Below, in pieces: positions 1 to 64,000 of a stretch of DNA of 64,000 nucleotides. The position numbers and the translations under genes were made by a program. Origin of the DNA: Nitrospira sp. (GTDB taxonomy: Bacteria; Nitrospirota; Nitrospiria; Nitrospirales; Nitrospiraceae). Position 1 is the first letter of the stretch. Each line of letters begins with the position of its first letter. The stretch is taken from NCBI GenBank assembly GCA_030692565.1, contig JAUYAO010000029.1:1-64000 (forward strand), in the 5' to 3' direction. The notes below the pieces were generated by a model that ran no database searches, was not told the origin of the DNA, and saw only the letters and a list, made by a program, of their open reading frames with translations.

Positions 1-141
1 AGCCCTCAAGGCCGCCATCCGGCACTACATCACGGTCACCAATACACCCCCCCCAAACCCTTCACATGGACGAAGACCGCCGACGAAATCCTGGCCAGCG
101 TGGCCCGATTTTGTCAGCGAACTTCGGAGACAGGACACTAG
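1..141 (+). pseudogene. 3' end of an IS630-family transposase, frameshifted at a C8 run
   Basis: Only the C-terminal tail of a DDE transposase is inside the window. Its first part reads ALKAAIRHYITVTNT in the frame starting at base 2; the rest reads KPFTWTKTADEILASVARF and ends with TAG at 139-141. This KPF-W-TK-AD-I--S--RF signature is typical of the IS630/Tc1-mariner-like C-terminus. The two parts lie in different frames that meet in a run of eight C (47-54), where six or nine would keep the frame. That could be a pseudogene, a sequencing or assembly slip, or a recoding site. IS630 elements insert at TA. The TA at 139-140 lies at the junction with the interrupted gene on the other strand, so the element probably ends there. 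Confidence 0.7.
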
Positions 142-1044
142 CTCTTCTTGCAGACTCAACATCACGCAGGTTTTTCCTGAACCCGGAAGCCCTGTAAGCA
201 AGACGGCACGTTTCCTAGCATCGATGGCAGCCAGAAGATCATTCACAACCGGGCTCGAAATGCGCTGTCCAGCAATGTCCCGATGCCACGACCTGCCGAT
301 AGCTGAGGTACTGGCAAATGATGTACGTACCTGTGCAATGGACATCGCTGGAACCAGCATCGCTCCCGCGTGATGGAGAATGTCTTTGAGGTCGTCTTTG
401 GTTAGGCGATGCTGGGTGGAAGCGGACAGGTTACCGCTTTCCATGCGTCCACCAAGCTTATCGATGTGTGTCCAAAGGGCGTTGTATGCAGCATTTGAGT
501 TGCTCACCATTTGGCGCAAACGTTCACGCAGTAAAATCTCCATGCGATCAAAATCTGGGCTGATCTCGAAGGAGGTGCGACGCAGGAATTCGTAGGTCGA
601 GAGGTCACAAGTCTTAGCAGCAATGCGAGCAGTCAAATTGCTATCAGTTTCTATATGCTCTTTGGTCAAATTCGCATTATAGTCGGCCTCATTGTCATAG
701 AGGGTGCTGTATTCACGTAGTTTAGCGAGTGCGCAAAAATTGCTGCGCGAATAGAAGCGAACTCGGGCTTGTTGATTTCTAGCCAGTACCAGAGAAGCCT
801 TGTCCAGCTCGCCCGAAAGATCGGCTATCGACCATGCGCTGAAATCGACCTGGTTCTTTTTGCACTGGCAACAAAGCAGGGAGCCGTCAGATTTGCCAAT
901 TACGACATCATCTACCAGATAGGTTGTCGAATCTATTTCAAGCCATTGAAATTCGGGATCGGACAGGACTGTCAATGCCCAGTCGAAGGCGATCAGCGTC
1001 TGATAGATATCGCCACGGTTGGAGCGTATTCCCGCGATGCTCAT
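25..1044 (-). CDS. Cap4-like (DUF4297-type) nuclease fused to a P-loop NTPase, truncated by an IS element
   Basis: The N-terminal 130 residues resemble the dsDNA-nuclease domain of Cap4/DUF4297 defence proteins: an early SNRGDIYQ segment, acidic residues in TYLVDDVVIGKSDG, and a CCQCKK strand that supplies the Q-x-K of a PD-(D/E)xK active site. A helical linker follows, then a Walker A motif (LLTGLPGSGKT) at about residues 283-293, as in STAND or AAA NTPases. About 15 residues later the sense is lost: bases 25 to about 141 are antisense to an IS630 transposase, so the last 40 or so residues are not native. What remains is the nuclease and the start of the NTPase. The sensor or repeat C-terminus is missing or lies beyond the IS, off the window. 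The family role (nucleic-acid degradation on infection) is inference. Confidence 0.6.
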   Translation of the reverse strand: MSIAGIRSNRGDIYQTLIAFDWALTVLSDPEFQWLEIDSTTYLVDDVVIGKSDGSLLCCQCKKNQVDFSAWSIADLSGELDKASLVLARNQQARVRFYSRSNFCALAKLREYSTLYDNEADYNANLTKEHIETDSNLTARIAAKTCDLSTYEFLRRTSFEISPDFDRMEILLRERLRQMVSNSNAAYNALWTHIDKLGGRMESGNLSASTQHRLTKDDLKDILHHAGAMLVPAMSIAQVRTSFASTSAIGRSWHRDIAGQRISSPVVNDLLAAIDARKRAVLLTGLPGSGKTCVMLSLQEELVSCLRSSLTKSGHAGQDFVGGLRPCEGFGGGVLVTVM

Positions 1045-1112
1045 TTAGTCGCCCACCTGCGTTTCGCACTCAAAGAGAAAAGGCTATTTTCCCCTGCCTC
1101 CAGCCGCTCTTC

Positions 1113-1259
1113 GATCATGCACTCACCGCCCAGCGCACCTGCATGAATCAGCAACAACCTTTCGGGACAGCCAACTGGCAAGCCACCATCGCGGCCACGT
1201 TGGGCTTGGACTCCACGCTGCGCCCGCGCGGGCGACCCGGTAAATCTCCAGAAAAGTAG
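1113..1259 (+). pseudogene. C-terminal remnant of an IS200-like/RAYT (Y1) transposase
   Basis: The open frame ending at TAG 1257-1259 reads QPFGTANWQATIAATLG and then LGLDSTLRPRGRPGK. The pattern PFG--W----A--LGL-STLR-RGRP-K is the usual C-terminus of REP-associated tyrosine transposases. No HUH or catalytic tyrosine region is present upstream, so only the tail survives. About 25 bases after the stop lies GGGGTCAGTTCTTGAG (from about 1285), resembling the GGGGTCAG-type ends that flank such elements. The remnant sits next to the interrupted nuclease gene, which marks this as an insertion hot spot. Confidence 0.55.
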
Positions 1260-1372
1260 CCTGAGCTGGCCCGAAATGCGCTAGTGGGGTCAGTTCTTGA
1301 GTTTGCACCCTCTCCCTCTCCATCGATTGGCGGGAGAGCAAGGTCCTAAACTGCCCGTCATATTTTCTCAAC

Positions 1373-1519
1373 TTCATCCAAGGGCTGGTGTATCTCGCGA
1401 TCGGCATCCCGGCCTACCTCGCCGGATCGCGGCACTGGTTAGGAAAGTGGTATCGACTCTGCACCGGATTCCCGTCTTGCGCCTATCCCCGTCTATTAAA
1501 ACTTATAACAACAGTCTAG
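1373..1519 (+). pseudogene. Possible decayed 3' gene fragment with a hydrophobic segment
   Basis: An open frame without a credible start reads FIQGLVYLAIGIPAYLAG followed by a basic tail, ending at TAG 1517-1519. The hydrophobic stretch looks like one transmembrane helix near the C-terminus of a permease, and the frame continues openly upstream for a short way. It overlaps the end of the secreted protein on the other strand by four bases. It could be a transporter remnant left by the transposon events just upstream, or chance. I would not assign a function. Confidence 0.2.
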
Positions 1520-1905
1520 TCACAGACACCATCAATCATAGGGTCGCATACGAGTGCCCCGATGACAGACGGACGCATGTAGGCCGACGAAGGATCTTGT
1601 GAACCGAGCGCCCCTTTGATGGGTGGGCCTCCCGGCATTCCGGGTAATCCCCTCCCCGCAGAGCCCAATGAACCGGGTTTCGTGGAACTAGGTATGGTTC
1701 CAATCCCTTGCACCACGGATGGCGAGGACAGAGGCGCCGCGGGAGATCCGCCTGATCCACCGGATGGGTCGAGTCCATTTTGCAAGCTGAGGGAGGACGG
1801 ATTCTGCGGATTCGCTGAGGAGGCACTGCTTTGCGCGCTCACTGAAGGAGCGTTATGACAAAGGCAGAGCAAGAAGAGAAGTGCATACCGGATGACTCGC
1901 GTCAT
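1516..1905 (-). CDS. Secreted Gly/Pro/Ser-rich hypothetical protein
   Basis: About 129 residues. The start at 1905 is preferred because it gives a clean signal peptide (basic MTRVIR, then a hydrophobic core, ending around SVSA-QS). An in-frame ATG at 1956 would add 17 residues in front of it. After cleavage the protein is low in complexity: Ser/Asn/Gln first, then Gly/Pro/Ser (GLPGMPGGPP), then a short C-terminus with two cysteines (VCDPMIDGVCD) that could form a disulfide. No family is recognised. It lies downstream of the tRNA-Leu on the same strand. Being secreted is well supported by sequence; any role is unknown. Confidence 0.5.
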   Translation of the reverse strand: MTRVIRYALLFLLCLCHNAPSVSAQSSASSANPQNPSSLSLQNGLDPSGGSGGSPAAPLSSPSVVQGIGTIPSSTKPGSLGSAGRGLPGMPGGPPIKGALGSQDPSSAYMRPSVIGALVCDPMIDGVCD

Positions 1906-1970
1906 GGAACCAACGCTTGCTTGGGGATGGGGCCTTAAGAGGTGGCGCATACGCAACCAACAGAAACTCG

Positions 1971-2057
1971 TGGTGCGCGAGGCGGGAATTGAACCCGCAC
2001 GCCATTGCTGACCCAGGATTTTAAGTCCTGTGCGTCTGCCGATTCCGCCACTCGCGC
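1971..2057 (-). tRNA. tRNA-Leu (anticodon UAA)
   Basis: Read on the minus strand it folds as a class II tRNA of 87 nt. The seven-pair acceptor stem is GCGCGAG with CTCGCGC, discriminator A, and CCA is encoded at 1971-1973. The anticodon stem CAGGA/TCCTG encloses the loop CTTAAAA, giving anticodon UAA for UUA/UUG leucine codons. A long variable arm and a T arm with GGTTCAATTCC are visible. The TGGCGGAAT segment after the acceptor is the usual start of the D arm in tRNA-Leu. Confidence 0.97.
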
Positions 2058-2160
2058 ATGCCGCGCAGTGTAGCGGGAAAGTCGCCTGAGCCGCAACACC
2101 TTGCTCAGGCCCGCACTGGAATGCGTGTGACCTATTGAAACGCGAAGAAGCTGAAGCCTA

Positions 2161-2193
2161 GGTTGAGCGGGAGTCCGGACCTCTCGCTCAACC
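2161..2193. terminator. Strong hairpin between the YtxH gene and tRNA-Leu
   Basis: GGTTGAGCG (2161-2169) is the exact reverse complement of CGCTCAACC (2185-2193), and four further inner pairs close a seven-base loop. A weaker outer GAAGCT/AGCTTC match extends the symmetry. There is no T tract on either side, so it may be a factor-assisted terminator or processing signal for the YtxH transcript before the tRNA, rather than a classical intrinsic terminator. Confidence 0.45.
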
Positions 2194-2225
2194 GTAGCTT
2201 CGACTGTGTGCTTCACCTAACAGGT

Positions 2226-2486
2226 TTACGCTGCCTCAATCACAGGCCGCGCCTCGCGACGCTGCACCAACTGCTTGCTCCGATTCATCACGTCCTGCAC
2301 GCCCGATTGAACGGTGCGGCCCCAGCGGGTGGCCTGTACTTGGGCCTTCTTCGCATAGCGTCCGATGTCCCGGCGTGTTTCCGCTCCGGCTTTAGGCGCA
2401 AACAGGATTCCTAATCCGGCTCCGATCACAGCTCCACCGGCGATCATCGCGGCGACCTTGGCTGCCTGCTTTCCCTGTTCTGACAT
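2226..2486 (-). CDS. YtxH domain-containing small membrane-associated protein
   Basis: 86 residues starting at ATG 2486 behind AGGAGG with a good spacer. Residues 8-31 form a Gly/Ala-rich hydrophobic helix (VAAMIAGGAVIGAGLGILFAP) followed by the APKAG-ETR motif that defines YtxH (general-stress-type) proteins, then an amphipathic, basic helical tail. In the family this is a single-pass membrane or membrane-tethered protein linked to stress. The molecular function is not known. The gene appears to be alone, ending at the hairpin before tRNA-Leu. Confidence 0.85.
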   Translation of the reverse strand: MSEQGKQAAKVAAMIAGGAVIGAGLGILFAPKAGAETRRDIGRYAKKAQVQATRWGRTVQSGVQDVMNRSKQLVQRREARPVIEAA

Positions 2487-2823
2487 CGCATGCCTCCTGG
2501 TGATTGATGAAGGTTTGTGGAGGGTCTTGTTCTCGCCCTCTTGTCTAGTCAGTACAGCAGATACCGTGCCAGGTCATATGCTGCGCAATTTCACCGGGAT
2601 TTCCTCGATCACCCCTGCCAGGGTTAGGACCGTCTCATGAAGGGTGCCGTTTTCTCTACAGTCGGCAACACACCCGTTACAGAAATCTTACACTCCTGAG
2701 CCTATCACGACAAACCGGCCACAGCATCCACCTTCCGGCTATCGTCGCCCTGCGTGTGAAGCGCGCCTTGCTTTGAAACGTGGTCTTCCCTATGATCCCG
2801 ACCAGTCATTCGTTGGAGGTCTC

Positions 2824-3651
2824 ATGGGTTCGTTCGCCGCACTCCCCTATCCGCATATCAATCCGGTCTTCCTCGATCTCGGTCCGCTCCAGTTCCGCTG
2901 GTATGGGTTGATGTATCTAATCGGGCTGACCGCCGCCTATTTCTTGATTCGCCACCGAGTCCGCGCGCAGCACATTCCTCTCACGCCGGATCAGATCTAC
3001 GACATGGTCGTGTTCGCCGCCTTCGGGGTTTTTATCGGCGGGCGCATCGGGTACACGTTGTTTTATAATTTTTCTTACTACGCCCAGAATCCGTTGAAAG
3101 TCTTCGCCGTGTGGGAAGGCGGGATGTCCTTCCATGGCGGCCTCATCGGGACGATTGTCGCCTTGATCTGGTTCAGTAAGCGACAGGGCTTGCCCGTCTA
3201 CACCATTGCGGACCTGGCTGCCGCTGTGACCCCGATTGGACTGGGATTTGGCCGACTCGGAAACTTTATCAATGGAGAACTCTTTGGACGGGCGACCGAT
3301 GTGGAGTGGTGCATGGTCTTCCCATCGGGAGGACCGGTGTGTCGCCACCCTTCACAACTCTATGAAGCAGGACTGGAAGGTATTCTCTTGTTCACGATCC
3401 TCTGGTTGCTTGCGCGCACGTCACCGCCACCAGGGTCGTTGTGCTGGACGTTCATCGCCGGCTACGGCGTCAGTCGGATGATCGTCGAGCTCGTCCGCGA
3501 GCCCGACCAGCATATCGGCTTTGTCCTTGGACCGATCACCATGGGCCAGTTGCTGTCGGCTCCCATGGTCATGTTGGGTCTGTTCATGCTGATATGGGGA
3601 TATCACAAACGGTCACTGGAACGATCACGTTCAATGCCGCCCCCTCAATAG
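2824..3651 (+). CDS. lgt: Prolipoprotein diacylglyceryl transferase
   Basis: Transfers diacylglycerol from phosphatidylglycerol to the lipobox cysteine of prolipoproteins in the inner membrane, the first step of lipoprotein maturation. The frame is open 180 bases upstream, but the start at ATG 2824 follows GGAGGT and gives about 275 residues, the normal Lgt length. Seven or so hydrophobic segments are seen. Family motifs present are the FRWYGLMYL start, GGRIGY, SFHGGLIG and the Lgt signature GRLGNFINGELFGR. Lnt, which finishes the same pathway, is encoded at 19.8 kb, and many lipoproteins in this window are its substrates. The 3' end overlaps the convergent zincin gene by seven bases. Confidence 0.95.
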   Translation: MGSFAALPYPHINPVFLDLGPLQFRWYGLMYLIGLTAAYFLIRHRVRAQHIPLTPDQIYDMVVFAAFGVFIGGRIGYTLFYNFSYYAQNPLKVFAVWEGGMSFHGGLIGTIVALIWFSKRQGLPVYTIADLAAAVTPIGLGFGRLGNFINGELFGRATDVEWCMVFPSGGPVCRHPSQLYEAGLEGILLFTILWLLARTSPPPGSLCWTFIAGYGVSRMIVELVREPDQHIGFVLGPITMGQLLSAPMVMLGLFMLIWGYHKRSLERSRSMPPPQ

Positions 3652-4016
3652 GGCATCTCGTCGTCATCCAGACCGACATGGTGCCCCAGTTCGTGCACGA
3701 GCGTATCGCCGATTTCCTGAATCATCTCCCTCTCTGTGTCGCATTGCCGGAGAATCGGTCCGCGATAGAGTGAGATCTGTGCAGGCGCCTGGCCTCCAGC
3801 GCGAAAAAATGAGTCGTCGTGCAGTGAGAGACCATGGTACAGACCGAGTAGCTCCTCTCCGTCCTCCATCTCCAGATCTCTCAGCACACTCGGAGGGGGC
3901 TCGTCTTCCACGACAACCGCCACGGCATCGAGCAACCGGGCATATTCGTCAGGCAAGTCCGCGATGGCCGCTTCAACGAGATGGGCAAAGGACTCGGCCG
4001 AGATTCGCTGAGACAC
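3645..4016 (-). CDS. Zincin-like metallopeptidase family protein (DUF1025/zincin_1 type)
   Basis: About 123 residues. I place the start at GTG 4016 (VSQRISAESF), which sits behind GAGGT, 11 bases after the preceding gene's stop, and matches the usual family N-terminus. A longer frame reaches 4118 but would overlap the TPR gene. Features: the conserved LPDEYARLLDAVAVVVEDEP block and, near the C-terminus, the zinc-binding HELGHHVGLDDDEM (HExxH). The family has a minimal zincin fold of unknown substrate. It is the last gene of the addB-addA-TPR-zincin run, probably by readthrough. Confidence 0.85.
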   Translation of the reverse strand: MSQRISAESFAHLVEAAIADLPDEYARLLDAVAVVVEDEPPPSVLRDLEMEDGEELLGLYHGLSLHDDSFFRAGGQAPAQISLYRGPILRQCDTEREMIQEIGDTLVHELGHHVGLDDDEMPY

Positions 4017-4027
4017 TTCCGACCTCG

Positions 4028-4441
4028 CTAGAATCGTTGCCCAGGGGTAGGATCCAGATAGGATTTTTTCCGCAAGTTGTGATTCAGTCCCGTCTCGCGA
4101 AGCGGCGGTGAATCCCAAATCACTTTGTTTCCCGGTGCCAGGTTGGCGGCCTCGAGATAGTGCTTCTTCGCGTCCGCCTTGCTCCCCATACGATCCAACG
4201 ACACCGCCAAATTGTAGTGCGCCTCAGCCAATGTCGGTTGCAGGGTGGCTGCGGTTTGATAGGCCTGAGCGGCACCGGCCCAATCGCCCGACCGGAACAG
4301 GCGATCCCCTTCAGTCATTGCGGCCGCCGCCTTCACCGAGGTGTCGGCCGGACTCGCCAGAATGGTAGTCGGCACTTTCGCCGGGCCAGCACAACCGCCG
4401 GCCAACCCGCAGAACAACACCAGCATGAGATAGGATCGCAT
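4028..4441 (-). CDS. TPR-repeat lipoprotein
   Basis: 137 residues from ATG 4441 behind AGGAGA. A lipoprotein signal peptide ends with LAGGC (lipobox Cys about residue 17), so the mature protein should be a lipid-anchored periplasmic or outer-membrane protein. Two tetratricopeptide-like repeats are visible: GDRLFRSGDWAGAAQAYQTA, then AEAHYNLAVSLDRMG-KADAKKHY. A short basic tail follows. Such proteins usually act as binding scaffolds; the partner is not apparent. It starts 13 bases after the addA-like gene and shares its transcript. Confidence 0.8.
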   Translation of the reverse strand: MRSYLMLVLFCGLAGGCAGPAKVPTTILASPADTSVKAAAAMTEGDRLFRSGDWAGAAQAYQTAATLQPTLAEAHYNLAVSLDRMGSKADAKKHYLEAANLAPGNKVIWDSPPLRETGLNHNLRKKSYLDPTPGQRF

Positions 4442-4454
4442 GGTCCGTCTCCTG

Positions 4455-7400
4455 TTACAGTTCGTAGCCAACACCGCAGCGAAGAAACAAAAGCTGCGCG
4501 GATATCGCTGAAACCCCTAAACTTTTCTGAGCCGCGGCCTTATAGAGCGTCATCTGAGATCGATACCGCTCCGCCCGCTCGGGCATATTTTGCGCCGTCA
4601 CCTGATCGGTCTTATAGTCCCCAATCCAGATTCGGTCGTCAAGACGGTAGATGACATCCATCATGCCATGGACGATCTGGCCCTCTTCCCAGGACATGGC
4701 GAACGGCACCTCACGACCCAGAATGGTGGCCAGGGCCAGCCGCTGATACAGGTCAGACCGCGCAAAGTTACCGAGGACATCTCTCAATGAATCAGCCACT
4801 GCCGGCATCAGCTCGGCTTGTTCAGCAGTGAGGATCTGCTGTGTGACTGGCTCGATTCGATCAAGGAGCCTGTGAGAAGGCGAGTGAAAATCCCACTGTT
4901 CAAGGATGTGGTGGGCCAATATCCCGACCAGCCTCCCTACTTCTTGGTCCGCTCCATCTTTTGAGGGTCGGAAACGGCCGGGCAGCACTTCTTTTCCAAT
5001 CGTGCTCGGAGTGAGATGACGAGGCGTCCGGCAGGCCTTCTTCCAGCGATCCTCCCGATCTCCCCATAATTTTGCGATGGCCGCAGAATCGAGAGCTCCG
5101 GTGACCGGCCCCACCGCACCAGGTCGGCTTGAACGTTTGCGGGACGGCGCCGGCGTAGTCCGGTGCGGTATGACAGACGCACCGATCGTCAGCGTCTCTG
5201 TTTCCGAGGCACCCACCACACCCTCCCCGATCTCTTGCAACATCCCCAAGACGGTTTCCCCGGCTGCACGACCGGTCATCCCGCCGGACAGGATTAACAT
5301 ATCCTTGGCTCTTGTCATGCCGACATAGAGCACCCGCCGCCGCTCGGCGTCCTCCCTGATTTTCTGCTTCTCATGCACCAATACCGCACCGAAATTGTGC
5401 ACCCCACCAAGCGAGAGGCCATACGATCCGCTGGACCAATCAAACGTCACGACTGGCAATCCTCGCTCCCTCCCGCTCCCCTGATGCAGGCCGGGCAACA
5501 CGACAATGGGAAACTCCAGGCCCTTGGCTTTGTGAATCGTCAAGACCTGGATGGCGTTGGACGATTCCTCAGACAATGGACTCTCGGCCTCATCCGGCTG
5601 CTCCTCGAGCCTGGCCACCATCAGATCCACAAAACCGCTCAACGTCAGATGCGGCCGATCAGACAAGGCGGCGGCGGTGTGTTTCACCTTGAGAAGATTG
5701 GCCACAGCCTGCTCCCCATGCACAGACGCCGCGGCAATTTCGAGAAGCGGAAGACGGTCGAAGATCAGTTCCAGCACCTCGGCCAGCGGCAATGCTCCGA
5801 CCTGTCGATGCAACCAGGCCAAGTGGCCATACAGAAGACGGACAGAGGATGCCTCCGGATGCGTCCACGCCGAGAGTGACTCGATTCGAAGATAGTCAAA
5901 GCCCTTAACCTGGCGAAGGTCATAGAGGGCGCGGTCTGACAAGCCGCCTAAAGGGCTGCGCAGCACACCGGCCAGCGCCACATTGTCATGGGGATGGTCG
6001 AGCACCCGCAGGACATTCATCAGGTCGATGACTTCCTGACGTCGATAAAAATGTTTTTCGCCTTCGATGACATAGGGAAGGCCGTACCGTCGCAAAGCAT
6101 CCACATAGGTGTCGGCCTGCGTCAGCTTCCGGAATAGCAGCGCGATATGCCCGGGCTTGACCTGCGGACGGCTCAGCACCTCTTCGGCGAGCCAACGCGC
6201 CAGCGTCTCCCCTTCCGCCCTTGTCGCACCGGCGGCGTCGAACGCCCGCTCGTCCGGAACCGGAAGCGTCACGTGCACACGCACACCGGCCTCAAAGGCT
6301 GAGGGGCGTCGTTGCGGTTGCACTTCCAGCCTGACATTGGCCGGTTGGACGAGGGCGCGCCGTTCGAACAGTCGATCGAACACATCGTTGACCGGGCCGA
6401 GAACCGCCGCATCGCTTCGAAAATTTGTGGTGAGCGTTTGAATCACTCCCCCGTCCTCTTCAATCTTCTGAACGACGCGATCGAAGGCTTCGATATCCGC
6501 CCGCCGAAAGGCATAGATCGATTGCTTGGGATCTCCCACGATAAAGAGCTTGCCCGGCTCTAAGGCCATCTCCTGCCATGTCGAGGCCTGAGCCCCTACA
6601 CATTCTGAAATCGCGAGCATGAGTTCATACTGAACAGGATCGGTGTCTTGAAATTCATCCACCAGCACCGCACGATAGTCCTGTTTAATACGCTCGCGGA
6701 TGGCCAGATGATCCCGTAACAACGTGCGAGCCCTGGCGAGCAGCCCATCGAATGAGACCCACCCTTTCAGCCTGAACGAGAGGCGAATTTCAGAGACCAG
6801 CGGCCCAAGAAGAATCAACGTATACTTAAATAACTTGCTGTTAACTAACTGATATTGCTGAGCAGTGTTAATGATTGATTCGGCTTCTCCAAATTCATCT
6901 TTTTCCCATCCTGCTACGGGATTGCCCAGATCCTTCCCCAGCGATTCGAGATCGGCAGCGGATAGGGCCTGAATACCGGCTGCCCCCTGATCCAGGATTG
7001 CCTTCATTACGTTCACCGCGGCCGCCAACATCTGCTCGATCTTCCGCCGCTTTGGTCGATCATGCGCATCGAGGAGCACTTGCCCGCGTTGATGCATTTG
7101 GCGCACCCACTCGACGAGCACAGGACTCAGCTTCTCGTCATTGATCTGAGCATGCAACACGTCCAAATCAACCAACTCGCTGCAGAGCGCGCGAGCCAGT
7201 GCGCGCACATCGTCCAGGGTGGCGAGACCCAATACCCTGCGCCACAATTGATGATGAGAACCCTGCCGGCTCAACTCCCGATCGACCCATATCTCCCATG
7301 CCGCCGAAAAATGCTCTTCGAAGCGGAGCCCGTCATCTTCCTGAAAGGTCGGATCCACGCCGCCTTCAAGCGGGTAGAGCCGCAACAGATGGGCCGCAAA

Positions 7401-7796
7401 ACTATGGAGCGTGCCGATCTGCCCCTTCTCAAGATCATGGAGGGCCGCCGCAGCTCTGCCGGCGACTTCGTCGGTGGAGAGACCGTAACGTGCACGTAAG
7501 TCAGCAACCGACACCGCCCCGCCATCCACAACCCGAGCGGCTTCAGTTTCCGGATTGGCCAAGACCAGCAGCCGTTCACGCAGCCGGACCTTCATCTCCG
7601 TGGCCGCCTTGTTCGTAAAGGTCAATGCCACGATCTGGGTGATGGTCACCGGGCGGGGCTCCTTGATCAGGAGGTGCACCAATCGATTGACGAGCAACGT
7701 CGTCTTGCCGGTGCCGGCACCGGCTACGACCACGACATTCCGGTCAAATGTCGTCTCCGCCAGATTGCGGGCCTGGCGATCAGGAATCAGTTCCAC
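4455..7796 (-). CDS. addA: AddA-like UvrD-family helicase/exonuclease
   Basis: 1113 residues, GTG start at 7796 overlapping the end of the addB-like gene by 17 bases (coupled translation). The order is Walker A AGAGTGKT (25-32), motif II VDEFQDTD (about 375), motif III GDPKQSIYAFRRAD, motif V IHKAKGLEFP, motif VI VLYVGMTRAKD, and a C-terminal RecB-type nuclease with GMMDVIYRLDDRIWIGDYKT (D and DYK catalytic residues). This is the AddA layout: ATP-driven 3'-5' helicase and nuclease that, with AddB, resects double-strand breaks for RecA loading. The length is close to the family's. The gene symbol is by family resemblance; RecB-like naming would also be defensible. Confidence 0.85.
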   Translation of the reverse strand: MELIPDRQARNLAETTFDRNVVVVAGAGTGKTTLLVNRLVHLLIKEPRPVTITQIVALTFTNKAATEMKVRLRERLLVLANPETEAARVVDGGAVSVADLRARYGLSTDEVAGRAAAALHDLEKGQIGTLHSFAAHLLRLYPLEGGVDPTFQEDDGLRFEEHFSAAWEIWVDRELSRQGSHHQLWRRVLGLATLDDVRALARALCSELVDLDVLHAQINDEKLSPVLVEWVRQMHQRGQVLLDAHDRPKRRKIEQMLAAAVNVMKAILDQGAAGIQALSAADLESLGKDLGNPVAGWEKDEFGEAESIINTAQQYQLVNSKLFKYTLILLGPLVSEIRLSFRLKGWVSFDGLLARARTLLRDHLAIRERIKQDYRAVLVDEFQDTDPVQYELMLAISECVGAQASTWQEMALEPGKLFIVGDPKQSIYAFRRADIEAFDRVVQKIEEDGGVIQTLTTNFRSDAAVLGPVNDVFDRLFERRALVQPANVRLEVQPQRRPSAFEAGVRVHVTLPVPDERAFDAAGATRAEGETLARWLAEEVLSRPQVKPGHIALLFRKLTQADTYVDALRRYGLPYVIEGEKHFYRRQEVIDLMNVLRVLDHPHDNVALAGVLRSPLGGLSDRALYDLRQVKGFDYLRIESLSAWTHPEASSVRLLYGHLAWLHRQVGALPLAEVLELIFDRLPLLEIAAASVHGEQAVANLLKVKHTAAALSDRPHLTLSGFVDLMVARLEEQPDEAESPLSEESSNAIQVLTIHKAKGLEFPIVVLPGLHQGSGRERGLPVVTFDWSSGSYGLSLGGVHNFGAVLVHEKQKIREDAERRRVLYVGMTRAKDMLILSGGMTGRAAGETVLGMLQEIGEGVVGASETETLTIGASVIPHRTTPAPSRKRSSRPGAVGPVTGALDSAAIAKLWGDREDRWKKACRTPRHLTPSTIGKEVLPGRFRPSKDGADQEVGRLVGILAHHILEQWDFHSPSHRLLDRIEPVTQQILTAEQAELMPAVADSLRDVLGNFARSDLYQRLALATILGREVPFAMSWEEGQIVHGMMDVIYRLDDRIWIGDYKTDQVTAQNMPERAERYRSQMTLYKAAAQKSLGVSAISAQLLFLRCGVGYEL

Positions 7797-10700
7797 GCGG
7801 CTCCTCCGACAGACGTTGCAGACGAAGGCTCTTGAGGGCTTTCACCTCGTCCGATCGATACGACCGCCACCACGACGGCTGGTGTTCACGGCGGCAGATG
7901 ACACGAAATTCACATTGTTCACAGTATGTGTCGGGCAGAATAAAAAACCGTCCGGCCTGAAGTCCGGTGATAAGCATACGCAGCGTCTGCTGGATCTGCC
8001 GCCCGGACTCACCTGAAAGCGCGCCGACATCGAACGTCGAACGTGCAATAGGCGGATCCCACAGCGGCGCCAGAAACATGAACTGCACCTGGCTTGGCGC
8101 AGGCTTGCCGGGCATGAGCAGGCGAGCATAGAGCGGAGGCTGGAGGCGATACCCCCGCATGGCGGATTGCAGCAGGTTGCGATCCTCCGCCTTCATCGAC
8201 CCCCCGGTCTTGAATTTGTAGTCGATGATGCGAATGGCTCCGGTATCCCGATGCCGGTCGATCCGATCGACGCGTCCTCGAATCTTCAGCGTCACAGACG
8301 GATCGGGCAGCACCTCGGCAATCGTGCCCTCGGCATCCAGCTCGAATGCGACGGGCATAAACGGCGTCTCAATATACGCGGCCGTATCCGCATCGACCGC
8401 GGCTGTGATCAGCGTGACGACATGCTCCTTCGCCAACTCCCACAACAGATAATGACCGGTCCGATGGCGCGCCTCGCAATCCTGCGCCGCTAGATCCACG
8501 GCCGAGCGAATACACCACTCCATCGTGTCATCGGTCACCGGCTCGGCCGGCCATCCGGTCGGCAGAAGCTGCTCGTAACAGCGTTTCAAGGCCGCATGAC
8601 AGAGGGTGCCCAACAATGCGGCATCCGGCTCCTGCGCGAGGGTCCATCGCACCGGCTCCAGCCGCAACACATCGGCGGCAAAATACTGGAAGGGGCAGCG
8701 CGCATACTGCTCCAGGGGCGTCGGGGCCAACCCGCGTTCGGACAGCCGTGACCAGTAGGCGTCAAGCGGGCCGGTCAAGCCGTCATACCCATTCAGCACG
8801 GGCGCGTCGTCCTCCATCCCGACTAAGGCGCCGGCCGCATGCCGAAAGCCCTCGGCTTCGCGGCCGACCGCCTTCAGAAGGTCTGTCGGGTCCTGCCCGG
8901 TCAGCGCCATCCATTGGGCGAGTTCGGACGGCGGAATCAATCGTTGAATGGTGGAACGTTGCGCGACTCGATCCGTCAGCCGTCGCGGCACCGCTTCCGC
9001 CGATCGTCCGTCAAGGCCGGACCGCTCGAGCAATTCGTCCAGAAACGGAGAGACCGCCAAGACACGACCGGCCTCATCAGCCCGCTGATAGGAGAGCACT
9101 AAGCGGCGGCTCGCCCCTTGCGTGAGCAGTTCAAACAGCAATGTTTCCTCTTCATACCCGCCGAGCTTCTCATCGATCTTGAATCCGAGCGTCGCGTCGA
9201 GCACCCGCCGATGCCGATCACGCAGAAACGCGTCCTCGCGGATATACCGTGGAAACAGCTTCTCGTTCAGGCCCAACACACAGATCGCTTTGAAACTCAG
9301 CCCGCGAGCGGCCATCGCGTCGACAACGGTGACCCCTCGATGAGCGGTCGCATCCAACGGAATCAGCGTGCGTTCACATGTATGGGTCAGGAGTTCCACA
9401 AAATCCGCCCAGGACATGTCTTCCCCAAGAAGATCCAATTCCTCCAGCCTGGTCCACACTCCATCGATGGCGCTCCATGTCGCCATCAACCGCGCCGTGA
9501 GCGGATCTCCTTCGGTCTCGCCGACGCCGACCGGGTCCACCAGATGCCGGCGGGCCAGTTGGCGAGAGGCCGTGATCAACTGCCCGATCGTCCCCCGTTG
9601 AGGGAGCGCCAAACAATCAGTCACCAGCTCCGACACCACGCGCCACAGAAGCGTGATCACATCGGAGGCAATGTCCACCCCATCAACCGCTCGCCCCTGC
9701 TCTTCACCTTCCACTAATTCCAGCGCCGCTTGGGAAGCCGACTCCACTCGCTTCCACTCTTCGACTCCACGAGTGATCTGCAAGCCCGCCACCGCCATCC
9801 TCCATTGTTCAGGACGATAGCCGGCGGCATTACGGTCGAGCAGATCCGAGGCACAGAGCGGCGAGGTCACCACATCCAGCATTGTCGTGCGATAGAAATC
9901 GTTGAGCGGCAATGTCAGTACCTGCAACAAGACCTTGCAGAGAGGTTCTTGCATCAGCGGTCGACCGGCGGTCGTGACAAACGGGATGCGATATCGATCA
10001 AACATGCCCGCCAAGAGAGCCCGATAGGGATCCAAGGTGCGAGCCACCACGCCAATGTCGTCAAACCGATACCCGTTCGTCTCGACCAAATCCAGAATCT
10101 TCCGGCAAATCGCCGCCAGCTCCTCTTCCGCCCCGATGACGTTCTGCACGGAAATCGTCATCGGCTCATCGGAGCAGGGCTTATCCGGATCCGCCAGTTT
10201 CGTGATCATGTCGGAAGTTGTCGCACGGGGCTGAATACAGCGATCGAAGAAGCGCCGGGCAAATCCCCACCGCGGTCCCTGTTCAACGGGAAACAGCAGC
10301 GTCGTCGGAACGGCAGTGCTGACAGCCTCAAACAAGGACAACTGCACCTGCGTGAGATCGTAGAAGCCGTGATAGAATGCGTGCCGGAGGGAGGCCAGGA
10401 ACGGTGAATGAGGAACCTCCGGAATGAGCGACTCGGCCAGGTCGTCCGGAGTGCCGACTCCCAAGGTCTTCCCCACGTCGCGAACGGCGGCGTGCAATGA
10501 AAACAGCGCCGTCAGCCAGGCGTGATCCTCCTGATCGAAGCAGCCCTCTTCGAGGCCGCGCAAGGCGATGGCAGGATCGACTCCGGCATCTTTCAAGTCA
10601 CGTACGGTCGACCACAGAGCGCCCCACATGCCGGAGGACTGCCCAAGCTGTTGCAGCGGCGTCAAACTGGGAAGCCGGACCTGCACGATCTGCCGGACCA

Positions 10701-10986
10701 ACTGTTCGAAAAAGATATCGTCGACGACATGCAAGGGAGATTGCGCAAGGCGGCTACGCCGCTCATCCGCCAGACGGAGCACCAGCTGATGGAAGGTCAT
10801 GAAGTGGATATTGAGCGTGGCCTGCCGCTCAGCGGCCAGCACCTGACGCACGCGGGCAAGGAGCGGCGCAGAAGGAACGAAAATCGCGAGCGGAGCGAAC
10901 GGATCCGTCGCCTTCGCCTGACTCACTTGAGCAACCAGCGCGGATTCGAGCGACGGATGAAAACGGCCGGCAATGACGTGAAGCAT
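7780..10986 (-). CDS. addB: AddB-like PD-(D/E)xK nuclease subunit
   Basis: 1068 residues from ATG 10986. It looks like the AddB partner of the next gene: an inactive UvrD-like N-terminal half and a C-terminal RecB-type nuclease. Visible there are YARCPFQYFA (first Fe-S cysteine), LLGTLCHAALKRCYE, IRGRVDRIDRHRDTG with IIDYKFKTG (catalytic D and DYK), and CEQCEFRVICRRE. The four cysteines fit the 4Fe-4S staple of AddB. The N-terminus (VIAGRFHPSLESAL) has no GxxGxGKT, so ATP binding is probably lost, unlike in typical Bacillus AddB. It heads the addB-addA-TPR-zincin unit. Confidence 0.8.
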   Translation of the reverse strand: MLHVIAGRFHPSLESALVAQVSQAKATDPFAPLAIFVPSAPLLARVRQVLAAERQATLNIHFMTFHQLVLRLADERRSRLAQSPLHVVDDIFFEQLVRQIVQVRLPSLTPLQQLGQSSGMWGALWSTVRDLKDAGVDPAIALRGLEEGCFDQEDHAWLTALFSLHAAVRDVGKTLGVGTPDDLAESLIPEVPHSPFLASLRHAFYHGFYDLTQVQLSLFEAVSTAVPTTLLFPVEQGPRWGFARRFFDRCIQPRATTSDMITKLADPDKPCSDEPMTISVQNVIGAEEELAAICRKILDLVETNGYRFDDIGVVARTLDPYRALLAGMFDRYRIPFVTTAGRPLMQEPLCKVLLQVLTLPLNDFYRTTMLDVVTSPLCASDLLDRNAAGYRPEQWRMAVAGLQITRGVEEWKRVESASQAALELVEGEEQGRAVDGVDIASDVITLLWRVVSELVTDCLALPQRGTIGQLITASRQLARRHLVDPVGVGETEGDPLTARLMATWSAIDGVWTRLEELDLLGEDMSWADFVELLTHTCERTLIPLDATAHRGVTVVDAMAARGLSFKAICVLGLNEKLFPRYIREDAFLRDRHRRVLDATLGFKIDEKLGGYEEETLLFELLTQGASRRLVLSYQRADEAGRVLAVSPFLDELLERSGLDGRSAEAVPRRLTDRVAQRSTIQRLIPPSELAQWMALTGQDPTDLLKAVGREAEGFRHAAGALVGMEDDAPVLNGYDGLTGPLDAYWSRLSERGLAPTPLEQYARCPFQYFAADVLRLEPVRWTLAQEPDAALLGTLCHAALKRCYEQLLPTGWPAEPVTDDTMEWCIRSAVDLAAQDCEARHRTGHYLLWELAKEHVVTLITAAVDADTAAYIETPFMPVAFELDAEGTIAEVLPDPSVTLKIRGRVDRIDRHRDTGAIRIIDYKFKTGGSMKAEDRNLLQSAMRGYRLQPPLYARLLMPGKPAPSQVQFMFLAPLWDPPIARSTFDVGALSGESGRQIQQTLRMLITGLQAGRFFILPDTYCEQCEFRVICRREHQPSWWRSYRSDEVKALKSLRLQRLSEEPRGTDS

Positions 10987-11093
10987 CAGAAATCGTGGCG
11001 TATGAACCGTGGTGTGTGACGAGCGGACACCGGACGGAGGAGCAGGCGGCTCACATCAACTCTCGATCGCGCGCCCATCACCATTCACGTCGA

Positions 11094-11258
11094 CTAGCCC
11101 GTCTCGGGCCCCAGCAGTTCGCCGTTGCAGTCGACACAGGCCCAATCGCCATCGATAAACTTCATCGGGTCGCCGCAAATCGGGCAATCCGGTGGCGGCC
11201 CCTTATCGTAGATGGGCAAATCAGGCAATTCAAAGTTGTCATCGTCGTCATCAACCAT
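11094..11258 (-). CDS. Small zinc-ribbon protein (54 aa)
   Basis: A short gene, ATG 11258 to TAG 11094. It begins with an acidic MVDDDDDNFELPD, then has two CxxC knuckles: CPICGDPMKF and, 12 residues on, CVDCNGEL. That is a rubredoxin-like zinc ribbon of four cysteines. It lies 24 bases after the thioredoxin-like gene and upstream of the addB-like gene on the same strand. Function is unknown; nucleic-acid or protein binding is the usual inference for such ribbons. The coding call rests on the coherent frame, the two knuckles and an AAGGA-type SD. Confidence 0.7.
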   Translation of the reverse strand: MVDDDDDNFELPDLPIYDKGPPPDCPICGDPMKFIDGDWACVDCNGELLGPETG

Positions 11259-11282
11259 CAGCTATCTATCCTTCTACCCCGC

Positions 11283-11546
11283 TTATTCGCGCGGCTTCAT
11301 TTTCAAGAGCAACGCCTTTTCGGCGCTTTCCCGACTCGGCACACCGACAAAGGTCAGTCGTCCATCGATAATCGTGGCAGGCACCGCCCGCACCGAATGG
11401 CGATTGGCCAACTCAGCGCCATCGGGAGTGGTGATGTCGACTTCCCGGTAGGAAAAACTATATTTCACCCGCAGCTGCTTCCAGAGGCTTTTGGCCGAGG
11501 GACACGCTCCACAGCTGGGAGAAACCAATAACATGATGCTTGGCAT
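11283..11546 (-). CDS. Thioredoxin/glutaredoxin-like protein with a CGAC motif
   Basis: 87 residues. The frame is open further upstream, but ATG 11546 follows GGAGA and starts a compact thioredoxin fold at once: MPSIMLLVSPSCGACPSAK, with the redox-type CxxC as CGAC at residues 12-15. REVDITTPDGAELANRHSVRAVPATIIDG then gives the cis-proline (VPAT) and the third strand. The size is that of small thioredoxin/glutaredoxin-like proteins that reduce disulfides in the cytoplasm. No signal peptide. It probably shares a transcript with the zinc-ribbon gene downstream. Confidence 0.85.
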   Translation of the reverse strand: MPSIMLLVSPSCGACPSAKSLWKQLRVKYSFSYREVDITTPDGAELANRHSVRAVPATIIDGRLTFVGVPSRESAEKALLLKMKPRE

Positions 11547-11902
11547 AGTGTGTCTCCAGAAAGGTCGGTGGCGGATCTTAACACCCAGCTGAATGAGGGG
11601 GCAAGCCGCGTTCGGCCCAGGCTCGGCAGGGTCAACCCGCAGGGTCAACCCCATGGGCAGAGAGGAACCGGCCGCTCTGGTTTGACTTCCCAAACCGGAA
11701 AGCGCAGCATGGGAGCAACTCCAGACGATGAGGTGTTCTGTGCATCCTTGCTAATATCAGTCAGTCTTTTCATAGAATACGGCTTACGCCCTTCGCTACG
11801 CCCTCGTGGTTTCCGTTGCCATGAGGGCGTTGTTGTCTCCGCATCCGCGCCTCTCCCCCATCCATTCCCTCTACCTTCACCATCCTCTGAAAGGAGTTTT
11901 CA
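11547..11902. other. Intergenic region, no gene seen
   Basis: About 350 bases between the divergent thioredoxin-like gene and the small membrane-protein gene. The open frames here are arginine/serine/proline-rich and have no SD, so I do not call them. A TAGAAT at 11773-11778 could be a -10 for the rightward gene, but the best upstream TTGCTA is 19 bases away, so the promoter is weak by eye. Confidence 0.4.
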
Positions 11903-12127
11903 ATGAAACGACTAGCGACTCTCTCTGCCGCCGCAATTCTGGCATCACCAAGCTTGGCGCTGGCGGTCGAACACAATGCGAGCTACCAGGGTATCGCCCA
12001 GATCTATTTCGTGTTTATCGCCGCCATCCTGATTTACGGCGTGTACGATTCTTTCGGAAAGACCGCGATGTATGTGGCGACGCCCGTGATTCTCGGCTGG
12101 TGCTACTGGATGCTTCCGCCCGCCTAG
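11903..12127 (+). CDS. Small secreted/membrane hypothetical protein (74 aa)
   Basis: Starts at ATG 11903 behind AAAGGAG with an ideal spacer. Residues 1-21 are a classical signal peptide ending ALAV (basic MKR, hydrophobic core, likely cleavage after LALA). The rest has two hydrophobic segments, IYFVFIAAILIYGVYD and MYVATPVILGWCYWMLPP, separated by SFGKTA. If the signal is cleaved, a two-helix inner-membrane protein remains. No known family is recognised. It faces the SF2 helicase gene across a shared hairpin. Confidence 0.7.
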   Translation: MKRLATLSAAAILASPSLALAVEHNASYQGIAQIYFVFIAAILIYGVYDSFGKTAMYVATPVILGWCYWMLPPA

Positions 12128-12141
12128 TTCTCGCGCACAGA

Positions 12142-12188
12142 CCGCTGCTGGCGGCATCGGAACCGTGCTGTTCGGGTGCCGTCAGCGG
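12142..12188. terminator. Imperfect hairpin between convergent genes
   Basis: CCGCTG at 12142-12147 pairs with CAGCGG at 12183-12188, with an additional GGCA/TGCC match inside. It lies between the stop of the rightward small membrane gene (12127) and the stop of the leftward helicase gene (12200), the place for a shared terminator. There is no clear T run. Confidence 0.35.
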
Positions 12189-12199
12189 CTCTTCATCCG

Positions 12200-13762
12200 T
12201 TATCGTTTGCCGTCATACCCCTTTTCCTGCCACCGCTCCAACAGTTGAATGCGCTTTTGCAGCTGCTCGGTCGTCGCCTGATCGACGCGACCGCCGGTTC
12301 GCGCGATCAATTCCGCATTGAGCCGACGGTGATCCACGCCGGTTTTTCTCGCCACCGACGCTACCAGGAGTCGATGCGTTTCGCGCAGATCGAGCTTCTG
12401 TTCGTGCAATGAGACGGCAATATCCCCCGCGACGGCGCCACCACCCTCCCCTCGCGGGTCTTCTTCCCCGATGAGCGAGTCGAGCTTCGCCACCGCATTC
12501 AACGGCATGTATTCTTTGGTGCTGGACACAGTGATCCGGCCGAACAAATCCCGTTGTCCGGCGGGCATGATGTCTTCCAGAACATGGTCGCGCTCCGCTC
12601 TGATTTGCCGGGCGTAGTGAACCAGGATCGGATCTTTGGGCAAATAGAGCCACGCTCGTTGCGGTGAGGGCATGCCGTCCTGCATGCGGACGAATCGGCC
12701 GACCACCTGCCGGAAGTACATCTCCGTCAACACGTTGGTCCCGTACACGCCCACCCGTAACCGGGGGATGTCCACCCCTTCGCTCACCATGTTCACCGCG
12801 ACCAGCCAGGCTTGGGTCTTATGATCGGAAAAGGACGCGATGGTCCGTGATGCCCCCGGATCGTCCGACACCGCCACGACCGCCTTCGTTCCGGTGATTT
12901 TCCCGATCAACTCGGAGACCCAACGGGCGTGATCCTGGTCCATGGCGACGATCAATCCGCCGGCATCGGCCTGCTCTTCCTTGCGGAGTCTGGTCAATTG
13001 CTTGTGCGCGTCGGTAATGACCGGACCCAGCCAGGACTCTTGCAAGAGCGCCGTCTTCAACCGTTCGCGTTGGAGATCGAACTTCAGTCCATCCTCGAAG
13101 GTGGCCGTGTGCTCACGACCGTCGGAGAGCCAGGTCAATTCGCCTTCATAGCTGGGGAAGACGATCGGACGGCACACGCTGTCCTTAATCGCCTCGGTAT
13201 AGCCGTACGCAAAGTCCGCATGGCTCTCGCCCTGCTCGTAACGGATAAACGGAATCGGGTTATTGTCGGAGCGAAACGGCGTGCCGGAAAGAATCACCCG
13301 AAATACCGCCGGATCGAAGGCCATGCGCAGCGCCTTCCCCCAGTGCTTCCCGTCTCCTGCATGGTGCAACTCATCTAAAATGAGGAGCGTCGCTTGGCTT
13401 TTGCACGCGCGTTGAAAGATCGCCGGGGCAAGGCTGACCTGCTGATAGGTCACCACGGCCCCGTGATAATCGGGGGCTTCGCTGGCTTGATCGTTCGTCA
13501 ATGCCGGATCGAGCTGGAGGCCTATTTTTCCGGCGGCTTCCGACCACTGGGTACGCAGATGGTTAGTCGGACAGACGACCAGGACACGACGAACGGCTCC
13601 CTTGGCGAGAAACTCGTGCGCGACGCGCAGCGCAAAGCGGGTTTTCCCGGCGGCCGGCGTCGCCATGGCGAGAAAATCCGCCGTCTGATGGGTCTGGACG
13701 GCGACGAGCGCACGGCGCTGCCAATCGCGTAACGGAGCCGTCCAGGGAGGTAGGGTCTTCAT
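12200..13762 (-). CDS. DEAD/DEAH-type superfamily 2 helicase
   Basis: 520 residues from ATG 13762. Helicase motifs run in order: a Q-like LRDWQRRAL, Walker A MATPAAGKTRFAL, VVCPTNHLRTQW (Ia), DELHHAG (motif II), SGTPFRSD (III), then in the second RecA fold MVSEGVDIPRLRVGVYG (V) and QVVGRFVRM (VI). This is an XPB/RAD25-like SF2 ATPase of the kind found near DNA-processing genes and in phages. No nuclease domain is seen; the tail is charged and helical. It lies 106 bases downstream of topoisomerase VI subunit A on the same strand, so it may be co-transcribed and act with it. Substrate unknown. Confidence 0.8.
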   Translation of the reverse strand: MKTLPPWTAPLRDWQRRALVAVQTHQTADFLAMATPAAGKTRFALRVAHEFLAKGAVRRVLVVCPTNHLRTQWSEAAGKIGLQLDPALTNDQASEAPDYHGAVVTYQQVSLAPAIFQRACKSQATLLILDELHHAGDGKHWGKALRMAFDPAVFRVILSGTPFRSDNNPIPFIRYEQGESHADFAYGYTEAIKDSVCRPIVFPSYEGELTWLSDGREHTATFEDGLKFDLQRERLKTALLQESWLGPVITDAHKQLTRLRKEEQADAGGLIVAMDQDHARWVSELIGKITGTKAVVAVSDDPGASRTIASFSDHKTQAWLVAVNMVSEGVDIPRLRVGVYGTNVLTEMYFRQVVGRFVRMQDGMPSPQRAWLYLPKDPILVHYARQIRAERDHVLEDIMPAGQRDLFGRITVSSTKEYMPLNAVAKLDSLIGEEDPRGEGGGAVAGDIAVSLHEQKLDLRETHRLLVASVARKTGVDHRRLNAELIARTGGRVDQATTEQLQKRIQLLERWQEKGYDGKR

Positions 13763-13868
13763 GGTGTCTCTGAATCCGGGGCGGCACGAAGGCCGGCAGC
13801 CGCGGCGCAAGCGCGGGCTCCCTGATCTGCTGGCTCCTGATTGTCGTACGGTGGACCGGGGGCGATGA

Positions 13869-14972
13869 CTAATCGATCCAATCTTTTTCCTTGAGCTTTC
13901 TCGGCAGATACTTTTTGGTCAGGTATTGAAAATCTTTATTGGCGAGCGAGTCCAGCTCGTACTTGAGCCCGCTGGTCAGCATGCGCTTGATCTCCGCTTG
14001 CCAGGCCGGCTTCTGGAACCATTGGTAGTTCATCAGCTCTTTCGCCCGCGCGATGTCCTTCTCGTTCAGCTTGATGCCCACATTCCGGGGCAGCTCGTAC
14101 CGTTCCGGGTCGGCGCTCGACAGCCCGATGAACTTGGCTTTGGGGATGGCCATGCGCTGGCTTTCGAAGGCCAGATTGATCGAACCCTGCTTGATCACGG
14201 AATAGATGTAGTACCCCCAGGGATCGTTATCGACCAGTACGTACACCGGCAACTTATGCTCTTCGTGAAGCCGGCGCGCCAGCCGGCGGACTCCGCGCGG
14301 CGGCTGGCCGTTGCCGGTCAGCAGGACGCAATTATACCGGCGCCAGAACTTATCTTCCGAGAGGCGATTCCACTGCGTTCCCTTTTCCACGAGCAGTAGA
14401 AAATCGGCTGTGCAGCGGCGGATCTCCAGATATTCCGGTTCGACGATCGACGGGACCGAATACCCGCCTTTCCCGAGCTTGGCACAGTCCACTCGATCGC
14501 CGTCATCGCCAAACACGACCGGCCCGACGATGCTCCCGCTGTTCTCCGCCCGCACATGCAGCTCTTCGCGTAACGCCGCAAGCGACACTTCAAGATCTTC
14601 GATGACCGGGTCCGATTCATCCTGGGTATCGAAGGTGTTCTCATGGGAATCTTGAATCGTATGTTTTGTCCGGTAGTAGATTTCTCGAAGCGACGTGGTG
14701 AGGTCCGCCCGCTGGAGTTCAGAAAGGGCATCGGCAACGAGCACCGTCTGCATAAACTTCTTGGCCATCCCGACGTTGAAGAACGACCGGGCCTGCTTCT
14801 TACTCCCCATCTCAATGAGACCCTTGCGCTCATTGAAGGACACGTTGGACAGCGCCCGAATGGGAATCGCAAACGTCGGATCTTTCGACCGGTCAGCCGC
14901 CGCGATGACAATATCCGCCAGGCTGATGAGCTTCTTCTCAACGGCGGTCGTTTGTTTCTGTTTGGTCGCCAT
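13869..14972 (-). CDS. top6A: DNA topoisomerase VI subunit A (Spo11-like)
   Basis: 367 residues. Subunit A makes the transient double-strand break of this type IIB topoisomerase. The winged-helix (5Y-CAP) domain carries LREIYYRTK, with the second tyrosine (Y100) matching the catalytic Tyr of Spo11/Top6A. The Toprim domain has the PVYVLVDNDPWGYYIY metal-binding DxD and a G-PPRGVRRLARRL approach. The length is normal for Top6A. The start at ATG 14972 is four bases after the stop of subunit B, with GGAAGAAG as SD inside that gene's end. The enzyme is mainly archaeal and plant, with scattered bacterial cases, so its presence here is notable. Confidence 0.92.
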   Translation of the reverse strand: MATKQKQTTAVEKKLISLADIVIAAADRSKDPTFAIPIRALSNVSFNERKGLIEMGSKKQARSFFNVGMAKKFMQTVLVADALSELQRADLTTSLREIYYRTKHTIQDSHENTFDTQDESDPVIEDLEVSLAALREELHVRAENSGSIVGPVVFGDDGDRVDCAKLGKGGYSVPSIVEPEYLEIRRCTADFLLLVEKGTQWNRLSEDKFWRRYNCVLLTGNGQPPRGVRRLARRLHEEHKLPVYVLVDNDPWGYYIYSVIKQGSINLAFESQRMAIPKAKFIGLSSADPERYELPRNVGIKLNEKDIARAKELMNYQWFQKPAWQAEIKRMLTSGLKYELDSLANKDFQYLTKKYLPRKLKEKDWID

Positions 14973-14976
14973 GTGG

Positions 14977-17007
14977 TTACTTCTTCCCTCGAGGCGCGGA
15001 ATGCTTTCCAGGCTTCGCCGATGCGCCCGTCGATTTCTTATTCATGGACCCCGTATCGGCACGCACGGCCGTCTGTGCCCCCTTACCCTTCTTGTGTGTC
15101 TTTGGCAACGGCCCGGCCGCATTCGGAACCGTGGTCGCTGCCGGTGCCGCTGGCGCAACAGACGCCTGCACCTGCGTAGCCAACTCGACCTCGCCTTCCA
15201 CGCCTTCGGCAGTCACGATGATTGAATGGGGCAAGCCTTCCGGCCCGGCACCGGTTTTCCCCAATGCTTCATCCGTCTTGAGTCCGCCCGTGCGTGATGT
15301 GGCGATTTTCTGGAGCTGGGCTTTCAACTTCTCTTTGGCAAGCGTGCCGCCTTTGAGGCGATTGCAGGCTTCCACGACTTCTTCAATATAGAGTTCGAAA
15401 ATATTGCGTCGCCGATACTCGCTGGCCGCGCGCTCACGCCGCCGCAAGAACAACCCCAACCGCCGACCGCACTCACGCAAGGCCAGCGTGATTTCCTTTT
15501 GTATCTCATCGTAGTCGGCGATGGCTTCTTTGGATTCGCTCGTGAACGGCACCCACACCGAGGCCATATGCACAAAAATCACCATCGGCCCGCCCGGCAA
15601 TGCGCCGCGTGACTGCGTCACACCATAATTCTTCCAGGACGTGCTGAGGACGGCCTTGAACGTCGAGCAGGCGGACTGCTGATAGAGGAGCGGCACCCGG
15701 TTGGCGTACCGAATGACGCGCGCAAGCTCCGAATCCCTCTCGTCGTCCTCCCCTTCCGCTTTCGGCATGGCGGGTTGTTTCGGCTTGACCTGATCGTCCG
15801 GTCGATGACCATAGGCTAGTCCGGCCTCAATGATGAAGGGGTTGCCCCGATACACAGCCGGAGGCCGACTGACGGCCGTATAAAACTCTCCTTTGATCTG
15901 CTTATAGAGGCCTGAGAGAATGGCCCGCTCGCCGATCGGAGAAAGACAGTTCGTCGGAGGCGCCATGATCTTGGTGCTCTGAATGGTCCGGTAAAGAACC
16001 TCCGCTGCCGGCCCCTTCAGGTCCCGAGGCCGCATGGTGGGAGAGACCTTCGCGGCCTTGCAGATCTCATCCGCGAGTTGAGGCGACACTCGGCAAAAAT
16101 CGCCGGCAAGGAAGCCGGAGACCGTCTGGCTCTTGGTGTCCTGCAGCATCTTCAGCAACATGCCGAATTCGATGCCGTACGGATGCGGCTTGATCTCCCG
16201 CGGAGACGGCGGCAATTCGTGATACGTACGGGGATAGTCTCTCGTCTCGCCTTCCGGCGGAGAGTAGATCAGCCGCACATGGGGATTGGCGATGGAGGTC
16301 TGCTCCAGCCATTCGTCGACAGAGGCCCGGCCCTTTTGATATTTCCCCTCGACCTCGATCGCGACTTGTGTGCCTTGCGGCTGGCTCCATTCGATCTGCT
16401 TGTTCTCATGAACGAGCGGCTCGTTTTTCTTCGTGTCGATTTGCACTTCAAAATAATGCGCGACGGCTTTCGGCCCGGTGCGGGAAATGATCTTCACCGG
16501 CTTGCCGGTCGTCAATTGTCCGTACATGCCCGCCGCCGAAATCCCGATGCCTTGCTGTCCCCGGCTCATCCGCATGCGATGAAACTTCGAGCCGTAGAGC
16601 AATTTCGCGAAGATCCGCGGGATATGCTGGCGAACGATGCCGGGCCCGTTGTCCGTCACCGTAATGCGAAATCTGGACGCCTGACTGGGAGCGACCGGCT
16701 CCCCGTTCGATACCACTTCCAGCCGAACGGTCACTTCCGGGAGAATCCCCGCTTCTTCACAGGCATCGAGCGCGTTATCGACCGCTTCCTTCACACAGGT
16801 CAATAACGCCTTACGCGGGTTATCGAACCCGAGCAGGTGCCGGTTCTTCGTAAAAAATTCGGAAACGGAAATTTCCCGCTGACGCGCCCCCATCTCAGCT
16901 GCGGTGACCTGTTGGACCGGCTTGGCGGCAGCCTTCTTCGGGCCGGCTGATTCAGAAACGGGTTGAGCAGCAGAAACGGACTTCGAAACGGAACGCGCGA
17001 TGGCCAT
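14977..17007 (-). CDS. top6B: DNA topoisomerase VI subunit B (GHKL ATPase)
   Basis: 676 residues, longer than the roughly 530 of typical archaeal subunit B. After a 45-residue Ala/Lys/Ser-rich extension comes the GHKL ATPase: KEAVDNALDACEEAG (Bergerat N box, E74/N78), TVTDNGPGI (G1) and SRGQQGIGISAAG (G2). The transducer has VHMASVWVPFTSESKEAIADYDEI. The C-terminal 70 residues are Ala/Pro/Thr- then Lys-rich (KTHKKGKGAQ, KPGKHSAPRGKK), resembling a DNA-binding tail. Together with subunit A it would relax or decatenate DNA with ATP. It heads the B-A-helicase unit, and the DnaA-box-rich spacer lies just upstream. Confidence 0.92.
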   Translation of the reverse strand: MAIARSVSKSVSAAQPVSESAGPKKAAAKPVQQVTAAEMGARQREISVSEFFTKNRHLLGFDNPRKALLTCVKEAVDNALDACEEAGILPEVTVRLEVVSNGEPVAPSQASRFRITVTDNGPGIVRQHIPRIFAKLLYGSKFHRMRMSRGQQGIGISAAGMYGQLTTGKPVKIISRTGPKAVAHYFEVQIDTKKNEPLVHENKQIEWSQPQGTQVAIEVEGKYQKGRASVDEWLEQTSIANPHVRLIYSPPEGETRDYPRTYHELPPSPREIKPHPYGIEFGMLLKMLQDTKSQTVSGFLAGDFCRVSPQLADEICKAAKVSPTMRPRDLKGPAAEVLYRTIQSTKIMAPPTNCLSPIGERAILSGLYKQIKGEFYTAVSRPPAVYRGNPFIIEAGLAYGHRPDDQVKPKQPAMPKAEGEDDERDSELARVIRYANRVPLLYQQSACSTFKAVLSTSWKNYGVTQSRGALPGGPMVIFVHMASVWVPFTSESKEAIADYDEIQKEITLALRECGRRLGLFLRRRERAASEYRRRNIFELYIEEVVEACNRLKGGTLAKEKLKAQLQKIATSRTGGLKTDEALGKTGAGPEGLPHSIIVTAEGVEGEVELATQVQASVAPAAPAATTVPNAAGPLPKTHKKGKGAQTAVRADTGSMNKKSTGASAKPGKHSAPRGKK

Positions 17008-18071
17008 TCACCCTCTCACAGCATCATATTGGAAAAGTGGGCGGCATTGTACACAGATTGCCCCGCCGAGAAAACCCTCGTGCAGGGTCGAGCACGACCT
17101 GATGGCAAGGAGGAGATTCGCAGGAGGGCAACCATCCGCCAAAACAGTTTAGGGTGGGAGGAGCACGCACCTACCGAGGAGTTAGTAGGTACGGCGGAGA
17201 TCTCGGGAGAGCATTAGGCTTCCCAGTACAAGCTGGTCCTGCACACCGCTCTCACACTCGACCCCCTTATGAACCATATTCCCCCGGGGCGTTAACTCCC
17301 CCCACGCGGTTAGAGTAGGCCCCCAGTATGAGCGAGTCAAGGGTTCTCTCGCGCCACGTAAAAAACATTGTGCCGAGGAATTCTGCCGAAACGAGACCGT
17401 CAGTCTATTTCGAAGCATGAGAAATCTCTGGTCGCACGAACGATCCACCGTGAGCACGACAGAGATACCACCCAGAATCACATTTCATAAATAGCAAGAG
17501 CCGACAGAGGCACGGGTGATAAATTCTTTCGAGCGTGGAAAATATTTTTCACTCCGAAAGAAAAAATATTTCACACGTTGCTGCTCTTCTTCTTGCGTGA
17601 GCATGAATCTGCCAGACCCCTCAAAAACCAAGCACTTCCACTACCGAAACCGTGATTCAGGCCGATGCTCTGCCGGGACTCCCCAGCTTCTGTGGATAAC
17701 TCTGTGTATGAGTGAGATCCTGTCGTTGAAATGCCTGATCTCAACAGTCCTGCGAGCAGATTGCCTAATAAATAGGCATAGTGCTTCCTCGAAGAGAGCC
17801 ACTATATTTAGCGGCTTGACGGATGATTCTTTTTCTTTTCCACAATCCCTGGGCAGATCCTGATCCGGGAGTGACCCGCTGACCAAAACGATTTTGTCTA
17901 GAGCCGAATAGGCCCAACCAATACCGACTTATGCACAGCACAGCAGTCTCACTGTGGAGAAACCGGTCGTATTTCATGAATATTTGCGTGATTTTGGCAG
18001 AACTCGTCGCCGATCAACGAGACGATTCATCCTCCCCTTCGTTCATCGTTCAGCTCGGACACAAACAACCG
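17008..18071. other. Gene-free kilobase, partly AT-rich, with DnaA-box-like sites
   Basis: No convincing gene: the frames here lack SDs and have odd composition. An AT-rich patch lies at about 17515-17580 (runs such as AATATTTTTC and AAAAAATATTTC). Sites resembling the DnaA box TTATCCACA: TGTGGATAA 17691-17699 (exact, reverse), TGTGTATGA 17703-17711 (reverse, imperfect), TTTTCCACA 17836-17844, TTATGCACA 17929-17937, TGTGGAGAA 17953-17961 (reverse, one mismatch), plus CGTGGAAAA 17534-17542 (reverse, weaker). Genes to the left are mostly leftward, and the 18.4-27.9 kb block to the right is mostly rightward. dnaA is not in the window. An origin, a DnaA-titrating site or a regulatory spacer are all possible. 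Confidence 0.35.
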
Positions 18072-18248
18072 CTATTTCTTGCGATAGACGTTCAATCCGA
18101 CTTTTTCTTCACGACCCGGGATCGTCACGTTGCCCTCCGTAGAGGCAATGATCGTGGTCTTCCCTGATGCCGACGGACCAAACTCCTTCGACATGTCCAC
18201 CTTGATAGTCAGGATCGTTCCTTCCATCGCCATCTCAACATTCTTCAT
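18072..18248 (-). CDS. Conserved-looking small hypothetical protein (58 aa)
   Basis: Starts at ATG 18248, six bases after GAGGAG; an in-frame TTG lies two codons earlier. The sequence is compact and beta-rich: GTILTIKVDMSKEFGPS, then ASGKTTIIASTEGN, then VTIPGREEKVGLNVYRKK. The SGKTT is not a P-loop, as no GxxxxGK context precedes it. The ordered strand pattern and strong SD indicate a real gene. I do not recognise a named family. It is the first gene after the DnaA-box spacer and points towards it. Confidence 0.75.
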   Translation of the reverse strand: MKNVEMAMEGTILTIKVDMSKEFGPSASGKTTIIASTEGNVTIPGREEKVGLNVYRKK

Positions 18249-18411
18249 GATCAACTCCTCTGGTCAATAATCGGCCTACGGATCATCACGGCTCCCACAT
18301 CCGCAAACACAATAAGCCGTGACTCCTAGGCCCTTCATCAAGACATGACGGCCTGATACCGATAGGGTTATTATTGCGCGAACGACCTTTGAGTGCGAGA
18401 GGATATAGCTG

Positions 18412-18918
18412 ATGGCTGAGTCAATGACGAATGAAGCGGTACGGGAAGCCTGGACGACGCTGGCACAAGAGGTGCGAACAGGTGTACTCCTCACCATGAG
18501 ACAGGGAAAGCCATTTGGCTCGCATGTGCCCTATGTGCTCGGCGAGAATTGGACGAGAGCGTATTTACACTTGAGCCAGCTTGCCCTGCACACCCAGCAT
18601 CTGCGTCAGGACCCGCAGGTGTCGCTCTTCCTCTCCGAACCTGATCACCCTGAAAAAACCCCGTTGGCCTTGCGCAGAATCAATCTACAGGGATCGGCCG
18701 CGATCCTAGCACCGAACGCGGCCACGTATGGACAGATGAAAGAACGCTATCTCGCCCGATTTCCAAAATCCGCCATGACCTTTGGATTTGCAGATTTTTC
18801 GCTATGGGAGCTGCAGCTTCAGGACGCCCATCTGGTCCTGGGGTTCGGCCAGGCCTACCAGGCAACAGCCCACTCCCCCGAACTCTGGATTCACCAACAA
18901 CCTGAGCGGAATAAATAG
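18412..18918 (+). CDS. Pyridoxamine 5'-phosphate oxidase-family (split-barrel flavin-binding) protein
   Basis: 168 residues from ATG 18412 behind GAGAGGA. The fold signature is visible: an N-terminal helix, RTGVLLTMRQGKPFGSHVPYVL (first barrel strands), AYLHLSQLALHTQHLRQDPQVSLFLSEP (flavin-proximal strands), LRRINLQGSAAIL, and a C-terminal YQATA segment. The AYLHLSQLALHTQNL-like pattern is close to HugZ/heme-utilisation PPOX proteins. Likely an FMN- or heme-binding cytoplasmic protein; true PNP oxidase activity is unlikely. Its TAG touches the palindromic repeat that follows. Confidence 0.8.
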   Translation: MAESMTNEAVREAWTTLAQEVRTGVLLTMRQGKPFGSHVPYVLGENWTRAYLHLSQLALHTQHLRQDPQVSLFLSEPDHPEKTPLALRRINLQGSAAILAPNAATYGQMKERYLARFPKSAMTFGFADFSLWELQLQDAHLVLGFGQAYQATAHSPELWIHQQPERNK

Positions 18919-19042
18919 CAGGCTGCTGAAAAACTCTGCCAGCGGCGTTCTCGCTTCGTTCAGAGGCTCAACGTACCACAAGGGTACGCCTTCGCCTCTT
19001 TATTCGCTACGGCCTTGTTGAACAGCCTTTTTGAGCAGCCTG
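18919..19042. repeat. MITE-like palindromic repeat element (124 bp)
   Basis: The element begins with CAGGCTGCTGAAAAA and ends with TTTTTGAGCAGCCTG, near-perfect terminal inverted repeats with a single mismatch in 15. An internal palindrome, GTACCACAAGGGTAC, sits near the middle. It starts on the base after the stop codon of the PPOX gene and ends 22 bases before the end of the convergent membrane-protein gene, so it may also act as a two-way terminator. I recall similar CAGGCTGCTGAAAAA-type repeats from Nitrospira intergenic regions, but could not check copy number. Confidence 0.75.
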
Positions 19043-19064
19043 ATAAAGAGGAAGCGGGCTCGGA

Positions 19065-19313
19065 CTATGGCCGCGTCTTGCGCAGGAGTCTGGACGTGAC
19101 GGTCCCCAAGGCCAGGCCACCCAAGAAGGTGAGGCCGAGAATCGTGAGGGCGAGGCCCGGTGTATTCCGTTCAGTCTGGCGGACATGCCGTCTGGCCTGA
19201 GTGCCCACTGAGGCTTCTCCGCCCATCCAAATCGCTGAGTCCTCCGGTGGCTCGGCAGCCGGTTTTGTGAATGGTGTGATACGTATCCTGCGGGTGTGTT
19301 TCAACTCGTCCAT
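19065..19313 (-). CDS. Small single-pass membrane hypothetical protein (82 aa)
   Basis: Start at ATG 19313 behind AAGGGA; the frame is open upstream but the earlier ATG has no SD. The N-terminal half is basic then proline/glutamate-rich (TRRIRITPFTKPAAEPPED) and likely cytoplasmic. One hydrophobic helix near the C-terminus (LALTILGLTFLGGLALG) is followed by a short basic tail (SRLLRKTRP). No family recognised. It follows the TIGR04073-like gene by 26 bases on the same strand and is probably co-transcribed with it. Confidence 0.65.
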   Translation of the reverse strand: MDELKHTRRIRITPFTKPAAEPPEDSAIWMGGEASVGTQARRHVRQTERNTPGLALTILGLTFLGGLALGTVTSRLLRKTRP

Positions 19314-19339
19314 AGATTCCCTTCGAATATGTTCTGTGT

Positions 19340-19729
19340 CTACTTGCGGCCAGCCGCCGTCACGTCGGATGGATCCTCTGGATCCCACGCATAGGCCGGC
19401 ATCAACAAGGGCTTATAGGTCGGCAGCGGAACTGCGAAGGTCGCCGTTTCAACAACACCGGCGACCGTGCGTGCGAAAAACATTCCGATTCCGTCGAACG
19501 GACCGCGCAGCATACCACGCACCCAGCCCTCATGAGTCCAGACTTCATAAATCTGACGCGGAACCTCTATCCATCCGGTCGAAAGATTCACCATACCTCG
19601 AATGAGCTTTCCGGAGATCCGGTCACTAAGAGCTGGCGACTCATCAGCCTGTGCCGGAGCCTGCGCCACCAGGCCGACGATCAGTACCGCCAGCAAGACT
19701 CCCATCTTCATACCCATCCGATTCAGCAA
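19340..19729 (-). CDS. Exosortase system-associated protein, TIGR04073-like
   Basis: About 129 residues. The frame is open far upstream into lnt; I choose TTG 19729, four bases after AGAAGGAG, giving MLNRMGMKMGVLLAVLIVG and a signal peptide ending QAPAQA. The body matches the TIGR04073 pattern: DRISGKLIRGMVNLSTGWIE, PRQIYEVWTHEG, glycine-rich GMLRGPFDGIGM, RTVAGVVETATF and PLPTYKPLLMP. These secreted proteins occur in genomes with exosortase/PEP-CTERM sorting; their role is unknown. No exosortase or PEP-CTERM substrate is seen in this window. It is divergent from lnt with a 58-base spacer. ATG 19717 is a possible alternative start. Confidence 0.7.
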   Translation of the reverse strand: MLNRMGMKMGVLLAVLIVGLVAQAPAQADESPALSDRISGKLIRGMVNLSTGWIEVPRQIYEVWTHEGWVRGMLRGPFDGIGMFFARTVAGVVETATFAVPLPTYKPLLMPAYAWDPEDPSDVTAAGRK

Positions 19730-19787
19730 TTTGCTCCTTCTATCCATTCCTTGCAAGTCGAAATCGCTTTCGTTATGGTACCGCACG

Positions 19788-21416
19788 ATGGATCGAATGC
19801 GTGCGCGCCAGCTCATTCTTGCCTGCATAAGTGGCCTCCTGCTCCCTCTGTGCTTTCCGAAATTTGATCTGGGGCTCCTCGCTTGGATCGCCATGATTCC
19901 CCTCCATGTCGCCCTCGACTCGTCTACGAGACGGCGGGCTTTTTGGATTGGATGCCTGACGGGGACCATTGGATTCACCGGAATCATGGCCTGGGTGGTC
20001 ACCGCGATGACCACCTATGGGAAAGTTCCCCTTCCCGTCAGCTACGCCATTTTGCTCCTGCTCACTGCCTATCTTGGACTTTACATCGGAATCTATAGTT
20101 GGAGCGTCGTCTGGTTACGCGAATTCTTACCACGGTATGGAATTATGTTTTCGCCTTGCGTGTGGGTCTCGCTCGAACTGCTGAGAACCTACGCGTTTTC
20201 AGGATTTCCCTGGAGCTTGCTGGGCTACTCACAGTATCGCGAACTGGAACTCATCCAGGTCGCCGACCATCTCGGTGTGTATGGCGTCTCCTTCCTGATC
20301 ATCCTCGTGAACCTGACGCTCGCCGAACTGCTCCTGTGGCTCATGCCCTTCTTCCGCGGATTCCGTCCGAAGAAGCTGCCGTGGGAACTCGTCACCGTCA
20401 CCAGCCTGCTCATGTTCTTGACCTACGGATATGGCACATCACTCCTAGCCGGAGCCACGCTGGCACCGCCGAAAGGGGTCGTGACCGTCGGCTTGGTTCA
20501 ACCCAATATCGATCAGGCGGTGAAGTGGGAGAGCGCCTATCGCGACGACACGATGCAACGATTCGCTCGCCTGACACACCAATTTGGCGATACCACCGAC
20601 TTGATCGTCTGGCCCGAAGCCGCCACGCCATTCATATTCGAGCGGGAGAGAGACTATCAGCTTCAACTCATGGCCCTGGCCGACCGGGCCAAAGCCCCGA
20701 TCCTATTCGGCAGCCCGGCGCTCCGCTTTTATCCGGACCGTCGTCCCTACTTATTGAACAGCGCCTATCTCTTGTCGGCAGACGGGACGATTCTTGGGCG
20801 GTATGACAAGCATCACTTAGTCCCGTTCGGAGAATACATTCCACTGAAGTCGTCGTTGCTGTTTTTCCTCGATAAGCTGGTTGAAGGTATCGGCGACTTT
20901 GAGGCTGGTCCAGGCGGAACAACGTTGTCGCTGACTCCCAAAGCAACGATCCGTGAAGACGGGACGTCCGTTCCCTCCCGCCCCCTGAAGTTCGGCGTGG
21001 CCATCTGCTATGAGGTGATTTTTCCGGATCTGGTCCGGCAGCTCGCGGTCAACGGCGCTGAATTTCTGGTGACCATTACGAACGACGGATGGTTCGGAAA
21101 CTCCTCGGCACCCGCGCAGCATTTTTCCATGGTCGTCTTCCGCTCGGTAGAAAACCATCTCGCCTTTGCCCGCTCCGCCAATACCGGGATCACCGGCGCC
21201 ATCGATCCCTACGGGCGGATCCTGCACGCGACCGGACTCTTTTCAGCGGAATCGGTTCGGGCGACGATTCCGGTCTGGCAACCGCGGACATTCTACAGCC
21301 GGCACGGGGATGTGTTTGCCTACGGCTGTGTGGTAATCTGCGCGCTGTTGTGCCTGATCAGTCTTCTCCGGCCGAAAGAGCCGGTTCACGGCACGACCGC
21401 TATCACTCCAGTGTAA
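19788..21416 (+). CDS. lnt: Apolipoprotein N-acyltransferase
   Basis: Adds the third acyl chain to the N-terminal cysteine of lipoproteins in the inner membrane. 542 residues from ATG 19788 (ATG 19797 also possible); the N-terminal half has about six to eight transmembrane segments. The C-terminal half is the periplasmic carbon-nitrogen hydrolase (nitrilase) domain with the expected E-K-C triad contexts: WPEAATPF, DKHHLVPFGEYIP and FGVAICYEVIFPD, then TNDGWFGNS. A final transmembrane helix follows. It heads a rightward run into prfB, lysS and lolCD, the last of which sort Lnt's products. Confidence 0.95.
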   Translation: MDRMRARQLILACISGLLLPLCFPKFDLGLLAWIAMIPLHVALDSSTRRRAFWIGCLTGTIGFTGIMAWVVTAMTTYGKVPLPVSYAILLLLTAYLGLYIGIYSWSVVWLREFLPRYGIMFSPCVWVSLELLRTYAFSGFPWSLLGYSQYRELELIQVADHLGVYGVSFLIILVNLTLAELLLWLMPFFRGFRPKKLPWELVTVTSLLMFLTYGYGTSLLAGATLAPPKGVVTVGLVQPNIDQAVKWESAYRDDTMQRFARLTHQFGDTTDLIVWPEAATPFIFERERDYQLQLMALADRAKAPILFGSPALRFYPDRRPYLLNSAYLLSADGTILGRYDKHHLVPFGEYIPLKSSLLFFLDKLVEGIGDFEAGPGGTTLSLTPKATIREDGTSVPSRPLKFGVAICYEVIFPDLVRQLAVNGAEFLVTITNDGWFGNSSAPAQHFSMVVFRSVENHLAFARSANTGITGAIDPYGRILHATGLFSAESVRATIPVWQPRTFYSRHGDVFAYGCVVICALLCLISLLRPKEPVHGTTAITPV

Positions 21417-21433
21417 TTCGAAAGGATACTTGC

Positions 21434-22574
21434 ATGTTAGAAGAGGTACGGAGTCGCGTGCAGACGGTCGGAGCCCAGGTCTCGGAACTACGGGGGCATC
21501 TTTGACCTCGCTCGCATGACCGCCGAGCTCGAAGAGCTCGAAGCCAAGATGGGCGTCCCGACATTCTGGAACGACACCAAATCAGCCGCAGCGACCAGCC
21601 GGAAAAAAGTCACGCTTGAGCGCGAACTCATCCAATGGCGTGAGATCGAGACGAAACTTGGCGACCTTCAGGCTCTGCTCGAACTGGCGGAAGAAGGCCA
21701 GGATCCCTCCCTTGAACAGGAGCTGACGACGGAGCTTCACCGGCTTGAAACCACGCTGGCCACGCTTCGCGTCGAAATGCTCCTCTCGGGAGAACTGGAT
21801 TCGAACAATGCGATCATGGCCATTCATCCCGGTGCCGGGGGCACGGAGTCGCAGGACTGGGCGCAGATGCTCCTGCGCATGTATGTCCGATGGGCTGAGA
21901 CCAAAAAGTTCAAGGTGGAAACATTGGACCTGCTCCACGGCGACGAAGCCGGAATCAAGAGCGTGACCATCTCGGTGACGGGCCCCTATGCGTACGGGTA
22001 CTTGAAGGCTGAAGCCGGCGTGCATCGCCTGGTCCGAATCTCCCCCTTTGACGCGAACAAGCGACGCCATACTTCCTTTGCCTCGGTCTTCGTCTATCCG
22101 GAACTCAACGAGGACATCGATGTCGTCATCGACGACAAAGATCTCAGAATCGATACCTTTCGAGCCGGCGGCGCCGGCGGCCAGAATGTGAACAAGGTTG
22201 AAACGGCGATCCGGATTACGCACATCCCCACCAACATCGTCGTGCAATGCCAGAACGAGCGATCGCAACTCCAGAACCGCAATGGCGCGATGAAGATTCT
22301 GAAAGCCCGTCTGTTCGAAGTGGAACAGAAAAAGAAAGAGGCGGAATTCAACGCCATCGTCGGCGAGAAGAAAGAGATCGGCTGGGGCAGTCAGATCCGG
22401 TCCTATGTGTTCCAGCCCTACCAAATGGTCAAAGACCACCGGACGGCCCATGAAACCGGGAACGTCGCGGCGGTCATGGACGGCGATCTGGACACGTTTA
22501 TTGAAGCGTATCTGAAGAAGAAGATGGCCGGAGCGCTCCTCGCCCCGACCACAGCCGGCACGGATGAGGATTAA
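21434..22574 (+). CDS. prfB: Peptide chain release factor 2, with programmed +1 frameshift
   Basis: Recognises UGA and UAA and triggers peptide release. The gene is split in two frames: the first reads [13 protein letters not shown] to GHL and stops at TGA 21503-21505; the second continues [18 protein letters not shown] to 22574. The junction CTT TGA C with CGGGGG three bases upstream is the classical RF2 autoregulatory site. The assembled protein is about 379 residues. [13 protein letters not shown] (stop-codon recognition) and [12 protein letters not shown] (GGQ peptidyl-transfer motif) are both intact. The start at ATG 21434 follows AAAGGA. Low RF2 favours the shift and so restores RF2. 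Confidence 0.96.
21491..21506 (+). promoter_or_regulatory. RF2 recoding site (SD-like CGGGGG, CTT TGA C)
   Basis: The ribosome reading frame 1 meets TGA at 21503-21505. The slippery CTT at 21500-21502 and the internal SD-like GGGGG at 21492-21496 have the same spacing as in the well-studied E. coli prfB site. A slip of +1 puts GAC (21504-21506) in frame with the rest of RF2. Confidence 0.95.
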
Positions 22575-22591
22575 CAGGACACGGAACGACC

Positions 22592-24073
22592 ATGGATGAA
22601 TTGAACGAACAACGACAGCAACGCATCAAGAAGCTCGACCAGCTGCGCGCAGGCGGCGTGGCTCCCTACGGCACTCGATTCGAAGTCAAAGACCGCGCGG
22701 GACAGCTCATCAAGCTGCATTCCGAAAAGTCCAAGGAAGTCCTGGAAGAGGAGAAAATCGGCTGCACCTTCGCCGGCCGCGTAGTCGCCTTGCGCCGGTT
22801 TGGCAAAGCCGGCTTTGCAGTCATACAGGACGGCGCAGACCGCTTACAGGTCTATCTCAAGAAAGATCTCCTCACCGAACAATCTTATATGGTGACGGAA
22901 CAGCTCGACCTGGGCGATTGGATCGGAGTCAGCGGCACACTCTTCCGCACCAAGACCAATGAATTCACCGTGGAAGTCCGTGAGCTGACCTTCTTGAGCA
23001 AGGCCCTGCGCCCGTTGCCGGAAAAGTGGCACGGACTCACCGACGTCGAAACACGCTACCGGCAACGCTACGTCGATCTGATCGCGAATCCCGACGTCCA
23101 CGACATTTTCGCCATCCGAAGCCGGATCATTGCGGGCATCAGGTCATACCTGATCGAACGCGGATTCCTGGAAGTCGAAACCCCGATGATGCACCCGATC
23201 CCCGGCGGCGCGGCCGCGAAGCCTTTTGTGACCCATCACAACGCCCTCGGTATCGACCTCTATTTGCGCATCGCACCGGAGTTGTACCTCAAGCGGCTCA
23301 TCGTGGGGGGCTTTCCCCGCGTCTTTGAAATCAATCGCAATTTCCGCAACGAAGGCATTTCCACGATTCACAACCCCGAATTCACGATGCTGGAGTTTTA
23401 CGTCTCGTATGCCGATTATCAGGACCTGATCATCCTGACCGAGGACATGGTGTCCAGCCTGGCCCAGCAGATGCTCGGAAAAACCGTGATCGACTATCAA
23501 GGCAAAGAGATCACCCTCACTCCACCCTGGCGGCGCTGGTCCTACCACCAGTCCATTCTGGAAGTGAACAATCTGGATGCATCCGTCCTGCAAGATCGCG
23601 ACAAGGCCGCTGCCGCCGCGAAATCACTCGGCATCCAGGTCGATCCCAAGGCCACGCTCTTTAATATTGTGAACGAGATTTTCGAAGAAACGGTCGAGCC
23701 GAACCTGATTCAACCGACGTTCATCACCGACTACCCGATCGAAATTTCCCCCCTCGCGCGGCGGAAGGATTCCAATCCCGCGCTCACCGACCGCTTTGAG
23801 CTCTATATCGCCGGACGAGAAATCGCGAATGCCTTTTCCGAGTTGAACGATCCGCTCGATCAGCGGGAACGATTCGAAGGCCAGGCGGCCCAGCGCGAAG
23901 CCGGCGATGAAGAAGCGCATCTTGTCGATGAGGATTTCTTGCGCGCATTGGAATACGGCATGCCGCCGACCGCCGGCGAAGGCATCGGCATCGACCGCTT
24001 GATTATGCTGTTCACGAATCAGGGTTCGATCCGTGATGTCGTCCTGTTTCCTCAACTCCGGCCGGAGAAATAA
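22592..24073 (+). CDS. lysS: Lysyl-tRNA synthetase (class II)
   Basis: 493 residues from ATG 22592, 17 bases after prfB. N-terminal OB-fold anticodon-binding domain (GRVVALRRFGKAGFAVIQDG), then the class II catalytic core: motif 1 around VETPMMHPIPGGAAAKPF, motif 2 FRNEGISTIHNPEFTMLE, motif 3 GIGIDRLIMLFTN. Normal bacterial length. Charges tRNA-Lys in the cytoplasm. prfB-lysS adjacency is common in bacteria, and the short spacers here point to one transcript running on into lolC. Confidence 0.96.
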   Translation: MDELNEQRQQRIKKLDQLRAGGVAPYGTRFEVKDRAGQLIKLHSEKSKEVLEEEKIGCTFAGRVVALRRFGKAGFAVIQDGADRLQVYLKKDLLTEQSYMVTEQLDLGDWIGVSGTLFRTKTNEFTVEVRELTFLSKALRPLPEKWHGLTDVETRYRQRYVDLIANPDVHDIFAIRSRIIAGIRSYLIERGFLEVETPMMHPIPGGAAAKPFVTHHNALGIDLYLRIAPELYLKRLIVGGFPRVFEINRNFRNEGISTIHNPEFTMLEFYVSYADYQDLIILTEDMVSSLAQQMLGKTVIDYQGKEITLTPPWRRWSYHQSILEVNNLDASVLQDRDKAAAAAKSLGIQVDPKATLFNIVNEIFEETVEPNLIQPTFITDYPIEISPLARRKDSNPALTDRFELYIAGREIANAFSELNDPLDQRERFEGQAAQREAGDEEAHLVDEDFLRALEYGMPPTAGEGIGIDRLIMLFTNQGSIRDVVLFPQLRPEK

Positions 24074-24079
24074 TCGCCC

Positions 24080-25357
24080 ATGTCGATGCCGTATGAAATC
24101 TTTGTCGGCCTTCGATATCTGCGCGCTAAGCGGCGGAACCGTACGATCTCACTCAACACGTTCGTGTCGATCGCCGGGATTACGCTCGGCGTGGCCGCCC
24201 TGATCGGGACCGTCGGCATCATGACCGGCTTCAAAGAGGACATTCAGGCCAAGATTCTCGGGACCACGGCCCATATCATCGTGCAGGACCGTATGAAAGA
24301 CGGCATGTCCGACTACGAACCGACCACGAAACAGATTGAAGCCGTCCAGGATGTCGTCGCCGCCACACCGTTTGTCCTGAAGCAGGTCCTGCTCACCACG
24401 CCGAACGGCGTCCAGGGCATCGTGCTTCGCGGGATCGACCCTCAGCGGGAAGGGCATGTCACCGAGCTCGCCAAGAATCTCGGAACCGGCGAACTGTCCG
24501 ACTTGAGCAAACCCGTGAAGATCAAGCAACCGCCGGCCGACGACCCCACCGGTCCGGCCGTCGAAACGGAGAAACCGGGCATCATCCTCGGCAAAGAGCT
24601 GGCTATGCGCCTCGGAGCTTTCGTGGGCGACACGGTCAACGTGGTCTCGCCCGTCGGCCCGATCAGCGCCATGGGCATGGTCCCGAAGATTCGCACCTTT
24701 GCCGTCGTCGGCCTCTTTCATTCCGGCATGTACGAATACGATTCCTCGCTGGCCTATATCGACCTTGCCGAGGCCCAAAAGTTCTTCAATATGGGCTCGA
24801 CCGTCTCCGGCATCGAAGTGAAAGTCACCGACGTCTTTCGCGCGAACGACATCGCTCACAACATCGAAGGCTCATTGGGATTTGTCTACGGCGCGAGAGA
24901 TTGGATGCAGATGAACCGCAATCTCTTTTCAGCGCTGAAGCTGGAGAAGACGATGATGTTTCTCCTCCTGGTCCTGATCACCATCGTCGCCTCGTTCAAT
25001 ATCGTCAGTACCCTCACGATGATCGTGACGGAAAAGCAAAAAGAGATCGCAATTCTGAAAGCCATGGGGGCGACCAGGAAGAGCATCCGGCGCATCTTTA
25101 TGCTGAACGGTCTCATCATCGGCTTCAGCGGCACGGCCATCGGCATTCCCCTGGGCTACGCCTTCCTCTGGCTGATCCAGACCTTTTGGGCGTTCGACCC
25201 GACCGTCTATTACATTTCCAGAATTCCCGTCCACGTCCAGGCGCTCGATGTGCTCCTTGTGGCTGGTTCCGCCATCCTCATCAGCTTTGCCGCGACCGTC
25301 TACCCGTCTCTCCAGGCGGCCAAGCTTGAACCAGTCGCGGCCCTGCGATACGAATGA
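24080..25357 (+). CDS. lolC: Lipoprotein-releasing ABC transporter permease (LolC/LolE)
   Basis: 425 residues from ATG 24080, six bases after lysS. Topology is that of the MacB/FtsX-like LolC family: one N-terminal helix (TFVSIAGITLGVAALIG), a large periplasmic domain of about 220 residues, then three helices near the C-terminus (MFLLLVLITIVASFNIVSTL and two more). The coupling segment is VTEKQKEIAILKAMGATRKSI. With LolD it extracts outer-membrane lipoproteins from the inner membrane. A single permease gene is present, so a LolC/E homodimer (LolF type) is likely. Confidence 0.92.
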   Translation: MSMPYEIFVGLRYLRAKRRNRTISLNTFVSIAGITLGVAALIGTVGIMTGFKEDIQAKILGTTAHIIVQDRMKDGMSDYEPTTKQIEAVQDVVAATPFVLKQVLLTTPNGVQGIVLRGIDPQREGHVTELAKNLGTGELSDLSKPVKIKQPPADDPTGPAVETEKPGIILGKELAMRLGAFVGDTVNVVSPVGPISAMGMVPKIRTFAVVGLFHSGMYEYDSSLAYIDLAEAQKFFNMGSTVSGIEVKVTDVFRANDIAHNIEGSLGFVYGARDWMQMNRNLFSALKLEKTMMFLLLVLITIVASFNIVSTLTMIVTEKQKEIAILKAMGATRKSIRRIFMLNGLIIGFSGTAIGIPLGYAFLWLIQTFWAFDPTVYYISRIPVHVQALDVLLVAGSAILISFAATVYPSLQAAKLEPVAALRYE

Positions 25358-26058
25358 GTACGACTCCTATACCACTGACCGGTGAGAACTATCCGATGAT
25401 CCGAATAACGGACCTCCACAAATCCTTCACCATGGGTTCACAAGAACTCACCGTGCTCAAGGGGATCGATCTGGAAATTCCACGCGGGCAAATGGTGGCG
25501 ATCGTCGGGGCGTCAGGCGCCGGGAAGAGCACCATGCTCCATATCATGGGGATGCTCGACCGGCCGACAAAGGGGACCGTCTACTTCGACAATCAGGATC
25601 TCTTCCAGATGTCCGAGGCGCAGCAGGCCGAATTCCGCAACCGCCGCATCGGCTTTGTCTTTCAGTTTCACCATCTATTGCCGGAATTCACCGCGCTGGA
25701 AAATGCCTGCATGCCGGCGCTCATCCAGCGGCGGCCGATCGAGGAAGTCGAGCAGGAAGCTACGACCCTGCTTCAAGAAGTCGGACTGGGACAGCGGCTT
25801 CACCATAAACCGGGAGAACTCTCCGGGGGCGAACAACAACGTGTCGCGGTTGCCCGGGCACTGCTGCAGAAACCCGATCTCGTCCTGGCCGATGAACCGA
25901 CCGGAAACCTTGACACCCATACAGGCGAAGCCCTGTTTGGCCTGCTTCGTGATCTGAACCGAACCCGCAAGACCACCTTCGTGATTGTGACCCATAACGA
26001 CAAGCTCTCCGCCCAGTCCGACCGCATCATTTACATGCAAGACGGGATGATCGTCTAA
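25354..26058 (+). CDS. lolD: Lipoprotein-releasing ABC transporter ATPase
   Basis: 234 residues. ATG 25354 overlaps the lolC stop as ATGA, so translation is likely coupled; a second ATG at 25396 (MIRITDLHKSF) gives the more usual LolD length and is possible. Walker A GASGAGKST, Q-loop FVFQFHHLLPEFTALEN, signature LSGGEQQRVAVARALL, Walker B DLVLADEPTGNLD and H-loop TFVIVTHN are all intact. Drives LolC/E by ATP hydrolysis at the inner face of the inner membrane. Confidence 0.95.
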   Translation: MSTTPIPLTGENYPMIRITDLHKSFTMGSQELTVLKGIDLEIPRGQMVAIVGASGAGKSTMLHIMGMLDRPTKGTVYFDNQDLFQMSEAQQAEFRNRRIGFVFQFHHLLPEFTALENACMPALIQRRPIEEVEQEATTLLQEVGLGQRLHHKPGELSGGEQQRVAVARALLQKPDLVLADEPTGNLDTHTGEALFGLLRDLNRTRKTTFVIVTHNDKLSAQSDRIIYMQDGMIV

Positions 26059-26061
26059 GTC

Positions 26062-26090
26062 TTGACGGATGTGGTCGAGATCCCTAGACT
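26062..26090 (+). promoter_or_regulatory. Candidate sigma-70 promoter for the outer-membrane protein gene
   Basis: TTGACG (26062-26067), a 17-base spacer, then TAGACT (26085-26090), just after the lolD stop. It would give a leader of about 40 bases before ATG 26136 and separate the outer-membrane gene from the upstream operon. Confidence 0.5.
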
Positions 26091-26135
26091 GCAAAATATT
26101 ACGGAGTCCTTTCGAGCTTCATGCGAGGTAAGGCT

Positions 26136-27260
26136 ATGAAACATTTATTTATTCGCGCTCTTGGGTTGACTGCCCTCATGCTGATTCCGAATCAGGTCCT
26201 GGCCGTGGAATTTGTCACCGTCGGCCCCCGGGCCGCCGGCATGGGTGGCGCTGGAGTGGCGATTACGACAGATGCCCTGGCCACCTATTGGAACCCGGCC
26301 GGCCTGGCCATGACACAGACTGTGGATATCCGAATACAGGCTACTGCGCAGGGGGTGGATCGCCACGGAGTCCGCCAATCATTGCAGGACATTGAAGATT
26401 TGGATAAGAGCAATACCCCTGCTAATCTCAGCCGTGCACAAGACTTGGCAAACCGGTTAAACCGGCCCGGCGCGTCCCTGTCGGCAAGTGGTGCCACGGG
26501 ACTCTATTTCAAAGGACATTTTGGCGAGCATGCGTTTGGATTTAACCTGTCAGACGTGGCAACCGCCGGAAGCTTCTTGTCCCGACCAGTGACGGCCACC
26601 GGTGGAGGGGCGCTCACAATTGACGGGCAAATGGCGCTGCGCGGTCTTGAAGCCAGACAAGCGGCGTTTTCCTATGCCTACGCTTTCGCTGAAAAGACAT
26701 TTGCCGTTGGAATTACAGCAAAAGCCATTCAAGGTGCCGCCTATTCTGGTTCAGCCACGATTAACGGTCAGGATCTCACGCTATCCGAGAGCTTCGGCAA
26801 GTCGAAGCTCTCAACTGCCTTTGCCGTCGATGTCGGCGCCATCTATCGTCCCGCATCCTGGCTGCGGCTTGGAGTGGTCGCCAAAGATCTTACCCAGCCA
26901 CAATTCGATGCGCCCGATGGCACCAAGCTCAAAATGCTGCCGCAAGTGCGAGGCGGCGTTGCCGTGAACCCCTACTCGTCGCTCACGTTGACGGCCGATA
27001 TGGATGTCACCTCAAACAAGACCTTTGTCCCGGGGATAAAGAGCCAAGTACTGAGCGTCGGTGTAGAACAAACGATTTTGAACGAGTTTCTTTCTCTTCG
27101 AGCCGGTGCCTATAAGAATGTCCAGGACGCCGCCTCGACGATTACGCCCACTGCAGGGTTTGGACTACGGATATTTGCTCTCCGTATGGACTTCGGCGGA
27201 GGCTATGATTTCCGTGAACGCGGCATATTGGCTTCGGGCTCTGTCTCTTTGACGTTCTAA
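26136..27260 (+). CDS. Outer-membrane beta-barrel protein (TraF_2/FadL-like type)
   Basis: 374 residues from ATG 26136 (MKHLFIRALG); an ATG five codons earlier lacks better support. A signal peptide ends NQVLA, and the mature protein opens with GPRAAGMGGAGVAITTDALATYWNPAG, the start typical of FadL-like and TraF_2 (conjugal transfer TraF-like) outer-membrane proteins. Alternating hydrophobic strands follow, ending in the aromatic terminus SGSVSLTF expected for BamA recognition. Role: probably a barrel or porin-like protein; the substrate is unknown. The next gene encodes a lipoprotein 16 bases away, so the two may work together. Confidence 0.75.
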   Translation: MKHLFIRALGLTALMLIPNQVLAVEFVTVGPRAAGMGGAGVAITTDALATYWNPAGLAMTQTVDIRIQATAQGVDRHGVRQSLQDIEDLDKSNTPANLSRAQDLANRLNRPGASLSASGATGLYFKGHFGEHAFGFNLSDVATAGSFLSRPVTATGGGALTIDGQMALRGLEARQAAFSYAYAFAEKTFAVGITAKAIQGAAYSGSATINGQDLTLSESFGKSKLSTAFAVDVGAIYRPASWLRLGVVAKDLTQPQFDAPDGTKLKMLPQVRGGVAVNPYSSLTLTADMDVTSNKTFVPGIKSQVLSVGVEQTILNEFLSLRAGAYKNVQDAASTITPTAGFGLRIFALRMDFGGGYDFRERGILASGSVSLTF

Positions 27261-27276
27261 TGGTATACTGAGAATT

Positions 27277-27897
27277 ATGATATTGCAGACCAAGTCCTTT
27301 CGACATGCCTTCCTTGCCGGATTATTTGCGCTGACCATTGCCGGTTGCGGTGGCCTTCAGGAAATGTGGGAAGGTCCAGGCGCGAAGGTATTTCGTCCCC
27401 AGTCAGTCGCGGTGTTGCCACCGATGGCCAGCCAATATGACAGTGCGCGTGAGGATATTCAGGAAGTCCTTGCGGGGTCGCTCAGCAAGACCGGGCGAAT
27501 CGAGCGCGTCGTCCCGGCGGAGCAAGTCACCGATATCTTTCAGGGGTCGAAGGAAGCGTTTGACTCGCTGGTGTTCTATTTCTCCAGGCTTGAAATGACG
27601 GGCCAATCAGACAAAGACTCGGCGATCAAACTGGGCAAGTCACTCAATGTCGAGTCCTTTCTCGTGATCCGGATCAATGCCTGGGAGTATTCGAGAAAAG
27701 AAGGCGACAATGTCGGCCGTGTCGGGTTGAGCATGCGTCTCATCGACGCCACGACCGGAACGACTGTCTGGAAGGCCAGGCATGAGAAGGCCAGCAGCTA
27801 CATGTTCTTTAAGCCGAATTTGAAGGATGTGGCGGCCGACTTGACCGATGAGATGATCAAATATATGCCGCCGTCGACAAGTTCCGGCAAGCGGTAG
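27277..27897 (+). CDS. Lipoprotein of GNA1162/DUF799-like type
   Basis: 206 residues. Signal peptide with lipobox LTIAGC (Cys about residue 24). The mature part begins with VFRPQSVAVLPPMASQYDSAREDIQEVL, the N-terminal strand and helix of the CsgG/GNA1162-like fold. Later segments ESFLVIRINAWEYSRKEG and SMRLIDATTGTTVWKARHE are characteristic of this lipoprotein group. Probably outer-membrane-bound and multimeric. It pairs with the preceding barrel gene and converges on trpA across 44 bases with no clear terminator. Confidence 0.75.
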   Translation: MILQTKSFRHAFLAGLFALTIAGCGGLQEMWEGPGAKVFRPQSVAVLPPMASQYDSAREDIQEVLAGSLSKTGRIERVVPAEQVTDIFQGSKEAFDSLVFYFSRLEMTGQSDKDSAIKLGKSLNVESFLVIRINAWEYSRKEGDNVGRVGLSMRLIDATTGTTVWKARHEKASSYMFFKPNLKDVAADLTDEMIKYMPPSTSSGKR

Positions 27898-27941
27898 TGC
27901 CTGCCCCATCCGCCTGATCCATCCAAGACACTGCCCCGCAT

Positions 27942-28748
27942 CTAGGCGCTCTGGTTCATCGCCGCTTTCAGAGAAGCGACGAACCGGCCGACTGTGACCG
28001 GCATATCTGACGATTGCTGGTGCGCCGCAATCTGCTTCACAATCGCACTCCCGACAATGACCCCATCCGCCATAGCCGAGACCTGCGCCGCGTCTGCCGG
28101 CGTGGACACGCCGAATCCGACCGCCACCGGCGTCTTCGTCACCTTCTTGATCTTTCCGACGTTCTTGCCGACTTCCGCCATATTTTGAATCTTGGCTCCG
28201 GTAATCCCCGTGAGCGAAACATAGTAGAGAAACCCCTGCGACTCCTTTGCCACGTAGGTCCGTCGATCGGACGTGCTGGTGGGTGCCAGGAGGAAAATAA
28301 GCCGTAACCCGGCTGCCGCAGCCGGACCTTTCAACGGACCCGCTTCGTCAGGGGGCATATCGGGGACGATCAGTCCATCGACTCCTGCCGCCCCCGCTTC
28401 ACGGCAGAACGTTTCCAACCCCATGGCATGGATCGAATTGTAATACACCATGAGCACGATCGGGACCTGCGTGCGCGGCCGTAGCGTCTTCATCATCGCC
28501 AGGATCTTCCTGAGCGACGTGCCGCTTCGCAGACCTCGCTCAGCCGCCAACTGGATGACCGGACCGTCGGCGATCGGATCCGAGAAAGGCACGCCAAGCT
28601 CAATGATGTCAGCGCCGGCCTGCTCGATCTCCACAACCAGCCGCTCGGTGTCCGCCAGACTGGGATCCCCGGCCATCAGATAGGCGATCAACGCCTTTTT
28701 GTTCCCCTGGCGCAATCGCTGAAAGGTCGATTCAATCCGTCCGGTCAT
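27942..28748 (-). CDS. trpA: Tryptophan synthase alpha chain
   Basis: 268 residues. Cleaves indole-3-glycerol phosphate to indole and passes it to the beta subunit. The TIM-barrel signature [18 protein letters not shown] contains both catalytic acids (Glu and Asp), and phosphate-binding [12 protein letters not shown] and [10 protein letters not shown] are present. ATG 28748 overlaps the trpB stop as ATGA, so alpha and beta are made in coupled fashion. It is the last gene of the trp operon. Confidence 0.97.
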
Positions 28749-29938
28749 AGCGTCACCCCCCGCATCCGCGCCACTTGCTGAACATCTTTGTCTCCACGGC
28801 CTGAAAGATTGGCAATGATGACGTTGGACTTTTTGAGTTTCGGAGCCAGTTTCACGACTTCGGCGATGGCATGCGCACTTTCCAGCGCCGGCACAATCCC
28901 CTCCACTGTCGCAAGCAGATCGAAGGCCGCGAGCGCTTCATCGTCTGTCGCATAGGTGTATTGAATACGTTTCAAGTCGTGATAGAGGCTGTGTTCCGGC
29001 CCCACGGCCGCATAGTCCAGCCCCGCCGATACCGAGTGGGTCAAATTAATCTGACCGTCCTCGTCCTGCAGGAGATACGTCATCGTGCCTTGAAGCACGC
29101 CGGGCTTCCCCCCGAAGAATCGCGCGGCATGTTTTCCGCTTTCGATGCCGGTGCCTCCCGCTTCGACGCCGATCATCTTGACCTTCTTATCGCCGAGAAA
29201 GGCATGAAACAATCCGATGGAGTTGCTTCCCCCGCCGACACAGGCCACCAGATAGTCGGGCAGCTTTCCTTCCGCAGCCAGAATTTGCTTGCGGGCCTCC
29301 TGGCCGATGATCGCTTGAAAATCGCGGATCATCATCGGATAGGGATGCGCGCCCAGCACCGACCCGAGAATGTAATGGGTCGTGCGCACGTTCGTCGTCC
29401 AGTCGCGCATGGCCTCGCTGATGGCGTCCTTGAGCGTCCGGCTCCCGGCATCGACTCCGGTGACTTTGGCGCCGAGCAAACGCATCCGGAACACATTCAG
29501 CGCCTGCCGCTGCATGTCTTCGGTGCCCATATAGATTTCGCATTCCAAGCCGAACATCGCTGCCGCCGTGGCCGTCGCGACGCCATGTTGTCCGGCGCCG
29601 GTCTCGGCGATAATCCGGGGTTTCTTCATCCGCATGGCCAGAAGCACCTGGCCGATGGCATTGTTAATTTTGTGCGCGCCGGTATGGCAGAGATCTTCGC
29701 GCTTCAGATAGATTTTGGCCCCACCGAGCTTCTTGGTCAGCCGCGAGGCAAGATACAGCGAGGTCGGCCGCCCGACGTATTGCTTGAGATAGTAGGCCAG
29801 TTCCTGACGGAACCCGCGATCTTTCCGAGCCGCGGCGTACTCTTGCTCTAGTTCGAGCAACGCCGGCATCAGTGTTTCCGGCACATAGCGGCCTCCGTAG
29901 GGGCCGAATCGTCCATGGCTGTCAGGCACCTTCTTCAT
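28745..29938 (-). CDS. trpB: Tryptophan synthase beta chain
   Basis: 397 residues from ATG 29938 ([16 protein letters not shown]); an in-frame TTG at 29950 is too close to the AAGGA to be used. The PLP lysine lies in [12 protein letters not shown], the phosphate loop is [13 protein letters not shown], and [12 protein letters not shown] is intact. Condenses indole with serine. TrpB1 type, as expected with a trpA partner. Confidence 0.97.
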
Positions 29939-29985
29939 CGTGCACTTCAATCCTTTCAGATGGTGACGGAGTATAATCGGGCCTC

Positions 29986-30612
29986 TCAGGCCGAGACAAG
30001 CCTGGCGGCTTCAATGAATGTCCGCACCTTGACGTGATCTTTCTGTCCTGGACGCACTTCGACACCGCTGCTGACATCGACTCCATAGGGCCGCACCTGT
30101 CGAATCGCCTCGGCCACATTATCCGGCGTCAGGCCACCGGCAAGAAGCACACGTGAGGCACGAGCCGCTTCGGCCGCCAAGGTCCAATCGACCGTCTGGC
30201 CTGTGCCACCGTAGGCCTGATCGGAAAAGGCATCCAACACGAACGCACGGACGTTCGCGCGTCCCTGAAATTCGGCCAGCGCCAAAAACGTTCCGCGGTT
30301 CTTGAGCCGCAGCGCCTTCATAGACGGACGCCCGAGCCCCTCGCAGTAGGCCGCAGACTCGTCACCATGCAACTGAGCCAGAGCAAGTCCGCACTCGTCC
30401 ATGAGCCGTCGCACAGCAGCGGCTTCTTCGTTGACGAACACACCGACCGCCGCCACAAACGGCGGTAAGTCATTGATGATCCGCTTGACCACCGCCGCTT
30501 CGACGAAACGCGGGCTCTTACGATACATGATAAAACCGAGGGCATCGGCCCCCGCCTCAACGGCGACCCGCGCATCGTCTTCGTTGGTGATACCGCAGAT
30601 TTTGACTTTCAC
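29986..30612 (-). CDS. trpF: Phosphoribosylanthranilate isomerase
   Basis: 208 residues from GTG 30612. The frame is open to 30660 but that would overlap trpC and lacks a start match; an out-of-frame ATG lies nearby. The N-terminus [14 protein letters not shown] has the catalytic cysteine, with [15 protein letters not shown] and the C-terminal [12 protein letters not shown] and [13 protein letters not shown] phosphate sites. Third reaction of the pathway, as a separate TIM barrel rather than a TrpCF fusion. Confidence 0.95.
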
Positions 30613-30628
30613 GCGAAATACATTGCTC

Positions 30629-31453
30629 TCACGCGTTGTGGACCGACTTCGTTGTTCCACGCAATTCCGCGATTTTCTTCTCGATGCTCTCGGACTTGAT
30701 CAGCGACTCCCCGACCAGCATGGCATGCACGCCGGCTTCGACCAGCTTCAGCACATCCTCGCGCGTATGAATGCCGCTCTCGCTGATAATGATCTTGTCT
30801 GATGGAATGCGTTTGGCCAGTCGGAACGTCACGCCAAGATCCGTCGTAAACGTCCTGAGATCACGATTGTTGATGCCGATCATGCGGGCCGTCGGGATCC
30901 ATTCCAGCACGGTATCCAACTCCCGTTCATGATGCGTTTCAAACAGGGTGTCCATCTTCAATTCAGTCGCAAGCGCGTGAAAGTCGATCAGCTGGCGCTT
31001 TTCCAACGCGGCCACGATCAGCAGCACCGCATCGGCCCCATGAGCGCGGGCTTCATAAAACTGGATATCGCCCACCATAAATTCTTTGTCCAGCGCCGGC
31101 ATGGGAAGCGCCTTCTTGATCTCGGCCAGATATCGCAGGTCGCCCTGGAAGAAGTCTTTATCGGTCAAGACGGACAGGGCGGAGGCCCCATGTTCATGGT
31201 ACGAGCGCGCAATTTTGAGATAGTCGAAATCCTGGGAAAACTCGGTGCGCAGCAGACCGAGGCTCGGCGAGGCTTTTTTCACCTCGGCAATCAGGGCCGG
31301 ACTCGTCGCCGTCCTGGTCGCATCGAGCGTCACGGCAAAGCCGAGCGGCGGCGACGAGTCTCGAATGGCGGACTTGAGATCAGCCAGGTAGCCACGGCTC
31401 TGCTTGTGCCGAAGCTCGGCTTTCTTATGCTCAAGAATCTGATCCAGAATCAT
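30629..31453 (-). CDS. trpC: Indole-3-glycerol phosphate synthase
   Basis: 274 residues from ATG 31453 (MILDQILEHKKAEL). Signature PALIAEVKKASPSLGLLR carries the catalytic lysine; KEFMVGDIQFYEARAHGADAVLLI, IGINNRDLRTF and ISESGIHTREDV complete the TIM barrel. It starts three bases after the trpD stop, so the two are tightly coupled. Confidence 0.96.
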   Translation of the reverse strand: MILDQILEHKKAELRHKQSRGYLADLKSAIRDSSPPLGFAVTLDATRTATSPALIAEVKKASPSLGLLRTEFSQDFDYLKIARSYHEHGASALSVLTDKDFFQGDLRYLAEIKKALPMPALDKEFMVGDIQFYEARAHGADAVLLIVAALEKRQLIDFHALATELKMDTLFETHHERELDTVLEWIPTARMIGINNRDLRTFTTDLGVTFRLAKRIPSDKIIISESGIHTREDVLKLVEAGVHAMLVGESLIKSESIEKKIAELRGTTKSVHNA

Positions 31454-31456
31454 GCG

Positions 31457-32473
31457 TCAGGATACCTTCTTCGTCCAAGCCACCAACCGATCGAGTTTTT
31501 CTGCCGCGGCACCTGTATCGAGCGCCTGTCTGGCGATTCGCAGTCCGTCTTTTAGCGTCTTCGCCTGCTGACCCGCGACAATCGCAGCCGCGGCATTCAG
31601 ACACACAATGTCGCGTTTCGGCCCCTTCTTCCCTTGGAGAATTTCCCTCGCGATCCGGGCATTCTCTTCCGGTGTGCCGCCGGCGATTTCCTTCTTGTGG
31701 ACGCGGGGCAGATCAAATTCTTCAGGCGCCACAAAATAGTTGGACACGACACCGGCTTTCCCTTCGGAGACTTTCGTGCGGTCGCAGATGGTGAGCTCAT
31801 CGAGCCCGTCCATCCCATGCAAGACAAAACAATGCTGCGACCCCAATTGCACCAGCACTTTGGCCATGACCTCGGTCAGCTTGGCGTCATAGACACCGAG
31901 CACCTGGTGCGTGGCCCCGGCAGGGTTGGTCAACGGACCGAGGACATTGAAGAGCGTTCGGATTCCCATCTCCTGTCGAGGCCCTGCGCAATGTTTCATG
32001 GCGCCATGAAAGAGCGGCGCAAAGAGGAACCCGATACCCACCTCATTGATACAATCCGCCACGCGCTCCGGCGGCAGGTCGATCTGGACGCCGAGGGCGC
32101 TCAGTACGTCCGCGCTGCCCGACTTGGACGATACCGACCGGTTCCCGTGTTTCGCCACTGTGAGTCCGGCTCCGGCCACCACGAATGCCGCCGTCGTCGA
32201 AATATTGAACGTATGCCCGCCGTCTCCGCCCGTTCCGCAGGTGTCGATGACGATCGAGCTGCCCACTTGGATTCGCGTGGCCCGGGCGCGCATCGCGCGC
32301 GCCGAACCGGCGATCTCATCCACCGTTTCGCCTTTCTGGCGAAGGCCCATCAGATAGGCGGCGATTTGCGCCGGAGTCGCCGCGCCGTCCATGATTTCCG
32401 ACAGCACGTCTTCCGCTTCTTTTTCAGAAAGGTTGGTGCGTTCGGCTAATTTGGCAATGGCGTCTTTGATCAT
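31457..32473 (-). CDS. trpD: Anthranilate phosphoribosyltransferase
   Basis: 338 residues from ATG 32473. The PRPP-binding glycine loop DTCGTGGDGGHTFNIST, the KHGNRSVSSKSGSADVL segment and GPLTNPAG are all intact. The length is that of a stand-alone TrpD without a fused glutaminase, in agreement with a separate trpG 23 bases upstream. Confidence 0.97.
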   Translation of the reverse strand: MIKDAIAKLAERTNLSEKEAEDVLSEIMDGAATPAQIAAYLMGLRQKGETVDEIAGSARAMRARATRIQVGSSIVIDTCGTGGDGGHTFNISTTAAFVVAGAGLTVAKHGNRSVSSKSGSADVLSALGVQIDLPPERVADCINEVGIGFLFAPLFHGAMKHCAGPRQEMGIRTLFNVLGPLTNPAGATHQVLGVYDAKLTEVMAKVLVQLGSQHCFVLHGMDGLDELTICDRTKVSEGKAGVVSNYFVAPEEFDLPRVHKKEIAGGTPEENARIAREILQGKKGPKRDIVCLNAAAAIVAGQQAKTLKDGLRIARQALDTGAAAEKLDRLVAWTKKVS

Positions 32474-32496
32474 GGAAGACGGGCAATCCGATGAGA

Positions 32497-33060
32497 CTAG
32501 AGCTTTAAGAAGTTTCGGAGGAGGTCTTTTCCCGCCTTGGTCAAAATCGATTCCGGATGAAACTGCACACCTTCGACCGCGAGCGTCCGGTGGCGCAATC
32601 CCATAATTTCACCTTCGGCCGTCTTCGCTGAAACCTCCAGGCAATCGGGCAGATTCTTCGGATTGACCAGCAATGAGTGATAGCGGGTCGCCTCGAAGGG
32701 ATTCGGCAATCCGTGAAAAATCGTTTTTCCGTCGTGTGAAATCATCGACGTCTTCCCGTGCATCAACCGTTGGGCGCGGATCACTTCTCCGCCGAATGCC
32801 ACACCCAGCGATTGGTGGCCTAAACACACGCCGAGGATCGGCATACGGCCGGCAAACTGGCGGATCGTTTCCACGGACACGCCGGCTTCTTTCGGCGTAC
32901 AGGGGCCAGGAGAAATCACAATACGACTGGGCCCAAGCTCTTCGATCTGCCGCAAGGTGATCTTGTCGTTGCGATAGACGCGGACATCTTCGCCCAACTC
33001 ACCGAGATACTGCACCAAGTTGTAGGTGAAGGAGTCGTAATTGTCGATCATCAAGAGCAT
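32497..33060 (-). CDS. trpG: Anthranilate synthase component II (glutamine amidotransferase)
   Basis: 187 residues from ATG 33060 ([19 protein letters not shown]); a TTG two codons earlier is less likely. The nucleophile elbow [10 protein letters not shown] holds the catalytic cysteine, QFHPESI supplies His and Glu, and [13 protein letters not shown] is the oxyanion region. Supplies ammonia from glutamine to TrpE. It may also serve aminodeoxychorismate synthase, as TrpG often does when no pabA is present; that cannot be judged here. Confidence 0.95.
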
Positions 33061-33084
33061 AGTCAACCATGATTAGGTGATGCG

Positions 33085-33150
33085 TGACGAGTGACGAGCG
33101 AAATCTCTGCTTCTCCGCTACCTGTCACTTGTTACGTGTTACGTGTCACT
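33085..33150. repeat. Short tandem motifs in the trpE-trpG spacer
   Basis: The 94-base spacer between trpE and trpG holds TGACGAG twice in tandem (33085-33098) and TTACGTG twice in tandem (33132-33145) flanked by CTGTCACTT and TGTCACTT. The two blocks look like degenerate inverted copies of a GTGAC-type repeat. It is the largest spacer between the core trp genes; a small repeat insertion or an internal regulatory or processing site is possible. Confidence 0.4.
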
Positions 33151-33154
33151 TTCC

Positions 33155-34651
33155 TTATTCCAGACCCTGCTCGGCCAACTCGATGGCTTTCATCATGGCA
33201 CGGGCTTTATTGCAGGTTTCTTCGTATTCGTATTCCGGATTTGAGTCCGCCACGATGCCGGCCCCGGCCTGAATGAAGGCTCGCCGCTTGGATACCACGA
33301 CCGTGCGGATATTGATGCACATGTCCATGTTACCGGAAAAGCTGAAATAGCCCACGGCGCCGGCATAGGGACCGCGCCTGGTCGGCTCCAGCTCTTCGAT
33401 GATTTCCATCGCGCGAATCTTCGGAGCGCCTGACACTGTCCCTGCCGGAAAGCAGGCCTGCAGCACATCGTACACGGTCTTCTCCGGAGCCAACCGGCCG
33501 CTCACATTGGACACAATGTGCATGACGTGCGAATAGCGCTCGACGTTCATCAGCGATTCGACTTTGACGGAGCCGCTCTCGGCCACCCGCCCGACGTCGT
33601 TTCGGCCGAGGTCCACCAGCATAATATGCTCGGCCCGTTCCTTCTGATCGGCCAGCAGGCGGCGCTCCAGTTGCTCATCCTCTTCGACGGTGGCGCCGCG
33701 ACGACGGGTGCCGGCGATCGGACGAACGGATACCAACCCATCTTCGCACCGCACGAGGATCTCCGGCGACGACCCCACCAACTCGACGCCCGCTATCCTG
33801 AGGTAGTACATGTACGGCGACGGATTGACGACTCGAAGCGCGCGATACAGCTGGAACGGTGTCGCATGCAGCTTCGTTTCCCATCGCTGAGACAACACAC
33901 ACTGAAAGATATCGCCGGCCTTGATGTATTCCTGCGTCTGACTGACCATCTTTTCGAAGTCAGCCTTGCTCATATTCGGGGTGAACGTAATCGGCGTCCG
34001 TCGACGCTTGGGCGCGGTCCGGCGGAGCGGCCGGCGCAAACGGGCAATCATACGTTCGATGCGAGCAGTGGCCTGACGATAGGCCTGGCGGATGGCCCGC
34101 TCCGATTGGGACGCGACATGCGCATTCGCGACGACCTTAATCTTCTGTGCCACGTTATCGAAAATAAGGAGCGTGTCGGTCAGCAGAAAGGCAAACTCCG
34201 GCAGGTTCAGACTCTCTTTCCGGCGAACCGAAATATTCTCGAACGTGCTCACCATGTCATAACCGAGATAGCCGACGGCACCGCCGACAAACCGGGGCAG
34301 CCCCGGAACGGTGACCGGACGATAGGTCTCCATAAATTCCCGCAGACGATCCAGCGGTGCGCCGTGACAGGCGATACGACGAGTCCGTTTGCCCTGCTTG
34401 ATCAGAAGGTCGCCGCGATCTTCCACCATGAGGATCGGTGACCCGCTTCCGAGAAACGAGTAGCGGGCCCACTTCTCCCCTCCCTGCACGCTTTCCAATA
34501 AATACGCCGACGGACCATGATCGATCTTTGCGAACGCAGAAACCGGCGTCTCATAGTCCGCCAGAATTTCCCGGTACAAAGGAATGAGATTGCCCGACTG
34601 TGCGTACCGCCGGAATTCGTCCAAGCTGAGAGAATACGTTGGCGTTGCCAT
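33155..34651 (-). CDS. trpE: Anthranilate synthase component I
   Basis: 498 residues from ATG 34651 (MATPTYSLSLDEF). The N-terminal AYLLESVQGG includes the LLES tryptophan-binding motif of feedback-sensitive TrpE. The C-terminal chorismate-binding domain has IAGTRRRGATVEEDEQLE, DLGRNDVGRV, PAGTVSGAPKIRAMEII and GPYAGAVGYFSF. Converts chorismate to anthranilate. It begins 10 bases after the LysM lipoprotein gene, so it shares that gene's transcript. Confidence 0.96.
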   Translation of the reverse strand: MATPTYSLSLDEFRRYAQSGNLIPLYREILADYETPVSAFAKIDHGPSAYLLESVQGGEKWARYSFLGSGSPILMVEDRGDLLIKQGKRTRRIACHGAPLDRLREFMETYRPVTVPGLPRFVGGAVGYLGYDMVSTFENISVRRKESLNLPEFAFLLTDTLLIFDNVAQKIKVVANAHVASQSERAIRQAYRQATARIERMIARLRRPLRRTAPKRRRTPITFTPNMSKADFEKMVSQTQEYIKAGDIFQCVLSQRWETKLHATPFQLYRALRVVNPSPYMYYLRIAGVELVGSSPEILVRCEDGLVSVRPIAGTRRRGATVEEDEQLERRLLADQKERAEHIMLVDLGRNDVGRVAESGSVKVESLMNVERYSHVMHIVSNVSGRLAPEKTVYDVLQACFPAGTVSGAPKIRAMEIIEELEPTRRGPYAGAVGYFSFSGNMDMCINIRTVVVSKRRAFIQAGAGIVADSNPEYEYEETCNKARAMMKAIELAEQGLE

Positions 34652-34661
34652 GCCTGCGGAA

Positions 34662-35321
34662 TTACTCCATTCCAACGATGAGTTTCTGCCCCAATTCAAT
34701 AATATCGTCTGAAAGTTTATTCCACTTTTTCAGCTTGTCGATGGGGACGCCGTACAGGCGGCTCACGCGAAACAACGTCTCCCCGGGCTTCACCACGTGA
34801 ATGGTGGTTCCTGATTTGGCGCCGGGCTTGGCCGTTTCCGCAGGGGCGGCCAGGCCTGCCATCTCTTTCGTCGAATCCTGCAAGAGGGCATCGGTTTCAC
34901 GCGTAAGCGCCGCCAGTTCATCGACCTTCTTGGGTTTGGCGGATGCGGACGGGGCCATTTTCCGCATGTCCTGCATGGCCTTCCGCTCCAGCATAGCCGA
35001 CTCTTTAACCGCCTCAGACTCTTCCTGGAGCCGTCCCATTTGCTCTCGGGCCGACTGAACTTGCGCGGCTAATTCGCGGTTCCGCGCCTCGAATTCAGCC
35101 AGTTCTTTTTTCGTTCGCTTCGCTTCGCTGTCGAGCTCAGCCGTGCGCTTTTCTTCCTGAGCCAGCAACCGCTGGAAGTTCAGACTTCGCGCCTTCTCCG
35201 CATTGTATTTTTCCTCGAGCACCACACAGCCGCTGAGCAACATAGTGCCGCACAACACCAACACGCCGGACCCGACCACCTTACAAGTCTGATTCATCAC
35301 TCGACGATCCTCCATCTTCAT
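34662..35321 (-). CDS. LysM-domain lipoprotein with coiled coil
   Basis: 219 residues from ATG 35321, placed by a perfect GGAGGTG five bases upstream; ATG 35297 is an alternative with a shorter n-region. Lipobox LLSGC, then about 90 residues of charged coiled coil (KYNAEKARSLNFQRLLAQEE onward), a Lys/Pro linker, and a C-terminal LysM module (HVVKPGETLFRVSRLYGVPIDKLKKWNKLSDDIIELGQKLIV) for binding peptidoglycan. An envelope protein at the head of a trp operon is unusual. It probably just shares the promoter, with no evidence of a metabolic link. Confidence 0.85.
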   Translation of the reverse strand: MKMEDRRVMNQTCKVVGSGVLVLCGTMLLSGCVVLEEKYNAEKARSLNFQRLLAQEEKRTAELDSEAKRTKKELAEFEARNRELAAQVQSAREQMGRLQEESEAVKESAMLERKAMQDMRKMAPSASAKPKKVDELAALTRETDALLQDSTKEMAGLAAPAETAKPGAKSGTTIHVVKPGETLFRVSRLYGVPIDKLKKWNKLSDDIIELGQKLIVGME

Positions 35322-35413
35322 TGTCCACCTCCGCCGCCGGATCATGACTGCATCCCAAATCGGCCATCCCGCCTCTCACAACGTCCGGTCATTCATCAGC
35401 TCACGGGTCACTA

Positions 35414-35442
35414 AGAATACGGTCCAACGCTGTGAAAGTCAA
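35414..35442 (-). promoter_or_regulatory. Sigma-70-type promoter for the LysM-trp operon
   Basis: On the minus strand TTGACT (35442-35437) and TATTCT (35419-35414) are separated by 17 bases. Transcription would start near 35407 and give a leader of about 85 bases. The leader holds a short frame MTGRCERRDGRFGMQS without tryptophan codons, so no classical attenuator is seen. Confidence 0.6.
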
Positions 35443-35533
35443 AGCGAATTGGGGCAAGACAGGGGTTTGACCCACTCCTGGTGCTGTGTTACCGTCCCCT
35501 TCATGAAAATTGTCGATTCGGACATCTGCAGCC

Positions 35534-36487
35534 ATGGATAATCACGCACACCCGTCATCTGCCAGAACCATTTCCGTACAGGGCATTACGCTGCATCTGG
35601 CGCAACCGATTACCACGCTACAGGAATGGATCGGGAGTCGAGAGCCGCTGCAACAACTCCTCGCCTGCTGGCTCAAGGTCGATCCCCGAGATCTCCCGCT
35701 GTCGCCGAGAATTACCGGTCCTCCTGGCATCGGAAAAACGACGTTGGCGATGTCGGGCGCCAAGGAACGCAAACAGAATCTGTACGTCTTTCAATGCACT
35801 GCCGATACCCGCCCGGAAGACCTGCTGATTACACCGGTCCTGGCTGAATCGGGCTCCATCGCCTACCACGCGTCGCCACTGGTGACCGCGGTGCTCACCG
35901 GAAGTATCTGCGTGCTGGATGAAGGCAACCGGATGAACGAGAAAAGCTGGGCCTCCCTGGCCTCCTTGCTCGATCATCGGCGCTGCGTCGAATCGATCAT
36001 CGCAGGTATTCTGATCGAAGCGCACGAAGACTTTCGCTGCTGCGTCACCATGAACGAAGATGCCTCCACGTATGAAGTGCCGGACTACATGCTCTCCCGA
36101 CTGCAACCGACCCTCGGCCTTGGATTTCCGTCGCGGCAGGATGAAATGGCGATTCTCCGCTACCATCTTCCCTTTGCGAAGGACGAGATCCTGAACATTG
36201 CCGTCGGTTTTCTGCAGGACGCCCACCAGCTGAATCTGGAATACTCGATCCGCGACGGCCTCCATCTCATCCAATACGCTGTCAAACGGCTGGCCCAGGA
36301 CTCATCCCATCCGGTTGCACTCGACCGCATGTGGCAGGAATCGCTCTTGAAAGTCCTCGGCCCCGACTCGCTGGATTTGGAAGAGCAGTCGAAACGGAGA
36401 ACACGCGCGATGGGCGATCAAGCGCTCCCCAAAGGCTTTGGCGATTTCTTTTTTGAGGAAGACGACCCTCTACACCCGGGACGCTGA
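35534..36487 (+). CDS. MoxR-like AAA+ ATPase
   Basis: 317 residues from ATG 35534. Single AAA_5/MoxR-type module: Walker A GPPGIGKT (62-69), a segment [13 protein letters not shown] (typical of MoxR GD-DL loops), Walker [12 protein letters not shown] (124-134) with the conserved N and the [15 protein letters not shown] stretch after it, sensor 1 [11 protein letters not shown], and the arginine-finger region [18 protein letters not shown]. Such ATPases act as chaperones that remodel or activate a partner, often one encoded next door. Here the next gene starts on the base after the stop, so the 638-residue protein is the natural partner. Confidence 0.88.
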
Positions 36488-41721
<5,234 letters not shown>

Positions 41722-41743
41722 GAGGGCTCTTGATTAGGGACGA

Positions 41744-41760
41744 CTAGCCACGAAGGCTAG
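41744..41760. promoter_or_regulatory. Small hairpin in the leader of the CorC-type gene
   Basis: CTAGCC (41744-41749) pairs with GGCTAG (41755-41760) around a five-base loop, ending 23 bases before the start codon at 41721 on the minus strand. It could affect translation or be chance. The rest of 41761-42000 shows nothing I can call. Confidence 0.25.
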
Positions 41761-42000
41761 CCTGAAAGGGCGAACAGCGTGGATTCTACAGCAGAAAGAG
41801 AGCAGCGCTTCCCCTGACTGACCAGATTCAACAGACCATGTGGGAGTTATGATGATCATCGGATGATAGATCTATCACACCAACCGGGAAGGGGCAAGAG
41901 ATTCAAAGAAACTGACAGGAATATCAATCAGTTCGAATATGCAAGATCGAAGATGGACTCGCCGACTGTTGAAAGGGATCTACGCTTCACTACGTATGAT

Positions 42001-42681
42001 CTACCCGTCGTCCCGCACCACAAAGGATTGAAGATGATACTGAGCGTCCAGCCTTGTTGAGGCGATCTGAGCCTCAGCTTCGGTCAAGAACTGCCCCACC
42101 TGCACCCGATACCTTCTGCCCTCAAATAACTCCACCTGCACGATGCGACCACCCGGGTACTGGGCCCCGACCTGCTCGAACAACCCTCGAGCGTTCAGAG
42201 GATCTGCGAAAGCCCCCACCTGAACCCGCAAAACCCCCATCCCTTCCCGTCTGGCCTGATATCCAACCACCTGAAGTTCAATCTGATCGGTTCCATTTCC
42301 GGTCATTCCTATCGCTTCAGCCCCGGCCAGCGACAGATCAAGTACCCGCCCCTTGGCAAATGGACCACGATCGTTGATACGTACTGTGACCTGCCTTCCC
42401 GTGGAAACCGATCGCACAACGGCGATAGAGCCAAGCGGCAACGTCCGGTGCGCTGCCGTCAGTTTGTGCATATCGTACCGTTCTCCGTTCGCGGTCTTGT
42501 TTCCGTGGAATCCAGGACCATACCAGGACGCAACCCCTCGCTCATTAAACCCGACAGGATATCCAGGGAATCGGTGAATGGGAGGCGGTTGGGATTGGCA
42601 AGCGGTGAAAACCGTGCAGACCAAGAGTGCGGCGGCGAAAGTAAGAGAAGGACGGACTGAAACGGGCCTTGAGCCCTTCAT
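42001..42681 (-). CDS. rlpA: RlpA-like septal ring lytic transglycosylase (lipoprotein, DPBB + SPOR)
   Basis: 226 residues. Lipoprotein signal with lipobox VFTAC (Cys about residue 28). Double-psi beta-barrel domain: ERGVASWYGPGFHGNKTANGE, MHKLTAAHRTLPLG, VTVRINDRGPFAKGRVLDLSLAGAEAIGM, including the conserved catalytic-type Asp in NDRGPF. The C-terminal SPOR domain (LRVQVGAFADPLNARGLFEQ, YRVQVGQFLTEAEAQ) binds denuded septal glycan. Outer-membrane-anchored, acting in daughter-cell separation. Its start lies three bases after the ACT gene's stop. Confidence 0.92.
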   Translation of the reverse strand: MKGSRPVSVRPSLTFAAALLVCTVFTACQSQPPPIHRFPGYPVGFNERGVASWYGPGFHGNKTANGERYDMHKLTAAHRTLPLGSIAVVRSVSTGRQVTVRINDRGPFAKGRVLDLSLAGAEAIGMTGNGTDQIELQVVGYQARREGMGVLRVQVGAFADPLNARGLFEQVGAQYPGGRIVQVELFEGRRYRVQVGQFLTEAEAQIASTRLDAQYHLQSFVVRDDG

Positions 42682-42684
42682 GCT

Positions 42685-43095
42685 CTAGAACTCATCTAGC
42701 GATTGGTCTTGGAGCAGCGCCAACGCCTTGTTCGTATTCGAGACGGTCAGTACGACAATCGCACGCTTCCCCTCCCGCGAGGGTGTGCAATAACCGCATT
42801 TGATATTGATGCGATTTTGCGTCAGCAGGTCGGCCACATCCATGAGCGCACCCGGTTGGTTTTTCAAGCTCAACAGAAGTGCCGTTTCTTCCTTGAACTT
42901 AATCTTCGCAGTCTTCAACGCCACTCGAGCCCCGTCAAGATCCGCGACAAGTAAGCGCAGCTTTCCGGTCCCCGTTACCTCGGGCGCCGAGAACGCCTTG
43001 ATATTGACCCCCGCCTCTCCTAAAACAGCCGCCACCTGGGCCATCACGCCTGGCTTGCTCTGTCCGCTAATGACTAACTGTGTTGTTGTCGGCAT
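42685..43095 (-). CDS. Tandem ACT-domain protein
   Basis: 136 residues from ATG 43095. Two ACT modules: LVISGQSKPGVMAQVAAVLGEAGVNIKAFS and LLSLKNQPGALMDVADLLTQNRINIKCGYC, each with the Pro-Gly-x-(L/M) turn and following helix that bind small effectors, usually amino acids. There is no catalytic domain. Likely a small regulatory amino-acid sensor; the ligand is not readable. Operonic with rlpA, an unexplained pairing. Confidence 0.85.
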   Translation of the reverse strand: MPTTTQLVISGQSKPGVMAQVAAVLGEAGVNIKAFSAPEVTGTGKLRLLVADLDGARVALKTAKIKFKEETALLLSLKNQPGALMDVADLLTQNRINIKCGYCTPSREGKRAIVVLTVSNTNKALALLQDQSLDEF

Positions 43096-43252
43096 TGGGG
43101 ATACTCCTCGTTGCGGTCGAAATCAAAGATAGAGGCGATTCAGTGGCACCTGGGATCTCGGGAGAGTTCAACTTTCGTGCTCATCCAACCCGGAGTCTTT
43201 CAAGGGAGACCAAGACTTGTAGAGATGCTTGGTGCGCAAGCAGAGGGTAGCC

Positions 43253-43423
43253 TTACCCTGAGTCCTTCTCCCACAGCCGTACCGTACTGAGCGCCGGAGG
43301 CTCCTCATCGATTGCCTCAACGCCCCTCGCATTCCAGGACAGCAGACACGCCATGGCTTCCAACTGTTCATCATCAGCCAGCTCCTTTTGCCTCTCCTCA
43401 ATCCGCGCGTTCAACTGGCCCAC
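43253..43423 (-). CDS. Possible 56-aa acidic small ORF
   Basis: GTG 43423 to TAA 43253: NARIEERQKELADDEQLEAM, then ACLLSWNARGVEAIDEEPPAL and a short tail. The composition is protein-like (acidic, helical), in contrast to the Arg/Cys-rich overlapping frames, but there is no SD and the GTG directly follows an in-frame stop. It may be a remnant or a real small gene. The rest of 43096-43529 shows nothing else. Confidence 0.3.
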   Translation of the reverse strand: MGQLNARIEERQKELADDEQLEAMACLLSWNARGVEAIDEEPPALSTVRLWEKDSG

Positions 43424-43529
43424 AGAGCACTAGGCCGACCTGGAATCATCTTTCCCGATAAGACTCATCGATGAAATGCTGACGTACAGCATCAGAATCG
43501 AGGCATCTCATGGAAGCACAAAGAAGCCG

Positions 43530-43937
43530 TTAGAGAATTTGCACCACACCATTCACAAAGCCGTACTCATAGATACTACTGAACCGGAGATCCACGGACG
43601 CAGCGATCTTTTCCGCCTGCGCCCGATTTCCTCGCGGGATCAGCAGATACATCGGCACGCCGGCGACGGCGGAGCGCTTCCACTTATACTGGGTATCGGG
43701 ATTCTGGAGCGAATCCTCGGTTTCGACTTCGGCCATCCACTGCATACTATTGCCGCGCGGGCTAAATGACCATCCGGCAATGTCCGATTGCTGGCCAGGA
43801 TCCGCCCAAGGATTATGATCCGACGTTGTCCTAATTGTGACCTTGCAGTGAAACGCCCGTGCCCATCGCTGGGCCGCCTCACTAACGACCTGGTCGTGAA
43901 TCGTCTCGATCCCTTTTTCACGTAAGATCGTACTCAT
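43530..43937 (-). CDS. Restriction-endonuclease-fold-like hypothetical protein
   Basis: 135 residues from ATG 43937 behind GGGGGTC; an upstream in-frame start at 43973 would overlap nrdJ. The segment SDIAGWSFSPRGNSMQWMAEVETEDSL ends in a strand with E-x-E, and QYKWKRSAVAGVPMYLLIPRG follows, the arrangement of D...(E)xE and a Q-W helix seen in small restriction-endonuclease-like proteins that carry EVET. Catalysis is not assured, as the usual lysine is absent (EVETE). It starts 22 bases after nrdJ on the same strand; a role with the reductase is speculation. Confidence 0.6.
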   Translation of the reverse strand: MSTILREKGIETIHDQVVSEAAQRWARAFHCKVTIRTTSDHNPWADPGQQSDIAGWSFSPRGNSMQWMAEVETEDSLQNPDTQYKWKRSAVAGVPMYLLIPRGNRAQAEKIAASVDLRFSSIYEYGFVNGVVQIL

Positions 43938-43959
43938 GGATGACCCCCTTACATAAGAC

Positions 43960-46900
43960 CTATGAACATCCATTCGTTGCGCCGCAGCTCACGCACTTCA
44001 GACAGGTGCCGTTTCGTACCATCGTAAATTGTTTGCACTCCGGACAGGGATCCCCTTCATAACCCTTGACCTTGGCACTCTGCACCTCAGTCAGGGTCAG
44101 AGTCTCGCGGATAAGCTCGACTTTACGCGCCGCCAGAGTATGACCGTTTCCATTCTCTTTTGTTCCATTCCGGCGAATCGGCAGATGCTCCATGTTCACC
44201 GATGATTTCGCCAGCGCAGCAAGGTCCGCTTCTTCGTCCACACATTCCGGATCTTGCTCATCCATCTTCATCGAATCCATCCGAAGATCGTCCTCTTTGA
44301 CCTGCGCCAAATCGTACCGATCCAGGTAGGTCACGGCCAGCTCACGGAAGATGTAGTCGATGATCGATGTCGACATCTTAATGCGATCATTCAGCTTGAC
44401 CGGCCCATTCGGCTCGAACCGGGTAAACACAAAGGCCTCGACAAATTCTTCCAACGGGACTCCATGCTGCAAGCCCAAAGAAATTGCGATGGCAAAACAG
44501 TTCATCAGACTTCGGAACGCGGCGCCTTCCTTGTGCATATCCAGAAAAATCTCGCCGACCGTGCCGTCTTCATACTCACCGGTTCGCAAATACAGCTTAT
44601 GCCCGCCGACAACGGCTTTTTGGGTATAGCCGTTTCGCCGTCCCGGCAACGGTCGCCGCTTGGCCAGATAGCGGACCAGCACACGCTCGGTGATCTTCTC
44701 TGCGGCAACCGAAATCGTATCGACAGACGCCTCGACGGTCTTCTCCCCATCGCTCGATGAACTCAGCGGCTGGCTCAACTTCGAGCCGTCCCGATAGAGT
44801 GCGACGGCCTTCACCATGCTCTTCCACGCGAACTGATAGGCTGACTTGACCTCGTCAAGCGTGGCCTCTGCCGGCATATTGATGGTCTTGCTGATGGCGC
44901 CGCTGATAAACGGTTGTGCTGCGGCCATCATCCGGATATGCGCATCGACGTGAATGAAACGCTGACCGATCCGGCCGCAGCGATTGGCGCAATCGAAGAC
45001 CGGCAGATGCTCGGCTTTCAAATGCGGCGCCCCTTCGACCGTCATCGTGCCGCAACAGTATTCATTGGCCGCGGCAATTTCTTCCTGGGTGAATCCCAGC
45101 GCCTTGAGCATATTGAAGTTCGTTTCGGCCAACTGTGCATCAGTCAAGCCGAGCTTCTCGATGCAAAACGTTTCACCCAAGGTAAACTTGTTAAACATAA
45201 ACGCGATTTCAAACGCCTGGACCAGGTTGCTTTCAAGCCGTTCCAGCGCGGCATCGTCAAACCCTTTATTGCGCAGGGTCTCATGATTGATGAACGGTGC
45301 ACCCTTGAGTGTCTGCGCACCGACGCAATAACGGATGACGTCCTGAATCTGGCTCTCGGAATACCCCATGGTCGTGAGGGCCTGGGGAATACTCTGGTTG
45401 ATGATCTTGAAGTACCCGCCACCGGCCAGCTTCTTGAACTTCACCAAAGCAAAGTCCGGCTCGATCCCGGTGGTATCGCAATCCATCACCAGCCCGATGG
45501 TGCCGGTTGGCGCAATCACCGTCACCTGTGCATTGCGATACCCATAGGCCGTTCCGAGTTCCAAGGCCCGATCCCAGGCCCGGCGGGCAGCGATGAGCAG
45601 ATCCGGCGGACAATGCTCCGGCTGAATGCTCAACGGAACGATCGACAGCCCCTCATATTCATCCGCCGCGGTGTTATAGGCCGCTCGACGGTGGTTGCGG
45701 ATAACGCGCAACATCTGGTCGCGATTTTTCGTATATCCGGGAAATGGCCAGAGCTCCGCGGCCATTTCCGCCGAGGTGCTATACGACTCTCCAGTCATGA
45801 TCGACGTAATCGCTCCGCAGATTGCCATGGCCTTGGGAGAGTCATATGGAATCCCCTGCCGCATTAATACCGTCCCGAGATTGGCATAGCCCAACCCCAG
45901 CGTACGGAACTGATAGCTTCGCTCCGCAATCGATTTACTCGGGAACGAGGCCATCAATACACTGATCTCCAGCACGATCGTCCAGAGGCGCACGGCATGG
46001 CGAAAATTCTCGAGTTCAAACTGTCCGTCCGCCGTATAAAACAACGCCAGATTGAGCGACGCCAGGTTGCAAGCCGTATCGTCCAGAAACATGTATTCGG
46101 AACAGGGATTGGAGGCGTTGATCCGACCGTCCTCCGGGCAGGTATGCCATTCATTGATCGTCGTGTCGTACTGCGTACCGGGATCGGCACAGATCCACGC
46201 CGCCCAGGCAATCCGGTCCCAAAGATCGCTGGCCTTAATAGTCTTGCAGACCTTGCCGTCGATCCGACGTTTCAACTGCCAATCGCTGTCGTTCTCAAGC
46301 GCTTTGAAAAACTCATTCGGGATTCTGACGCTGTTATTGGAGTTCTGCCCGGAGACCGTCTGATAGGCTCTCCCATCCCAGTTCGTGTCGTACTCATGAA
46401 ACACAAAATGGGTAAATCCCTGTTGGGCATAGGCATACATGCGATGCACATAGGCTTCCGGCACCATATCCCGGCGAGCCGCGGCCAGCGCTTCCCGCAA
46501 GACAGGATTTTTCTTTGGATCGATCTCTGCCTTCGGCTGGCCCATGCTGTCGACGACATGGCAGGCCTTCAACACCGCATTCAACCGCTGCGCGCAGATC
46601 TTTGATCCTGTGACCATCGCGGCCACTTTTTGCTCTTCGATGACTTTCCAATCAATGAATTCTTCGATGTCGGGATGATCGAGGTCCAGACACACCATCT
46701 TGGCAGCACGCCTGGTGGTGCCGCCGGACTTGATGGCACCGGCTGCACGGTCTCCGATCTTGAGGAAGGACATCAGGCCGGACGACCGACCGCCGCCGGA
46801 TAAGCCTTCACCGTCTCCCCGCAAACGGGAAAAATTGGTTCCGGTTCCCGACCCATACTTAAACAGCCGGGCTTCCCGCACCCACAAATCCATGATCCCG

Positions 46901-47487
46901 TTTTCGTTGACGAGGTCATCATCGACAGACTGGATAAAACAGGCATGAGGCTGGGGATGCTCAAAGGCGTTGGTCGACTTCACCACCTCACGGCTCTTGG
47001 GATCGACGTAATAGTGTCCCTGCGCCGGACCTGAAAGCCCATAGGCGTAATGCAACCCGGTATTGAACCATTGCGGTGAATTGGGCGCGGCCATCTGTCT
47101 GGCCAACATATAGCCGACCTCGTCCTGAAAGGCCTCGCTATCCTCCGGCGTCTTAAAGTAGCCGTACTCTTTGCCCCAATGCGTCCAACAACCAGCAAGC
47201 CGCTCGAAAACCTGGCGGGCATCACGCTCACTACCCAATACCGGCTTCCCATCGGCACCCACCAGAGGATTGCCCGCTGCATCCTTCTGAGGCACACCCG
47301 CTTTCCGAAAATACTTCTGGGCGAGAATATCAATGGCCAATTGAGACCACTGTTCCGGTACATCAATGTTCTCAAGTTTGAACACCGTGGATCCGTCTGG
47401 ATTACGAATCTCCGACGACCGCTTGACGAACGTGAGACCCTCGTAGGGGCCCTGGCCGCGACGGGTAAATCTCCGCTCAATTCTCAC
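43960..47487 (-). CDS. nrdJ: Adenosylcobalamin-dependent (class II) ribonucleoside-diphosphate reductase
   Basis: 1175 residues. GTG start at 47487, six bases after AAGGAGG. Makes deoxyribonucleotides with B12 and without oxygen. Seen in order: [17 protein letters not shown], the [21 protein letters not shown] active-site block, [39 protein letters not shown] and the C-terminal cysteine ribbon [23 protein letters not shown] that re-reduces the enzyme. Full length. Promoter and two NrdR boxes lie upstream at 47595-47642. No other reductase class is encoded in the window. Confidence 0.96.
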
Positions 47488-47594
47488 AATAGTCCTCCTT
47501 CAAGAGGGTTCTGTAGCTGTGTACGAATGGGGTCATAATTGAGGATCTTTTCTCTGATACGGGACGACCGTGATGTGAGGTACCCATCGCGGAT

Positions 47595-47642
47595 GGACTA
47601 CATATAGCTATTCAGAGTTTTTGTCAACACCAAGTATAGTGG
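47595..47642 (-). promoter_or_regulatory. nrdJ promoter with a pair of NrdR boxes
   Basis: On the minus strand TTGACA (47627-47622) and TATGTA (47604-47599) are 17 bases apart. Two NrdR-box-like 16-mers overlap or abut them, read on the plus strand: ACACCAAGTATAGTGG at 47627-47642 (about 12 of 16 to ACACTATATATAGTGT) and GGACTACATATAGCTA at 47595-47610 (10 of 16). Their TATAG cores are 32 bases apart, about three helical turns, the spacing usual for NrdR. Repression of nrdJ by NrdR-(d)ATP is therefore likely. Confidence 0.7.
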
Positions 47643-47722
47643 TCATGGTGGGATATGGGTGGAAAACCTGGGGACAGTCAATGTGCGTGTCTGATCGCTA
47701 GCTTGCGGAGAATTTGAGACAC

Positions 47723-47731
47723 TTATCCACA
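47723..47731 (+). promoter_or_regulatory. Exact DnaA box TTATCCACA upstream of nrdJ
   Basis: An exact TTATCCACA about 240 bases upstream of the nrdJ start; a looser GGTGGAAAA (reverse TTTTCCACC) lies near 47660. DnaA is known to act on nrd genes in E. coli. A single 9-mer can occur by chance, so this is weak alone. Confidence 0.3.
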
Positions 47732-47776
47732 GAAACAGGGTTCCAAAATGGCAGGAAATTGATCGCCAGGGACCGC

Positions 47777-48148
47777 CTAAAAAGCCAATCGTCCAATTTT
47801 AATGGTGGCCTCCTCAACTCCTTCGAGAGGAATGAAGTGACCAGCCACACCGATCACAACAATCTTCGTACTTACCGCCTGTGTGACATACCGACTTGCG
47901 ATCCCCCAATTCTGCCGCTTCGTATGGGGGCGAACCACCTCTTGGAGAATCTTCTTGCTCTGACTTTGGAAGACCTGCCGGATAAATTGCTGCTCACGGC
48001 TGGGAGCACTCCGATCCATTCGATCAATCGCCTTACCTAATTCCCTTTCCACAAACTGCAGATAGTCGTCCATCGTTGGATTGGAGAAGGCCAGTCCCAC
48101 CGCCACACCCAATACCAACACGATGATCACGAGACGAAGAAGACTCAT
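47777..48148 (-). CDS. DUF4359-like small exported/membrane protein
   Basis: 123 residues from ATG 48148. The N-terminal hydrophobic segment LVIIVLVLGVAVGLAF is followed at once by SNPTMDDYLQFVERELGKAI, the N-P-x-x-x-(D/E)-Y pattern I associate with DUF4359. A helical middle and a C-terminal strand region VVIGVAGHFIPLEG follow. Probably anchored in the inner membrane facing the periplasm. Function unknown. It lies upstream of nrdJ on the same strand, but the NrdR-controlled promoter falls between them. Confidence 0.65.
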   Translation of the reverse strand: MSLLRLVIIVLVLGVAVGLAFSNPTMDDYLQFVERELGKAIDRMDRSAPSREQQFIRQVFQSQSKKILQEVVRPHTKRQNWGIASRYVTQAVSTKIVVIGVAGHFIPLEGVEEATIKIGRLAF

Positions 48149-48286
48149 ACCACCCCCAATGCGATCAGCTAGTCGTCCACAGCACCGGAATCCGGAAGTT
48201 TGACAAACCGAAACCGGCTGATTAGCCTAGCCCCGCACCACCGCTCCCTATCGCGATAGAGCGGCCACATCTCACAGGAGGATCTC

Positions 48287-48580
48287 ATGTTTGTTTGGAG
48301 TAAACGCCTGATTGCCGCGCTGCTGGGAAGCTTCATGCTCTTGCTCATGGTCTTCCTCCTTCAAGGATCACCGGATAGCGGAAGCGGCCTGAAGATACAC
48401 ACCACCCGATGGATGGCCCTCAATTACGCCGGCCTCATGATCTGGGTCTTCGTCTGGATGATCGACCAGGCCCGCGTCCGCGGAAAGAATGTCTGGCTCT
48501 GGCTCGTGCCGTTTCTCTTTGCCCCGCTCGCAACCCTCATGCTGTTCGTGCTGTTTCTCCAGCGCAAGTTGTCATCTTAG
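48287..48580 (+). CDS. Small three-helix membrane protein (97 aa)
   Basis: ATG 48287 behind AGGAGG. Three hydrophobic segments: LIAALLGSFMLLLMVFLLQG, ALNYAGLMIWVFVWMIDQA and VWLWLVPFLFAPLATLMLFVLFL, with a conserved-looking MIDQARVRGKNVW loop. No family recognised with confidence. The stop overlaps the convergent ampG stop by a few bases, so there is no room for a terminator between them. Confidence 0.7.
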   Translation: MFVWSKRLIAALLGSFMLLLMVFLLQGSPDSGSGLKIHTTRWMALNYAGLMIWVFVWMIDQARVRGKNVWLWLVPFLFAPLATLMLFVLFLQRKLSS

Positions 48581-49881
48581 CGGGTGCCCGCCGGCTGAAC
48601 CGGCACAACGGCTGGGACAACCGGCGCAACATGACTGGATGGGCCAAAAGAAATCATTTCACGTACCCGCCAGACCGCCCAGAGACCAGGCAGCGCCACA
48701 ACAAACGTCAGCAGAAAAAATTGGCCCCACCCGACCGCCGCGACGACATCGGCGGAAGGGCGACCGGCAAAGACGCGGCCGAGGGCTTCGAGCGAGGACA
48801 GCAACGCAAACTGCGTGGCCGTATACCGCGGATCGCAGAGCGACATTACCAGCGCCACGAACGCTGCCGTGCCCATCCCCCCGGTGATGTTTTCAACCAT
48901 GACTACGGCGGCTAGCAGCGCCGCGCTCTTCCCCGCCCAGGCCAGCACGACAAATCCAAGATTCGACACAGCCTGCAACAGACCGAATAGCAAGAGCGAC
49001 TGTACGAGCCCCATCCTTGCCATTAAGAGCCCGCCGAATAAAGCGCCCAGCAGCGTCGCTAGAATCCCGATGCCCTTCACGTACCCGACTTCCCCGGCGG
49101 TGAACCCAACTCCACCGATGAGAAACGCGGTTTGAAGCGAGGAGGCAAAGGCATCGCCAAGCTTGTAGAGCACAATCACCGCCAGAAATCCGACCGCATG
49201 GGAACGCGTAAAGAACTCGGCGAGCGGCGCACCGATCGCTTCACCCATCGTCTTCGGAGCATCGGCCACGCGGCCAGGCTCGGGACTTAAGAAGATAATG
49301 CCCGTCCCGATCACCATGAGCGCGGCCAGCAGGAGATAGGTCGTTTGCCACCCCACGAAATCTGCGATGACCAACGCCCCGGCCCCGGCCACTAGCAATG
49401 CGATCCGGTAGCCGTTCACCCACACGGCTGCGCCGAATCCCCGCTCCTGGGATTCCAACGTCTCGGTCCGATAGGCGTCGAAGACAATGTCGAGTGAGGC
49501 CGCGAGAAAGGCCACGAGCAGGGCAAAGACCGCAAGCAGCTCCGGATGATGCCGCGGACTCGTCACCGCCATCAGGACCACGCCGAGGGCGACACAGAGC
49601 TGCGTCAGCACCATCCAGCCGCGCCGGCGCCCCAGCCAGGGAGGAACCAACCGATCGATCACCGGCGCCCAGAGAAACTTGAGCGTATAGGGCAATCCCA
49701 CCAGCGTGAAAATGCCGATGGTTTTCAGATCCACCCCTTCGACCGTGAGCCAGGCTTGCAGCGTCCCTGCCGTGAGTGCTAGCGGAAGCCCTGACAGAAA
49801 CCCAAGGGGGAACATGACCGCCAAACGGCGGTTCAACAAGGCCAAGGGGATGAACTTAGAAAAATTCATTCGATTCGTCAT
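48577..49881 (-). CDS. ampG: AmpG-like muropeptide permease (MFS)
   Basis: 434 residues with about 12 to 14 hydrophobic segments. The N-terminus is the AmpG/acetyl-CoA-transporter type: FPLGFLSGLPLALTAGTLQ, then TLVGLPYTLKFLWAPVIDRL and LGRRRGWMVLTQL (the MFS loop). MVENITGGMGTAAFVALVMSL is also typical. Imports anhydromuropeptides released by cell-wall turnover, which fits with rlpA and the LysM protein in the same window. ATG 49881 is used; 49869 is an alternative, and neither has a strong SD. Confidence 0.88.
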   Translation of the reverse strand: MTNRMNFSKFIPLALLNRRLAVMFPLGFLSGLPLALTAGTLQAWLTVEGVDLKTIGIFTLVGLPYTLKFLWAPVIDRLVPPWLGRRRGWMVLTQLCVALGVVLMAVTSPRHHPELLAVFALLVAFLAASLDIVFDAYRTETLESQERGFGAAVWVNGYRIALLVAGAGALVIADFVGWQTTYLLLAALMVIGTGIIFLSPEPGRVADAPKTMGEAIGAPLAEFFTRSHAVGFLAVIVLYKLGDAFASSLQTAFLIGGVGFTAGEVGYVKGIGILATLLGALFGGLLMARMGLVQSLLLFGLLQAVSNLGFVVLAWAGKSAALLAAVVMVENITGGMGTAAFVALVMSLCDPRYTATQFALLSSLEALGRVFAGRPSADVVAAVGWGQFFLLTFVVALPGLWAVWRVREMISFGPSSHVAPVVPAVVPVQPAGTR

Positions 49882-50041
49882 TCATTGACTATGCCCAAGA
49901 CGCAAATTGCGCCTGCACATCATTTTGAAGGCAGAATAACACTCAACGAGAACACTTCTGCAGCAGAATCTCAAATCACGCGCAGACCGGCGCCAAGATT
50001 TAGGCCGACACCGTTCGAACGCCAGGATGATGTGACGGAAA

Positions 50042-50449
50042 CTAACAGGGTTGGCCGTTAAACGCACAGGGTTTGTACCGCAAGATATCGAAGTCAATGT
50101 GCTCCTGATACACGCGCTCGTTCCCGTTCACTCCGTCTTGCTCGGGATCATTCCACATCGTGTGATCCCACCAATAGAAGAGCGGGTACTCATCCGTCTT
50201 ATAGATAGGATTGCCGTAGTTGCTCCGGGCATACTCCTGCACGGACCTGCCCGTCACATAATCCACCTGACCGTCCCCTTTTAAGGAATACAGCATCAGA
50301 AAAAGACGGGCTTCATGGTCGTAGAGCTCGTCGAGCCGCGTAGTCAGCTCCGGTTCAACCGGCAAGACTCCGTGGGAGGCAGTGCGGGCAGGCACCAGCA
50401 AGAAGGAGGCAATCAGCAGTGTGAGCATCCAGGTCGCTCGTGAGACCAT
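50042..50449 (-). CDS. Secreted hypothetical protein (135 aa)
   Basis: ATG 50449 behind GGGAGGTG. Signal peptide MVSRATWMLTLLIASFLLVPARTAS. The mature protein starts PVEPELTTRLDELYDHEARLFLMLYSLKGDGQVDYVTGRSVQEY, an alpha-helical start with an acidic DGQVDYVTG loop resembling a calcium-type turn, then an aromatic stretch YPLFYWWDHTMWNDPEQDGVNGNE, and a final CAFNGQPC disulfide pair. Periplasmic or extracellular; function unknown. Confidence 0.65.
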   Translation of the reverse strand: MVSRATWMLTLLIASFLLVPARTASHGVLPVEPELTTRLDELYDHEARLFLMLYSLKGDGQVDYVTGRSVQEYARSNYGNPIYKTDEYPLFYWWDHTMWNDPEQDGVNGNERVYQEHIDFDILRYKPCAFNGQPC

Positions 50450-50528
50450 CTCGACACCTCCCGGCAAGTCCGCACACTGTATCGATCTAAAAAATCCGTG
50501 TCAATTCGACGCCGTACAGCATCCCACC

Positions 50529-50558
50529 TTGCCCCTCTCGCGACCCCTCCCCTATAAT
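50529..50558 (+). promoter_or_regulatory. Sigma-70-type promoter giving a leaderless or very short mtaB mRNA
   Basis: TTGCCC (50529-50534), an 18-base spacer and a perfect TATAAT (50553-50558). The ATG of mtaB is at 50567, nine bases after the -10, where transcription itself would be expected to start. No SD fits between them, so the message is probably leaderless. Confidence 0.6.
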
Positions 50559-50566
50559 GCCGCGGG

Positions 50567-51916
50567 ATGACCACGAACACTGCACAACCACGCGCCTCGC
50601 TGCATACGCTGGGCTGTCGGCTCAACCAGGCGGAAACAGCCGTACTTGGCGAACGATTGCGGCAGGACGGCTATCGCCTGGTCGCGTTCGGTGAGCCAAC
50701 CGATCTTCTCGTCCTCAATACCTGCTCTGTCACGGAAGACGCTGAACGGACTTCCCGCTATCTCATTCGCAAGACGCTCAAGCATTCCCCCAAGGCTTTC
50801 ATCGCGGTCACAGGCTGCTACGCGCAGACGGGACCGGAAGGGTTGAAGAAGCAGTCCGGCATCGACCTGATCGTCGGCAATCAATATAAGCTCGATCTCC
50901 CGACCTTTCTTCCGCCAAGCCATCGGCTGCAGAAGCACGCGGCGCCGGTCGTGCATCGCACCAAGACCATCGCCCCGGAAGACTTTGAACTTCCCGAGTA
51001 TGGCGCACCGGATTCCACCCGTGCGCCGCTCAAGATTCAAGACGGCTGCAATACCATGTGCAGTTTCTGCCTGATCCCCTTTGCACGAGGCCGGGAACGA
51101 AGCCGCCTGCTCGACGATTTGTTGCGCGAGGCCGAACTCCTGGCCGACCAGGGTGTTCGGGAAATCGTGTTGACCGGCGTGAACATAGGACAATACCACC
51201 AGGCCGGTGCGGATCTCTGTACCGTGATCCCTCGGCTGGAGACTATCCCCGGTCTGGAGCGCATCCGGATTTCTTCCATCGAGCCGACCACGGTCACCGA
51301 TCAGTTGCTGGAACTGATGGCCTCGTCAGCCAAACTCTGTCCCTATCTCCACATCCCTCTCCAAAGCGGAGATGACAAGATCTTGGCCGCGATGAACCGC
51401 TCGTACTCGGCGCAGGATTATGTGCAGCTGATTACGCGCGCCTTACGCAAGATTCCCAACTTAGGACTCGGCACCGATATCATGGTGGGTTTCCCCGGTG
51501 AGGACGAGACAGCGTTTACCAATACGCTGAAGCTGGCCACCGAACTTCCCTTCGCCTATTTCCACGTATTTCCATTTTCGCCAAGACCGGGGACCGCGGC
51601 GGTGAAGCTGGCCAATCCTGTCAACGCCGCGCAGATGAAAAAACGGACCGCGATTTTAATGGGTCTCTCGCAAGCCAAGCGCCTCGCCGTCCATGATAGG
51701 CATATTGGAACGACGATCCCCGTCTTGTTCGAAGCCGGTTACCATGACGGTTTCGCGGTTGGCACGACATCCACGTTCCTGAAAGTTGCGGTCCCTTCGC
51801 CTTCTGAACTTACGAACCAGATGCATTCCGTCACCATCACTGCCGCCAGCGAGCGTTGGGCGATCGGCCACCTGGCAGCTCAGCCGACCGCCACGACAAT
51901 GTTGCCGATGCTATGA
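50567..51916 (+). CDS. mtaB: tRNA threonylcarbamoyladenosine methylthiotransferase
   Basis: 449 residues. Radical SAM methylthiotransferase converting t6A37 to ms2t6A37. N-terminal MTTase domain LHTLGCRLNQAET with LNTCSVTEDAE and VTGCYAQTGPE (second cluster cysteines); radical SAM motif DGCNTMCSFC (CxxxCxxC); SFCLIPFARGRERSR; C-terminal TRAM-like region. The R-L-N-Q-A-E context is the MtaB rather than MiaB type. miaB overlaps its stop, so two related tRNA position-37 modifiers are made from one message. Confidence 0.93.
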   Translation: MTTNTAQPRASLHTLGCRLNQAETAVLGERLRQDGYRLVAFGEPTDLLVLNTCSVTEDAERTSRYLIRKTLKHSPKAFIAVTGCYAQTGPEGLKKQSGIDLIVGNQYKLDLPTFLPPSHRLQKHAAPVVHRTKTIAPEDFELPEYGAPDSTRAPLKIQDGCNTMCSFCLIPFARGRERSRLLDDLLREAELLADQGVREIVLTGVNIGQYHQAGADLCTVIPRLETIPGLERIRISSIEPTTVTDQLLELMASSAKLCPYLHIPLQSGDDKILAAMNRSYSAQDYVQLITRALRKIPNLGLGTDIMVGFPGEDETAFTNTLKLATELPFAYFHVFPFSPRPGTAAVKLANPVNAAQMKKRTAILMGLSQAKRLAVHDRHIGTTIPVLFEAGYHDGFAVGTTSTFLKVAVPSPSELTNQMHSVTITAASERWAIGHLAAQPTATTMLPML

Positions 51917-53247
51917 CGAACAAGACCACACCGCATCTTGTCCATATTGAAACGTTCGGCTGTCAGATGAATGAATCTGACAGTGAGCTCGTCCGCTCAT
52001 TACTCAAACAGGACGGGTTCGCCTTCACCGAAGACCGTGAGCGGGCCGATGTGATGCTGATAAATACCTGTGCCATCCGGGAAAACGCGCACAATAAGGT
52101 CTACGGCCACCTCGGAGAATTGCAGGCGGTCAAGAAAGAACGCCCGCTCGTTGTTGGCGTGTTGGGTTGCATGGCGCAAAGCCTCAAAGATGAGTTGACG
52201 AAAAAAGTGCCGCTGATCGACGTACTCGCCGGTCCCGACGCTTATCGCCAGCTCCCCATGTTGATTACGAATGCGTTGCAGACGCAGGAACAGGGTTTTG
52301 CGAAGAAAGCTTTTGCTCTGGACCTCTCCGAGTATGAAACCTATGAAGGTGTGCTGCCGGATCGCGAAGGCGGGGTCAATGCCTGGATCACCGTCATGCG
52401 CGGCTGCGACAATTTCTGCAGTTTTTGCGTCGTCCCGTACACCCGCGGACGTGAGCGTTCACGCAATCCCCAGAGCGTCCTGGCCGAAGCGCAGCAAGCC
52501 GCGTCCCTCGGATACAAACAAATTACGCTGCTCGGGCAGAATGTGAACTCCTATCGTTCCGGCGATTGGGACTTTGCCAAACTCATCTCAGCCGTAGCCG
52601 ACACCGCCGGGATCGAACGGGTCCGCTTTACCTCGCCGCACCCCAAGGACTACCCGCGTTCGCTGCTCGACGCCATCGCTTCACACCCAAAGATCTGCAA
52701 GCACATTCATCTGCCGCTCCAATCCGGAAGCGATCGCATTCTCGACCTGATGGGACGCGAGTACACCGCCGCCGAATACTCCGGGCTGGTTAACCAGATC
52801 AAGGGAATGATACCGGACATCGTCCTGACCACCGACATCATCTGTGGGTTTAGTACAGAAACCGAGCAAGACTTCGAGAGCACATGTCGTCTCGTCGAGC
52901 AAACCCGGTTCCATTCAGCCTTCGTCTTTGCCTACTCCGAACGGAAGAACACCATCGCCGCCAGAAAATTTCAGGACGACATACCGGAAGCGGTGAAGGG
53001 CGACCGCGTGAAGCGGCTTGTGGAGCTTCAGCGCGAGATCGGCGGGGCAAGAAATCGTGAATATGTTGGCCAAACTCTCTCAGTGCTCGTCGAACGGGAA
53101 GCCACCCGTTCGCCGGACCGCTGGATGGGCAAAACCGACGGAAACATCGCGGTCATCTGGGATAAAGCCCGTGAACCGCTGCAGCCTGGCAGATTAACGC
53201 ATCGTCGGATCACCGACTCATCGGTGGCCGCGCTGTTCGCCGAGTAA
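51913..53247 (+). CDS. miaB: tRNA-2-methylthio-N6-isopentenyladenosine synthase
   Basis: 444 residues. ATG 51913 overlaps the mtaB stop as ATGA. ETFGCQMNESDSE, INTCAIRENAHNK and VGVLGCMAQ hold the three cysteines of the auxiliary cluster; MRGCDNFCSFCVVPYTRGRERSR holds the radical SAM cluster; the TRAM domain ends the protein (LSVLVEREATRSPDRWMGKT). Adds the methylthio group to i6A37. The partner miaA is not in the window. Confidence 0.95.
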   Translation: MTNKTTPHLVHIETFGCQMNESDSELVRSLLKQDGFAFTEDRERADVMLINTCAIRENAHNKVYGHLGELQAVKKERPLVVGVLGCMAQSLKDELTKKVPLIDVLAGPDAYRQLPMLITNALQTQEQGFAKKAFALDLSEYETYEGVLPDREGGVNAWITVMRGCDNFCSFCVVPYTRGRERSRNPQSVLAEAQQAASLGYKQITLLGQNVNSYRSGDWDFAKLISAVADTAGIERVRFTSPHPKDYPRSLLDAIASHPKICKHIHLPLQSGSDRILDLMGREYTAAEYSGLVNQIKGMIPDIVLTTDIICGFSTETEQDFESTCRLVEQTRFHSAFVFAYSERKNTIAARKFQDDIPEAVKGDRVKRLVELQREIGGARNREYVGQTLSVLVEREATRSPDRWMGKTDGNIAVIWDKAREPLQPGRLTHRRITDSSVAALFAE

Positions 53248-53477
53248 CCTCGTGGGAAGCACCCTACTCGTAATCACGGTTGCCGAAATATTCACCATTT
53301 TCTTTGTCAGTAAACCCTAGTCAGCTCAGGAACATTCTTGCACGCCTACTCCAGACACTGAACATTTTCTGACACGCTTCCGTCAAGAAACACCCATTTA
53401 ATCCAGAAGCTTCCTTTAGCGTTCGCCTCTCTTCCCCTTCATTTTAATATCCAAAGACTCCGCCCATCCACCCACAA

Positions 53478-53554
53478 CATCTCTCTATAATCATCTACGT
53501 AACCAGCTGATTTATCTAACTGGTTGACTCATTACATCATCTCTCTATCTGGTT
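53478..53554. promoter_or_regulatory. Repeats resembling an upstream activating sequence for a sigma-54 activator
   Basis: An exact 11-base direct repeat CATCTCTCTAT occurs at 53478-53488 and 53538-53548. Between them lies the inverted repeat AACCAG (53501-53506) / CTGGTT (53520-53525), and another CTGGTT is at 53549-53554. The block sits about 85-165 bases upstream of the sigma-54 promoter at 53641, the usual place for enhancer-binding-protein sites. A TATAAT at 53486 overlaps the first repeat. The rest of 53248-53640 has no gene. Confidence 0.45.
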
Positions 53555-53640
53555 ATTTAATACGAAGAGAAGACTCCCATCGCCCCAAGAGACATCCTTT
53601 TCTTACTCAATCCTTTGATACTTTTCTCCTTACTTCTCAA

Positions 53641-53656
53641 TGGCATGTCACTTGCT
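53641..53656 (+). promoter_or_regulatory. Sigma-54 (RpoN) promoter
   Basis: TGGCATGTCACTTGCT matches the consensus TGGCACG-N4-TTGCW at every fixed position but one (T for C). GG and GC are ten bases apart, as required. It would start transcription about 12 bases on, near 53668, and serve the 27-residue peptide gene and the lipoprotein gene. An RpoN-dependent activator is required; none is encoded in the window. Confidence 0.75.
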
Positions 53657-53727
53657 TACCAAAAGGAACGAAAGCGACCAAAAAGAGTCAACCAAAACAT
53701 TCATCATTAAACCAAGCGGACTGGCGC

Positions 53728-53811
53728 ATGACACTCGAGACAATTATTTCACTGGGCGTTTTTGGATGGATGGCTGTTGGCATGGTCCTCATGGGCCTCG
53801 GCATCTGGTAA
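53728..53811 (+). CDS. Tiny membrane peptide (27 aa)
   Basis: ATG 53728 to TAA 53811 encodes MTLETIISLGVFGWM followed by AVGMVLMGLGIW: one short hydrophobic helix with a single acidic residue near the N-terminus and a terminal tryptophan. It is about 60 bases downstream of the predicted sigma-54 start and upstream of a lipoprotein gene. The SD is weak. Its position and the clean hydrophobic helix argue for a real peptide, perhaps a small membrane regulator; no known family is recognised. Confidence 0.45.
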   Translation: MTLETIISLGVFGWMAVGMVLMGLGIW

Positions 53812-53891
53812 TCCCCCAAACGCCAGTTACGCATCTAGACAGTACCCTTACACAGGCCGATATTTTTCTATCCACAGGAGAAGGAGCAGCC

Positions 53892-54875
53892 ATGCATTCA
53901 ATTCGCAACAATCAGACTCGATACAGGACAACAGGATGGCTTCTGGCAGCCGTGCTCTTTAGCGGCTGTTCCATGGTCTCAGGATCCCAGTCCATGCATC
54001 AGAGCGCCAAAGGCTCCGTCTACCTCGAGGAAGTGACTGAATGGTCTTTCGAGGCCAATCACCCGACGATCATTGATCAGAATACGATGCTGAAAATTGT
54101 GAAAGGTGTCATGACCGAGGAGGCCGCCTCGGCCTCCAGCAGAATGCCCGCGAGTGGCAGTAAGCCGATGAGAGTATTCAGCGATGGAGATGCCGAGTTT
54201 CTCGCTCCCCTGCTAGCCCAAGGATTGTCGCGAGCGAAACCGGAGCAGATTGTCGGTTTCCGTGTATCTTCATCGGCAGGGTCAGGCGCTGCACCCACCG
54301 CGGGCACCCTTTACGTGCAACATGGAGCGGCTTATTTCACCATCTCCTCCCCCAAGGGAATGAAAGCCGCCGGGTTCATGCCGAAATCGGCTGCCCACAT
54401 CGAGTCGGCCCCCTCGTTTGCGGCCAACGGTGCCGCCGGGGCCATGTCGATGGTGATCGACTATACCGCGCTGGCCAGAGCGTCTATGCCCGCTGCCATG
54501 CCCGTAGCGGCGATGGCAACTCCGGCACCCGTCGCACAGCCTGCATTGTCGGCTCCTGTGAAAGTCGCCGCCAGACAAGAGTCTTCAGCACCGGTCCAAG
54601 CTGTCGCGATCAGCGGCATGTCCGCATCCGCGGACAAACCAACGAGCGACCTGACGACTGAAGACATCCTCAATAAGAAGCTGGACGAACTGCGCCAAGC
54701 GAGAGAAGCCAACGCCCTCAAGGAATCGGAAATCAAAATCCTTCGCAAGGAAACAGAGTGGATGAAGAAGGAGCTGAAGGAACGCACCGCCGAACGCGAT
54801 GCGATGAAAGCCAAGAATGTCTCATCGAAGCCGGCACCCAAGAAGAAGCCCGCCGAACTTCAGCCGACTCGATAG
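53892..54875 (+). CDS. Lipoprotein with Ala/Pro-rich middle and C-terminal coiled coil
   Basis: 327 residues from ATG 53892 behind AAGGAG; the open frame upstream is not used. Lipobox LFSGC (Cys about residue 27). Residues 40-190 look like a folded beta-rich domain (KGSVYLEEVTEWSFEAN, FRVSSSAGSGAAPTAGTLYVQHGAAYFTISS). An Ala/Pro/Met-rich linker of about 80 residues is followed by a strongly charged coiled coil (DILNKKLDELRQAREANALKE, KILRKETEWMKKELKERTAER) and a KKKPAELQPTR end. It probably sits under the sigma-54 promoter. No family recognised; an envelope role is inferred. Confidence 0.75.
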   Translation: MHSIRNNQTRYRTTGWLLAAVLFSGCSMVSGSQSMHQSAKGSVYLEEVTEWSFEANHPTIIDQNTMLKIVKGVMTEEAASASSRMPASGSKPMRVFSDGDAEFLAPLLAQGLSRAKPEQIVGFRVSSSAGSGAAPTAGTLYVQHGAAYFTISSPKGMKAAGFMPKSAAHIESAPSFAANGAAGAMSMVIDYTALARASMPAAMPVAAMATPAPVAQPALSAPVKVAARQESSAPVQAVAISGMSASADKPTSDLTTEDILNKKLDELRQAREANALKESEIKILRKETEWMKKELKERTAERDAMKAKNVSSKPAPKKKPAELQPTR

Positions 54876-54888
54876 GGCGAAACCATAG

Positions 54889-55605
54889 CTACAAAAGCTC
54901 CAGCAACTCCGGCTGGAGCAAGACAACGTCACTGGACAGGGGCTGCCGGAAATTCATTCGGCAAAAACAGGCATACGTAACATACGTATCTTGTAGGCAA
55001 TACCGAGCCAGCTCCTGTCCCTGGCCCTTCTCCCACATCTCTGCCACCTGCGATCCGCTCCCCGACTTGGTTTCCACATTGAGCGCGCGTGCCAGCACAT
55101 CCAGCTTGACCCACCCCCGCGTATCCCAATTGCTCCAGATCGCCATCGTGTCATAAACCGGTTCGGCTCGAAACTTCGCCAGATTGATGTCGTAACTCGG
55201 TTTGACCTGGTGGATAATCGATCGTTTTCTAATAAACGGGAGATCGAATCCCAGGCCGTTATGCGTAATGAACAAGGTGGGCCGGTCTTGCGCAATCCTG
55301 GCCCAGAACTGACGGAGTAGTTCCTTCTCATTGCTCCCATACCAGGCCACCGCGCTACGGGCTTCCATCTGATCGGAGAATTCGAGCAGGCCGATGCAGA
55401 CAATCTTGCTGAACGTCCCATCGAACGCCGATTTGGCGTACTGCTCATCTTCAGCATGGCGCGCTTCCTCAGCGGCACCGGCTTCAAAGAGGTCCAGTCC
55501 TCCGGGCCTGGCCAAAGCGTCCTCCGGCGGGTGCTCTTTTCCGACAAGGTGTGCCCATTCCGCACGCGGCGCTTGAACCGTCTCAATATCCAATACGACT
55601 TTCAT
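54889..55605 (-). CDS. PolB-like 3'-5' exonuclease (DnaQ superfamily)
   Basis: 238 residues; ATG 55605 overlaps the mutT stop as ATGA. DEDD exonuclease motifs: ExoI VLDIETV, ExoII FITHNGLGFDLPFI, and a C-terminal YCLQDTYVTYACF containing the third-site aspartate with tyrosine four residues on. KLDVLARALNVETKSGSGSQVAEMW is characteristic of the predicted exonucleases related to the PolB proofreading domain. Likely trims DNA ends; its place after mutY and mutT suggests base-damage repair. Confidence 0.88.
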   Translation of the reverse strand: MKVVLDIETVQAPRAEWAHLVGKEHPPEDALARPGGLDLFEAGAAEEARHAEDEQYAKSAFDGTFSKIVCIGLLEFSDQMEARSAVAWYGSNEKELLRQFWARIAQDRPTLFITHNGLGFDLPFIRKRSIIHQVKPSYDINLAKFRAEPVYDTMAIWSNWDTRGWVKLDVLARALNVETKSGSGSQVAEMWEKGQGQELARYCLQDTYVTYACFCRMNFRQPLSSDVVLLQPELLELL

Positions 55606-56006
55606 TGCGACTCCATGACCCTATCACGCTGCAGAGACTCGAGAATCACTCCGTCAGCAGGTGGAAAAGTGAACTGATTGAATTCTTCCGGCAACACCCA
55701 CCGCAGCTCTGCGCAATCCAACGCCTCAGCTTCGCCGCTTTCAATGGCGCAACGAAAGAAATGTAGCTCCACGATCTTCTCCGGATACTCATGCCGCACT
55801 ATTCGATACGGCAGAGGAATGCCGACCAGCACGTTTAACTCTTCGCGCAGTTCTCGCCGTAGGCATTCCTCCAGCGATTCTCCATCCTCACGCTTTCCCC
55901 CGGGGAATTCCCAATAGCCGGCGAGATGCACTCCGGCCTTTCGCCGGGCAATCAGGTACCGCCCGTCGCGCTGAATCAAACCGGCGGCAACTTCGATGAT
56001 TGTCAT
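55602..56006 (-). CDS. mutT: MutT-type Nudix hydrolase (8-oxo-dGTP diphosphatase)
   Basis: 134 residues. MTIIEVAAGLIQRDGRYLIARRKAG, then WEFPGGKREDGESLEECLRRELREELNV, a full Nudix box (G-x5-E-x7-R-E-x2-E-E). The EFPGGK context is that of MutT/8-oxo-dGTPases. It lies six bases after mutY. MutY here lacks its own Nudix-like domain, so this gene supplies the only such domain in the operon, as an independent pool-cleaning enzyme. Confidence 0.88.
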   Translation of the reverse strand: MTIIEVAAGLIQRDGRYLIARRKAGVHLAGYWEFPGGKREDGESLEECLRRELREELNVLVGIPLPYRIVRHEYPEKIVELHFFRCAIESGEAEALDCAELRWVLPEEFNQFTFPPADGVILESLQRDRVMESQ

Positions 56007-56012
56007 ACTCCC

Positions 56013-56765
56013 CTATTTCCTGGTCGACGAACCATCGAACGGATACGTCTTGCAGATCGACTTCATCGGGCAAAGCAGACAATAGGGATCGCGCGCGGTG
56101 CAGACCATCGCGCCAAAATCCATGATCGCTTGATTGAAGTCATAACCCTTGCCGCGCGGGATCAAGGCCTCGGACAACTCCCACAGCTGCGCCTTTTGCG
56201 TTTTGGGATCGCCCTCGGCAATGAATACGCGATGCAGCACGCGAATCACGTTCGTATCGAGAATGGGGGCATCTTCGTTGAAGGCAAAGGAACGAATCGC
56301 CCCGGCCGTATACCGCCCGATCCCTTTAAAGGACAGCAATTCCTCCGCATCATTGGGCAACTGCCCGCCGTATCGCTCCACCGTTTCACACGCGATGCTG
56401 TGGAGCCGCTCCGGGCGGATGTTATAGCCGAGCGGATACCAGGTCTTCTTCACATCGGCAACGGGCGCCTCCGCCAAATGCTCAAAACTCGGATAGCGAT
56501 CCAGAAACTCATGGTATTTGGGAATTACCCGGTCGACCTGCGTCTGCTGCAGCATCACTTCCGACACGAGGATATGGTACGGATCGGATGTCTTGCGCCA
56601 GGGCAGATCGCGCCCGTGTTCGCCGTACCACTTAAGCAAACGCTGCTGGAACCGGCGCTTCAGGGATGGCGTGAGCGCGGGATTCTTAGGATTGGACCTG
56701 GTCTTCCGCCGCGGCGGGTTGGATGAGGGAGATCGCATGCGCTTCTCGTGTGAATGATGGCGCAT
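56013..56765 (-). CDS. mutY: A/G-specific adenine glycosylase, short form
   Basis: Removes adenine opposite 8-oxo-guanine. 250 residues from 56765 (ATG 56738 possible). HhH-GPD core: LPWRKTSDPYHILVSEVMLQQTQV with the catalytic Glu, LLSFKGIGRYTAGAI (helix-hairpin-helix), LDTNVIRVLHRV with the catalytic Asp, and the Fe-S loop CTARDPYCLLCPMKSIC. The usual C-terminal Nudix-like 8-oxoG recognition domain (about 100 residues) is absent, so the protein ends just after the cluster. First gene of a mutY-mutT-exonuclease unit. Confidence 0.9.
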   Translation of the reverse strand: MRHHSHEKRMRSPSSNPPRRKTRSNPKNPALTPSLKRRFQQRLLKWYGEHGRDLPWRKTSDPYHILVSEVMLQQTQVDRVIPKYHEFLDRYPSFEHLAEAPVADVKKTWYPLGYNIRPERLHSIACETVERYGGQLPNDAEELLSFKGIGRYTAGAIRSFAFNEDAPILDTNVIRVLHRVFIAEGDPKTQKAQLWELSEALIPRGKGYDFNQAIMDFGAMVCTARDPYCLLCPMKSICKTYPFDGSSTRK

Positions 56766-56942
56766 TCTAGGGGGGCCGCTCCCTCAAAATCAAACCACCA
56801 TCCGCGCCTGCACACAGCGGAAAGGATCCCTGTTCGTCAACCGTGAAAGCGCTCGTGCGTTGAGTGAAACATGCAGGGCTATTCAAACCTGATCTCACAT
56901 GGTAGCGTGTACACAGATGCACGTCACACGAGGAGGAACACT

Positions 56943-57437
56943 ATGGCCCGTCAGGCAACCGTGATGGCGCCCTCCCACACTCAGCACTTTGCGCAATCCA
57001 TCCTCATCGTCGGAGCCGCAGCGGCAGCCATACTCTTGGCAACCGGGTTGGCGCATGCTCAGAATCAACCAGTACCCTGGGAATGTTCGACGTACGAAGG
57101 TGAGGCGCAGACCCGCTGTCTCAATACCTTTATCGAATTGCAGCGGGAAGAGATCGGAAAACTGAAAGGGCAGCTGCAGGCTCAACAAGGCGCCGTCGAA
57201 CAGCTTAAACAGCAGAGCGACCGGCAGGCCGCCGCCACAGCAGACATGCAGAGGCAACTGGCAGCCCCGCCCACTATCGTTCCCTCTGTCCCCTACAGCG
57301 CCTACACCTATGTGTACCCGCCGGCCGTGGGACTGGGCCTCTATCTGGGGCGCGCGGGATTTTATGGGTACCCGTACTACTATGGCCCGCACATCTATTG
57401 GGGCCCGAGGCACTACCGGCATTGGGGCCGTCGCTGA
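56943..57437 (+). CDS. Secreted hypothetical protein with coiled coil and Tyr/Gly/Pro-rich C-terminus
   Basis: 164 residues from ATG 56943 behind AGGAGG. An N-terminal signal peptide or anchor (SILIVGAAAAAILLATGLAHA) is followed by WECSTYEGEAQTRCLNTFIELQREEIGKL, whose two cysteines could pair. A glutamine-rich coiled coil comes next (QLQAQQGAVEQLKQQSDRQ), then an aromatic end rich in Tyr, Gly and Pro (YTYVYPPAVGLGLYL, GYPYYYGPHIYWGP). Periplasmic or surface protein; no family recognised. Confidence 0.7.
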   Translation: MARQATVMAPSHTQHFAQSILIVGAAAAAILLATGLAHAQNQPVPWECSTYEGEAQTRCLNTFIELQREEIGKLKGQLQAQQGAVEQLKQQSDRQAAATADMQRQLAAPPTIVPSVPYSAYTYVYPPAVGLGLYLGRAGFYGYPYYYGPHIYWGPRHYRHWGRR

Positions 57438-57459
57438 GCAAAGTTGCGATGCTGATTCG

Positions 57460-57681
57460 TTACGGCTCGTTTTTCGCTGACACTGAGTACAGTCGCACCA
57501 GCACCAGGCCCGCGCCTACGGCAATGAGCAATCCCGCCCCCAGCCTGACCTCCATCGAAATCGGAGCGACCATCAGATGATAGAGCTGAGGAAGCGCTCC
57601 CGGACAAACCACCGCCAACCCCAGCGCCAGCACATGACGCCCTAAATAGATCGGCTCTCCCGATTTTCGCTTCATGGCCAT
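57460..57681 (-). CDS. Small two-helix membrane protein (73 aa)
   Basis: ATG 57681 behind GAGGG (ATG 57675 possible). After a basic N-terminus (MKRKSGEPIYLGRH) come two hydrophobic helices, VLALGLAVVCPGALPQL and LGAGLLIAVGAGLVLVRLY. Short hydrophilic ends. No family recognised; inner-membrane location inferred. It converges on the preceding secreted-protein gene with a 22-base spacer. Confidence 0.55.
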   Translation of the reverse strand: MAMKRKSGEPIYLGRHVLALGLAVVCPGALPQLYHLMVAPISMEVRLGAGLLIAVGAGLVLVRLYSVSAKNEP

Positions 57682-57807
57682 AATCCCTCAACCGTGAACA
57701 TGAGAGACGCTCGCACAGATCAGCGTTTTAATTGACATTCCCGTCCTTGCCACATAGCCTTCAGAGAGAATTACACCACGGCAGCGAACAGGAAATATTT
57801 GCCCACT

Positions 57808-58164
57808 ATGCGGCCCCTTGCCACTCAATCCAAACGTGAACGGGAAAAGGCTGAGTTACGCCAACAAACCCGCTATCGCGTCGAATTCCCCATCTCGTGC
57901 ACCGGCGACTGCGTCACCACAGGTACCGTGTACAACCTCGGCCTGGGTGGATGCAAGATCATGAGCGCCGCACATATCACCATGGAAATCGGCACTATCC
58001 TCAAACTCGAACTCCACCCACCCACGCGTAGACCGATCCATGTCCATGCGGCCACCGTCCGATGGACCATGGAAGATGACTTCGGCGTCGACTTTCTCGG
58101 CATGCAGGAATCAGAGCGAGATCGGTTGGCGCAATTGATTGAGCAGCTATCAGAGGAGTCCTGA
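57808..58164 (+). CDS. PilZ-domain protein (variant motif)
   Basis: 118 residues from ATG 57808; a TTG at 57799 has a slightly better SD (AGGA) and is an alternative. A single PilZ barrel: RQQTRYRVEFPISC gives the RxxxR arm, and NLGLGGCKI the second motif, where the usual D/N-x-S-x-x-G has glycine for serine. VHAATVRWTMEDDFGVDFLGM is the conserved C-terminal strand. c-di-GMP binding is likely but somewhat less certain than in the next gene, which begins two bases after this stop. Confidence 0.88.
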   Translation: MRPLATQSKREREKAELRQQTRYRVEFPISCTGDCVTTGTVYNLGLGGCKIMSAAHITMEIGTILKLELHPPTRRPIHVHAATVRWTMEDDFGVDFLGMQESERDRLAQLIEQLSEES

Positions 58165-58166
58165 CA

Positions 58167-58493
58167 ATGGTGACACGGAAGTTTCCCCGATTCCCGGCCT
58201 CCATCTCGAGCACGCTCGTCCAGCGGGATCGATTGAAGTATAACGCCGCGCTCCGCGATGTCTCCCTCAAAGGCTGCCGGGTCGAAAGCGTCATCAGACC
58301 GTTTACGGGCATGCAATTGGAGGTCTCACTGCAACTCCCCGGAGAAGCCTCCCCGATCATCATTTCCAATGCCGCGGTCCGCTGGACCGGCTCGCACGGT
58401 ATCGGCATCGAATTCCTCACGATCGCGCCCCCGCAACTCGAGCGCCTCAATCAACTGATCACCAAACTCTCGTCCGCCACGCACGCCGCCTAG
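58167..58493 (+). CDS. PilZ-domain protein (canonical motif)
   Basis: 108 residues. RKFPRFPASIS (RxxxR) at the N-terminus and DVSLKGCRV (DxSxxG) fulfil the c-di-GMP binding consensus. ISNAAVRWTGSHGIGIEFLTI is the closing strand pair. It is co-translated with the preceding PilZ gene, suggesting duplication followed by divergence, or a hetero-oligomer with one high- and one low-affinity site. Target unknown. Confidence 0.9.
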   Translation: MVTRKFPRFPASISSTLVQRDRLKYNAALRDVSLKGCRVESVIRPFTGMQLEVSLQLPGEASPIIISNAAVRWTGSHGIGIEFLTIAPPQLERLNQLITKLSSATHAA

Positions 58494-58508
58494 CCTTCCT
58501 CGCCTCTC

Positions 58509-58550
58509 GCAACAGGAATGTTGCAATTCTCCCGAGCAACTCCGTATCCT
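58509..58550 (+). promoter_or_regulatory. Promoter and palindromic operator of the toxin-antitoxin pair
   Basis: GCAACAGGAATGTTGC (58509-58524) is a perfect inverted repeat with six-base arms and a four-base centre; a further half site GCAAC is at 58535-58539. TTGCAA (58521-58526), an 18-base gap and TATCCT (58545-58550) make a promoter that the palindrome overlaps. Transcription would begin at or within a few bases of the antitoxin ATG (58559), so the message is nearly leaderless. This fits autorepression by the complex. Confidence 0.5.
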
Positions 58551-58558
58551 CTCAAACC

Positions 58559-58762
58559 ATGGATCTCTCCCAGCTTACGCCCCAACAGTTAAAAGAACTC
58601 GTCCAGGGCCTCGTCGACGATCGCCTACGCGAACTCATCGGCGATCCGGACCTCGGGTTGGCATTGGGAGACGCCCTGCAGGCGCGCTTGAAAGAGTCCC
58701 TCACCAGCAGCGAACGGCTCTCGGGCGATGACGTGGCCGACCGACTCGGGCTGCGCTGGTAA
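58559..58762 (+). CDS. Antitoxin of a type II toxin-antitoxin pair
   Basis: 67 residues: MDLSQLTPQQLKELVQGLVDD, then RLRELIGDPDLGLALGDALQ and ARLKESLTSSERLSGDDVADRLGLRW. Acidic and helical throughout, with no clear DNA-binding fold at the N-terminus. It may bind the palindrome at 58509 as a dimer or only through the complex. The downstream RelE-like gene six bases on identifies it by context. Confidence 0.72.
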   Translation: MDLSQLTPQQLKELVQGLVDDRLRELIGDPDLGLALGDALQARLKESLTSSERLSGDDVADRLGLRW

Positions 58763-58768
58763 CCGACC

Positions 58769-59029
58769 ATGGCCTGGTTTCGCCTCGCCTTCCGACCGAC
58801 CGTCATCCAGGACCTGACGCAGGTTGATCCCGCCATGGCCCAACGGCTCTTCGACAAAACCAAATGGATCGCGTCAAACGTGGACAACCTGCGCCATGAA
58901 CCGGTCGCGCCGAATCTGCCGGGCCTGTCGAAATACGCTGTCGGGGATTGGCGGATTTTTTACACGATCGATCGCGCCGACTCGCTCGTAGACATCCACG
59001 CCATTGCGCCGCGCGCCCGGCTTCGGTAG
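58769..59029 (+). CDS. RelE/ParE-superfamily toxin
   Basis: 86 residues. RLAFRPTVIQDLTQVDPAMAQRLFDKTKWI is the two-helix start, NLRHEPVAPNLPGLSKYAVGDWRIFYTIDRAD the central sheet, and LVDIHAIAPRARLR the last strand. GDWRIFYTID is the classic RelE-family core strand, and the basic C-terminus could contact the ribosome or RNA. Whether it is an mRNA interferase or a gyrase poison (ParE) cannot be told by eye. Confidence 0.82.
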   Translation: MAWFRLAFRPTVIQDLTQVDPAMAQRLFDKTKWIASNVDNLRHEPVAPNLPGLSKYAVGDWRIFYTIDRADSLVDIHAIAPRARLR

Positions 59030-59036
59030 GGGCCGG

Positions 59037-59597
59037 TCACAAATCAGGAACCGGCTCAGGCGGCATCCGATCATCGACGCTCGCCAGATGCAGGGGGAAT
59101 TGCCCCACGGCAGCATCCTTCACAAACCGACGAAGCGCTTCAGCGACCACTGGAAAGGCCATGCCATCCCACGGAATCGCGTGGCGGGGAAACAAACGCA
59201 CCTCCAGGCTTTCAGCGCCGGCTCCAAACTCAGGGGTCAGCATGCGCCCGCGGAACACCATGTACACCTGCCCGATATGCGGCATACTGAGCACCGCGTA
59301 CAACGCCGTAATCTCCACATCCGCCAGCGCCTCTTCCTTCGTCTCCCGGGCCGCCGCCTCTTCCGTCGTCTCCCCGATCTCCATAAATCCGGCCGGAAAC
59401 GTCCAGAGCCCCAGCCGCGGCTCGATCGCACGCCGACACAACAGGATCTGCCCCTCCCATTCGGGAATACAGCCAGCGACAATCTTGGGATTGTGGTAAT
59501 GAATAGCCTGACAATGGTCGCACACATAGCGCAGCACATTGTCGCCGGCTGGGATCTTTTGGCTGACCGGGGCCCCGCAGGTACTGCAGAATTTCAC
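59037..59597 (-). CDS. Nudix hydrolase with N-terminal zinc ribbon (NudC-like)
   Basis: 186 residues. Zinc ribbon CSTCGAPV and CDHCQAIHYHNPK, then a Nudix domain: LWTFPAGFMEIGETTEEAAARETKEEAL (G-x5-E-x7-R-E-x2-E-E). The ribbon followed directly by YHNPKIVAGCIPE is shared with NudC-like and ADP-ribose-type proteins, but the SQPWPFPxS signature of NudC (NADH pyrophosphatase) is absent. Likely hydrolyses a nucleoside diphosphate derivative. It converges on the toxin gene. Confidence 0.85.
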   Translation of the reverse strand: MKFCSTCGAPVSQKIPAGDNVLRYVCDHCQAIHYHNPKIVAGCIPEWEGQILLCRRAIEPRLGLWTFPAGFMEIGETTEEAAARETKEEALADVEITALYAVLSMPHIGQVYMVFRGRMLTPEFGAGAESLEVRLFPRHAIPWDGMAFPVVAEALRRFVKDAAVGQFPLHLASVDDRMPPEPVPDL

Positions 59598-59626
59598 GGC
59601 AGGCTCTTTCTCATTAGGTGATCAGG

Positions 59627-60802
59627 ATGGATAACACAAACTACCGCTGCTTTGCACCCTGTCCGCGCGGCCTCGAAGCGTTGCTGCAACAGGAACTGGC
59701 CGCCCTCGGCGCCACCGACCTGCGCCCAGCCGAGGGAGGCGTCGGATTTTCCGGTGGTCTCGCCACCATCTACCGGGCCAATCTGGAAAGTCGCATGGCC
59801 AGCCGTATACTGCTGGAAGTCGCGCACGTCCCGTATCGCACCGAACAAGATATCTACGTCGCAGCCTCCGCTCTCCCCTGGCCACAATGGTTCACCCCCG
59901 CGCGCACCATCAAAGTCAAAACCAGCGCACAGCACTGTCCGCTTAAAAGTATCGACTTCGTCACACTGCGCATTAAGGATGCCGTCTGTGACACCTTTAC
60001 CAAGCTGAAAGGCGCTCGTCCCAGCGTACACTCCAACCGCCCGGACATCCGGATCGACGCCTTTCTCGATGCCACCCATCTCACGCTTTATCTCGGAACC
60101 ACTGGGGACTCGCTCTTCAAGCGCGGCTTCCGCGAATCCACCGTCGAAGCCCCCTTGCGCGAGAATCTAGCCGCCGGCATCGTCCAGCTCACCGGCTGGA
60201 ACGGAACCACCCCACTCCTCGATCCCCTCTGCGGCGGGGGGACCATTCCGCTCGAAGCGGCCATGCTTGCCAGGAGAATAGCCCCCGGACTGGGTCGGCG
60301 CTTCGCCTTTGAACTCTTCTCGAATTTCGACCAGGCACTCTGGAAAACGGTCCAGGCTCAGGCCCAAGCCAAACAATTGCCAGCGGCTCCGGCCTCCATC
60401 TATGCATCAGATCGAGACGTGCGCGCCGTGCAAACCGCCAAGGATCAGTTCACCCGCGCCGGAGTCGCCAATGACATCGCACTCACCCAAATGGATTTGT
60501 TCGATCTCACTCCACCGCAAGAGCCCGGCACCATCGTCATGAATCCCCCCTATGGCGTCCGACTCGGCACTCAAGCCGATCTGGATGTGTTTTATCCCAA
60601 ACTGGGCTCCTGGCTGAAAACCCGGTGCGTCGGCTGGCGCGTGTATCTCTTCACCGGAGACCTTCGGGCTCCGAAGCTCATCGGCCTGGCTCCCACCAAA
60701 CGCACGCCCCTCTTCAACGGCGCCATCGAATGCCGCCTCTACGAATTCCTCATCGTCCAAGGCGGCGCCAGAAGGCGGCTTACCCCGCCCGCACAGGCTT
60801 AA
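59627..60802 (+). CDS. rlmL: RlmL-like 23S rRNA (guanine-N2) methyltransferase
   Basis: 391 residues from ATG 59627 (GTG 59618 possible). N-terminal ferredoxin-like/THUMP domain (YRCFAPCPRGLEALLQQELAAL, then KVKTSAQHCPL); C-terminal Rossmann methyltransferase with LLDPLCGGGTIPLEAAMLA (SAM loop) and TIVMNPPYGVRLG (NPPY catalytic motif). The length equals the N-terminal half of E. coli RlmKL, without the RlmK half. Probably methylates G2445-type sites in 23S rRNA; exact target inferred from family only. Confidence 0.85.
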   Translation: MDNTNYRCFAPCPRGLEALLQQELAALGATDLRPAEGGVGFSGGLATIYRANLESRMASRILLEVAHVPYRTEQDIYVAASALPWPQWFTPARTIKVKTSAQHCPLKSIDFVTLRIKDAVCDTFTKLKGARPSVHSNRPDIRIDAFLDATHLTLYLGTTGDSLFKRGFRESTVEAPLRENLAAGIVQLTGWNGTTPLLDPLCGGGTIPLEAAMLARRIAPGLGRRFAFELFSNFDQALWKTVQAQAQAKQLPAAPASIYASDRDVRAVQTAKDQFTRAGVANDIALTQMDLFDLTPPQEPGTIVMNPPYGVRLGTQADLDVFYPKLGSWLKTRCVGWRVYLFTGDLRAPKLIGLAPTKRTPLFNGAIECRLYEFLIVQGGARRRLTPPAQA

Positions 60803-61085
60803 CCCAGCCCGGCCCTTTCGACCCATACCTCGCTCTTGCCTCAAGTATTCCTCAGGATGACCGATATGAGGAGATGGTCGTGTAGGAGTCCATCGCGTGA
60901 GACCTTCCGGTTTCGGGGGCACCTTCCCCGATTCGACAGAGAGTCTGACGCGATCTTTTTTTGTCCACTCACTGCCGTCCGCGCCGGCTCACGAGCGTCC
61001 AATGGCGTCATCGCCTGTTCCTCGCTGTCCGTAGAGCCTGGCCGCGTTGCAATGGGTGCCTAATCGATAAGAAAGAGGAGTTGCC
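60803..61085. other. Intergenic region, no gene seen
   Basis: About 280 bases between the methyltransferase and the PLD-like gene. The open frames here are Arg/Ser/Cys-rich with no SD. Apart from the GAGGAG that serves the next start codon, I see nothing to annotate. Confidence 0.4.
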
Positions 61086-62069
61086 GTGTTTCATGAATAT
61101 TCGCTTTCGATCCGAGCACTCCTGCGGGATGTGTCCGGAAGTCTATATCACATCGTCGTGGCCCTCCTCAGCGCCGGCATCGCCCTGTTGCTCCCGACCG
61201 GCGCCACCCGGTTTCTGGCCTTCTGGTCCCGTATCGAAAATGACAAGCTTTCGCTCATTGCCCTGGAACTGACTGTTGCGGTCATGTTGATTCTCGGATT
61301 GAACTATCTCCGCCGGAGCGTCCGGGATCACGCGATGGCCTCCGTGGCGGCCGGGGCCGGCCTCGTCTCCTACTTCCCCCGTCGTACGAACGGCACGCAG
61401 CAGCGTATCCGGCAACTTAAAGAAGAGCACGGAGCCGGCCGGACGATCATGGTGATCGGATCCAGCGGCTACAGTACGCTCGTCGACCAGGTCGGCGACC
61501 TGTCCTCCGTGCTCGATAAATGTCTGGGTGCCAAAATTCTCCTGGTGAATCCCTACAGCCACGACGCCACGACCAGGATTCAAGCCCTCGGCCATCCGGA
61601 GCATACGCTGGCCACCTTCCGGGAAGAAGTCCGACAGAGTATTGTGCTGCTCAAGCGGCTGAAGGCCATGGGCAAAGCGATCAACCTGAAATTCTATTCG
61701 GACCCTCCGTTAGTCAAGCTGGTCATCCTGGGTGACTACCTCTGGCTCCAGCATTACCACGCGGCGTTCGATATCCAATCGATGCCCGAATATGTCTTGC
61801 GGCATAACCCCAAAGACCACGGCTTCTACACGCTCTATGCCCACTACTTCTCGTTGCGGTGGGAAAGCCCCGAGATTCCTGAATATGATTTTGAGACGGA
61901 TGAGCTGGTCTATCGGACCAAGCTCGGCCATGAGCTCCGCCGGGAACGGTATGGAATCGGCCCCGCAGCGAAGGAAACAGCCGTCACGGCCGAAGCGATC
62001 GACCTGGCATCCCCCCAGCCACTCCGACTCACGAAGAACGACGCAGCGCCAGGAGCCGTGGCAGCCTGA
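61086..62069 (+). CDS. Membrane-anchored PLD-like domain protein
   Basis: 327 residues; GTG 61086 behind GAGGAG. Two N-terminal transmembrane helices (LYHIVVALLSAGIALLLP and LIALELTVAVMLILGLNYL) anchor a cytoplasmic domain. This has TIMVIGSSGYSTLVDQVGDLSSVL, AKILLVNPYSHDATTRIQ and LKFYSDPPLVKLVILGDYLWLQHYH, the strand order of phospholipase-D-like folds, with the HxK replaced by a PPLVKLVI-x-GD form. Only degenerate HKD features are visible, so it may bind rather than cleave. Role unknown; a tail of about 60 residues is low in complexity. Confidence 0.65.
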   Translation: MFHEYSLSIRALLRDVSGSLYHIVVALLSAGIALLLPTGATRFLAFWSRIENDKLSLIALELTVAVMLILGLNYLRRSVRDHAMASVAAGAGLVSYFPRRTNGTQQRIRQLKEEHGAGRTIMVIGSSGYSTLVDQVGDLSSVLDKCLGAKILLVNPYSHDATTRIQALGHPEHTLATFREEVRQSIVLLKRLKAMGKAINLKFYSDPPLVKLVILGDYLWLQHYHAAFDIQSMPEYVLRHNPKDHGFYTLYAHYFSLRWESPEIPEYDFETDELVYRTKLGHELRRERYGIGPAAKETAVTAEAIDLASPQPLRLTKNDAAPGAVAA

Positions 62070-62174
62070 GCGCCACACCACACCGCCCCGCCCGGCGCCA
62101 GCTTCCCGGCAACAGGTCAAGTTTCCACGATCCCTGCCGATATGCCTTGTAGGTTCACCAGGAAGGCATTGACC

Positions 62175-62558
62175 ATGCAACCACGATGTCGCACTCGAAT
62201 CCCCGTCGGCTACCCGGCGAATATCCAAACCGATAGCGGGACCGGCGAAGGAGTCCTCCTCGACCTCTCGCCCACCGGCTGCAGAATGAGGAGCGACATC
62301 GACCTGAATGCCGGAGCCTATCTCGCGCTCGAGATTGCCGTGGCGCAGGAGCCCACCCCGCTGGGGGTGGAAGTCTCTGTCGTACGCTGGTGTAAAGACG
62401 GCTACCTAGGCGTGGAGTTTCTTCGATACAGTCAGGGGGTCCGGGAACGAGTCACAGATCTTGTCGCCGTCACACCGCGGGCCGATCGCCTTGGCCATTC
62501 CGGCTTTGCCGCCCAGGCCCTCCGCGCTGCCGCGTCCGAAGCTTTCCTGTCAGCCTGA
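62175..62558 (+). CDS. PilZ-domain protein
   Basis: 127 residues from ATG 62175 behind AGGAAGG. RCRTRIPVGYPANI (RxxxR), LLDLSPTGCRM (DxSxxG), EVSVVRWCKDGYLGVEFLRYS (closing strands). After the barrel there is a helical tail of about 40 residues rich in Ala and Arg. Third PilZ gene in 5 kb, which suggests local c-di-GMP effectors; no cyclase or phosphodiesterase is in the window. Confidence 0.88.
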   Translation: MQPRCRTRIPVGYPANIQTDSGTGEGVLLDLSPTGCRMRSDIDLNAGAYLALEIAVAQEPTPLGVEVSVVRWCKDGYLGVEFLRYSQGVRERVTDLVAVTPRADRLGHSGFAAQALRAAASEAFLSA

Positions 62559-62612
62559 ACACCGTCGATGATGAACAGCTCCCTTCTCGTTTGACACCGG
62601 TGACACCGGCGG

Positions 62613-64000
62613 TTAGCGGGGAACTTCCGGCACAGGATTGTCCGGAGACAGCGGCTCGTCCGTCCGGCGGCCGGTGCGCACACGCATGAACCGCAGCCGC
62701 AATCGATCGAGGTAAAGATAAATCACCGGCGTCGTGTAGAGCGTGGGCAACTGGCTCACGAGGAGCCCGCCGACGATGGCGATACCCAACGGCCGGCGCA
62801 ATTCCGACCCGACGCCCGTCCCCAGCGCCAAAGGCAGGGCGCCGAAGAGGGCCGCCAGCGTGGTCATCATGATCGGCCTGAACCGCAACAGACAGGCTTC
62901 ATAGATCGCCGCCTCCGGCGTTTTGCCATTCTTGCGCTCCGCGTCCAGCGCGAAGTCGATCATCATGATGGCGTTCTTCTTCACGATGCCGATCAATAGA
63001 ATGATCCCGATTAGCGCGATCATGCTCAGCTCCGTCTTAAACAGGAGCAACGCGAGCAGCGCGCCCACTCCCGCGGACGGCAGCGTGGAGAGGATCGTCA
63101 AGGGATGGATGTAACTCTCATAGAGAATCCCCAACACGATGTAGACCGTCACCAGCGCGGCAAGAATGAGAAAGGGCTGGTTGTCGACGGACGCCTGAAA
63201 CGCTTTGGCCGCGCCCTGAAAGGTCCCCCGGACGCCGGCCGGAAGCCCCATCTCCCGCGTCGCCTTGTCGATCGCCGCGACCGCATCGCCCAACGACGCT
63301 CCCGGAGCCATATTGAAAGACAGCGTCACGCCAGGGAACTGCCCCTGATGGTTGACGAGGAGCAGCGTGTTTGTCGGTTCGTAACGCGTCACGGCACTGA
63401 GCGGCACCTGCGCCCCCGCCGGCGATCGCACATAGATTTCCTGCAGCGTCGAGGGGTTCTGCCAATATTGCGGGGCCACCTCCATCACGACGTGATACTG
63501 GTTGAGCGGCGTATACATGATGGAGACCTGCCGCTGGCCGAATGCATCGTAAAGCGTATCGTCAATCAGCTGGGGACTGATCCCCAGCCGGGAAGCCGTG
63601 CTGCGATCGAACACCACGAGGGATTGCAGCCCCTTGTCCTGCTGATCGCTGTTCACGTCGGTGATTTCCGGCAGCGTGCGCAACTGACGCTCGACCTTGG
63701 GCGCCCAGGTGTTCAGCTCGGCGAGATCCACGCTTTGCAATGTGTACTGATATTGCGCGCTGCTGGCGCGCCCGCCGATTCGCAGGTCCTGAATGGCCTG
63801 CAGCACCGTCGGCGCACCCGTCACCTTGGCCAGCTTGGGACGCAGCCGGGCGATCACCTGATCCACGCTGAGCTCCCGCTCTTCGAGCGGTTTCAGCGAG
63901 ATGAACATACGGCCGGCATTGGTATTCCCGCTGACTCCTCCGCCGCTGAATCCCGTGACCGTGTCGACGGCTGGATCGCTCTTGATAATCTCGACGACCT
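62613..64000 (-). CDS. RND efflux transporter, inner-membrane component (C-terminal half; continues past the window)
   Basis: The reading frame enters from beyond the right edge ([16 protein letters not shown]) and stops at 62613; the first internal ATG at 63908 is not the true start. Visible: the second porter domain ([65 protein letters not shown]), then helices [41 protein letters not shown] (with the [13 protein letters not shown] motif of MdtB/C-type HAE1 pumps) and [18 protein letters not shown]. Exports drugs or metabolites using the proton gradient with a fusion protein and outer-membrane channel, which would lie off the window. Confidence 0.9.

Follow-up and report, generated by a model that had tools for sequence, protein, structure and literature searches.

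Transcription from the -24/-12 promoters of sigma-54 (RpoN) works with enhancer-binding proteins (EBPs) and with IHF. Another group of well-described components is formed by CydX, KdpF, AcrZ and MgtS, which are small, single-helix proteins accessory to membrane complexes. A locus in the genus Nitrospira brings together features of both. Its resemblance to sigma-54/EBP/IHF systems lies in the GG and GC contacts, their spacing, a candidate enhancer far upstream and an IHF-like site midway; it differs in the sequence of the candidate enhancer and in being a unit known from sequence alone. The peptide encoded there is similar to CydX, KdpF, AcrZ and MgtS in size (~27-49 residues) and in having one hydrophobic helix, however it has no adjoining partner gene, sits behind a sigma-54 promoter and is restricted to Nitrospiraceae, and the likeness seen is not one of sequence. 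An envelope theme has been described among sigma-54 targets (Francke et al., 2011; PMC3162934). With its envelope-type targets, including a lipoprotein, the locus fits that theme and is in kind ordinary sigma-54 biology. The literature searched contains almost nothing about sigma-54 control in Nitrospira. It offered no directly relevant work on RpoN or on small proteins of these bacteria, and it does not describe this peptide family or its strict promoter conservation in Nitrospiraceae.

The reading favored here, which we regard as probable, is that of a sigma-54-dependent, EBP-activated unit distributed across Nitrospiraceae that would produce a single-pass membrane microprotein, usually accompanied by an envelope lipoprotein. 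The window, which is the whole 64,000-nucleotide stretch of DNA that was analysed, comes from contig C29; the genome (G000) measures 4.17 Mb. The window contains the following features of the unit and its surroundings:

51856..53247, + strand: miaB, a syntenic anchor outside the unit and the upstream neighbour in all 50 loci examined.
53641..53656, + strand: predicted sigma-54 (-24/-12) promoter TGGCATGTCACTTGCT, with a predicted start at ~53667; its GG/GC contacts and GGCA...TTGCT are invariant in 50/50 orthologous loci.
53728..53811, + strand: predicted single-helix membrane peptide of 27 aa, MTLETIISLGVFGWMAVGMVLMGLGIW, whose counterpart in most of the genus has 45 aa; found in 30/30 genus loci.
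53892..54875, + strand: predicted envelope lipoprotein of 327 aa, conserved downstream in 46/50 loci.
54897..54919, - strand: hairpin resembling an intrinsic terminator, between the lipoprotein gene and a convergent exonuclease gene; weak, as 1 was found against 1.7 expected by chance.

Promoter and synteny were followed through 50 miaB-peptide loci from 13 genera, comprising 30 loci of the genus and 20 further ones, 19 of which belong to 12 other genera. The order miaB, peptide, lipoprotein is kept in 30/30 genus loci, and N. moscoviensis has the identical layout. Beyond the lipoprotein, genus loci continue with the convergent exonuclease gene, mutT and mutY wherever the contig extends that far.

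The original prediction placed an RpoN-consensus site with one mismatch at 53641, and the sequence is found there in the form GGCATG-N4-TTGCT, one mismatch away from TGGCACG-N4-TTGCW. Taken alone, this site is weak evidence because such matches occur near chance level within the window (allowing up to 2 mismatches gives 10 sites, compared with 10.3 expected from shuffles). Across the genome the exact pattern GGCAYG-N4-TTGCW occurs at 13 sites versus 5 for a reversed control. The case for the promoter thus rests on conservation across genomes: GGCA-N6-TTGCT is invariant in 50/50 intergenic regions of the family, compared with a mean of 2.55/50 and a maximum of 8 in dinucleotide shuffles. The six closest genomes keep an invariant block, CTCAATGGCATG..A.TTGCT, amid diverged flanks. 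Each of the 30 genus loci has one such site in its intergenic region of ~480 bp, and the promoter is the most conserved block of that region, with an information content of 18.4 against a mean of 7.7 (sd 2.3).

A sequence resembling a -24/-12 element could be conserved for some other reason, for instance as a target of a different sigma factor or as an RNA or protein-binding element, and the chance-level evidence from the window would be compatible with this. Yet the invariant positions of the 50-locus alignment are the GG and GC contacts of sigma-54 at the correct spacing, with variable bases between them, and the family has retained both rpoN, found in 164/175 genomes and in 113/114 of those of good quality, and many EBPs. 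Such a different origin of the conservation is very improbable. G000 itself encodes RpoN (contig C52) and ~20 AAA+ EBPs. The conserved contacts make the assignment of a sigma-54-type promoter to 53641 a well-supported prediction. The original prediction staked itself in part on the promoter and the peptide frame being conserved among relatives, and both are conserved family-wide.

The 27-residue peptide proposed at 53728-53811 is likewise borne out as a conserved open reading frame. Its hydrophobic stretch is seen directly in the sequence. Among the 30 genus loci its identity is 67-100% over 27 residues, whereas that of the lipoprotein is often only ~50%, and pooled pN/pS is 0.18 for the peptide versus 0.42 for the lipoprotein. 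Six residues (E4, I7, G13, W14, M22 and W27) are invariant over 41 distinct peptide sequences. Most of the genus encodes a 45-aa form, MK...ITLETIISVGVVGWLAIGMVLMGLGIW, of which the clade of the window retains the internal ATG only. In-frame stop codons occur shortly upstream in L004, L006 and L007 and, in L219, immediately in front of the ATG, confirming the 27-aa form and supporting the ATG start. When 235 genomes of the order were searched with a profile, the peptide was recovered from ~155 of the 175 that belong to the family, mostly as one copy each; outside the family the search yielded only matches with E > 0.005, so that the peptide is essentially absent there. The profile search gave no paralogue within G000, and no plasmid-borne copy was found. 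That the peptide is a real, conserved short protein under purifying selection is well supported by these comparisons.

Peptide conservation also follows a helical period, with one face of the helix conserved (P 0.01-0.04 in two of three residue windows, 0.12 for residues 7-27), a signal that is weak because it depends on the residue window chosen. The conserved face, together with the glycines and tryptophans, suggests with modest support that the peptide packs against a partner helix. Size and hydrophobicity also recall the small hydrophobic type I toxins, in which case the long conserved upstream region would encode an antisense RNA. Against a toxin stand the single copy in most genomes with fixed synteny across the family, the lack of any RNA family match at the locus in Rfam, and the tightly controlled sigma-54 promoter kept in 50/50 loci; we consider it highly unlikely.

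The large lipoprotein with a coiled-coil end that had been proposed downstream is present, and in the same orientation, in 46/50 loci. It consists of a lipobox (FSGC) with Cys26, a beta-rich domain at residues 31-196, a disordered linker and a coiled coil at residues 256-310. Cys26 is invariant in 30/30 genus sequences. An AlphaFold2 model (mean pLDDT 71) contains the beta-rich domain and the coiled coil. Lipoprotein matches were found in 53/59 relatives, and the named homologues are almost all from Nitrospira or other Nitrospiraceae/Nitrospirota, including N. moscoviensis NSP M-1. Neither Pfam nor NCBIfam has a family for the protein. Foldseek returned no match to the model below E 0.6, a structural comparison reached a best Z of 5.2 for the coiled coil only, with no confident relative, and a PDB sequence search gave only weak matches, mostly to the coiled coil. 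Four paralogues in G000 have as neighbours genes for binding proteins (PstS-family or ModA-like) and for proteins of the Porin_O_P or porin-like type:

L325 2539-3324, - strand: lipoprotein-like paralogue beside PstS-family binding protein and Porin_O_P genes, without a Pfam or NCBIfam model.
L327 2777-3487, + strand: lipoprotein-like paralogue beside PstS-family binding protein and Porin_O_P genes, without a Pfam or NCBIfam model.
L328 2696-3439, - strand: lipoprotein-like paralogue beside PstS-family binding protein and Porin_O_P genes, without a Pfam or NCBIfam model.
L326 3205-3927, + strand: lipoprotein-like paralogue beside ModA, without a Pfam or NCBIfam model.

These paralogues have the conserved N-terminal domain in common with the lipoprotein and are lipoprotein-like, but they are shorter, have no sigma-54-like site nearby and are not matched by a peptide paralogue in the genome. 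Their neighbours suggest an envelope or uptake role for the lipoprotein. Another paralogue (L324 2688-3722) is located ~10 kb from rpoN.

In 46/50 loci the lipoprotein gene follows the peptide gene, co-oriented behind the promoter, an arrangement consistent with the micro-operon that had been proposed. Four loci from three other genera (L126, L132, L133 and L134) have miaB followed by the sigma-54 site and the peptide, with no lipoprotein at the locus. The next gene there is convergent; by eye it appears to encode either a urease accessory protein or a histidine kinase. Because peptide and promoter stand alone at these four loci, the primary target of sigma-54 appears to be the peptide, which would then not be a leader of the lipoprotein. 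A leader, translation-coupled or attenuator-like, would control the lipoprotein through a short reading frame whose sequence matters little, and a short frame directly 5' of the lipoprotein gene is what the 46 loci have. However, the peptide sequence is under purifying selection and is more conserved than the lipoprotein, and the four loci keep peptide and promoter ahead of a convergent gene. Of the marks of a leader peptide or attenuator, the downstream target is lacking at these four loci, and the sequence is under selection where it should be dispensable; we give this explanation little credence. The regulatory role that the original prediction had allowed for the peptide is similarly unlikely in the sense of a mere regulator of the lipoprotein, since the peptide and its promoter persist without it.

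A reduced genome of the same genus (G124, 2.0 Mb; locus L215) shows decay of both genes. In the peptide gene the stop codon is gone and GLGIW has been replaced by GLRIW; the lipoprotein has lost invariant residues, with the lipobox Cys replaced by Tyr and a W51R substitution. This joint decay, like the co-orientation in 46/50 loci, would also be expected if the lipoprotein were the main product and the peptide its dedicated membrane partner in a two-component envelope complex. That arrangement is possible but doubtful, as the peptide occurs alone with the promoter at the four loci of the three other genera; the peptide remains the preferred primary product. G124 retains the consensus promoter, the upstream blocks and rpoN, so absence of sigma-54 cannot explain its decay. 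Loss of RpoN was considered as the cause and rejected: the DNA-binding domain was not found by a search, yet a contig end carries the core-binding domain, so rpoN is present. The EBP count is ~4 in G124 versus ~20 in G000, and four reduced genomes without the peptide have few EBPs too.

EBPs were also profiled by reciprocal best hits in five other peptide-bearing genomes versus five peptide-less or decayed ones. Three of them (L227, L230 and L233) have such hits in 5/5 of the peptide-bearing genomes, and of these only L233 is missing from 4/5 of the peptide-less or decayed genomes:

L322 6160-7641 (G000 C54:172139), - strand: L233, an orphan AtoC/NtrC-like EBP that best tracks the peptide by phylogenetic profile.

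L233 is the best-tracking candidate for the activator, as a lead only; the relationship is a correlation that genome reduction confounds. Its gene adjoins a sugar-nucleotidyltransferase-like gene, and a hybrid histidine kinase is encoded a few kb away. The second-ranked EBP, L225, is also missing from G198 and adjoins PilS/PilC-like genes, which makes it PilR-like.

Sites for an activator had been proposed among repeats upstream of the promoter. The direct repeats ACAACATCTCTCTAT / ACATCATCTCTCTAT are located at 53474 and 53534 and the AACCAG/CTGGTT arms at 53501, 53519 and 53548, as described. Their role as activator sites did not hold up: the CATCTCTCTAT repeats and CTGGTT arms are confined to G000 and, in part, its 99% relative L003, from which the CTGGTT arm is already gone, and they were ruled out on this ground. 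Conservation in relatives, the check put forward for both peptide and repeats, thus favored the peptide and not the repeats. AACCAG is the only one of these elements that falls within a conserved upstream element. In the genus, conserved upstream elements are found ~280-310 bp and ~140 bp 5' of the -24 element:

53329..53343, + strand: upstream conserved element copy 1, GGAACATTCTTGCAC (genus consensus GGAACAATTCTGCAC), a candidate activator site conserved in the genus just after miaB.
53359..53373, + strand: upstream conserved element copy 2, TGAACATTTTCTGAC, a candidate activator site near-invariant in most of the genus.
53500..53512, + strand: IHF-like site TAACCAGCTGATT, matching YAANNNNYTGATW, a candidate DNA-bending site; most genus loci keep it 138-143 bp 5' of the -24 element.

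The two copies form a tandem pair, GGAACAATTCTGCAC / TGAACATTTTCTGAC, whose spacing is 29-31 bp in 29/30 genus loci; positions 2, 5, 8, 11 and 12 of copy 1 are identical in 30/30. From this we infer that the pair at 53329-53373 is a candidate enhancer in the genus. To our knowledge its sequence matches no EBP site class. A matrix scan of the genome placed no tandem pair near other sigma-54-like sites. TGAACATTTTCTGAC was rejected as a regulon-wide site, being the sole exact copy in the genome with all other matches carrying 2 mismatches, and an ECF or sigma-70 promoter in the upstream block was rejected as its spacing, judged by eye, is inconsistent across the genus. Outside the genus, the first tandem motif can be made out in some genera only, as GAACA-N4-TGNAC at L122, L130, L131, L135 and L137. 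Since the elements of the genus are at most partly recognisable elsewhere, the activator sites have either been redesigned in other genera or been misread. L120, L121 and L127 (genera g24 and g19) have a different conserved block, TTGCCCAGT..TGAACA..TTGCCAATTTTTAGAC..TCGTCAGACTGAC, in place of the tandem motif.

In a scan anchored on the promoter, the next-best intergenic block is the IHF-like site, YAAC-N4-TGATT at -142, with an information content of 13.3. This block fits the IHF consensus. The window matches WATCARNNNNTTR exactly on the reverse strand; across the genus the TGATT side is conserved and the Y position is often A.

The proposed mechanism would begin with a closed complex of RpoN-RNA polymerase at 53641, which an EBP would open via DNA looping. 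Within the genus the tandem motif is the probable binding site of the EBP, and a bend at the IHF-like site, halfway between this motif and the promoter, may aid looping through IHF. The primary product would be a single-pass membrane microprotein of 27-45 residues, presumably inserted in the inner membrane, where it would pack against a partner as a small accessory subunit. In most lineages one transcript would also yield the envelope lipoprotein. Because lipoprotein paralogues lie beside PstS-family and OprO/P-type porin genes, the unit probably tunes envelope or uptake machinery, in response to a signal that the EBP would sense. A more specific version, which is tentative, is that this microprotein defines the family and is an inducible subunit that retunes one of the core complexes of the inner membrane (respiratory, transport or export) in nitrite-oxidising and comammox bacteria, as the conserved output of a dedicated sigma-54/EBP circuit, with the lipoprotein as a lineage-specific second arm towards the outer membrane.

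Nitrospira, including the comammox species, carry out nitrite and ammonia oxidation worldwide, and the unit would represent an unrecognised, switchable envelope gene of nitrifying bacteria that are central to the nitrogen cycle. Promoter contacts that are exact to the base in every lineage examined offer a clean and testable entry to a sigma-54 circuit of Nitrospira. The microprotein is easily missed by annotation, and its loss from reduced genomes lends itself to correlation with physiology.

Two further observations concern other loci. At C26:72433 of G000 (L044 around 1515, - strand), an exact sigma-54-like site lies directly 3' of an EBP gene and precedes a 495-aa open reading frame with a signal-peptide-like start. 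Within the window, two short open reading frames adjoin each other at 58559-58762 and 58769-59029; by eye the second looks like a RelE-type toxin, and the two may form a toxin-antitoxin pair.
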